A DNA stretch of 33,471 bases from Zoogloeaceae bacterium (GTDB lineage Bacteria; Pseudomonadota; Gammaproteobacteria; Burkholderiales; Rhodocyclaceae). Below, one piece after another: positions 1 to 33,471 of this stretch (its first letter is position 1; the number at the start of each line of letters is the position of its first letter). Position numbers and translations under genes: made by a program. The notes under the pieces were generated by a model that saw only the letters and a program-made list of their open reading frames with translations, searched no databases and had not been told where the DNA came from. The DNA lies in NCBI GenBank assembly GCA_031290955.1, contig JAISLJ010000146.1, forward strand, positions 1-33,471, given 5' to 3'.

Positions 1-242
1 GTATATTCTGCGGTACCCCAGAACAGATTAGCAGCAATGTTGTTCGATTTTTTAACGCCTAAAGGCACCAAGTAACGCTTCCCCTCTTGGCTGGTGGTAA
101 TCCCCAGAGGACGTCCATCGCGGGACAGTTCGATAATGAAGGGAATTTCCTTCTTTTCCCAGCCAAAGACCGGCAGATGGCGGCTGGGATCGGGATCATC
201 CGCCTTGCGCTGGTAATAATCGTGGAGTGCTTGCAGGATCAT
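1..242 (-). CDS. cas8c: Cas8c (Csd1), N-terminal part, type I-C Cascade large subunit
   Basis: The reading frame is open from an ATG at 242 to the window edge, giving 80 complete codons. The protein begins MILQALHDYYQRK and continues with GWEKKEIPFIIEL, a KRYLVPLGVKKSNNIAANL stretch and a FWGTAEY segment, which is the recognisable start of the Csd1/Cas8c family. In type I-C, Cas8c is the large subunit of the crRNA-guided surveillance complex and takes part in PAM recognition. The start codon overlaps the cas5c stop as ATGA, so the two genes are translationally coupled. The gene is cut only by the window edge; nothing in the visible part suggests damage. The identification rests on this N-terminal segment and on its position after cas3 and cas5c. 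Confidence 0.93.
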   Translation of the reverse strand, partial: MILQALHDYYQRKADDPDPSRHLPVFGWEKKEIPFIIELSRDGRPLGITTSQEGKRYLVPLGVKKSNNIAANLFWGTAEY

Positions 243-892
243 TGCGCCACCTGTACCTGTGTCAGATCGATCACACCCTGGCGCATTTCGGCGCGGAAAA
301 AGCGCGGCGCGGGGGATTCCGGCGTTGAAAAATCCAGGTCGTAGAGCATCCAGCCCAAATCCCGATCTTCGGCAATGGCGGGCGCTTCCTGTTCAGGTTG
401 CGTGACCAGCCGGAAGCGGGCGGCAAATTCCCGGCAGCCCAGGTAAGGCTGATTGACGCATTGCCCTTTTTCCGCCCGGCGTTGAAACATTTCCCGGTAT
501 TTCGTCGGGTTTTGCAGCGCGTCCGCGCCGACCGCAACCAGGTCGGCATACAGTCGGTAAGCCACATCGCGCAGGAAAAGTCCGGCGCGTTGCTGGCGCT
601 CTTCCTCAATATAGATGCCCAGATTCCCCTGACCGACGCGCGCGGCACTCTGGACATTGCGCACGGAAGCCTTCGCGCCAAGCTCATTGCGCCGCACACT
701 GATCCAGCGGATGGGTTTCAGCACCTCGATGCGCCGTATCTCCCAGCGAATCGCGGGCTTCCAGAGGATAGCCTCGAATACGGAGCGCGCCGCTGATGGC
801 GTGATGACATCCGACGACACACGCTCCACTTTCATCTCAGGGCGCGTAAAACAGGCAAAGTCCCCGGAGACCTCCAGACAAAAACGGTTCAA
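239..892 (-). CDS. cas5c: Cas5c (Cas5d), type I-C crRNA-processing endonuclease and Cascade subunit
   Basis: This 217-aa protein carries the type I-C Cas5 signature: CFTRPEMKVERVS at residues 14-26, TPSAAR at 31-36, WKPAIRW at 44-50, IRRNEL-like text near 67-71 and QPYLGCREF at 148-156. In type I-C this protein replaces Cas6: it cuts the repeat hairpin of pre-crRNA and stays on the crRNA 5' handle. The start is TTG at 892; AAAGGAGG lies 6 nt upstream, and the family's N-terminal strand is only complete from here. The gene is preceded by its own predicted promoter (931-960) rather than simply following cas3. One point to check: residues 131-132 read Lys-Tyr, where from memory characterised Cas5c enzymes have a Lys-His pair. 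I could not align this, so loss of activity is not claimed. Confidence 0.93.
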   Translation of the reverse strand: MNRFCLEVSGDFACFTRPEMKVERVSSDVITPSAARSVFEAILWKPAIRWEIRRIEVLKPIRWISVRRNELGAKASVRNVQSAARVGQGNLGIYIEEERQQRAGLFLRDVAYRLYADLVAVGADALQNPTKYREMFQRRAEKGQCVNQPYLGCREFAARFRLVTQPEQEAPAIAEDRDLGWMLYDLDFSTPESPAPRFFRAEMRQGVIDLTQVQVAQ

Positions 893-930
893 GACACACC
901 TCCTTTGAGGCTTCTACATAATGGCGTGGA

Positions 931-960
931 ATTCTAACATAGTGTTCCATATAGTGGTAA
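931..960 (-). promoter_or_regulatory. Predicted promoter of the cas5c-cas8c operon
   Basis: On the minus strand TTACCA (960-955) and TAGAAT (936-931) are separated by 18 bp. The -10 matches the sigma-70 consensus at 5 of 6 bases and the -35 at 4 of 6. The predicted transcript would start near 924, leaving a leader of about 30 nt that includes the strong AAAGGAGG ribosome-binding site of cas5c. The element overlaps the CreR-like target at 945-958, so a complex bound there would cover the -35 and spacer. Confidence 0.55.
945..958 (+). promoter_or_regulatory. Putative Cascade operator: TTC PAM plus seed target of the CreR-like guide
   Basis: TTC at 945-947 is followed by CATATAGTGGT (948-958). 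The sequence right after the lone repeat (1021-1031) reads CATATTGTGGT. Ten of 11 positions agree and the only mismatch is position 6, which type I effectors do not read because every sixth guide base is flipped out. The next mismatches are at 12 and 13; the rest of a 32-nt alignment matches at only 9 of 21 positions. Such PAM-plus-seed pairing would be expected to allow binding without cleavage. The site lies between the predicted -35 and -10 of cas5c. Confidence 0.7.
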
Positions 961-988
961 CGATTTTTCTGTTATAGGGTAACATTCA

Positions 989-1078
989 GTTTCGCCGAAT
1001 ACACAGGCGTGGATTGAAACCATATTGTGGTTGCCTTTGGCATGGTACAGAACCAGAGCCGGATCCCTCCGGCTCTGG
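989..1078 (+). ncRNA. CreR-like Cas-regulating RNA: lone I-C repeat, spacer-like guide and hairpin
   Basis: Positions 989-1020 are a 32-nt sequence starting GTTTCGCC and ending GGCGTGGATTGAAAC. Length, the CGCC/GGCG stem and the ATTGAAAC handle are those of type I-C CRISPR repeats. A 32-nt spacer-like stretch (1021-1052) follows, and then a perfect hairpin (1053-1078) stands where a second repeat would be. The unit lies antisense to the cas genes in the 190-bp cas3-cas5c gap. Its guide seed matches the cas5c promoter next to a TTC PAM. Known family: CreR RNAs in several type I and type V-A loci are solitary repeat-spacer units that make the effector repress its own cas promoter. The assignment here is inference from layout and seed match. 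No strong promoter for this RNA is visible; TATAGG at 973-978 is a weak -10 candidate. Confidence 0.7.
1053..1078. terminator. Perfect 11-bp hairpin between cas3 stop and the CreR-like guide
   Basis: CCAGAGCCGGA (1053-1063) and TCCGGCTCTGG (1068-1078) are exact inverse complements around a TCCC loop. On the minus strand it begins 4 nt past the cas3 stop and could end or stabilise the cas3 transcript. On the plus strand it could mark the 3' end of the CreR-like RNA. Neither side has a clear T-tract, so it is not a canonical intrinsic terminator. Confidence 0.55.
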
Positions 1079-1082
1079 CCTG

Positions 1083-3518
1083 TCACAGCACCAATGCCCC
1101 CGGATCGCCCGGTACACCGTCCACATTGACGCCCAGCGCCTTGTCATAGAGCAGGTCGTTTGCTTCCGACTGCACATACAATCCGGGACAATCGCTGCCC
1201 AGCGGCTCGATGTCGCCTTGTTCGAGCAGGCGTTTGATGTCCCATCGGTAGAGCGTGACGCCATAGCGTTGCAGCTTGCGCATGAGCCAGCGCTCTGGGC
1301 CTTGTTGCTTCAGTCGCTGGAGCCACATGTCGATCCCGCCAGCGTTTTCTTCGCTGCCATCATCATTTTCATCGCGCTGGTAACGGACAAAGACCGTCGC
1401 GCCTTCCTCGTTGTCAATCAGATGAAAGGCTTCCGCCGCATCACGGAATCTGACTGCGCCTGTTCTCCGATCCACACGCAACATATCGCAAATCCCCTTT
1501 GCGTCCAAAATGGCATCGCCATAGAGCTTGCGAAAATACCCGGCGAAACGTTCGACGCCCACCGGGTCTTCCTCTGGATGCAAGCCTGCCCACAATTGGC
1601 GGGTCTTTTCAGCCGCCATGCGCAGCAATCCTGGTGGCGCGGGTTGGGGCGGCACGAACACGTAGACATCGCCCTTTTCCAGCCGCCCTTCCCGATTGCA
1701 GCGCCCGGCGGCCTGGACAAGGGAATCCAGCCCCGCCAGGGCGCGATAGACCACCGGGAAATCCAGATCCACGCCCGCCTCGACCAGTTGCGTGCTGATG
1801 ACCCGAATCGGCGCGGGAGTCTCTTCCGCCGCCAGCGCCTGTCGCCGCGCCGACAGGGCGGTCTTGAGCGTCCGAATCACGTCGCTGCGATGATGGGCGC
1901 ACATCAGGCCAGACAGATGCCACAGGTTGCGCGGATCGCGCCTTTTCATGCGCTGGTAGAGATCACGCGCGTCGGCGCGGCGACCCACAATGACCAGGAC
2001 GGCATCATGCCGCATGATCTCATCCGCCAGATTTTCCCAATCGCAAGGCTGTGCGCAATCGGCGGGAAGATGAAAGCGCACCCGTTCCAGCGCGGCATAG
2101 AGTCCGGGCACGTCATCCACGATTTCCCGCACCTCGCCCGGCGCGAACCCGCGCAATCCGCGTTCACCCGCCAGATCAAAACTGACGCGGGCTTCCAGCG
2201 TCGGTTGCGTTGCCGTGCACAACACCAGGCTGACGCCATAATCCCGCACCAACAGGCGCAGGACATCGATCACCGGCTGGAGGTAGGCCACGGGCAACAA
2301 TTGCGCCTCGTCCAGCACGATGACGCTCTCCGCCAGATTGTGCAGCTTGCGGCAGCGGGAAGTCTTGCGGGCAAACAGGCTTTCCAGCAACTGCACGTTG
2401 GTGGTGACGACCAGCGGAGCGTCCCAGTTTTCGCAGGCGAGCCGGGAACGCGCCGTTTCCTGCCGCTCGTCCATTTCCGCGTTGCTGTGATGCTCGATGA
2501 CGTTTTCCTTGCCAAGAATGGCGCTGAAGACATCCGCCGTCTGCTCGATGATGCTGGTATATGGAATGGCGTAGATGACCCGGCGCTTGCCGTGCAGCTG
2601 CGCGTGTCGCAGGGCAAACGCCAGACTGGAGAGCGTCTTGCCGCCGCCGGTGGGAACGGTGAGGCTGAAAACGCCCGGCGTCAGCGTGGCCTTGGCGCGG
2701 CAAGCCTGCAAGACTTCGGCGCGCTTCCGGTTGACAGGCTGTTCTGCTTCCCCGCGCTGGACAAGCTGCTGCGCCATATCCCCCAGATGCTTCGTCAACA
2801 GGTCTTCCATTTTTGACAGCGACAAGAATCCCTTGCGGGTATGCGCCTTGGGAGGCGACATGAAGGCTTCGGTATCCAGGAAATCCGCATCCACCAGACA
2901 GGAAAACAACATGCGCACCCAGAGCGCGAAACGACCGGGAATGACTTCGTTCTTCCTGATGTTGTCGGTCTTGATGCTGCCGACTTCCGGCCACGCCAGT
3001 CTGGGCCGGAGAATGGCATCGGGAATGTCGGCCGCCAGCGCGTCACGCGCCTCTCTTTGGGCGTCGTCGGTTTGAAAACGCGCTTCCAAGCCTTTATCGA
3101 ACCAATTATCCAGCCCGCTATGGTGTCCGGCGATCAAGTAGGAAAGGATGCAGGCAAAGGCGGCGCCCAGGCGAGGTTCCTGTTCGGGCAGATATTTTTG
3201 CGCCCACAACGCCCCGGCGGCCGAATGCGTTTTATCGGCCCCCGCCACCCGACCTTCGATGTGCGCGTCCGGGTCGCCGCATTGCCGGATGTAACGCTGG
3301 AATCCGGCGCGAAATTTGCCAAGGTCATGCCAGATGCCTGCCCATTCCGCCCAAATCCCGGCGCCAAACACGGCGGCAAACTTCGCCGCTTGCCGCGCGA
3401 CTGCCTGTTGATGATCCGCCAGGTCGTGGGGCAGGAGTTTTCCATTCTCCTGTCGCAGGTGGGCAAGGAAGCACACTGCAGAGGAACTCCCGCCCCAATT
3501 GGAAATGTTTTCTTCCAT
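1083..3518 (-). CDS. cas3: Cas3, type I-C HD nuclease-helicase
   Basis: This 811-aa protein degrades DNA recruited by type I-C Cascade. The N-terminal HD nuclease domain shows WHDLGKF (63-69), a THSAAGA segment near 98 and GHHSG (131-135). The superfamily 2 helicase part shows VPTGGGKT (288-295), box DEAQ (403-406), CTATQ (434-438), [14 protein letters not shown] (575-588) and [10 protein letters not shown] (602-611). All the catalytic motifs I can recognise are intact and the length is typical. The start at 3518 (MEENISNW) is chosen because GGGGAG sits about 7 nt upstream and the homologous part begins there; the frame runs open up to 3728 without plausible coding. A TACAAT -10-like box lies at 3562-3557 on the minus strand. 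cas3 is transcribed away from hldD, and cas5c follows 190 bp later. Confidence 0.96.
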
Positions 3519-3612
3519 CACGAAACTCCCCGATGTATTCGCTACAAGACACTGGGATTGTACGCCACGCCTGTCGGTTTTGGAGGACGATGCGAGGAGT
3601 CGTCTGAAATGG

Positions 3613-3640
3613 AATTTCCCGACTTCCCCGAAAATTTCCC
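3613..3640. repeat. Direct repeat pair AATTTCCC in the cas3-hldD divergent region
   Basis: AATTTCCC occurs at 3613-3620 and 3633-3640, 20 bp apart (about two helical turns), just upstream of the hldD -35 and upstream of cas3. It could be a regulator site, but no factor is recognised. Confidence 0.3.
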
Positions 3641-3644
3641 AACA

Positions 3645-3674
3645 TTGCGGGGGAAGTCCTGATTTGCTTATAAT
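3645..3674 (+). promoter_or_regulatory. Predicted sigma-70 promoter of hldD-cysM
   Basis: TTGCGG (3645-3650) and a perfect TATAAT (3669-3674) are spaced by 18 bp. Transcription would begin near 3681, which favours the hldD start at 3721 over the in-frame ATG at 3685, because the latter would sit almost at the 5' end. Confidence 0.65.
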
Positions 3675-3720
3675 GCCACGCTTCATGATTCCTCGCGCCC
3701 GCGCTCTGGCGCTCCTCTCC

Positions 3721-4722
3721 ATGCCCAATCATATCGTCATCACCGGCGCGGCCGGGTTCATTGGTTCCAATCTCATCCGGGCGCTGAACCGGCGCGGGGA
3801 GACGGAGATCATTGCCGTCGACCACCTTGCGCACTCGGAAAAATTCCGGAACCTGGTCGATTGTGACATCGCGGATTTCCTCGACAAGGAGGATTTCATC
3901 GAGCGCCTCCAGCACGGCTGGTTCGATGGCGCGGTGCGCGCCGTCCTGCACGAGGGAGCCTGTTCCAACACGATGGAAACCGATGGCCGCTACATGATGG
4001 AAAACAACTACCGCTATTCCGCCATCCTGCTGGATTGGTGCCTGGGGGAAGAAGTGCCCTTCCTCTACGCCTCCTCGGCGGCGGTCTATGGTGGAGGCAA
4101 GGTGTTCGTCGAGGCGCGCGAGCACGAGGCGCCGCTCAACATCTATGGCTATTCCAAGTTCCTGTTCGACCAGTTCGTGCGCCGACGCTTGCCGGAGGCT
4201 TCCAGCCAGATTGTGGGCCTGCGCTATTTCAACGTCTATGGCCCAAGGGAGCAGCACAAGGAGCGCATGGCCTCGGTGGCCTATCACCATTTCCGGGAAT
4301 TCATGGAACAGAAGAAGGTACGACTTTTCGCGGCTTCGCACGGCTATGCCGACGGCGCGCAATTGCGGGATTTCATCCATGTGGATGATGTGGCCCATGT
4401 CAATCTCTTCTTCCTGGATCACCCGGAACAATCCGGCATTTTCAACGTGGGCACCGGGCGGGCGCAGAGTTTCAACGATATCGCCCTCGCCGCGGTGAAC
4501 GGTTGCCGGGCGCTGGCTGGGGAAGCGGCCTTGACGCTGGAGGAAATCGTCGGGCGCGGCTTTCTGGAATACATTCCCTTGCCTGAATCCCTAGAAGGAA
4601 AATACCAGCCCTTTACCGAAGCCGACCTTGCCCGCCTGCGTTCGGCGGGCTACGAGCAAGCTTTCGCCTCGGTGGAAGAGGGCGTTGCCCGCTATGTAGC
4701 CTGGCTTGGGCAACACGCATGA
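3721..4722 (+). CDS. hldD: ADP-L-glycero-D-manno-heptose 6-epimerase
   Basis: HldD (RfaD) converts ADP-D-glycero-D-manno-heptose to the L-glycero form, the last step of activated heptose supply for the lipopolysaccharide inner core. The 333-aa protein is a short-chain dehydrogenase-type epimerase: [11 protein letters not shown] (7-17) is the NAD(P)-binding glycine loop, [10 protein letters not shown] (116-125) holds the active-site Ser region, and YGYSK (142-146) is the YxxxK catalytic pair. [19 protein letters not shown] is typical of HldD. Start 3721 (MPNHIVITG) fits family N-termini; an in-frame ATG at 3685 would add 12 residues. No strong ribosome-binding site is visible before either. 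The stop overlaps the cysM start as ATGA, so the two are co-translated. Confidence 0.95.
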
Positions 4723-5633
4723 ATCCCGCCTTCCGTTTCCGGACGCTCGACGAATTCGTCGGCAACACGCCGCTTGTGCAGTTGAAACGCCTGCCGGGCG
4801 AGGAAAACCTGCGCCGCAACAATGTCATCCTCGTCAAGCTGGAGGGCAACAATCCCGCCGGTTCGGTCAAGGATCGGCCCGCGCTTTCCATGATTGCCCA
4901 CGCTGAGGCGCGGGGCGACATCCGGCCAGGGGATACCCTGATCGAAGCTACTTCCGGCAATACCGGCATCGCCCTGGCGATGGCCGCCGCCATGCGCGGC
5001 TACCGGATGATTCTGGTCATGCCGGAAAACCAGAGTCTGGAGCGGCGGCAGACCATGCGGGCCTACGGCGCGGAACTGGTGCTCACGCCCAAGGCGGGCG
5101 GCATGGAGTTGGCGCGAGACGTAGCCAACCGCATGCGCGACGAAGGCCAGGGCCACATCCTGGACCAGTTCGCCAACCCGGATAATCCGCTCGCCCATTT
5201 CGAGGGCACCGGCCCCGAAATCTGGCGGGATACGGCGGGTTCCATCTCGCATCTCGTTTCCGCTATGGGCACCACGGGCACCCTCATGGGCGTTTCCCGT
5301 TTCCTGAAGGCGCAGAATCCTGATATTCGCATCATTGGCTGCCAGCCGGAGGAGGGGAGCCAGATTCCCGGCATCCGCAAGTGGCCGGAAGCCTATCTGC
5401 CGCGCATCTATGAGCGCGAGCGGGTCGACCAGTTGGAATCCGTCTCCCAAACCGATGCAGAAGAAATCACCCGGCGTCTCGCCCGGGAGGAAGGCATCTT
5501 CGCGGGGATTTCCTCAGGCGGCGCGCTGGCGGTGGCGCTGCGCGTCGCGGCAAGCGTGGAAAATGCCGTGATCGTCTCCATCATCTGCGACCGCGGCGAC
5601 CGCTACCTCTCCACCGGAGTCTTCCCCGCGTAA
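4719..5633 (+). CDS. cysM: Cysteine synthase B (O-acetylserine sulfhydrylase, CysM type)
   Basis: This is a PLP-dependent enzyme forming cysteine from O-acetylserine and sulfide or thiosulfate. The 304-aa length is typical of CysM. Visible motifs are [12 protein letters not shown] with the PLP lysine at 51, TSGNTG (78-83) for the substrate carboxylate, GTTGTLMG for the PLP phosphate, and SSGGA near the C-terminus. The [17 protein letters not shown] segment separates CysM from CysK. The gene overlaps hldD by 4 bp and shares its promoter; the pairing recurs in betaproteobacteria and does not imply a shared pathway. The stop is 12 bp from the end of the convergent gene at 5646. Confidence 0.95.
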
Positions 5634-5645
5634 GAAGCGGGAGCG

Positions 5646-6329
5646 TCAGCTTCCGTCGTTTGGCGACAGGCGACAGGCAATATCAGAAGGAAGCTCGCGC
5701 CACTCATACCATTTGGAAGAATACAGTTTTCCATTTTCCCGGTAATAATATTCGACACGCTCGCATCTCCTGTAACGGTTGAAAATGAAAAACCGCCTGT
5801 CCTGCGTAACCCTTTCGCGCACGATAACGCGGTGGTCCTGATCCCTTCGGATGAGGACATAGGCATTGAGTTTTTCCGCTTCCTGCCGGGAAATACGCTC
5901 GCTGCCGTCGTCAAGGAACCACACTTTGTCAGCGCGGGGACGATGGTGCTCGGGATGCCCGCGCTCGTCGCGTCTTGCCATGACAATATTTTCTGGCGCA
6001 AAAATATACGGTCTGCAATTCTGGATGTTTTCAAAAGAAAGCAACTCCCCGTTTTTTGCGTAAACATACTCAAAATGAAAATGGCACTTGCCGCCGTGGT
6101 CAAAGAGGTTCTGGATGGTTGCAATCCTGCCTTTCTCATCCCTGCGCACGACCAGGAATGTTCCCTGGGCATCCGCCTCCGCTGTTTTCCTGTCGGCAAT
6201 TCTTTCCGTGACGCCATAGGGATGCCGGTAATTGGTGTAGAAAGAACGGTAATACTCAAGATTGTCCGCCGCCATGGCTGCGTCCCCCAGGAAAAACGCG
6301 AGCAGGAAAATTGCCTTGCCGAGTCGCAT
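5646..6329 (-). CDS. Secreted protein of unknown function
   Basis: I do not recognise a family. The 227-aa product starts MRLGKAIFLLAFFLGDAAMAAD, a clear Sec signal peptide with a likely AMA cleavage site, so it should act in the periplasm or outside. The mature part is rich in charged and aromatic residues and appears to contain two related halves, each with a 'D-R/G-hydrophobic-R-RD-hydrophobic' strand followed by 'F-F--VYAKNGEL' (first) or 'R-EYYYRENGKLY' (second). Start 6329 is chosen because GGGAG lies about 9 nt upstream and the signal peptide begins there; the frame is open further up to 6398. The gene is divergent from the large envelope gene at 6482. A TATAAT box at 6415-6410 on the minus strand could serve it. 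Confidence 0.7.
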   Translation of the reverse strand: MRLGKAIFLLAFFLGDAAMAADNLEYYRSFYTNYRHPYGVTERIADRKTAEADAQGTFLVVRRDEKGRIATIQNLFDHGGKCHFHFEYVYAKNGELLSFENIQNCRPYIFAPENIVMARRDERGHPEHHRPRADKVWFLDDGSERISRQEAEKLNAYVLIRRDQDHRVIVRERVTQDRRFFIFNRYRRCERVEYYYRENGKLYSSKWYEWRELPSDIACRLSPNDGS

Positions 6330-6409
6330 TTGTCGTCTCCCGCGCATGAAAAATATCGGCCAGCGTGAAAATTGAATCGAATCGTGAATCGTGCGCACTT
6401 GCCGGGGCG

Positions 6410-6415
6410 ATTATA
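6410..6415 (-). promoter_or_regulatory. -10 box (TATAAT) for the secreted protein at 5646-6329
   Basis: A perfect TATAAT is read on the minus strand at 6415-6410, about 80 bp upstream of the start at 6329. No good -35 is seen at 16-18 bp. It lies 10 bp from the -35 of the opposing promoter, so the two polymerases would compete for space. Confidence 0.4.
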
Positions 6416-6424
6416 CCAAAGTGC

Positions 6425-6453
6425 TTGGCAGGAAGACGGAGTTTCGGTATAAA
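6425..6453 (+). promoter_or_regulatory. Strong sigma-70-like promoter of the YdbH-like gene
   Basis: TTGGCA (6425-6430) and TATAAA (6448-6453) are spaced by exactly 17 bp, each matching consensus at 5 of 6 bases. The predicted start near 6460 leaves a leader of about 22 nt to the ATG at 6482, with GGAG 8 nt before that ATG. Confidence 0.65.
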
Positions 6454-6481
6454 GTGCGGCATTGTCCAATGGAGGCTGTGG

Positions 6482-8530
6482 ATGCGCTACCCGTATGGAG
6501 ATTCAGGATTCGTTCATCATCGGATGTGTTGCCGATTCTTCCGTTTCCCTTGTTTCTGCCTTCTTCTGTTCTTTTGCGCGACCCGTGCCTTGCCTGCCTT
6601 TCCGCTTCCGGAAATCTCGGGGGAACTCCGGTTGGGCGAGATTCGGCATCCGTATTTTTCGGCGCGGGATTTGCGTCTTTCCCTTGCCGGGGCGGGCGGA
6701 CAGCTTACGCTGGGGCAAGTGGAGATCGGCGGCCAGCATTGGCGTGCGCTGCGCCTTGTCTGCGCGCGGCTTGGGCGGGAGATCGAAGCGTTCCACTGCA
6801 CGGGCGGCACGCTCCATCTGCCCGGCGTATTGCCGCTGACGCTTGACCTGCGCCAGAAAGGAACTCGCTGGCGGCTTCAGCTTCGCACCAAAGAAGCAGA
6901 AGAACACTGGGATTTGCGCTATGAGCCTTCCGGCATGCGTCTGCTTGTCCGCAACGGCGCGCCGGACCTGCTCGTCCGCCTTGTGCCACAACTCGCGCCC
7001 TTGCAGGCGTGGAAGCTGTCCGGCCGGTTTTCCGGGGAGATTCACCTCGCAATGCGTCCGGAAGGCCAGGTTCTCAGCGGCAAGCTCGCGCTGGAGGAAG
7101 GCGGCTTCTCGGCTCCGGACGCCCTGCGCGCCGCAGAGAAACTCGCGGCGACGCTGGAGATTCAGGGCCGGGAACACCGTGGTCTCTGGCATCTGGAGGG
7201 CGGGCTGATCTGGCAAGGCGGGCTGGTGTATCACGATCCCTTGCTGATCCAGTCCGAAGGGCAATCCCTGCGTTTTTCCGGCACGCTGGCGGGGGAAACG
7301 TGGACGCTGCACGCCGCTCGTTTCGATTGGCCGCAGATCGGGCAGATCACCCTTGCCGCCCACGGCAACGGGAAGGGCATTCAGGAAGGCCGCCTCGACG
7401 CGGCGCTGGCCCTTGCGCCCTTGGGAGAGCGCCTGTTGCGCCCCGTGCTCGCCAGCCGGGATTTTCCTGTGGCGGAGCTTTCTGGAGAACTGACACTGCG
7501 GGCGGATTGGGAATCCGGTCGCCTTGCCCAACTGGAACTCCGCCCCCAGGAAGGCGGCTTTCGCCTGCAAAACGGACGCTTCGGCTTCGCGGGCCTGACG
7601 GGGCGGCTCCTCTGGCGGCAGGAAGGGGCGGGCGAGGGAGAGTTCACGGTCGGGGAACTGCGTCTGGGGCGCGTGGCAAGCAGTGCCTTCCCGCTCTCGC
7701 TGGCCGTGTGGCCCCGCGGCTTCGCGCTCGTGCGTCCGGTGACGATTCCCATCCTGGAAAGCAGACTCGTCATCCAGCATCTGGCGGCAGGAGTCAATGC
7801 GGAACTGGGGGAACTGGAAGGCGCATTGGGTCTTTCGCTCCATCCTGTGCCGCTGGAACGGCTCACGGAGGCGCTGGAACTCCCGCGCATGCAGGGGCTG
7901 CTTGCCGCCGAACTGCCGGCAATCCGCTACCGCAAGCACGAAGCGGCGCTGGATGGCGCGCTGGCGATCCAGGTCTTTGATGGCTACCTGTATTGCAATG
8001 AACTGCGCCTGATCGAACCGTTCGGCGAGCGTTCCCGCCTCATCGCGGATGTGGAAGCGCGGCACATCGATCTTGAACAACTGACGCGCACTTTCTCTTT
8101 TGGGCAAGTCAGCGGTTTTGTGGATGCGCACCTCACCGGGCTGGAACTCGCCGACAGACGGGCGCTGGCCTTCGATGCCCGGATCGAGAGCAGTCCCGGA
8201 AATTATCGGAAGCGCATCAGCCAGCGCGCCGTGGATCACATTGCCGCGCTGGGCGGAGGCGGCGCGGTGGCGGCGATCCAGGCCAGCGCGCTGCGCTTCT
8301 TCCAGGATTTCGGCTACCGACGCATCGGCCTTGCCTGCCGTCTCGAAAACGGCGTCTGCCAGATGCAGGGCATCGCGGGCATGGAACAGGGAACGCGCTA
8401 TACCATCATCGAAGGCGGCGGTATCCCGGCGCTGACGGTCCAGGGCTACAACCGCCGCATGGACTGGGAAGAATTCATCATCCGCCTGAAAGCGGCAATC
8501 AACAATCAGGAAGGGCCGCTAATCCGGTAG
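6482..8530 (+). CDS. Large envelope protein of the YdbH/AsmA-like type
   Basis: The 682-aa product starts with a basic, aromatic N-terminus and a hydrophobic segment (about residues 18-38, CRFFRFPCFCLLLFFCATRALPAF) that is a signal peptide or membrane anchor. The rest alternates short beta strands and glycine turns (L-A-L-G, GELRLGEI, GKLALEEGGF, ELTLRADW), the pattern of AsmA/TamB/YdbH proteins that form lipid-carrying beta grooves between inner and outer membranes. The C-terminal third (FDGYLYCNELRLIEPFGERS, RIGLACRLENGVCQMQGI, YTIIEGGGIPALTVQGYNR) resembles the YdbH C-terminal domain. A role in phospholipid transport or envelope upkeep is inferred from the family. Start 6482 follows GGAG and a good promoter; the frame is open back to 6365 without plausible coding. 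Confidence 0.6.
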   Translation: MRYPYGDSGFVHHRMCCRFFRFPCFCLLLFFCATRALPAFPLPEISGELRLGEIRHPYFSARDLRLSLAGAGGQLTLGQVEIGGQHWRALRLVCARLGREIEAFHCTGGTLHLPGVLPLTLDLRQKGTRWRLQLRTKEAEEHWDLRYEPSGMRLLVRNGAPDLLVRLVPQLAPLQAWKLSGRFSGEIHLAMRPEGQVLSGKLALEEGGFSAPDALRAAEKLAATLEIQGREHRGLWHLEGGLIWQGGLVYHDPLLIQSEGQSLRFSGTLAGETWTLHAARFDWPQIGQITLAAHGNGKGIQEGRLDAALALAPLGERLLRPVLASRDFPVAELSGELTLRADWESGRLAQLELRPQEGGFRLQNGRFGFAGLTGRLLWRQEGAGEGEFTVGELRLGRVASSAFPLSLAVWPRGFALVRPVTIPILESRLVIQHLAAGVNAELGELEGALGLSLHPVPLERLTEALELPRMQGLLAAELPAIRYRKHEAALDGALAIQVFDGYLYCNELRLIEPFGERSRLIADVEARHIDLEQLTRTFSFGQVSGFVDAHLTGLELADRRALAFDARIESSPGNYRKRISQRAVDHIAALGGGGAVAAIQASALRFFQDFGYRRIGLACRLENGVCQMQGIAGMEQGTRYTIIEGGGIPALTVQGYNRRMDWEEFIIRLKAAINNQEGPLIR

Positions 8531-8564
8531 GCAGAAGACGAAACGGTTATAACGATAGGCGGTT

Positions 8565-8829
8565 TCATCGTTTTTTAACAAATTCTACGGCAGCGGCCAG
8601 ACCATTTCCGACAAAGTCCCCTGCCTCAGTAAAACGCGAAGGAATGACCAGTTCGCCTTTTCTATTGATATCGCCATAACCGCGCTTGCCCAAATGGATA
8701 CTGGACAAATCTGCGGGATTGTTTTTTTTCGTCACTGAAATTGCCGCAAGCCATCACCGGCACGACCGAGAGACGCAAGAACAGCAGGGATTTCAAGCGC
8801 AAGAGGAAGGGCATGATGATGTTCTCCAT
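8565..8829 (-). pseudogene. One-repeat WG protein split by a frameshift at an A8 tract
   Basis: From ATG 8829 the frame begins MENIIMPFLLRLKSLLFL, a signal peptide like that of the neighbouring WG protein, and hits a stop after about 56 codons. The family continuation (NPADLSSIHLGKRGYGDIN, then RKGELVIPSRFTEAGDFVGNGLAA, then VEFVKKR and a stop at 8565) is in another frame. The two parts join if the run of eight A (T8 on the plus strand, 8722-8729) has one base fewer. The restored product would be about 87 aa with a single WG repeat, a short relic next to 8- and 36-repeat relatives. It may be dead, or it may be switched by slippage at the homopolymer. Confidence 0.7.
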
Positions 8830-8945
8830 GATTCGTTGGGAAAGAAGGGCGCTTCCAGAAAACGGAAAGTGGAAGCGGCATCGCCGGAAGGCAGGAGGTT
8901 ATTTTTCATCTTTTTACTTTACGTCCTGTTCCGCGCAAATATGCT
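8810..8945 (-). repeat. Upstream copy of a duplicated WG-gene boundary (pair with 9920-10060)
   Basis: This stretch contains the start of one WG gene (ATGGAGAACATCAT on minus) and the tail of the next. It is clearly similar to 9920-10060: both carry TTCGTTGGGAAAGAAGGG, GCCGGAAGGCAGG, CATCTTTTTACTTTAC and CTGTTCCGCGCAAAT in order. It is a junction left by tandem duplication of whole WG genes, and probably carries their promoters. Confidence 0.7.
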
Positions 8946-9924
8946 CGGCGGATTTTTGGGGCCAGACAATTTCATCTTTTGCGTTCTTCAAAACCATTGT
9001 TCCACAAACCAAAGTCTCCAGGAGCACAAACTGCATGTTTCGATCAATCATCCCGAGCCGTCCCTCCTCCTTGACCCAGGCCAGACCATTTTCGGCAAAG
9101 TTCCCTGCGTCGTCGAAGCGCAGGGGAATGACGAACTTGCCCCGTTTGTCAATATAACCCACCTTGCCATTTTCCATGACGCCAGCTAGGCCATTGTCGG
9201 TAAAGGTGTATGCGAAATCGAAGCGCGGTGGAATGGCGAATTTTCCCTGCTTGCTGATGAATCCCCATTTTCCTTTCGCTTCGACGGCAGCCAGGCCGTT
9301 ATCGGCAAAAGACCACGCATCGTCGAAACGCGGCGGGATGATGAACTTTCCCTGCTGGTCGATGTATCCCCATTTGCCTTTTTCCTTGACGGGCGCTAGA
9401 CCGTTGTCGGCAAAGGGCCTTGCGTCGTCGAAACGCGACGGGATAACGAACTTGCCTTGTTGGTCAATGTATCCGCATTTGCCTTTTTCCATGACAGGCG
9501 CCAGGCCGCCGTCGGCAAAGCCCCATGTGGCGGCGAAACGTGGCGGGATGATGAACTTGCCTCGCTGGTCAATGAATCCCCATCCGCTATTTTCCTTGAC
9601 GGGCGCCAGACCATTGTCGGCAAAGGGCAGCGCCAAGTCGAAACGCAGCGGGATGATGAACTTTCCCTGCTGGTCGATGTATCCCCATTTGCCTTTTTCC
9701 TTGACGGGCGCCAGACCATTGTTGGCAAAGGGGAATGCGTCATCAAAACGAAGCGGGATGCGCAGTTCGCCTTTCCCGTTGATGTAACCGTATTGGCCAT
9801 GAAAGGAGATCATGCGCAAGTCCGCAGGATTGCTTTCCACACAGGCAGCCTCGCCGCCAACCATCAGCAACAGTACCGCGAAGCTCAAGAACAGCAGAGA
9901 TTTCAAAGGCAAAAGGAAAGGCAT
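8914..9924 (-). CDS. Secreted WG-repeat protein, single module
   Basis: The 336-aa product begins with a signal peptide (MPFLLPLKSLLFLSFAVLLL to about residue 27) and then has about eight WG repeats of 35 residues, each of the form K-WGYIDQQGKFIIPPRFD----FADNGLAPV. A cap segment follows: MIDRNMQFVLLET, TMVLKNAKDEIVWP and a short tail. WG repeats form small beta units; the fold is known but no enzyme activity is. Start 9924 is preferred to the ATG at 9936 because GGAG lies 6 nt before it; the same ATG-GGAG-ATG arrangement recurs before the giant relative. The protein should be exported. Its neighbours are two paralogues on the same strand, so the locus grew by tandem duplication. Confidence 0.85.
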   Translation of the reverse strand: MPFLLPLKSLLFLSFAVLLLMVGGEAACVESNPADLRMISFHGQYGYINGKGELRIPLRFDDAFPFANNGLAPVKEKGKWGYIDQQGKFIIPLRFDLALPFADNGLAPVKENSGWGFIDQRGKFIIPPRFAATWGFADGGLAPVMEKGKCGYIDQQGKFVIPSRFDDARPFADNGLAPVKEKGKWGYIDQQGKFIIPPRFDDAWSFADNGLAAVEAKGKWGFISKQGKFAIPPRFDFAYTFTDNGLAGVMENGKVGYIDKRGKFVIPLRFDDAGNFAENGLAWVKEEGRLGMIDRNMQFVLLETLVCGTMVLKNAKDEIVWPQKSAEHICAEQDVK

Positions 9925-10060
9925 GATGTTCTCCATGAATTCGTTGGGAAAGAAGGGGGGTTCCCGCAAACGAAAAGTGTTCTCGGCATTGCCGGAAGGC
10001 AGGGGTTATTCTTTTTCATCTTTTTACTTTACATCCTGTTCCGCGCAAATCTGCTCGGCG
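9920..10060 (-). repeat. Downstream copy of the duplicated WG-gene boundary
   Basis: This is the partner of 8810-8945. It covers the start of the 336-aa WG gene, the intergenic stretch, and the end of the giant WG gene. The giant's last codons (PNPPSRFARNRM) are the same DNA as the paralogue's tail (KSAEHICAEQDVK) read in another frame, because CCCCAAAAATCC has become CCCCCAAATCC, a net loss of one base. Confidence 0.65.
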
Positions 10061-13000
10061 GATTTGGGGGCCAGACGATTTCGTTCCTGGCGTTTTTCAG
10101 AACCATCGTCCCGCCGACTGAATCCCTGAAGAGCACGATCTGGTCATTTCGGTCGATGTACTTCACTTTGCCGTTCTCGGCGACAAAAGCCAGACCGTTG
10201 GCGGCAAAGCCATGCGCCTCGTCGAAACGCGGCGAGATAACGAACTTGCCCTGCGCATCCATATATCCCCATTTGCCATTCTCTTCCCGGACGGGGGCCA
10301 GACCGTTATCGGCAAAACTCCCCGCCACATCCATGAAAAAATCCCCTGCATCGCCGATACGCAGGAGAATGACAAATTCGCCTTGCCGGTCAATGAATCC
10401 CGTTTTGTCATTGTCCTGCGCAACCGCCAGGCCGTTACTGGCAAAGCCCTCCGTGCCGATGAAACGCGGGGGAATAACGAACGCGCCCTGTTGGTCAATG
10501 AACCCGTATTTGTGATTTTCCACGGCCAGAGCCAGGCCGTTGTCGGAAAAAGACCAGGCGTTTTCAAAGCGCGGGGGAATCACGAATTCGCCCCGCTGGT
10601 CAATGTAGCCCCATTTTCCCTTTTCCATGACGCAAGCCAGACCGTTGGCGGCAAAATCCCATGCTCCATCAAAACGCGGGGGGATCACGAATTCGCCTTG
10701 CGTGTCAACATATCCCCATTTTTCTTTCTTCCACCATTTAGCACTCCTTTCCCGAACGCAAGCCAGACCGTTGGCGGCAAAACTCCACGCGAAGCCGAAA
10801 TGCGGTGAAATGGCGAACTTGCCCTGTTGGTCAATGAATCCCCATTTGCCATTCTCCTGGACAGCCGCCAGACCATTGGCGGCAAAATCCATTGCGTCGT
10901 CAAAACGTGGCGGAATGACCAGTTCGCCTTGCCCATTGAGGTAGGCAAACTTGTTGTCAAAATCAATTGGCGACAGGCGGGTGGAATTTGTTGCTTCAGC
11001 GGAATTTTCGCTGGCGACCGAAGGCGCAGCCACCTCACGCGGGAGAGAGAGATCAGGAATCCGATCAGCGAATCCGGGCGGCCAGAGGATTTCGTCCTTG
11101 GCGTTCTTCAGCACCTTTGTTTCGCCCACAAAATCCTCGAAGAGCACGATCTGGCCGTTTCGGTCAATGATGCTCCATTTTCCCTCCTCCTTGACTTCCG
11201 CCAGACCATTGTCGGCAAAGTCCTCTGCCTCGTCGAAACGTGGCGGGATCACGTATTTTCCCTGCTGGTCAATGTATCCCCATTTACCCTTCTCTTCCAC
11301 CAGCGCCAGATCGTTACGGGCAAAATTATCTGCGTTGTCAAAACGCAGGGGGATTGCGTACTTACCTTGTCGGTCAATAAATCCCCATTTGTCACCCTCC
11401 CTGACCAGAGCCAGACCATTGTCGGCAAAGTCCTCTACCGCGTCGAAACGTGGCAGAATCACGTATTTTCCCTGCTGGTCAATGTATCCCCATTTTCCAT
11501 TTCCGGCCAAAACACAAGCCAGACCGTTGTCGGCAAATAGCCATGCGCTGTCGAAACGCGAGGGGATCACGTACTCGCCCTGCTGGTCAATATATCCCCA
11601 TTGCCCATCCTCATCGGCAACATGAGCCAGACCGTTCTTGGCGAAGTTCCCTACGTTGTCAAAACGCGGGGGGATTGCGTACTTACCCTGTCGGTCAATA
11701 AATCCCCATTCGTCACCCTCCCTGACGGGAGCCAGACCACTGTCGGCAAAGTTCCCTACCGCGTCGAAACGTAGCGGGATCACGTACTTTCCCTGCTGGT
11801 CAATGTATCCCCATTTTCCATTCTCCTTGACGTAAGCCAGAGCGTTGTCGGCAAAGGGCCATGCGGAGTCGAAACGCGATGGGATGACGTACTTGCCCTG
11901 CTGGTCAATGAATCCCCATTTGCCATCCTCTTCGACAGGGGCCAGATCGTTGCCATCAAACCCACATGCGTTATCGAAATGCGGGGGGATAACGTACTTG
12001 CCCTGTTGGTCAATAAATCCCCATTTTTCCTTCTCTTCCACCAGCGCCAGACCGTTGCCATCAAACACCCATGCCTCGTCAAAATGCGGAGGAATGCACA
12101 ATTCTCCTCTTCCATTGATATAGCCGTATTTGCCATCAAACAGGATTCGCAACAAGTGCGCGGAATTTGTTGCCTCAGCAGCGGAATTATCGCTGGCGAC
12201 CGAAGGCGCAGCCACCTCACGCGAGAGAGATATATCAAGAATCCGATCAGCGAGCTTGAGCGGCCAGAGAATTTCGTCTTTGGCGTTCTTCAGCACCTTT
12301 GTTTCGCCAATGAAATCCTCGAAAAGTACCACCTCTCCCTTCCGGTCAATGACCATCCGCTTGCCATCTTCTTCGACACAGGCCAGACCGTTATCGGAAA
12401 ATTCGCCTGCCTTGTTGAAACGCCGTAGAATAACATACTTGCCCTGTTGGTCAATGTAGCCCCACTTTCCTTTCTCCCCCCATTTACCCTGGACTGGAGT
12501 CAGACCACTGGTGATAAATTTTTCGTCAACAAACCTGCCCTGTTGGTCAACGAACCTCCATTTGCCATCTTTCTTGACACGAGCCAGACCGTCGTCGGCA
12601 AAATGCCATGTGAAGTCAAAGCTAAATGTGTCGTCAAAACGCGGGGGAATGACAAACCTACCCCGCTGATCAATATATCCCCATTTTCCATTCTCTTTGA
12701 CGGAGGCCAGACCGTTGGCGGCAAAAGTTTCTGCTCTATCGAAACGCGGGGGGATGACAAACTCGCCCTGCTGATCGATGTATCCCCATTTGCCATTCTC
12801 CACCTCCCGGACCGGAGCCAGGCCATTCTTGGCAAAATCGTCTGCGTGGTCGAAACGCGGGGGGATGACGTACTCGCCTTGCCTGTTGATGTACCCGAAT
12901 TTTCCCATATCTTCTTCAGCATCTTCTACGACGGAAGCCAGACCATTATCGGCAAAGCTGCCTGCTATCGTGAAGCGCGGGGGAATTACGTACACACCCT

Positions 13001-14450
13001 GCCGGTCAATGTACCCGTATTTACCATTCTCCATGTCAATGACGCAAGCCAGACCGCTGTCGTCAAAGCCCAGAGTGTCTTCAAAATGCGGGGCAATGAC
13101 GATCTCGCCCTGCCGGTCAAGAAATCCCCATTTGCCATCCTTTTGGACAGGAATCCGATCCTTGTCAAAATCTTCTATGGAAACGTTTGTGCTGTCGAAA
13201 CGCGGCGGGATGCGCAATTCTCCCTTTCCATTGATATAGCCATATTTGCCATCAAACTGGATGGGTGACAGGCGGTCAGGATTTATTCCTTCGCAGGAGA
13301 TGGAATCCTCACCGATGGCCAGTGGTACAGCCGTATCGCAAATCCGGGTAGCGCGTTCGGAAGGCCAGACGATTTCGTTCCTGGCGTTTTTCAGAACCTT
13401 TGTCCTGCCGACAAAATCCTCGAAGAGCACAATTTGCCCCTTCCGGTTGATGACCATCCGCTTGCCCTTTTCTTCGACACAAGCCAGACAGTTGTCGACA
13501 AAATCCTCTGCTTCGTCGAGGCGCGGGGGAACGATGTATTTGCCCTGCTGGTCAATGTATCCCCATTTTCCTTTCTTCCACCATTTTCCCTTCTCTTTGA
13601 CCAAAGCCAGACCGTTGTCGGCAAAGATCCCTGCGTCGTCGAAACACGGATGGATACGGAATTTTCCCTGCTTGTCGATGTATCCCCATTTGCCACGCTC
13701 CTTGACGGGAGCCAGACCGTTATCGGCAAAATCCCATGCTTCGTCGAAACGCGGGGAAATCATGAATCTGCCCCGTTGATCAATGTACCCATATTTGCCC
13801 TTCTCCGCGACGGCAGCCCGACCGTTATCGGCAAAGAATCCTGCCTTGTCGAAGCGCGGCGGGATGGCGAATTTTCCCTGCGAATCAATGTATCCCCATT
13901 TGCCCTTCTCTTTGACCAGCGCCAGACCGTTATCAGAAAAACCCCATGTTTCGTCGAAACGCGGGGAGATGACGAACTCGCCTTGCGGGTCAATGAACCC
14001 ATATCTGCCTTTCTCTTTGGCCGGGGCCAGGCCATTGTCGGCAAAGCGCCCTGCGAAGTCGAAACGCGGCGGGATCACGTATTCGCCTTGCAGTCCAATG
14101 TACCCATCTTTGCCATTCTCTTCAACAGGAGCCAGACCATTATCGGAAAAAGCCCCTGCGTGATCAAAACGCAGCGGGATGACGTACTTGCCCTGCACAT
14201 CAATGTATCCCCATCTCTCCTTCTCCTGGACACCCGCCAGACCGTTGTTGGCAAAGTCCCCTACTTCGTCAAAACGTGGTGGAATGACCAATTCGCCTTT
14301 TTCATTGAGATAACCGTATTTTCCCTCAAACTGGATCGGGAACAAGCTTGCGGAATTTGTTTCTTCACAGGCGGAATCATCGTCGACAGCCAGCGGAATC
14401 GCCGCCCCATCCTGGAACCGCATGGATTGCAAACGACGGAAAATGGACAT
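10029..14450 (-). CDS. Giant WG-repeat protein made of four fused modules
   Basis: This 1473-aa protein holds about 36 WG repeats of roughly 35 residues in four blocks of 8-10. Each block opens with a first repeat of the type (K)YGYLN-KGELVIPPRFD and ends with a cap like VLFEDFVGETKVLKNAKDEILWP. The linkers between blocks (for example ADRI-D-SLSREVAAPSVAS) match the pre-repeat region of single-module relatives, so the gene is a four-fold tandem duplication read through without stops. Unlike the 336-aa neighbour it shows no signal peptide: the N-terminus is MSIFRRLQSMRFQDGAAIPLAV. Two repeats carry a KWWKK insert. Start 14450 follows GGAG at 6 nt; an in-frame ATG is at 14462. The role is unknown; a binding scaffold is possible. 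Base composition looks lower in GC than the flanking housekeeping genes. Confidence 0.88.
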   Translation of the reverse strand: MSIFRRLQSMRFQDGAAIPLAVDDDSACEETNSASLFPIQFEGKYGYLNEKGELVIPPRFDEVGDFANNGLAGVQEKERWGYIDVQGKYVIPLRFDHAGAFSDNGLAPVEENGKDGYIGLQGEYVIPPRFDFAGRFADNGLAPAKEKGRYGFIDPQGEFVISPRFDETWGFSDNGLALVKEKGKWGYIDSQGKFAIPPRFDKAGFFADNGRAAVAEKGKYGYIDQRGRFMISPRFDEAWDFADNGLAPVKERGKWGYIDKQGKFRIHPCFDDAGIFADNGLALVKEKGKWWKKGKWGYIDQQGKYIVPPRLDEAEDFVDNCLACVEEKGKRMVINRKGQIVLFEDFVGRTKVLKNARNEIVWPSERATRICDTAVPLAIGEDSISCEGINPDRLSPIQFDGKYGYINGKGELRIPPRFDSTNVSIEDFDKDRIPVQKDGKWGFLDRQGEIVIAPHFEDTLGFDDSGLACVIDMENGKYGYIDRQGVYVIPPRFTIAGSFADNGLASVVEDAEEDMGKFGYINRQGEYVIPPRFDHADDFAKNGLAPVREVENGKWGYIDQQGEFVIPPRFDRAETFAANGLASVKENGKWGYIDQRGRFVIPPRFDDTFSFDFTWHFADDGLARVKKDGKWRFVDQQGRFVDEKFITSGLTPVQGKWGEKGKWGYIDQQGKYVILRRFNKAGEFSDNGLACVEEDGKRMVIDRKGEVVLFEDFIGETKVLKNAKDEILWPLKLADRILDISLSREVAAPSVASDNSAAEATNSAHLLRILFDGKYGYINGRGELCIPPHFDEAWVFDGNGLALVEEKEKWGFIDQQGKYVIPPHFDNACGFDGNDLAPVEEDGKWGFIDQQGKYVIPSRFDSAWPFADNALAYVKENGKWGYIDQQGKYVIPLRFDAVGNFADSGLAPVREGDEWGFIDRQGKYAIPPRFDNVGNFAKNGLAHVADEDGQWGYIDQQGEYVIPSRFDSAWLFADNGLACVLAGNGKWGYIDQQGKYVILPRFDAVEDFADNGLALVREGDKWGFIDRQGKYAIPLRFDNADNFARNDLALVEEKGKWGYIDQQGKYVIPPRFDEAEDFADNGLAEVKEEGKWSIIDRNGQIVLFEDFVGETKVLKNAKDEILWPPGFADRIPDLSLPREVAAPSVASENSAEATNSTRLSPIDFDNKFAYLNGQGELVIPPRFDDAMDFAANGLAAVQENGKWGFIDQQGKFAISPHFGFAWSFAANGLACVRERSAKWWKKEKWGYVDTQGEFVIPPRFDGAWDFAANGLACVMEKGKWGYIDQRGEFVIPPRFENAWSFSDNGLALAVENHKYGFIDQQGAFVIPPRFIGTEGFASNGLAVAQDNDKTGFIDRQGEFVILLRIGDAGDFFMDVAGSFADNGLAPVREENGKWGYMDAQGKFVISPRFDEAHGFAANGLAFVAENGKVKYIDRNDQIVLFRDSVGGTMVLKNARNEIVWPPNPPSRFARNRM

Positions 14451-14874
14451 GGCAGTCTCCATGAATCAGGAAAGGCAAGAAAAATACACGAAATATGCAA
14501 GAAAAGCAATGCGGATACAGGCGCGGTTGTTTGCCTCTCTCCTGCATCCGGGCATTCTCTTCGTCATTGTGAAGGAATGTCTGAACAAGTCCCTTTTCCG
14601 AAAAACAAATCTAATAAAATCAATGATATAAACTGCTGGCCTGGGACTTTTTCAGCGTTTCCTGAACGGAGCGGCACTTCCGCAAGCAGCGATACTGCGA
14701 GCAGAAAGGGGAAATGGCGACACGATTTCTTTTTGTCGTCTGGCAGCGTGGTTCTTCGTTCCGCACAAATCTGCCCGAATCCTATTTCTCGGCTGGACTT
14801 CTGCTTCGTCGCGCCCGCCCCGACACCAATTCCACGCCTTGCGGCGAAAGTACTGGCGTCTTGCGGCAGTATCC
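14451..14874. other. Non-coding gap between giant WG gene and pilU terminator
   Basis: About 420 bp with no convincing gene. The stretch near 14590-14640 is AT-rich (AATAAAATCAATGATATAAAC) and probably carries the WG gene promoter, but I cannot place -35 and -10 boxes with confidence. Short overlapping frames on both strands show no family features. Confidence 0.4.
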
Positions 14875-14913
14875 CAAAAAGAAAACGCGGCGGGAAATGC
14901 GATTTCCCGCCGC
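14875..14913 (-). terminator. Rho-independent terminator of pilT-pilU
   Basis: GCGGCGGGAAAT (14887-14898) and ATTTCCCGCCGC (14902-14913) form a perfect 12-bp stem with a GCG loop. On the minus strand it is followed by GTTTTCTTTTT. It lies about 50 bp past the pilU stop, in the direction of pilU transcription. Confidence 0.88.
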
Positions 14914-14965
14914 GATCCCCCACAGTTTTTAAAGTTGCCGTCCGCCAAGACTCCGCCAGGACGAC

Positions 14966-16132
14966 TCAGAAGGTTTGTTCTGGTTCGCTTTCCTCTTCCG
15001 TGATACCCAAGTGGCCGATGTGCGACATCAGGTCGTGGTTGGCGGTGTGGCGGCTCTTCAGTTTGATTTGCAGGCGCAGGTCGTTTACCGCGTCCGCGTT
15101 GCGCAGGGCGTCCTCGTAGGTGATGAGGTCCGCTTCGTAGAGGTCGAAAAGCGCCTGGTCGAAAGTCTGCATGCCCTGTTCGCGGGATTTCTTCATGATT
15201 TCCTTGATGAACGGCACATCGCCCTTGAAGATCAGGTCGGCGATCAAAGGAGAGTTGAGCATCACCTCCACCGCCGCCACCCGGCCCTTGCTGTTCTTCA
15301 TGGGAATCAGGCGCTGGGAGACGAAGGCGCGCAGATTGAGGGACAAATCCATCAGGAACTGCTGCCGACGCTCCGCCGGGAAGAAGTTCACGATCCGGTC
15401 AATCGCCTGGTTGGCGTTGTTGGCGTGCAGGGTCGCCATGCACAGGTGGCCGGTTTCCGAGAAGGCAATGGCGTATTCCATGGTTTCCCGGTCACGGATT
15501 TCCCCCATCAGCACCACGTCCGGCGCTTGCCGCAGGGTGTTCTTGAGCGCGGTATCCCAGTTCTCGGTATCCAGCCCGATTTCGCGCTGGGTGATGATGC
15601 AGTTCTTGTGCTCGTGCACATACTCGATCGGGTTTTCGATGGTGATGATGTGGCCGTTGCTGTTCTCGTTGCGGTAATTGATGAGCGCCGCCAAGGACGA
15701 GGTCTTGCCGCTGCTGGTGCCCCCCACGAGAACCACGAGGCCGCGCTTGATGAGCGAGACATCCTTCAGGATGGGCGGCAAGCCCAGTTCCTCAATGGTC
15801 GGGATATGCGCGTTGATGGTGCGCAACACCAAACCCACCCGTCCTTGCTGGATGAAGGCATTGGCCCGGAAGCGCCCGATGCCCGTTGGCGAAATGGCGA
15901 AGTTGCATTCCTTGGTGGCCTCGAATTCGGCCGCCTGGCGATCATTCATAACGGAATGCGCCAATTCCGTGGTGTGCTGCGGCGTCAGCGCCTGGTTGGA
16001 AATCGGCATGACCCGACCGTCGATCTTGATGGCAGGGGGATAGCCGACGGTAATGAAAAGATCGGATGCCTTCTTGCTGACCATGAGGCGCAGAAGGTCA
16101 TAGACGAAATTGAGTGCCTGATCGCGTTCCAT
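14966..16132 (-). CDS. pilU: PilU, type IV pilus retraction ATPase (PilT paralogue)
   Basis: PilU is a hexameric cytoplasmic ATPase that helps PilT retract type IV pili, in twitching, DNA uptake and phage entry. The 388-aa protein has the GspE/PilT fold: Walker A GGTSSGKT (137-144), the Asp-box region ITIENPIEYVHEH (164-174), Walker B GEIRDRET (210-217), and the His-box ETGHLCMATLHANNA. The C-terminus is longer than PilT, with the PilU-type acidic tail EEESEPEQTF. The P-loop reads GTSSGKT rather than the usual GTGSGKS but keeps the invariant GK[ST]. The start at 16132 has GGAGA about 8 nt upstream. It lies 37 bp after pilT in an operon ending at the terminator near 14887. Confidence 0.95.
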   Translation of the reverse strand: MERDQALNFVYDLLRLMVSKKASDLFITVGYPPAIKIDGRVMPISNQALTPQHTTELAHSVMNDRQAAEFEATKECNFAISPTGIGRFRANAFIQQGRVGLVLRTINAHIPTIEELGLPPILKDVSLIKRGLVVLVGGTSSGKTSSLAALINYRNENSNGHIITIENPIEYVHEHKNCIITQREIGLDTENWDTALKNTLRQAPDVVLMGEIRDRETMEYAIAFSETGHLCMATLHANNANQAIDRIVNFFPAERRQQFLMDLSLNLRAFVSQRLIPMKNSKGRVAAVEVMLNSPLIADLIFKGDVPFIKEIMKKSREQGMQTFDQALFDLYEADLITYEDALRNADAVNDLRLQIKLKSRHTANHDLMSHIGHLGITEEESEPEQTF

Positions 16133-16169
16133 GCTGATGTCTCCATGAATGAATGATTGGAAATGGCTG

Positions 16170-17216
16170 TCAGTCGCCCGCGAACGCTGACTTGTCCACC
16201 GCCCGGATGCGGGCTTCCGCCGCCGAAACGATATTGTTCTTCACGAGTTCCTTCAGGTTCTGGTCAAGCGTTTGCATGCCCAGGGATTGCCCGGTCTGGA
16301 TGGCGGAATACATCTGCGCCACCTTGTTTTCCCGGATAAGGTTGCGGATGGCGTGGGTGCCGATCATGATCTCGTAGGCCGCTACCCGACCGCTGCCGTC
16401 CTTCACTTTCAGGAGTGTCTGCGAGATGACCGCGCGCAATGATTCGGAAAGCATGGTGCGCAGCATATCCTTTTCTTCCGCCGGAAACACGTCGATGATC
16501 CGGTCTACCGTCTTGGCCGCCGAGGAGGTGTGCAGGGTGGCGAACACCAGGTGGCCCGTTTCCGCCGCCGTCATGGCGAGGCGGATGGTTTCCAGGTCGC
16601 GCATTTCGCCGACGAGGATCGTGTCCGGGTCTTCCCGCAGGGCGGAGCGCAGCGCGTTGGCGAATGACAGGGTGTGCGGCCCCACTTCCCGCTGGTTGAT
16701 CACGCATTTCCTTGGGACATGCACGAATTCGATCGGGTCTTCGATGGTGAGGACATGGTTGAATTCGTTGTCGTTGATGTAATCCACCATCGCCGCAAGC
16801 GTCGTGGATTTGCCGGAACCCGTCGCCCCGGTGACAAGCACGATCCCCCGTGGGGTGGAGGCAATGTCCCGGAAGATCTTCGGACAGTTGAGTTCATCGA
16901 ACGTGAGCACCTTGGAGGGAATGGTCCGGAAGACCGCCCCCGCACCACGATCCTGCACGAAGGCATTGACCCGGAAGCGGGCCAGGTTGGCGATGGCAAA
17001 GGAAAAGTCAATCTCCAGGTTTTCCTCGTATGCCTTGCGTTGCGAATCGCTCATGATCTCATAGATCATGTTGTGCACTTCCGTGTGCGTCATCACGGGC
17101 AGGTTGATCTTGCGGATGTCGCCATGCACGCGGATCATGGGAGGAAGGCCGGCGGAAAGGTGCAGGTCGGATGCCTGGTTCTTGACGCCGAATGCGAGAA
17201 GTTCAGTAATGTCCAT
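16170..17216 (-). CDS. pilT: PilT, type IV pilus retraction ATPase
   Basis: PilT is the main motor that depolymerises type IV pili at the inner-membrane base. The 348-aa length is standard. Motifs are MDITELLAFGVKNQASDLHLS at the start (typical PilT), Walker A GATGSGKST (130-138), the Asp-box TIEDPIEFVH (157-166), Walker B GEMRDLET (203-210), and ETGHLVFATLHT (219-230). The start at 17216 is chosen from the conserved N-terminus; the frame is open to 17420 but that part lies over the divergent gene yggS. pilU follows after 37 bp. Gene order pilU-pilT facing away from yggS-proC is common in betaproteobacteria. Confidence 0.96.
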   Translation of the reverse strand: MDITELLAFGVKNQASDLHLSAGLPPMIRVHGDIRKINLPVMTHTEVHNMIYEIMSDSQRKAYEENLEIDFSFAIANLARFRVNAFVQDRGAGAVFRTIPSKVLTFDELNCPKIFRDIASTPRGIVLVTGATGSGKSTTLAAMVDYINDNEFNHVLTIEDPIEFVHVPRKCVINQREVGPHTLSFANALRSALREDPDTILVGEMRDLETIRLAMTAAETGHLVFATLHTSSAAKTVDRIIDVFPAEEKDMLRTMLSESLRAVISQTLLKVKDGSGRVAAYEIMIGTHAIRNLIRENKVAQMYSAIQTGQSLGMQTLDQNLKELVKNNIVSAAEARIRAVDKSAFAGD

Positions 17217-17232
17217 AGTCGGGTTCCGGTAA

Positions 17233-17263
17233 TTGGCTTTGTTGAATCGCCACACAGTATACT
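17233..17263. promoter_or_regulatory. Shared divergent promoter region of pilT and yggS
   Basis: The palindrome CAGTATACTG (17255-17264) gives a TATACT -10 box on both strands: 17261-17256 for pilT and 17258-17263 for yggS. On the plus strand TTGGCT (17233-17238) is a -35 candidate at a long 19-bp spacing. No good -35 is seen for pilT. Confidence 0.35.
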
Positions 17264-17313
17264 GCACGAGATGCACGAGCTGCGCATGAAGCACAACATC
17301 ATTCCAAGCGATT

Positions 17314-18024
17314 ATGAACGAAATTACCAGGAATCTGCAAGCGGTTCGGGAGAAAATCTGGAAAACCGCGTGCAGTGTGGCAAGAAAACCGGAAGGAATC
17401 CGTCTGTTGGCGGTGAGCAAGACGCATCCGGTTGCCAGCCTGCTGGAGGCGATTGCGGCTGGGCAGCGGGATTTTGGCGAAAACTACGTCCAGGAAGGCG
17501 TCGGCAAAATCCACGTGCTCCGCGAACGCTTGCCGGAAGTGCCGCTGGTTTGGCATTTCATCGGCCCCCTGCAAGGCAACAAGACCCGGCTGGTCGCCGA
17601 GCATTTCGACTGGGTGCACACCATCGACCGCATCCGGATCGCCGAGCGCCTTGCCGCCCAGCGCCCGGCCTCCCTGCCGCCGCTCCAGGTTTGTGTGCAG
17701 GTAAACATTTCCGGGGAGGCGACGAAAAGCGGCGTCCCGCCGACAGAGGTTCCCGAACTGTGCCGCGCTGTGGCAGAATTGCCACGCCTTGCCCTGCGCG
17801 GACTGATGAGCATCCCCGCGCCGGAAACGGATTTCGAGCGCCAGCGCCCTGCCCTGCGCGCCCTGCGGCAAATCTTCCTCGCCCTCAGGGACGAGGGGAT
17901 GGCGCTGGATACCCTCTCGATGGGCATGACTCACGATCTGGAAGCCGCCATCTTGGAGGGAAGCACGCTGGTGCGCGTGGGCACAGCCATCTTTGGAACG
18001 AGAGAAACGAGAACATCCACATGA
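17314..18024 (+). CDS. yggS: PLP homeostasis protein YggS (PLPBP/PROSC family)
   Basis: YggS binds pyridoxal phosphate without catalysing a known reaction and keeps the free cofactor and amino/keto-acid pools balanced. The 236-aa protein is a single alanine-racemase-like TIM barrel: LLAVSKTHP (31-39) holds the PLP lysine, FGENYVQE follows, WHFIGPLQGNK is conserved, and LSMGMTHDLEAAI with GSTLVRVGTAIFG binds the phosphate. The usual motif is SMGMS-D; here it is SMGMTHD, a mild variation. It starts the yggS-proC-yggT-DUF167 operon, and its stop overlaps the proC ATG as ATGA. The association with proC and pilT is widespread in proteobacteria. Confidence 0.94.
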   Translation: MNEITRNLQAVREKIWKTACSVARKPEGIRLLAVSKTHPVASLLEAIAAGQRDFGENYVQEGVGKIHVLRERLPEVPLVWHFIGPLQGNKTRLVAEHFDWVHTIDRIRIAERLAAQRPASLPPLQVCVQVNISGEATKSGVPPTEVPELCRAVAELPRLALRGLMSIPAPETDFERQRPALRALRQIFLALRDEGMALDTLSMGMTHDLEAAILEGSTLVRVGTAIFGTRETRTST

Positions 18025-18845
18025 AGATTACCTTCATCGGCGGCGGCAACATGGCCTCCGCCCTGATTGGCGGCCTCCTCCGGCAGGCGGCGGCGCCTGC
18101 GGATATCCTGGTGGTGGAGCCGCAGGCGGCGCAGCGCGCCCGGCTCGCCGAAACCTTCGGCGTCACGCCCTTGGCCGCGCCCGAACCTGCGGCCCTCGCC
18201 TCCGAGGTGCTCGTCCTTGCCGTCAAGCCACAGCAAATGCGCGCGGCCATCGCCCCGCTCGCCGGGCAGTTGTGCCACCAGATCGTGGTGAGCATCGCTG
18301 CGGGCCTCACGCTCGGGACGCTCTCCGGCTGGCTGGAAGGCTACCGGCGCATCGTGCGGGTCATGCCCAACACGCCCGCCCTGATTGGCGCGGGCATGTC
18401 CGGCCTCTGCGCCCTGCCGGACGTTGCCCTGAGCGAGCGGCTGGTGGTCGAGCGCATTCTGGAGACTGCGGGCGCAATCCTGTGGGTTGAGGACGAAGCC
18501 CGGATGGATGCCATCACCGCCATTTCGGGGAGCGGCCCGGCCTATCTTTTCTTCTTCATCGAGGCGCTGGAAAAAGCCGCCGTCGAACTGGGCTTTCCGG
18601 CAGAGGCGGCGCGGCTCCTGGCAATCGAGACCACGCTGGGCGCGGCGCGGCTTGCCGCCGATTCCGGGGAAGCGCCCGCAATCCTGCGCGAGCGGGTTAC
18701 GTCCCCTAGCGGAACGACGGCGGCGGCGCTTGCCGTCCTGCGGGAGAACGGCGTTGCCGAAGGAATCATCGCGGGCGCGAAGGCCGCAGAAGCGCGGGGA
18801 CGGGAACTTTCCGCGCAACTGGCGGATCTGCGAGGGAATCCCTGA
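18021..18845 (+). CDS. proC: Pyrroline-5-carboxylate reductase
   Basis: ProC reduces 1-pyrroline-5-carboxylate to proline with NAD(P)H, the last step of proline synthesis. The 274-aa length is typical. The N-terminal Rossmann motif is FIGGGNMASALIGG (5-18), followed by VLAVKPQQM and the conserved RVMPNTPALIGAGMSGL. The C-terminal dimer domain has AISGSGPAYLFFFIEAL and VTSPSGTTAAAL. It overlaps yggS by 4 bp and yggT by 1 bp (TGATG), so translation of the three is coupled. The same frame is open far upstream (back to 16674), but that part only shadows pilT on the other strand. Confidence 0.96.
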   Translation: MKITFIGGGNMASALIGGLLRQAAAPADILVVEPQAAQRARLAETFGVTPLAAPEPAALASEVLVLAVKPQQMRAAIAPLAGQLCHQIVVSIAAGLTLGTLSGWLEGYRRIVRVMPNTPALIGAGMSGLCALPDVALSERLVVERILETAGAILWVEDEARMDAITAISGSGPAYLFFFIEALEKAAVELGFPAEAARLLAIETTLGAARLAADSGEAPAILRERVTSPSGTTAAALAVLRENGVAEGIIAGAKAAEARGRELSAQLADLRGNP

Positions 18846-19390
18846 TGGGCGCGCCCTCCTCGTTGATCCTCGCCTGTGAACTCGTCCTGGGCACGCTCAC
18901 CAACTTTTTTTCCGCCCTGTTCCTCCTGCGGTTTTTCATGCAATGGCGGCGCATTTCCTTCCGGAACCAGATCGGCGCTTTCGTCATGAAGCTCACCGAC
19001 TGGGCCGTAAAACCCTTGCGCCGCGTCATTCCCGGCTTCCGGGGGCTGGATTGGTCGTGTCTCCTTGCTGTGTTTTTCCTGCAACTTGTCGATACCGCCC
19101 TGTATCTCCTGCTGTTCCAGATTCGTCCGCCCGTGGAATTCATCGCCCTGGTGGCGCTCCTCAAGTTTTTGAGCGCCATTGTCTATCTCGCCATGGCGCT
19201 GATCCTGCTGGAGGTTGTTTTTTCCTGGATCAATCCCCAGCACCCGCTGGCCTGGACTGTGCGCGAACTGACCGCGCCCCTGCTGCGCCCAATCCGGCGC
19301 CTCCTGCCGCCCATCGCCGGTTTCGACCTCTCGCCGCTCGTGGCCCTGCTCGGGTTTCAGGTGTTGCTCCTCTTCCTGCAACGACCATGA
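18845..19390 (+). CDS. yggT: YggT family membrane protein
   Basis: This 181-aa integral membrane protein holds two copies of the YggT domain. Each has a long hydrophobic helix, a charged turn and a second helix: LILACELVLGTLTNFFSALF then NQIGAFVMKLTDWAVKPLRRVIP, and later FLSAIVYLAMALILLEVVF then NPQHPLAWTVRELTAPLLRPIRR. The conserved 'T-P-L-P-R' elements (DWAVKPLRRVIP, ELTAPLLRPIRRLLPP) are both present. Its molecular role is not settled in the literature; membrane-protein or stress functions have been suggested. It sits in the yggS-proC-yggT-DUF167 operon and its stop overlaps the next ATG by 4 bp. Confidence 0.92.
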   Translation: MGAPSSLILACELVLGTLTNFFSALFLLRFFMQWRRISFRNQIGAFVMKLTDWAVKPLRRVIPGFRGLDWSCLLAVFFLQLVDTALYLLLFQIRPPVEFIALVALLKFLSAIVYLAMALILLEVVFSWINPQHPLAWTVRELTAPLLRPIRRLLPPIAGFDLSPLVALLGFQVLLLFLQRP

Positions 19391-19758
19391 GCCGTCGCCG
19401 CGAGGAAGAAGACGCCAACGCACTCCTGCCGTGCCTCCAGCCGGAGGCGCGGCGCGAAAACCCTGCGGACTGGTGCCGCGAGGACGGGGAAGACGCCTGT
19501 GTGCTCCAGTTGCACATCCAGCCGGGCGCAAAGCGCAGCGAGATTGCCGGACGGCATGGCGAAGCCCTGAAGATTCGCCTGGCGGCCCCGCCCGTGGAAG
19601 GAAAAGCCAACGCCGCGCTCATCGCCTTCCTCGCCGACCGCCTGGGACTTCCCCGCGCTTCTATCCAACTGTGCGGCGGCGCAAGCTCCCGCCGCAAGAC
19701 CGTGCGGATCAAAGGCATCGACAAAACCCGCCTCCTCCTCCTCGCCCCCGCTCCCTGA
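19387..19758 (+). CDS. yggU: DUF167 (YggU) family protein
   Basis: A 123-aa protein. The DUF167 core covers about residues 38-120: LHIQPGAKRSEIAGRHGE, then LKIRLAAPPVEGKANAALI, then FLADRLGLPRASIQLCGGASSRRKTVRIKG. The PPVEGKAN and G-SR-K motifs are the family's conserved basic patch. The N-terminal 37 residues are extra and charged; a shorter form starting inside cannot be excluded, but ATG 19387 overlaps the yggT stop (ATGA), matching the other junctions of the operon. Function is unknown. The last gene of the operon. Confidence 0.9.
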   Translation: MSRRREEEDANALLPCLQPEARRENPADWCREDGEDACVLQLHIQPGAKRSEIAGRHGEALKIRLAAPPVEGKANAALIAFLADRLGLPRASIQLCGGASSRRKTVRIKGIDKTRLLLLAPAP

Positions 19759-19777
19759 CTGCCTGTGCCTCGATGCG

Positions 19778-19802
19778 GCAAGGCACGGGGGGATTGCCTT
19801 GC
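19778..19802 (+). terminator. Hairpin after the yggS-proC-yggT-DUF167 operon
   Basis: GCAAGGCA (19778-19785) and TGCCTTGC (19795-19802) form a perfect 8-bp stem with a 9-nt loop, 20 bp past the last stop. There is no T-tract, so it may protect the 3' end or help Rho-dependent ending rather than terminate by itself. Confidence 0.4.
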
Positions 19803-19875
19803 ATGGGCGACAATCGCGGCGGCGTTGTTATTTTGGGAAACCCTGAACAACAAACCCCTTGCATCCTCTGGCGTG

Positions 19876-19935
19876 AAGCGACGCGGCAATCCACTGGCGT
19901 TTGTTTGCGCGATGCCCCCACCGTCCGCGCCGCCG
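19876..19935 (+). repeat. Degenerate partial copy of the 192-bp element's right end
   Basis: AAGCGACGCGGCAATCCACTGG, GCGCGATGCCC and CCGTCCGCGCCGCC run parallel to the right end of the element at 20104-20163, with more differences. It is an older or partial copy just upstream of the full one. Confidence 0.5.
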
Positions 19936-19973
19936 TCTGCTTTCCCTTGGGCGTCCGTGTTGCGGAAAAGGTG

Positions 19974-20165
19974 TGTGGATTGCCACGGGCCTTCGGCCCT
20001 TGCAATGACGAGAGTTTGGAGGTTTGGAACATTTCTGTGGGTGCTGGTTCCGTCATGGCGCGAAAGGAAGCGCGAAACGTCCCAACTCTCGTCATTGCGA
20101 GCGAAGCGCGGCAATCCATCGGCCTTCACCTGCGCGATGTCCTTCCCGTCCGCGCCGCCGCTTGC
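19974..20165 (+). repeat. Dispersed 192-bp element, copy 1, with inverted-repeat ends
   Basis: This stretch and 30333-30524 have the same length and differ at only about eight positions by my reading. Inside it, GGATTGCC...GCAATGACGAGAGTTTGG (from 19977) is answered by CCAACTCTCGTCATTGCGAGC...GGCAATCC (to about 20118), an imperfect inverted repeat of some 35 bp around a 70-bp core. The core is also partly self-complementary (GGAACATTT...GAAACGTCC). Reading frames across it are not gene-like. The TCATTGCGAG / GGCAATCC ends resemble a repeat seen in many bacterial genomes. A non-autonomous (MITE-like) element or a structured RNA repeat are the two readings. Confidence 0.75.
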
Positions 20166-20234
20166 TTCGCTCTCAGTCACGCTATTGCCCTTGGATTCCG
20201 GCATTTTTGCCTCCAGTTGGTTAAAAAGGACGAC

Positions 20235-21213
20235 TCATCGGGAAAACGGGCCAGTATTACCCGTTTCTTCGGAAACTTCTTTGACCCTGAAACTCAGTAG
20301 CAGATCGCGCACGGAAGCTCGAATCTTCTGCCATTCCGGCAAAAGCGCACGCCGGAAAGACGCCTGGACAGAAATGTGCGCAACGGGTTCCAAGCTGAAA
20401 CTTAGGCCACATCTTGCAACTCCTCCCGGTACGCTGGGCCGGTTGCAGTCAATGTAGGCATCTACCTTACCCGCGGTGAATGTAAACATCAAGGGTATCC
20501 GTGCTCTCCCATCCAGGCTTCCCGGTACGTGGGTCCAAGTCTGCAACAACATAAACCTCCAAGCCATGAAAATCATCAGGCAGACGCTTATAATTATTCC
20601 ACCAGTATTCACCCGGTTTATAGATGTAGCTGGCCCGCCGATCCAGAAAGCCATCGCCAGCATAACTCTCGCCCGCCATAATTCCAACGGAAAGCCACAT
20701 ATTTTCATGAATAGATTGCTTCCGTTTTTCCGTTCTGATCTGGAAGTTTTCCAAACCTTTCATGTCGGGAAAGCGCACATCCATGCCGAAGCTGCGCAAG
20801 CGGGAATTGAAAGTACGTTCGGGTGTCGGCCCCTTGCGCTTCCCGCTGAACGCCGCTGGGTCTCCATCGTATTCAACATATTCAGCATAGTGCCGGGGAA
20901 TGACGACCTTCATGCCGCCCAAATCACCCACCACATCCTTCGGCGTGTACCTTGCCTGCGCCATTTCAAGGGGCTGGAAGCCCGTATACAGGACGAATCC
21001 CGTCCAGATCGTATAGATCATCGGGATCAACGCGCAGAGTATCAAGAGAAGCAGCCAGCGCAACCCAAACTTCTTCGGCTTCTGCGCCTTGCGTTTTCCT
21101 TCATCAAGCAGGTTTCCGTCCAATACCATGATTCTTCGCTCAAAACGACGCCAGTGACCACACCAGCGCAACAGTGGAAGAAAGCCGTGATTTTTCGCTG
21201 AAAGCTTGCCCAT
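20235..21213 (-). pseudogene. Membrane-anchored protein of unknown function, frameshifted near the 3' end
   Basis: The frame from 21213 gives 248 aa and stops at 20467 after DVYIHRG. Dropping one G from the GGG on the minus strand (CCC 20470-20472) lets it continue as RGKVDAYIDCNRP to a stop at 20235, for about 325 aa. The added part (RPSVPGGVARCGLSFSLEPVAH, then FRRALLPEWQKIRASVRDLLLSF) reads as real protein. One transmembrane helix (RWLLLLILCALIPMIYTIW, about residues 52-70) follows a basic stretch, so the bulk lies in the periplasm. The start could be 21213 or the ATG at 21129 (MVLDGNLLDEGKRK). It follows lplT by 30 bp on the same strand. A recent mutation, a sequencing error or a real shorter protein are all possible. 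Confidence 0.6.
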
Positions 21214-21243
21214 CGAATCGTTTCTTTTCAGCGTGACTGACTA

Positions 21244-22644
21244 CTAGTTCTCCCCGTCCTTCGTCTTCCCTTCCCCGTCCCTTGCTCCCCGCCAGCCGGA
21301 CCAGATCAGGGTGCGCAGGGGAAATTCCGGGATGATGGTGAAGATGTAGATCGCCACCAGGCCGTTGGTGACGGCGGCGAAGGCAAAGAGGGTGGGGATG
21401 CCGTAGCCGTGTTCGAGAAGGAGCGTGGCGGCGAGTGCGCCTGTGACCATGAAGAGCGCGTTCAGGATGTTGTTGGCGGCAATGATCCGGGCGCGGTGGG
21501 CATTTTCGCTGCGCGACTGGACGAGCGCATAGAGAGGCACACTGTAGAGGCCGCCGCTCATGCCCAGAAAAAGAAGATCGCCCAGAATGCGCCAGGCCGC
21601 CGGATCCCCCAGAAAAAGCGCAAGGTCGCGGACCTTCTCCGTGATGTCTCCACTCGCGATTTCCCCGACAGCGGGCGACGCCATGGCGAAATCCAGACCA
21701 AAGAGCGTCATGCCGACCGCACCCAGCGACACCAGGCCGGGTTCCACTGTCTTGCCGCTGCGCCGGGTCAGGCGCTCGCAGAAGAGCGATCCCGCGCCCA
21801 CCCCCACGGAAAAAACCACCAGAAGCAGCGTTACGAAGCGTTCATCACCATGCAGCACGGAACGCGCAAATTCCGGGAATTGCGTCAGAAACAGCGCGCC
21901 ATAGAGCCAGAACCAGGAAATGCCGAGAATGGAAAGAAAGACCGTCCGATCCTGCCGCGCAAAGCCGATGCAGCGCCAGGTTTCGCGCAGGATATTGGCA
22001 CGAATCTCCAGTTCAGGCGCAGAAGCGGGCGCGGCGGGAATGGCGCGGCTGGCAAGATAGCCCACGAGCGCCACGACAAAACAGACAGCGGTGATCCACG
22101 CGCCGCCATGCGCCATCCCGGCCAGCAGCGCCCCGGTCAGTGTGCCGATGAGGATGGAGACATAGGTGCCGCCCTCGACGAGGGCGTTGCCGCCAACGAG
22201 TTCCTGCGGCGCAAGATGCTGCGGCAGGATGGCGTACTTGACCGGACCGAAGAATGTGGATTGCAGGCCAAGGAGGAAAAGCGCACTCAGAAGCAGCGTG
22301 AGGCTCGTCAGCGCGAAACCCAGGCCGATGAAGAAGACGATGAGCATCTCCAGGATCTTCGTGGCGCGCGCCAGGCGGGCCTTGTCGAACTTGTCGGCCA
22401 GTTGCCCGGCGGTGGCGGAAAAAAGGAAGAAGGGGAGAATGAAAAGTCCCGCCGCCAGGTTGGCGAGTTCGCCCGGCGAGAGCGTTGTCCAGGCCGCAGC
22501 GTTGAAGGTGAGCAGTACCACGAGGGCGTTCTTGAACACGTTATCGTTGAACGCGCCCAGGAACTGCGTGACGAAGAGCGGCGCGAAACGGCGTTGGGCG
22601 AGCAACGCAAACTGGGAAGGGACGCGATTTTCGGGAAGATTCAT
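21244..22644 (-). CDS. lplT: LplT-like lysophospholipid transporter (MFS)
   Basis: The 466-aa product is a 12-helix major facilitator. The conserved N-terminus FAPLFVTQFLGAFNDNVFKNAL and the loop GQLADKFDKARLARATK (MFS motif A) are those of LplT, the flippase that brings lysophosphatidylethanolamine to the inner leaflet for reacylation. STFFGPVKYAILPQHL is another LplT hallmark. Length is somewhat above the classic ~400 aa, partly from a loop near residues 320-345 (ASGDITEKVRDLALFLGDPAAW). The start overlaps the preceding amidohydrolase stop (ATGA). With aas in the same operon, a lysophospholipid repair pathway is the natural reading; substrate specificity is inferred. Confidence 0.85.
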   Translation of the reverse strand: MNLPENRVPSQFALLAQRRFAPLFVTQFLGAFNDNVFKNALVVLLTFNAAAWTTLSPGELANLAAGLFILPFFLFSATAGQLADKFDKARLARATKILEMLIVFFIGLGFALTSLTLLLSALFLLGLQSTFFGPVKYAILPQHLAPQELVGGNALVEGGTYVSILIGTLTGALLAGMAHGGAWITAVCFVVALVGYLASRAIPAAPASAPELEIRANILRETWRCIGFARQDRTVFLSILGISWFWLYGALFLTQFPEFARSVLHGDERFVTLLLVVFSVGVGAGSLFCERLTRRSGKTVEPGLVSLGAVGMTLFGLDFAMASPAVGEIASGDITEKVRDLALFLGDPAAWRILGDLLFLGMSGGLYSVPLYALVQSRSENAHRARIIAANNILNALFMVTGALAATLLLEHGYGIPTLFAFAAVTNGLVAIYIFTIIPEFPLRTLIWSGWRGARDGEGKTKDGEN

Positions 22645-23906
22645 GGCGCGTTTCTCTCAAAGAAGGCGCGGGTCTGGAAGACCTGCGTGGAAAAGGTGCT
22701 CCCTTGCCAGCACAGGAGGCGCTTTACGGCGAGATCAAAATAGAGGGCGTTGTATTCGCGCAGCCGGAGAAGGTCCGCAAGGGCTTCCCAGGGCAGGAAA
22801 CCGTGGGCGGCGAGCGCGGCAGGCGAGACAATGGGCAGGATGCCCGGCAGGGGATAATCGGAGCCGTTCAGGAGGCGGGGATGCCAATCGCGGCGCTCCA
22901 GCAGCGTGCGGAGGATTCCCGGCTTGCGGTTCCGGAGCGTGAGGGCGGAGATATCCCCGAAGAGGCGGCCCCGCCATGCCTCTTCCTCCATGAGCCGGGC
23001 AAAGAGCGTGAAACTGGCGCAGCGTTTGCCGGGATGATCCAGGTCTTCATCCTTGCCCGTGCTGGCGCAATGCGCCACCACCACCCGCACTCCGGCTTCC
23101 AGGGCGCGGCGCAGGCGCAGGGGATTGCCGTAATGCTCGAAATGCGCCCCCTGCACGGCCCGCTCGCTGCCGCAGTGGCTGATGAGCGGCAGATCAAGTC
23201 GGGCAAGCGCCCGGTAGAAGGCGTCGCAGGCGGGCGCGGCGGGATCGATGTTCTGCGCCGCCGGGAGCCATTTGACGGCCTTTGCGCCCTGCGCGGCGGC
23301 GGCTTCCAGCCGGTCAAGGGCGTCGGGACGATGCGGGTGGATGGAAGCCGCCCACGCAAAACATTCCGGATGCACGGCGGCTACCTGGCGGGCGTAGTCG
23401 TCCGGCACGTAGAAGGTGCTGTGTTCCGGCTGCGGCGCGCCGTGCGCGTCGTGCGGCCAGTCAAAGGCAAAGAGGAGGAGCTTGGCCCCTTTCAGTTCCT
23501 GGGTGAGCGCGCGCAAGCGCCGGACATAGTTTTCATCCACCGAACCGGGCGAACCGCTGACGCAACCCGCGTTCAAATAAAACAGGCGCTGGAGATAGAG
23601 CACAGGATGCCAGGGCGACAGGAGTTTTTCACCCACCTGCGCGCCGCTATCGCCATCGCCGACACCCGCCAGATGCACGTGCATATCCCAGACTTCCTGC
23701 GGCTCCAGCCCCTGCCAAACCTGGGCAAGCCAGGGACTGTGCCGCAGATCCTCGGGCAAACCTTCCCGGCACGGGTTGCGCAGGAAGGGGCGGAAGCGGG
23801 AACGCGCAGGGGAAACCATCCCGTTTCCGTTGCCGCCACGGCTTGCGCACGCCGTCATGATCGGCAGGGAGAGAATGGCGGACTGGAGAAGGGAACGACG
23901 CTTCAT
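22641..23906 (-). CDS. Amidohydrolase-family Tat lipoprotein
   Basis: The 421-aa product starts MKRRSLLQSAILSLPIMTAC: a twin-arginine motif followed by a lipobox with Cys20, which suggests folded export and lipid anchoring. The catalytic part is an amidohydrolase-2-type TIM barrel: DMHVHLAG (74-81) has the metal-binding HxH, AVKWLP and ISHCGSE supply the next ligands, VVVAHCAS follows, and NGSDYPLPG carries the final Asp. The substrate is unknown. It sits between aas and lplT with 4-bp overlaps on both sides. That placement suggests a part in envelope lipid turnover, perhaps acting on a released head group or acyl derivative, but this is inference from context only. Confidence 0.85.
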   Translation of the reverse strand: MKRRSLLQSAILSLPIMTACASRGGNGNGMVSPARSRFRPFLRNPCREGLPEDLRHSPWLAQVWQGLEPQEVWDMHVHLAGVGDGDSGAQVGEKLLSPWHPVLYLQRLFYLNAGCVSGSPGSVDENYVRRLRALTQELKGAKLLLFAFDWPHDAHGAPQPEHSTFYVPDDYARQVAAVHPECFAWAASIHPHRPDALDRLEAAAAQGAKAVKWLPAAQNIDPAAPACDAFYRALARLDLPLISHCGSERAVQGAHFEHYGNPLRLRRALEAGVRVVVAHCASTGKDEDLDHPGKRCASFTLFARLMEEEAWRGRLFGDISALTLRNRKPGILRTLLERRDWHPRLLNGSDYPLPGILPIVSPAALAAHGFLPWEALADLLRLREYNALYFDLAVKRLLCWQGSTFSTQVFQTRAFFERNAP

Positions 23907-26071
23907 GGCGCGATTTCCAGGCTGCGTTTCAGGGCGACGTAATCGGTCTTGCCCGTGCCCAGCAAGGGCAGCGCGGCGAGATGCACAATCTTGCGGGGGA
24001 CCATGAGTTCCGGCAAACCGGCGCGTCTGGCTTCGGTTTGCAGGTGTTCGCGTTTGAGGGCGGCGTTGGTGGTAAACAGTACCAGCGCCTCGCCGCGCCG
24101 GGAATCGGCCTGGCTCACCACTGCGTGTCCACCTTCCGGAACGGCGGCGCGGGCGAGGGCTTCCACGCTCTCCAGGCTCACCATTTCCCCGGCAATCTTG
24201 GCAAAGCGCCGCACCCGCCCGACCAGGCGCAAAAAGCCATCATCATCGATATCGGCGATGTCGCCGGTTGCGTACCAGCCCGGCCCGTTCTCTGTTTTCG
24301 GAGTTTCCAGCACACCGGGCCGTTCGTAGCGCAGATAGCCGTTCATGAGGTTGGGGCCGCGCACATGCAGCTCACCGCCCCGTTCAATGCCGGGCACTGC
24401 CTGCAAGCGCCATTCGATGCCGGGCAGCGGTTGTCCCACCGTGCCGCTGCGGAAGGCCATCGGCGTATTCACGGCGATGACCGGAGCGGTTTCCGTCGCG
24501 CCATAGCCTTCGAGGATACGCAGGCCGAATTTCTCGAACCACTGCTCGCGCACGGTATCCGCGAGTTTCTCCGCCCCCGCGACCACGTAGCGCAAGCGAT
24601 AGAAATCATAGGGATGGGCGAAGCGGGCATAGTTGCCCAGAAAGGTGCTGGTGCCGAAGAGCACCGTGCAGCCGCGCTCATAGGCAAGTTCGGGAATCAC
24701 CCGGTAGTGGAGGGGCGATGGATAGAGGAACAGCCCCGCGCCGGTAAGAAGCGGCAGGAAGGTTCCCGCCGTCAGGCCAAAGGAGTGGAAGATGGGCAGC
24801 ACGTTCAACACCCGGTCTTCAGGATTGAAATCGATCACGGCGCGAATCTGGGCGATGTTGGCGAGAATCGCCCGGTGTGAGAGCACGACGCCCTTGGGCT
24901 TCCCTTCGGAGCCGGAAGTAAAGAGCACAACGGCATCGTCCTCCGGCGCGGCGGCAATCTCTGCGTGGCGCGGAAAACACAAGGCGGCGAGAATCCAGAG
25001 GCGATCCAGAAAGCGCATTTCGTCGCGCAGGGTTTCCAGGTAGATGACTTGCTCAATTCCTTCGAGGGCGGCGACTTTTTCCGTGAGCCGCGCCTGCTCA
25101 AGGAAGGCGCGGGAAGTGACAAGGGTGCGAATCTGCGCCGCCGTGCAGGCCACCTGCATGCCTTCCGTGCCCGCGGTGTAGTTGAGCATGGCCGGGACAC
25201 GCCGCAGCGCGGTCAATCCCAGGAACAGCCCGACCGTGGGCGCGATGTTGGGCAGGAGGATGCCCACCCGCTCATCGGGCCGTGTCTTTTTGCTGACGAG
25301 CCGCCCCAGAGCCAGGGCCATCTTGAGGATATCCTGGTAACGCAGTTCCACCTGCTTCATGTCCTCCAACACGTGGCGACCGCGCCCGAACCGGGCGATG
25401 GCGTCACAGAAGTGGCTGTAGATCGTCTTCTCCGGCAAGGCGGAAAACAGCATTTCCTGCATCAGGCGGCGCAGGGCCTCGCCCGCCTTGCGTCGTCGGG
25501 CGCGCGCCGTGGGCGCGGCGGCAGGGGCAAGGCGCGTGAGGGGCAAAAGCGTGAGCGTGATGCGCGGAAACAGTCGCCGTGGTTGCCGGGCGGGCGAAAG
25601 GCGGGAAAAGTAACTGCGCGAAGGACCATCCAGCCGCACCGGCAGAAGCGTCGCTCCGGTGCGGGCAGCCACGAAGGCCGGACCTTCATAGACTTTCATC
25701 AGGCTGCCGGTGCGCGTGATTCGTCCTTCCGGGAAGATCACCACCGGGCGACCGGATTTCAAAAGGCGGATCACGGTCTTCATCGCCATCGGGTTGGAAG
25801 GATCAACGGTCAGATAATCGGCAAGACGCAGGAAGAGCCGGAACACCGGGTTCTTCACCGCTTCCGTGTGCACCACGAACACCGGGCGCGGAATGGGCAG
25901 GAAAAGCCCCAGGAGCAAGCCATCCAGAAAGGATTCGTGGTTGGCGATCACGAGCAGCGGCTGCACACGGTAATCCTCCCCGCCGCCCCGGACTTCGATG
26001 CGAAAAAGAAGACGAGCGAGAAACCGGAGCAGGACACAGAGGCCGGATTTGAAGGTTGACATCATAATCAT
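23903..26071 (-). CDS. aas: Bifunctional acyltransferase / acyl-ACP synthetase (Aas type)
   Basis: Aas reacylates 2-acyl-glycerophosphoethanolamine using fatty acids it activates on ACP. The 722-aa protein (E. coli Aas has 719) has both parts: an N-terminal PlsC-like acyltransferase with NHESFLD (44-50, HX4D) and FPEGR (113-117), and a C-terminal AMP-binding ligase with FTSGSEGKPKG (384-394), YGATETAPV, YATGDIADID and GTGKTDY. Start 26071 is one of several close Met codons (26071, 26065, 26062); GAAG lies just upstream. Translation probably follows arsR, whose stop is 29 bp away. The stop overlaps the amidohydrolase start. Together with LplT this is the lysophospholipid repair pair, here with an extra gene between. 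Confidence 0.9.
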   Translation of the reverse strand: MIMMSTFKSGLCVLLRFLARLLFRIEVRGGGEDYRVQPLLVIANHESFLDGLLLGLFLPIPRPVFVVHTEAVKNPVFRLFLRLADYLTVDPSNPMAMKTVIRLLKSGRPVVIFPEGRITRTGSLMKVYEGPAFVAARTGATLLPVRLDGPSRSYFSRLSPARQPRRLFPRITLTLLPLTRLAPAAAPTARARRRKAGEALRRLMQEMLFSALPEKTIYSHFCDAIARFGRGRHVLEDMKQVELRYQDILKMALALGRLVSKKTRPDERVGILLPNIAPTVGLFLGLTALRRVPAMLNYTAGTEGMQVACTAAQIRTLVTSRAFLEQARLTEKVAALEGIEQVIYLETLRDEMRFLDRLWILAALCFPRHAEIAAAPEDDAVVLFTSGSEGKPKGVVLSHRAILANIAQIRAVIDFNPEDRVLNVLPIFHSFGLTAGTFLPLLTGAGLFLYPSPLHYRVIPELAYERGCTVLFGTSTFLGNYARFAHPYDFYRLRYVVAGAEKLADTVREQWFEKFGLRILEGYGATETAPVIAVNTPMAFRSGTVGQPLPGIEWRLQAVPGIERGGELHVRGPNLMNGYLRYERPGVLETPKTENGPGWYATGDIADIDDDGFLRLVGRVRRFAKIAGEMVSLESVEALARAAVPEGGHAVVSQADSRRGEALVLFTTNAALKREHLQTEARRAGLPELMVPRKIVHLAALPLLGTGKTDYVALKRSLEIAP

Positions 26072-26100
26072 GATCTTCGTTGTGTTGGTCGAAAAAAATT

Positions 26101-26412
26101 TCAGCAATACTCGCGCAGGTAATCGAGCACGCTTGCGAGCGTGCTTTCAAGCCAATCGCGGTTGATCCAGAACCAGACTTCCTTGCCGATCTTCTCCGAT
26201 TGCAAGACGCCTGCCTCGCGCAAGATGGCGAGGTGATGGGAAACCGTGGAGCGAGTCAGCGTCGAAACGGCGGCGATCTGCCCCACATTGAGGCGCTCGC
26301 CGCGCTCGAACAAGAGCAGGATGCGCTGCCGATGCTCATCCCCCAAGGCCGTGAAGACTTGGGCAACAGGCTGCCAGGCAGGCGGAATGGCACGGGTATA
26401 GTCGGTTCTCAT
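26101..26412 (-). CDS. ArsR-family winged-helix transcription regulator
   Basis: The 103-aa protein is a compact ArsR/SmtB-type repressor: ALGDEHRQRILLLFERGERLNVGQIAA opens the winged helix, and STLTRSTVSHHLAILREAGVLQSEKIGKEVWFWIN is the recognition helix and wing. No ELCVCDL metal box is present; the only Cys is the last residue, so metal sensing is unlikely. Start 26412 (MRTDYTRAIPP) is chosen because the frame upstream runs over the promoter. It heads the arsR-aas-amidohydrolase-lplT set on the same strand and, with a palindrome over its own -10 box, is probably an autorepressor of that operon. The ligand is unknown; fatty acid or lipid stress is a guess. Confidence 0.88.
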   Translation of the reverse strand: MRTDYTRAIPPAWQPVAQVFTALGDEHRQRILLLFERGERLNVGQIAAVSTLTRSTVSHHLAILREAGVLQSEKIGKEVWFWINRDWLESTLASVLDYLREYC

Positions 26413-26414
26413 GT

Positions 26415-26448
26415 CGATAATCTTAGATATATCGTTGCGTTTTGTCAA
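26415..26448 (-). promoter_or_regulatory. arsR promoter with overlapping palindromic operator; leaderless start
   Basis: On the minus strand a perfect TTGACA (26448-26443) is 17 bp from TAAGAT (26425-26420). Only 7 nt separate the -10 from the ATG at 26412, so the mRNA should begin at or next to the start codon. The near-palindrome CGATATATCT-A-AGATTATCG (26434-26415), imperfect by one base, covers the -10. This is where an ArsR-type repressor would bind. Confidence 0.72.
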
Positions 26449-26505
26449 GGGGGCAGGAGTCAGGAGACAGGGATCGGGAGGTAGGTGTTCCGTTCCTCTC
26501 CCCTT

Positions 26506-26541
26506 GTGCTGGTGTACCGCCCCTCAGCGATACACCAGCAC
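26506..26541 (-). terminator. Hairpin spanning the uspA stop codon
   Basis: GTGCTGGTGTA (26506-26516) and TACACCAGCAC (26531-26541) are exact inverse complements with a 14-nt loop. The stop codon of uspA (26524) is in the loop and one arm is coding. No T-tract follows, so it is more likely an mRNA 3'-end stem than a full terminator. Confidence 0.45.
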
Positions 26542-26967
26542 CGGAATCTTTGAATGCGTGAGTACCTTGTTGGTTTCGCTGCCCAGCAAGAGGCCGCTGA
26601 TGCCGCGGCGACCGTGCGAGGCCATGAAGATGAGGTCACAGCCATTTTCCTCGGCGCTCTGGATGATGGCCTCGTAGGGTACGTCGCTGACCCGGCTCGT
26701 GGTCCGGCATTCCACGCCGGCCTCCTGGAATTCGGCTCGCGCGACCGCAAGGATGCGTTCGGATTCTTCCTCGCTTTTCCGGCGATGGATTTCCGGCGAG
26801 ATCGGGTCGATCAACGCGCCCTCGCCCATGAATTGCACCGGGTAATCCGCCCGGGCATAAAACACCGTGACGCGCGCGCCGCATTCCCGCGCGAACTGCG
26901 CGGCGCGGCGCACCGTGTCCCGGGAAAGCTGCGAGCCATCCGTGGGGACAAGAAGATGCTTGAACAT
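26524..26967 (-). CDS. Universal stress protein, UspA family
   Basis: A 147-aa single-domain Usp with the ATP-binding type of fold. MFKHLLVPTDGSQLS (1-15) supplies the nucleotide-binding Asp and strand 1, and the C-terminal loop MASHGRRGISGLLLGSETNKVL matches the G-2X-G-9X-G-[ST] pattern with Ala in place of the first Gly, a frequent variant. Such proteins bind ATP and adjust survival under stress or low oxygen; the specific role is unknown. Start 26967 is set by the conserved MFKHLL; AGGAGG and AAGGA lie upstream. It faces away from phaC across a 119-bp gap. Confidence 0.92.
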   Translation of the reverse strand: MFKHLLVPTDGSQLSRDTVRRAAQFARECGARVTVFYARADYPVQFMGEGALIDPISPEIHRRKSEEESERILAVARAEFQEAGVECRTTSRVSDVPYEAIIQSAEENGCDLIFMASHGRRGISGLLLGSETNKVLTHSKIPVLVYR

Positions 26968-27054
26968 GGTCCTTTGCCTCCTGTCTGTTGTACACCGTGC
27001 CATCCTACCCTAGCCTGCTCCGAAATCAAGCTGTTTGTCGTCCCCCGGCTGTGG

Positions 27055-27060
27055 TATAAA
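27055..27060 (+). promoter_or_regulatory. -10 box (TATAAA) of phaC
   Basis: TATAAA at 27055-27060, 26 bp before the phaC start, is a good -10 candidate. No matching -35 is found at 16-18 bp; the C-rich spacer (TCCCCCGG) suggests a weak or activated promoter. Confidence 0.35.
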
Positions 27061-27086
27061 GGCGTTTTCCTCTGGGAGAAGTATCC

Positions 27087-28841
27087 ATGACCGCGAACAT
27101 CCCCTCCTCGAAAGACCATCAGGGCTTCGACCTTGATACGCCCACCCCCCTTGAATCCGTGTTCAAGAACGCGAGCAACAAGCTCGATCCCTTTGGCGTC
27201 ATGACCTCCATGATCAACGCCCATGTGGCGTGGATCATGCACCCGCAGGAACTGCGCCGCGCCATGGCTTCCCTTTCCGGCGACCTGCTCGCCCTGCAAA
27301 CGCACATCGCCCGCCGCGCCATCGGCATTCCTTCGGCAGATGTGATCCACCCTCACCCGGATGACGCCCGTTTCGCCGATGCAGCCTGGAGCGAATCGCC
27401 CACCTGGGACATCATCAAGGAATGGTATCTCGCCTTCACCCACCGTCTCCAGGACATGTACTTCGAGACACCCGGCCTCTCGGACAAGGAAAGACGCCGC
27501 GCCGCCTTCTGGCTGCGCAAATGGCTGAACGCCGTCGCCCCCACCAACTTCTTCTGGACGAACCCCGTCGCGTTGCGCAAATACGTGGAATCGAACGGCG
27601 AGAGCCTTGTGAATGGCTGGCGCAATTTCTTCCGCGATGCCGAGGCCAAGAACATCCTGATGGTGGATCCGGACGCCTTCCAGGTCGGCAAGGATCTCGC
27701 CACCACGCCGGGCAAGGTGGTCTTCAGGAACCGTCTCCTCGAAATCATCCACTACGAGCCGACAACCGCGCAGGTGCATGCCACCCCGATCCTCATCATT
27801 ACGCCCTGGATCAACAAGTACTACATTCTTGACCTGAACGCCAAGAAGAGCCTCGTGAAATACCTGGTCGACCAGGGCTTCTCCGTCTTCATCACAAGCT
27901 GGAAGAATCCCACGGCGGAAATGTCCAACGTCACCTTTGACGATTACCTGCGCGAAGGCGTTGCCCTGTCTGTGGATACGGTGCTGGATTTTGCCCAGGC
28001 GCCCAAGCTGCATCTGGTTGGCTACTGTATCGGCGGCACACTGGTTTCCGCCTACATGGCCTGGGCGAACAAGCGTTATGGCGCGGACAAGACGCCAGTG
28101 GCCGACTGGACGCTCTTCACCACCCTCACCAATTTCTCCAATCCGGGCGACATCGAAGTCTTCATTGACGAATTCAGCGTCAGCGCCCTGGAGGAATCCA
28201 TGGCGAAGAAGGGCTATCTGGATGGCAGCGAGATGGCTTCTTCCTTCCGCATGCTGCGCTCCAACAGCCTGATCTGGCACTACTGGGTGCACAGTTATCT
28301 CTATGGCGAATCCCTGCCGCCTTTCGATGTGTTGTTCTGGAACATGGACGCCACCCGTCTCCCCTACGCCATGCACAGTTTCTATCTGCGCGAGATGTAT
28401 CTCAAGAACAATCTCATCAAGCGCGACCACCTGACAATTGCGGGCGAACCCATCGACTTGCACCGGATCGTCCAGCCGCTCTACGCCGTCACGGCGAAAG
28501 ACGACCACATCGTTCCCTGGACGCAGAGCTACCGCATCCGCAAGTACCTGAGCGTGAAAGCGCCCGTGCGTTTCGTGCTCTCCACTTCCGGGCACATTCT
28601 GGGCATCGTCAATCCGCCGGTAAATCCGCCCAAGCGTTCGTTCTGGGCAGGCGACCCCCGCTACAACGAGCATTACGAGGATTGGCTGAAGCGCACCGAA
28701 AAAACTCCCGGCACCTGGTGGAGCGACTGGGTTTCCTGGCTCAAGTCCCGCGGCGACGAGCAAGTGAAAGCACTGCCCGCCGCAACCCAAAAATACCCGG
28801 CACTCGCAGACGCCCCCGGCATCTACGTCCTGGAAAAATAG
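27087..28841 (+). CDS. phaC: Class I poly(3-hydroxyalkanoate) synthase PhaC
   Basis: PhaC polymerises (R)-3-hydroxyacyl-CoA into PHA granules. At 584 aa it has the length of class I enzymes. The alpha/beta-hydrolase core shows the lipase-like box GYCIGG (312-317) with catalytic Cys314, the Asp in TAKDDHIVPW (469-478) and the general-base His503 in TSGHILGIVNPP. The N-terminal domain (about 1-200) with FWLRKWLNAVAPTNFFWTNP is the granule- and activity-related part typical of the family. Start 27087 has GGGAGA about 9 nt upstream. No phaA, phaB, phasin or phaR is next to it, so this may be a stand-alone or additional copy. Confidence 0.95.
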   Translation: MTANIPSSKDHQGFDLDTPTPLESVFKNASNKLDPFGVMTSMINAHVAWIMHPQELRRAMASLSGDLLALQTHIARRAIGIPSADVIHPHPDDARFADAAWSESPTWDIIKEWYLAFTHRLQDMYFETPGLSDKERRRAAFWLRKWLNAVAPTNFFWTNPVALRKYVESNGESLVNGWRNFFRDAEAKNILMVDPDAFQVGKDLATTPGKVVFRNRLLEIIHYEPTTAQVHATPILIITPWINKYYILDLNAKKSLVKYLVDQGFSVFITSWKNPTAEMSNVTFDDYLREGVALSVDTVLDFAQAPKLHLVGYCIGGTLVSAYMAWANKRYGADKTPVADWTLFTTLTNFSNPGDIEVFIDEFSVSALEESMAKKGYLDGSEMASSFRMLRSNSLIWHYWVHSYLYGESLPPFDVLFWNMDATRLPYAMHSFYLREMYLKNNLIKRDHLTIAGEPIDLHRIVQPLYAVTAKDDHIVPWTQSYRIRKYLSVKAPVRFVLSTSGHILGIVNPPVNPPKRSFWAGDPRYNEHYEDWLKRTEKTPGTWWSDWVSWLKSRGDEQVKALPAATQKYPALADAPGIYVLEK

Positions 28842-29038
28842 GTCTTGCAGACGGCGACTTTGCGGACGGCAATTTTCTCTTCCAACCGTTGATGCGCGCT
28901 TTCCCCTCGTCTCCTTGGGGAGGGCGGGCCTCTGCGCAGGGGCGGGAGAAGAGATTGTCTGCCGTCCGCAGGACCAGACTTGCTGTCCGCAGTACCTTAA
29001 TCTGTTATTCTTGTACGTCTTTCCTGATTTCCTTGCCG
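28842..29038. repeat. phaC downstream gap with inverted and tandem GC-rich repeats
   Basis: TGCGGACGGCA (28861-28871) is the exact inverse complement of TGCCGTCCGCA (28960-28970), and a related TTGCAGACGGCGA precedes it by one unit. GCTGTCCGCAG recurs near 28982. The long-range stem would enclose about 88 nt. No gene or T-tract terminator is visible, and the promoter of the next gene is not clear. Confidence 0.45.
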
Positions 29039-30232
29039 ATGCCTGTCTTGCCTCCCATTCTTTCTTCCCCGTTTCCCGCACTCAAAATCAAGGACAAATC
29101 CCTGTTGCCCATTGTTCAGGGTGGCATGGGCGTTGGCATTTCGGCGCACCGGCTGGCGGGGGCCGTGGCGGCGGAAAATGCCGTGGGCACTGTGGCGAGC
29201 ATCGATCTGCGCTGCCATCATCCCGATCTCATGGAAATGACCCGGCGTCTCAAGAACCGGGAAGCCAACAAGGCTGCCATCTGCAAGGCGAACAACATCG
29301 CGCTGGATCGGGAAATCAGGCAGGCGCGGCAAATCGCCCAGGGACGCGGGCTGGTCGCGGTAAATGTCATGCGCGCCATTTCCCAGTATCAGGAGCATGT
29401 TCGCCAATCCTGTGAATCCGGGGCTGAGGCCATCGTGGTGGGCGCGGGCCTGCCGCTGGATTTGCCGGATCTCACCACGGATTTTCCGCGCGTGGCGCTC
29501 CTGCCCATCCTCTCGGATGAGCGCGGCGTGCGTCTCATCCTGAAGAAGTGGATGCGCAAGGGCCGCCTGCCGGACGCCATTGTGATCGAACATCCCGCCT
29601 ACGCGGGCGGGCACTTGGGCGCGGCCCGGAAGGAAGATGTCGGCGACCACCGCTTCGATTTCGAGACCGTGATTCCCGGCGTCCTGCAAGCGTTCAAGGA
29701 TCTGGGGCTGGAATCGGAAAAGATTCCCCTGATTCCCGCAGGCGGACTGGGGCTGCACGACAAGGTGGCGCGAATGTTCGGGCTGGGCGCTGCCGCCGTC
29801 CAGGTGGGCACGGCCTTTGCCGTCACCGAGGAGGGGGATGCGCATCCGGAATTCAAGAAGGTGCTCATCGGCGCTGCCCGGGAAAAGATCGTCGAATTCA
29901 TGAGCTGCGCCGGCCTCCCTGCCCGCGCCGTGCTCACGCCCTGGCTCGAAAAATATCTTTCCCGCGAAAGCCATCTCATGAAGGCGGCGGAACAGCGGAG
30001 CCACCAATGCACGCTTGCCTGGGACTGCCTCGTTTCCTGCGGCCTGCGCGACGCAAACCCGAAGCACGGCCAATTCTGCATCGACAACCAACTCCTTGCC
30101 GCCGTGCGCGGCGACGTGGACAAGGGCCTCTTCTTCCGCGGCAAATCCGCCCTCCCTTTCGGCTCCGCCATCCGCCACGTCCGCGAACTGATCCAATACC
30201 TCCTCACAGGAGAAAAACCACAGCTTGCGTGA
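29039..30232 (+). CDS. Nitronate monooxygenase / NPD-type FMN enzyme
   Basis: The 397-aa TIM-barrel protein has the family's FMN elements: LPIVQGGMGVGISAHRLAGAVA (23-44) at the start, EHPAYAGGHLGA with the conserved AGGH-G loop, IPLIPAGGLGLHDKVARMFGLGAAAVQVGTAF for phosphate binding. Such enzymes oxidise nitronates or act as flavin-dependent reductases; the substrate here is not predictable. The C-terminal extension of about 90 residues, with Cys-containing text (HQCTLAWDCLVSCGL, GQFCIDNQLL), is longer than in simple enzymes of the group. Start 29039 (MPVLPPILSSPF) lacks a clear ribosome-binding site; the frame is open upstream into phaC but not as protein. Confidence 0.82.
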   Translation: MPVLPPILSSPFPALKIKDKSLLPIVQGGMGVGISAHRLAGAVAAENAVGTVASIDLRCHHPDLMEMTRRLKNREANKAAICKANNIALDREIRQARQIAQGRGLVAVNVMRAISQYQEHVRQSCESGAEAIVVGAGLPLDLPDLTTDFPRVALLPILSDERGVRLILKKWMRKGRLPDAIVIEHPAYAGGHLGAARKEDVGDHRFDFETVIPGVLQAFKDLGLESEKIPLIPAGGLGLHDKVARMFGLGAAAVQVGTAFAVTEEGDAHPEFKKVLIGAAREKIVEFMSCAGLPARAVLTPWLEKYLSRESHLMKAAEQRSHQCTLAWDCLVSCGLRDANPKHGQFCIDNQLLAAVRGDVDKGLFFRGKSALPFGSAIRHVRELIQYLLTGEKPQLA

Positions 30233-30332
30233 TCGGAAGAACGGAAGGTCGAAGAGAGAAGGTCAGCGGCGCTCCGCATGCTCTCCCCCAAGCGAGGGTA
30301 AGGATATGGGCGCGTTCGCGCCGAATGGTGGA
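30233..30332. other. Short gap before the second dispersed element
   Basis: About 100 bp with no gene, promoter or terminator that I can support. Confidence 0.3.
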
Positions 30333-30524
30333 TGTGGATTGCCGCGGGCCTTCGGCCCTCGCAATGACGAGAGTTTGGAGGTTTGGGACATTTCTGTGGG
30401 CGCTGGTTCCGTCATGGCGCGAAAGGAAGCGCGAAACGTCCCAACTCTCGTCATTGCGAGCGAAGCGCGGCAATCCATCGGCCTTCACCTGCGCGATGCC
30501 CTTCCCGTCCACACCGCCGCTTGC
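30333..30524 (+). repeat. Dispersed 192-bp element, copy 2
   Basis: Same orientation and length as 19974-20165, with about eight base differences. The ends GGATTGCCGCGGGCC...CTCGCAATGACGAGAG and CTCTCGTCATTGCGAGCG...GGCAATCC form the inverted repeat. Both copies lie in non-coding gaps after a plus-strand gene (DUF167; nitronate monooxygenase), so each may act on the 3' end of its mRNA. Confidence 0.75.
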
Positions 30525-30769
30525 CTTTCCCTCCCTCCGCTGTGTAGAACCCTATGCCTTCGGAGACAAGAGGATTGCGCGTAACAAAGGCGAACGGATC
30601 AATCATGGCGCGCCCAGCCCGCAGGCGCTCAACGAGAAAAAGTCACTGTCCGCCAGGACTGGATTTCCCACGAGGGCCTTGTCCCTCGCTTGCGGCGGAA
30701 CGGAACACCTCAGGGGGCGAGGGTTCCATTTGCGGTATTTTCCCGGAAGGCTCTCAGGGCTTCCTGCAT
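30525..30769. other. Gap between dispersed element and TPR gene
   Basis: About 245 bp without a convincing gene. GGAAGGC and GGCTTCC near 30747-30766 could form a weak stem past the TPR gene stop. Confidence 0.3.
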
Positions 30770-32926
30770 TTACGGGCGACCAGGTCGCTTCATACAAGTA
30801 CGGGCCTTGGCGACCAGATCGCAGATGACAGGTGAAGTGTCCTGGGCATAGCGGCGCTCAAATTCGACGAGGACGGCGAAGGATTCCTCAAGCTTGTACA
30901 GTTTCACCGCCAAGGCGATTCCTTTGGAAAAGAGCGCATTGGCGACCGACTCGCGCACGGCGGGCGAAGTGTCCTGACCATAGCGACGGTCGATCTCGTC
31001 ATAGACGGAGATGCAGTCCTGAGCCTTGTCTTGCCGTCCAAGGGCCATGCCTTTGCAGAAGAGCGCATCGGCGACGTGCTCGCGCACAGCGGACGAGGTG
31101 TCCTGACCATAACGACGGTCGATCTCGTCATAGACGGCAATGCTTTTCTCGATCTTGCCTTGCTGCTCAAAGGTATAACCTTTTCGGAAAAGTGTCCGGG
31201 CAACACATCCGCGCACAGCGGGCGAGGTATCCTGACCATAACGACGGTCGATCTCGTCATAGATGGCGATGCTCTCCTTGGCTTTGCCTTGCCGTCCAAG
31301 GGTAAACCCTTTCATGAAAAAAGCATTAACTCCCAGCTCGCGCAGGTCGGGCGAAGTGCTCTGAGCGCAATGGCGGACGATTTTGTCGAAAATAGCGAAG
31401 GCATCTTCCTGCCTGTCCTGCTGGAACAGGTTCACACCCTTGTCGTACAAGGCATGAAGGGCAGCCTCTTCCTTGCTCCAGCTCCGCTGTTTCTGGGTGA
31501 TGTCTTTGTAAGTAAGTGCCGTGGCGACCTGCTCGCGCACATCGGGCGATGTATCCTTTCCGTAGCGGCTTTCGACTTCACCAAAGGCAATGATGGCTTC
31601 TTCCTGCTTGCCCTGCTGTGTCAAGACTACGCCTTTGTTGAGCAGCGCCGCAGCAGCCTGATTGCGCACGGCGGGCAAGGAATCCTGCGCATAACGGCGT
31701 TCGATTTCATCGAAGATGGCAATGGCTTCTTCCAGCTTGCCCTGCTGGATGAAAGCCGCGCCTTTGTAGAGAAGCGTTGTGGCGACCTGCTCGCGCAGAT
31801 CAGGCGAGGGATCTTCCCCGTAACGGCGGACAATTTCGTCATAGACGGCGATCTGCTCCTCAACCTTGCCTAACTGCTTCAGAAGTGCGCTTTTTTTGTC
31901 GAACACTCTTCGCAGCACTTCCTGCAGGTCGGGAAGTGAATCCTCACCATAGCGGCGAATAATTTCGTCATAGACGGCGATGATTGACTCCGCAAATCTG
32001 TCCTGCTGCAGCATGGTCGAAGCCTTGTTGTAGAGTGCCGCGACAACGTGTCTGTGCGCATCGGGAGAGGTATCTTCCCCGTAACGGCGGACAATTTCGT
32101 CATAGACGGCGATTTGTTCCTCAACCTTGCCCAACTGCTTCAGAAGTGCGCTTTTTTTGTCGAACACTCTTCGCAGCACTTCCTGCAGGTCGGGAAATGA
32201 ATCCTCACCATAGCGGCGAATAATTTCGTCATAGACGGCGATGATTGGCTCTGCAACCCTGCCCTGTTGCAGCATGATCGAAGCCTTGTTATAGAGCGCC
32301 GTGGCAACGTGTGTGCGCACATCGGGAGAGGTATCTTTCCCGTAACGGCGATCAATCTCGTTAAAGATGGTGAAGGCTTCCCGGCGCGCCCGGGGACTTC
32401 CTCCGCATCGCTTGTCCTGTTGCAGCAGGGCCATACCTGCCTTGACAAGTTCCAAGACTTCATCCGCGCTTGTTGCCTGCGCTGCCTCCGGATCGAATTC
32501 CGATTGATAGCGCCGTCCCTCTTCCTCCGGCAACGGCGTACCCTTGGCCGGGAGATACACGTCCTGCATCGCATCGTAGGCATCCAGCCCGGATTGCCGC
32601 GCCAGCGGAAGCAGCACCATCAGGAATTCCCGTACACTTCTTGTGAATTCTTCTTCGCTTCCGGCTTCCAGCGTCGGTCGCCAGAGCGCCTGTTCCCAAT
32701 TCGCCAGTTCCGTTCGTGGATCGCGGGAGAGACGAAAACGTCCCGCGCCGAACGCTTGGGCTTCCGCAAGGCGTTCCCCCAACTGCGCGAACCGGGGATT
32801 GCTCCCCACCTCCAGCGCCCGCAGACTCCGCATCGCTGCCCGCACCACGCTGATTTCCTTCACGTTCTTCGGAAGCGCTCCCGTGTGCCGCGAGCGGTCG
32901 AACAGATAGATTTCATAGGTACTCAT
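30770..32926 (-). CDS. TPR-repeat protein with a unique N-terminal domain
   Basis: The 718-aa protein begins with about 160 residues I cannot assign (MSTYEIYLFDRSRHTGALP, VRAAMRSLRALEVGSNPRFAQLGERLAEA, ELANWEQALWRP). About twelve TPR-like repeats of roughly 44 residues follow, of the form ALYNKAS-LLQQGR--EPIAVYDEIIRRYGEDTSPDLREQV. A nearly identical 264-bp unit (two repeats) occurs twice in a row. There is no signal peptide or membrane helix, so it should be cytoplasmic. Start 32926 is chosen from the family-like onset and GGGGATCAGGA just upstream; the frame is open to 32947. TPR arrays bind protein partners; none is encoded beside it. The transposase remnant begins about 140 bp away, so the region looks accessory. 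Confidence 0.8.
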   Translation of the reverse strand: MSTYEIYLFDRSRHTGALPKNVKEISVVRAAMRSLRALEVGSNPRFAQLGERLAEAQAFGAGRFRLSRDPRTELANWEQALWRPTLEAGSEEEFTRSVREFLMVLLPLARQSGLDAYDAMQDVYLPAKGTPLPEEEGRRYQSEFDPEAAQATSADEVLELVKAGMALLQQDKRCGGSPRARREAFTIFNEIDRRYGKDTSPDVRTHVATALYNKASIMLQQGRVAEPIIAVYDEIIRRYGEDSFPDLQEVLRRVFDKKSALLKQLGKVEEQIAVYDEIVRRYGEDTSPDAHRHVVAALYNKASTMLQQDRFAESIIAVYDEIIRRYGEDSLPDLQEVLRRVFDKKSALLKQLGKVEEQIAVYDEIVRRYGEDPSPDLREQVATTLLYKGAAFIQQGKLEEAIAIFDEIERRYAQDSLPAVRNQAAAALLNKGVVLTQQGKQEEAIIAFGEVESRYGKDTSPDVREQVATALTYKDITQKQRSWSKEEAALHALYDKGVNLFQQDRQEDAFAIFDKIVRHCAQSTSPDLRELGVNAFFMKGFTLGRQGKAKESIAIYDEIDRRYGQDTSPAVRGCVARTLFRKGYTFEQQGKIEKSIAVYDEIDRRYGQDTSSAVREHVADALFCKGMALGRQDKAQDCISVYDEIDRRYGQDTSPAVRESVANALFSKGIALAVKLYKLEESFAVLVEFERRYAQDTSPVICDLVAKARTCMKRPGRP
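31826..32254 (-). repeat. 264-bp tandem duplication inside the TPR gene
   Basis: The stretch from 31826 to about 31990 and the stretch from 32090 to about 32254 are almost identical over some 165 bp, with only a handful of differences, at an exact 264-bp offset (two 44-codon repeats). This DNA is much more alike than the other repeats in the gene and shows a recent in-frame duplication or gene conversion. Confidence 0.8.
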
Positions 32927-33062
32927 TCCTGATCCCCAATATGCCAACCGCCAGATTCTATCATGGCATTGCTGATTTCCAGTGGGATGAAAGAATTCAG
33001 CAGGATAACCGCGCTCTATTCTTTTTTATTGCTTTTCCTCCTGCAATATCGTCGTTCGCGGG
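32927..33062. other. Gap between TPR gene and transposase remnant
   Basis: AT-rich in part (CTATTCTTTTTTATTGCTTTTCC near 33014-33037). It should hold the TPR promoter on the minus strand, but no clear boxes are seen. The junction with the insertion sequence lies near 33040-33075. Confidence 0.3.
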
Positions 33063-33471
33063 ACATTCCCGGATTTGCTGCGCCGTGCCCGCTTGTGGCG
33101 GGCAAGCGGCTATGCCCATGCCAAACAGTTTAGGCGGCTCAAACGGACGCTCAAACGGCAGCGGACGATCCTGGGCATCGTGCTGCGCGAGATTGGGCGC
33201 AAGCGACCGGAGGCGACGTTGGAGAATTCGGCGAGGATAAGCCATATGGATCATTTGTTGGCGCGCGCCGAACGGATTCGCAAGCAGCAACCCAAGGATA
33301 AAAACAAGCTCTACACCCTGCATGCGCCGGAGGTGGAATGCATCGGCAAGGGCAAGGCCAGGAAGCGCTATGAGTTTGGCGTCAAGGTAGGCATCGCGGT
33401 GACGCACAAACAAGGGTTAATCGTGGGCGCAAGAGCCTTTCCGGGCAATCCTTATGACGGACACATTCTAC
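33063..33471 (+). pseudogene. IS5-type transposase, 5'-truncated and cut by the window edge
   Basis: In the frame of 33072 the translation reads PDLLRRARLWRASGYAHAKQF, KLYTLHAPEVECIGKGKARK and YEFGVKVGIAVTHKQ, then FPGNPYDGHIL at the edge. This is the middle part of an IS5-group DDE transposase (the HAPEVECIGKGKA and PGNPYDGHT-like motifs are typical). About the first 180 residues, including the first catalytic Asp, are missing: the sequence upstream is unrelated and there is no start. The element was therefore broken on its left side. Whether the right end is intact cannot be seen. Confidence 0.85.

Follow-up and report, generated by a model that had tools for sequence, protein, structure and literature searches.

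Sequence comparisons give good support to the view that the four-module WG-repeat gene described here (hereafter the giant) arose by fusion of tandemly repeated copies of a small gene whose product is exported. It is located on contig JAISLJ010000146.1 of the Zoogloeaceae bacterium assembly GCA_031290955.1, the window being the whole stretch of 33,471 nt that was analysed. The source is a fragmented metagenome-assembled genome (2.05 Mb, 227 contigs, 73% complete) which is rich in WG repeats (118 matches across 10 contigs). We consider it reasonably probable that fusion of exported gene copies gave rise to a cytoplasmic four-module binding platform, with decay of the export signal and loss of Cys residues. 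The reading that a periplasmic module harbouring a Cys pair became a cytoplasmic platform by fusion, signal loss and Cys loss being coupled and signal-peptide fossils persisting at the start and at every joint, is put forward more tentatively.

Parsing of the giant yields blocks of 8, 8, 9 and 7 WG units, each followed by an end cap, i.e. 32 WG units plus four caps (Table 1). This agrees with an earlier note made from the letters of this DNA, which had described four blocks, each with an end cap, and about 36 repeats. The near copies it had seen among the repeats of block 3 are likewise recovered, as units 3.3-3.5 and 3.6-3.8 are tandem duplicates (85.7% identity across 318 nt) and single units are up to 90% identical. 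Searched with the Pfam family WG_beta_rep (PF14903), the giant reaches 1123.6 bits in 30 stretches, repeatedly exceeding the curated cut-off of 25.6. The end-cap motif LKNAxxEIxWP follows the last WG unit of all four modules, the caps scoring 67-71 bits each. While all WG units of the giant belong to PF14903, most of the members examined have one module, preceded by a lipobox or signal peptide; among them, only the giant was found to unite four capped modules in a chain. Within this family we define, in the present analysis, a capped exported WG subfamily by the cap, a signal peptide or lipobox, and a Cys pair. The giant has the cap; in place of a signal peptide or lipobox it has an N-terminus of low hydropathy (0.68) with a charged core, and the Cys pair is missing.

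Table 1. Features of the WG array, in coordinates of the window.
Feature	Position	Strand	Remark
Four-module WG protein (giant)	10029..14450	-	one open frame, 1,474 aa
Shine-Dalgarno-like GGAG	14457..14460	-	6 nt ahead of ATG 14450
Putative decayed signal peptide MSIFRRLQSMRFQDGAAIPLAVDDDS	14373..14450	-	gapless in-frame homologue of L067 MSFFLRLKFLPFLGFVAALLIVGGHS
Module 1	13461..14318	-	8 WG units, by parsing
Cap 1	13362..13460	-	without cap Cys, by parsing
Linker 1	13245..13361	-	putative tail remnant SERATRIC, signal-peptide second half AVPLAIGEDS, mature N-terminus
Module 2	12360..13244	-	8 WG units, one truncated (unit 2.7), by parsing
Cap 2	12261..12359	-	without cap Cys, by parsing
Linker 2	12129..12260	-	putative tail remnant ADRIL, signal-peptide remnant AAPSVASDNS
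Module 3	11178..12128	-	9 WG units, by parsing
Three-unit tandem duplication within module 3	11283..11918 (11601-11918 + 11283-11600)	-	85.7% identical
Cap 3	11079..11177	-	without cap Cys, by parsing
Linker 3	10950..11078	-	near copy of linker 2, 81% DNA identity
Module 4	10164..10949	-	7 WG units, by parsing
Cap 4	10068..10163	-	without cap Cys; motif nearest that of the neighbour's cap (GTMVLKNA)
C-terminal tail of giant	10032..10067	-	frameshifted relative to neighbour's tail
Giant's 3' end and spacer	9939..10070	-	copy after neighbour at 8831-8960
Single-module exported neighbour	8914..9924	-	336 aa, signal peptide, 7 WG units + cap, Cys307 + Cys330
Dead third copy	8565..8814	-	signal-peptide start MPFLLRLKSLLFL, then frameshifts, single WG unit remaining
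Strong terminator-like hairpin	14886..14914	-	after pilU; separates WG array from pil genes

The reading frame of the giant ends with a stop at 10029 and likely starts at ATG 14450, since the spacing of the preceding GGAG equals that in front of the neighbour, which starts at ATG 9924, and of L067, a single-module capped WG gene of the same-genus genome G019 which is 52% identical to the neighbour. This GGAG-6 nt-ATG layout is common to all three genes. An alternative in-frame ATG at 14462 would lead to a product of 1,477 plus one residues starting with Met-Glu-Thr-Ala; two codons before it the frame is shut by a TGA. As the hairpin stands after pilU, the WG array is probably a transcription unit of its own. 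The opposite (+) strand is nearly open across 10029-14462 (6 stops per about 1,478 codons), probably as a by-product of WG repeat codon use. Elsewhere in the window, positions 1083-3728 (-) hold a single frame with Cas3-like HD and helicase domains and a TTG start. An origin of the giant's length in assembly collapse was set aside as unlikely because no stretch of 40 nt or longer recurs exactly within the gene; given, in addition, a divergence of about 30% of positions between WG units taken from separate modules, ordinary short-read assembly should be able to resolve it.

The first 26 residues of the giant are collinear with the L067 signal peptide, no gap being needed, with 9/25 residues and 49/75 nt identical, a match which none of 20,000 codon shuffles equalled (0/20,000). 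Compared with the signal peptide of the neighbour, 37/75 nt are identical (p 5e-5). The best 12-residue hydropathy, however, amounts to merely 0.68 in the giant versus 2.99 in the neighbour and 2.73 in L067, and charged residues occupy the former hydrophobic core. Hence, the N-terminus of the giant is well supported as a decayed signal peptide rather than a merely absent one. This goes beyond the earlier note, in which the giant appeared to have lost its export signal and the 336-aa neighbour to have one; both points are supported. A cytoplasmic location of the giant is thus likely, and WG proteins devoid of a signal peptide do exist elsewhere in the source genome, such as a protein in which a TIR domain is fused to WG repeats (L032:2639-3865 (+), contig 46). 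The latter yields PADLOC matches to ThsB-like and PDC-S66 TIR proteins and could possibly act in defence, its WG part being the sensor. Further WG proteins, at L116:2466-3380 (-) and L031:16566-17294 (-), begin with a zinc-ribbon-like CxxC part and also have a hydrophobic stretch, which suggests a membrane-spanning form.

Alternatively, the giant could still be exported, via a non-classical route or an unrecognised signal, and simply be a longer envelope protein. Where the N-terminus of a close relative is complete, its signal predicts export, and a hydrophobic in-frame run (IAFLAYFVYFSCLS) is present just past the TGA upstream of the giant. We nevertheless regard continued export as quite improbable: the TGA separates the run from the gene, 170/2000 shuffles (8.5%) are equally hydrophobic, and no such run was found upstream of the start in relatives. 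As the GGAG-ATG layout is, in addition, conserved, an upstream signal peptide is not supported and was rejected. Low hydropathy of the actual N-terminus and absence of the Cys pair also speak against export, and no context typical of a secretion substrate is seen, with pilU/pilT and the dead WG copy as the flanking genes.

The Cys pair, formed by one residue of the cap and one of the tail, is present in 15/16 single-module relatives and in 0/4 modules of the giant, of which module 1 retains the tail Cys only; most of the capped genes fetched afterwards carry the pair as well. The natural reading is that these two residues would form a disulphide. The cap motif adjacent to the lost Cys is intact in 4/4 modules. 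L067, the nearest relative, is devoid of the cap Cys yet possesses a signal peptide, for which reason Cys loss alone is no proof of relocation. Nor do the losses in the giant represent four independent events since modules 1-3 share ancestry, so that the value of a Fisher test on these counts exaggerates the contrast.

The linkers carry the principal evidence for fusion. Single-module capped genes end with a tail of the type WP-KxxAxxIC-EQ and start with a signal peptide or lipobox. Within the 24 nt following caps 1, 2 and 3, 16, 13 and 13 positions, respectively, are identical to the tail of L067; among 1,469 in-frame windows taken across the giant, 1, 5 and 5 score as high. Over the next 30 nt, 18, 20 and 19 positions agree with the L067 signal peptide in its second half, and 4, 2 and 3 of 1,467 windows match as well; at 24-30 nt all these matches are short. 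Each linker thus appears to hold remnants of a C-terminal tail followed by those of a signal peptide and a mature N-terminus, in line with the earlier observation that the linker matches the pre-repeat part. A linker in which a gene's end is followed by a gene's signal peptide is to be read as a joint between genes. At its own 3' end the DNA of the giant is identical to that of the neighbour at 57/62 positions, yet it reads NPPSRFARNRM instead of KSAEHICAEQDVK; the tail Cys is lost because of this frameshift. The spacer that follows the giant recurs after the neighbour, at 80% identity across 76 nt and 92% across 62 nt, and such a duplicated 3' spacer reads as the footprint of tandem gene duplication. 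Taken with the dead third copy, the tail and half signal peptide in every linker and the duplicated spacer sustain the earlier proposal that tandem copies were fused. It is very improbable that, without any fusion, one gene grew by WG slippage with caps and linkers being duplicated internally. WG units do duplicate within module 3, and link 3 is nearly a copy of link 2, as such growth would predict; the linkers, however, bear features confined to gene ends, and module 4 and the neighbour share their terminal 3' DNA.

In a sister species two capped WG genes are adjacent (L068:3802-6626 (-)), and contig 18 of genome G012 harbours, at 33152-33256, a cap fragment with a TGA, apparently a decayed third gene; tandem copying is consequently not peculiar to the locus of the giant. 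Contig 32 of the source genome encodes a 1,085-aa WG protein without signal peptide (L031:4725-7979 (+)), which shows an internal GYIR end succeeded by a new AIPPRF start and looks like a two-module fusion of a 543-aa type from the same contig.

As judged from their C-terminal ends, modules 1-3 form one clade (support 99/96) while module 4 falls outside; it resembles the neighbour, both caps reading GTMVLKNA. Because of this clade and of the near identity of links 2 and 3, the four modules are probably not the products of four equal fusions, at least one module having been duplicated after fusion. The simplest order would be that unlike copies fused, that a linker-plus-module unit was duplicated and that growth inside module 3 followed. 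The divergence of the modules is old, for their synonymous distances from one another (0.82-1.03) equal or exceed those separating them from L067 of another species (0.65-0.96).

The giant could also be a relic of a decaying tandem array, having lost export by drift, being useless and heading towards a pseudogene like the third copy. The dead third copy, the frameshifted tail, the loss of signal peptide and Cys pair and the truncation of unit 2.7 would fit this possibility. We hold it to be unlikely, since 1,474 codons are free of stops and the cap motif is intact in all four modules although the Cys residues are gone. Moreover, dN/dS amounts to 0.28-0.34 between the modules and to 0.45 (bootstrap interval 0.24-0.87) for the youngest duplication, that of three units in module 3, values which indicate purifying selection and argue for a maintained protein even if part of this selection history may predate signal loss. 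With an open frame and dN/dS <1 the giant does not have the hallmarks of a pseudogene.

We favour instead that capped WG-repeat genes for an exported protein, lying in a tandem array, became a single reading frame when deletions at the joints took out the stop codon, the spacer and the leading half of the signal peptide that followed. Internal duplication would later have added at least one module plus extra repeats. The first signal peptide would have decayed in place by substitutions putting charged residues into its hydrophobic core, and the Cys pair beside each cap would have been lost. The product would be a chain in the cytoplasm, its four beta-rich WG modules connected by flexible linkers; the most plausible, if speculative, role for it is that of a multivalent platform for protein binding. 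Loss of signal peptides by gradual mutation is known among orthologues (PMC5952966, Genome Biol Evol 2018). As in the giant, it proceeded there through accumulated substitutions and not by truncation; those cases, however, concern single orthologues, while in the giant the loss goes together with the fusion of tandem copies, and further remnants of signals lie within the protein. Gene fusions born from deletions, in which gene pieces are joined in frame, have also been described (PMC12803068, preprint 2026). The giant shares this mode of joining and differs in that tandem paralogues were joined, and more than once per gene.

The AlphaFold2 model of the neighbour module is confident (pLDDT 85.9, pTM 0.78), beta-rich and composed of repeated three-strand units. 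Foldseek relates it to beta-propellers such as BamB, eIF2A and NirN with a probability of 1.0, the matches being local (TM-score about 0.5, rmsd 6-9 Å), and a viral library gave a like result. The likeness to beta-propellers (BamB, WD40) is thus local; since the number of WG units varies from 7 to 22 within the genus, a closed ring of blades, by which beta-propellers are defined, would be no more than a possibility for the WG module. A search by sequence for solved relatives found none. The literature found on PF14903 consists of one modelling paper that had no template of use, and WG proteins of Pseudomonas and Acidovorax are mentioned in passing. With pLDDT 66.8 and pTM 0.40, the two-module model is weak and can be read only for its low-confidence parts, the N-terminus and the linker being among its least confident stretches; the linkers are probably flexible and disordered.

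No second multi-cap gene was found in 20 genomes of the same genus or in about 280 others of the same family, where all remaining capped open frames have one cap. As the family search, of 299 genomes, sampled a larger group and many of the genomes are fragmented, the giant is to be called rare rather than proved unique. L067 shares cap, tail and Shine-Dalgarno layout with the neighbour, and its signal peptide aligns with the N-terminus of the giant, from which it differs by its one module, its intact signal peptide and its locus. A locus shared with relatives was considered and rejected, as nothing in the stretch after pilU in 12 same-genus genomes matches the WG gene of the neighbour, some of these contigs ending within 1-4 kb. 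Neither giant nor neighbour matched any PADLOC defence family, and among NCBIfam models the neighbour gave only a weak TmcD match far below cut-off.

If the fusion account is right, the locus would be a readable record of a protein family changing compartment, in which fusion joints, decayed signal and lost Cys pair can be compared with sister genes. The giant, the working neighbour, the dead copy and the single-gene relative would then constitute a natural set that lets one ask whether a reducing compartment removes the disulphide of a repeat protein and frees it for new partners.
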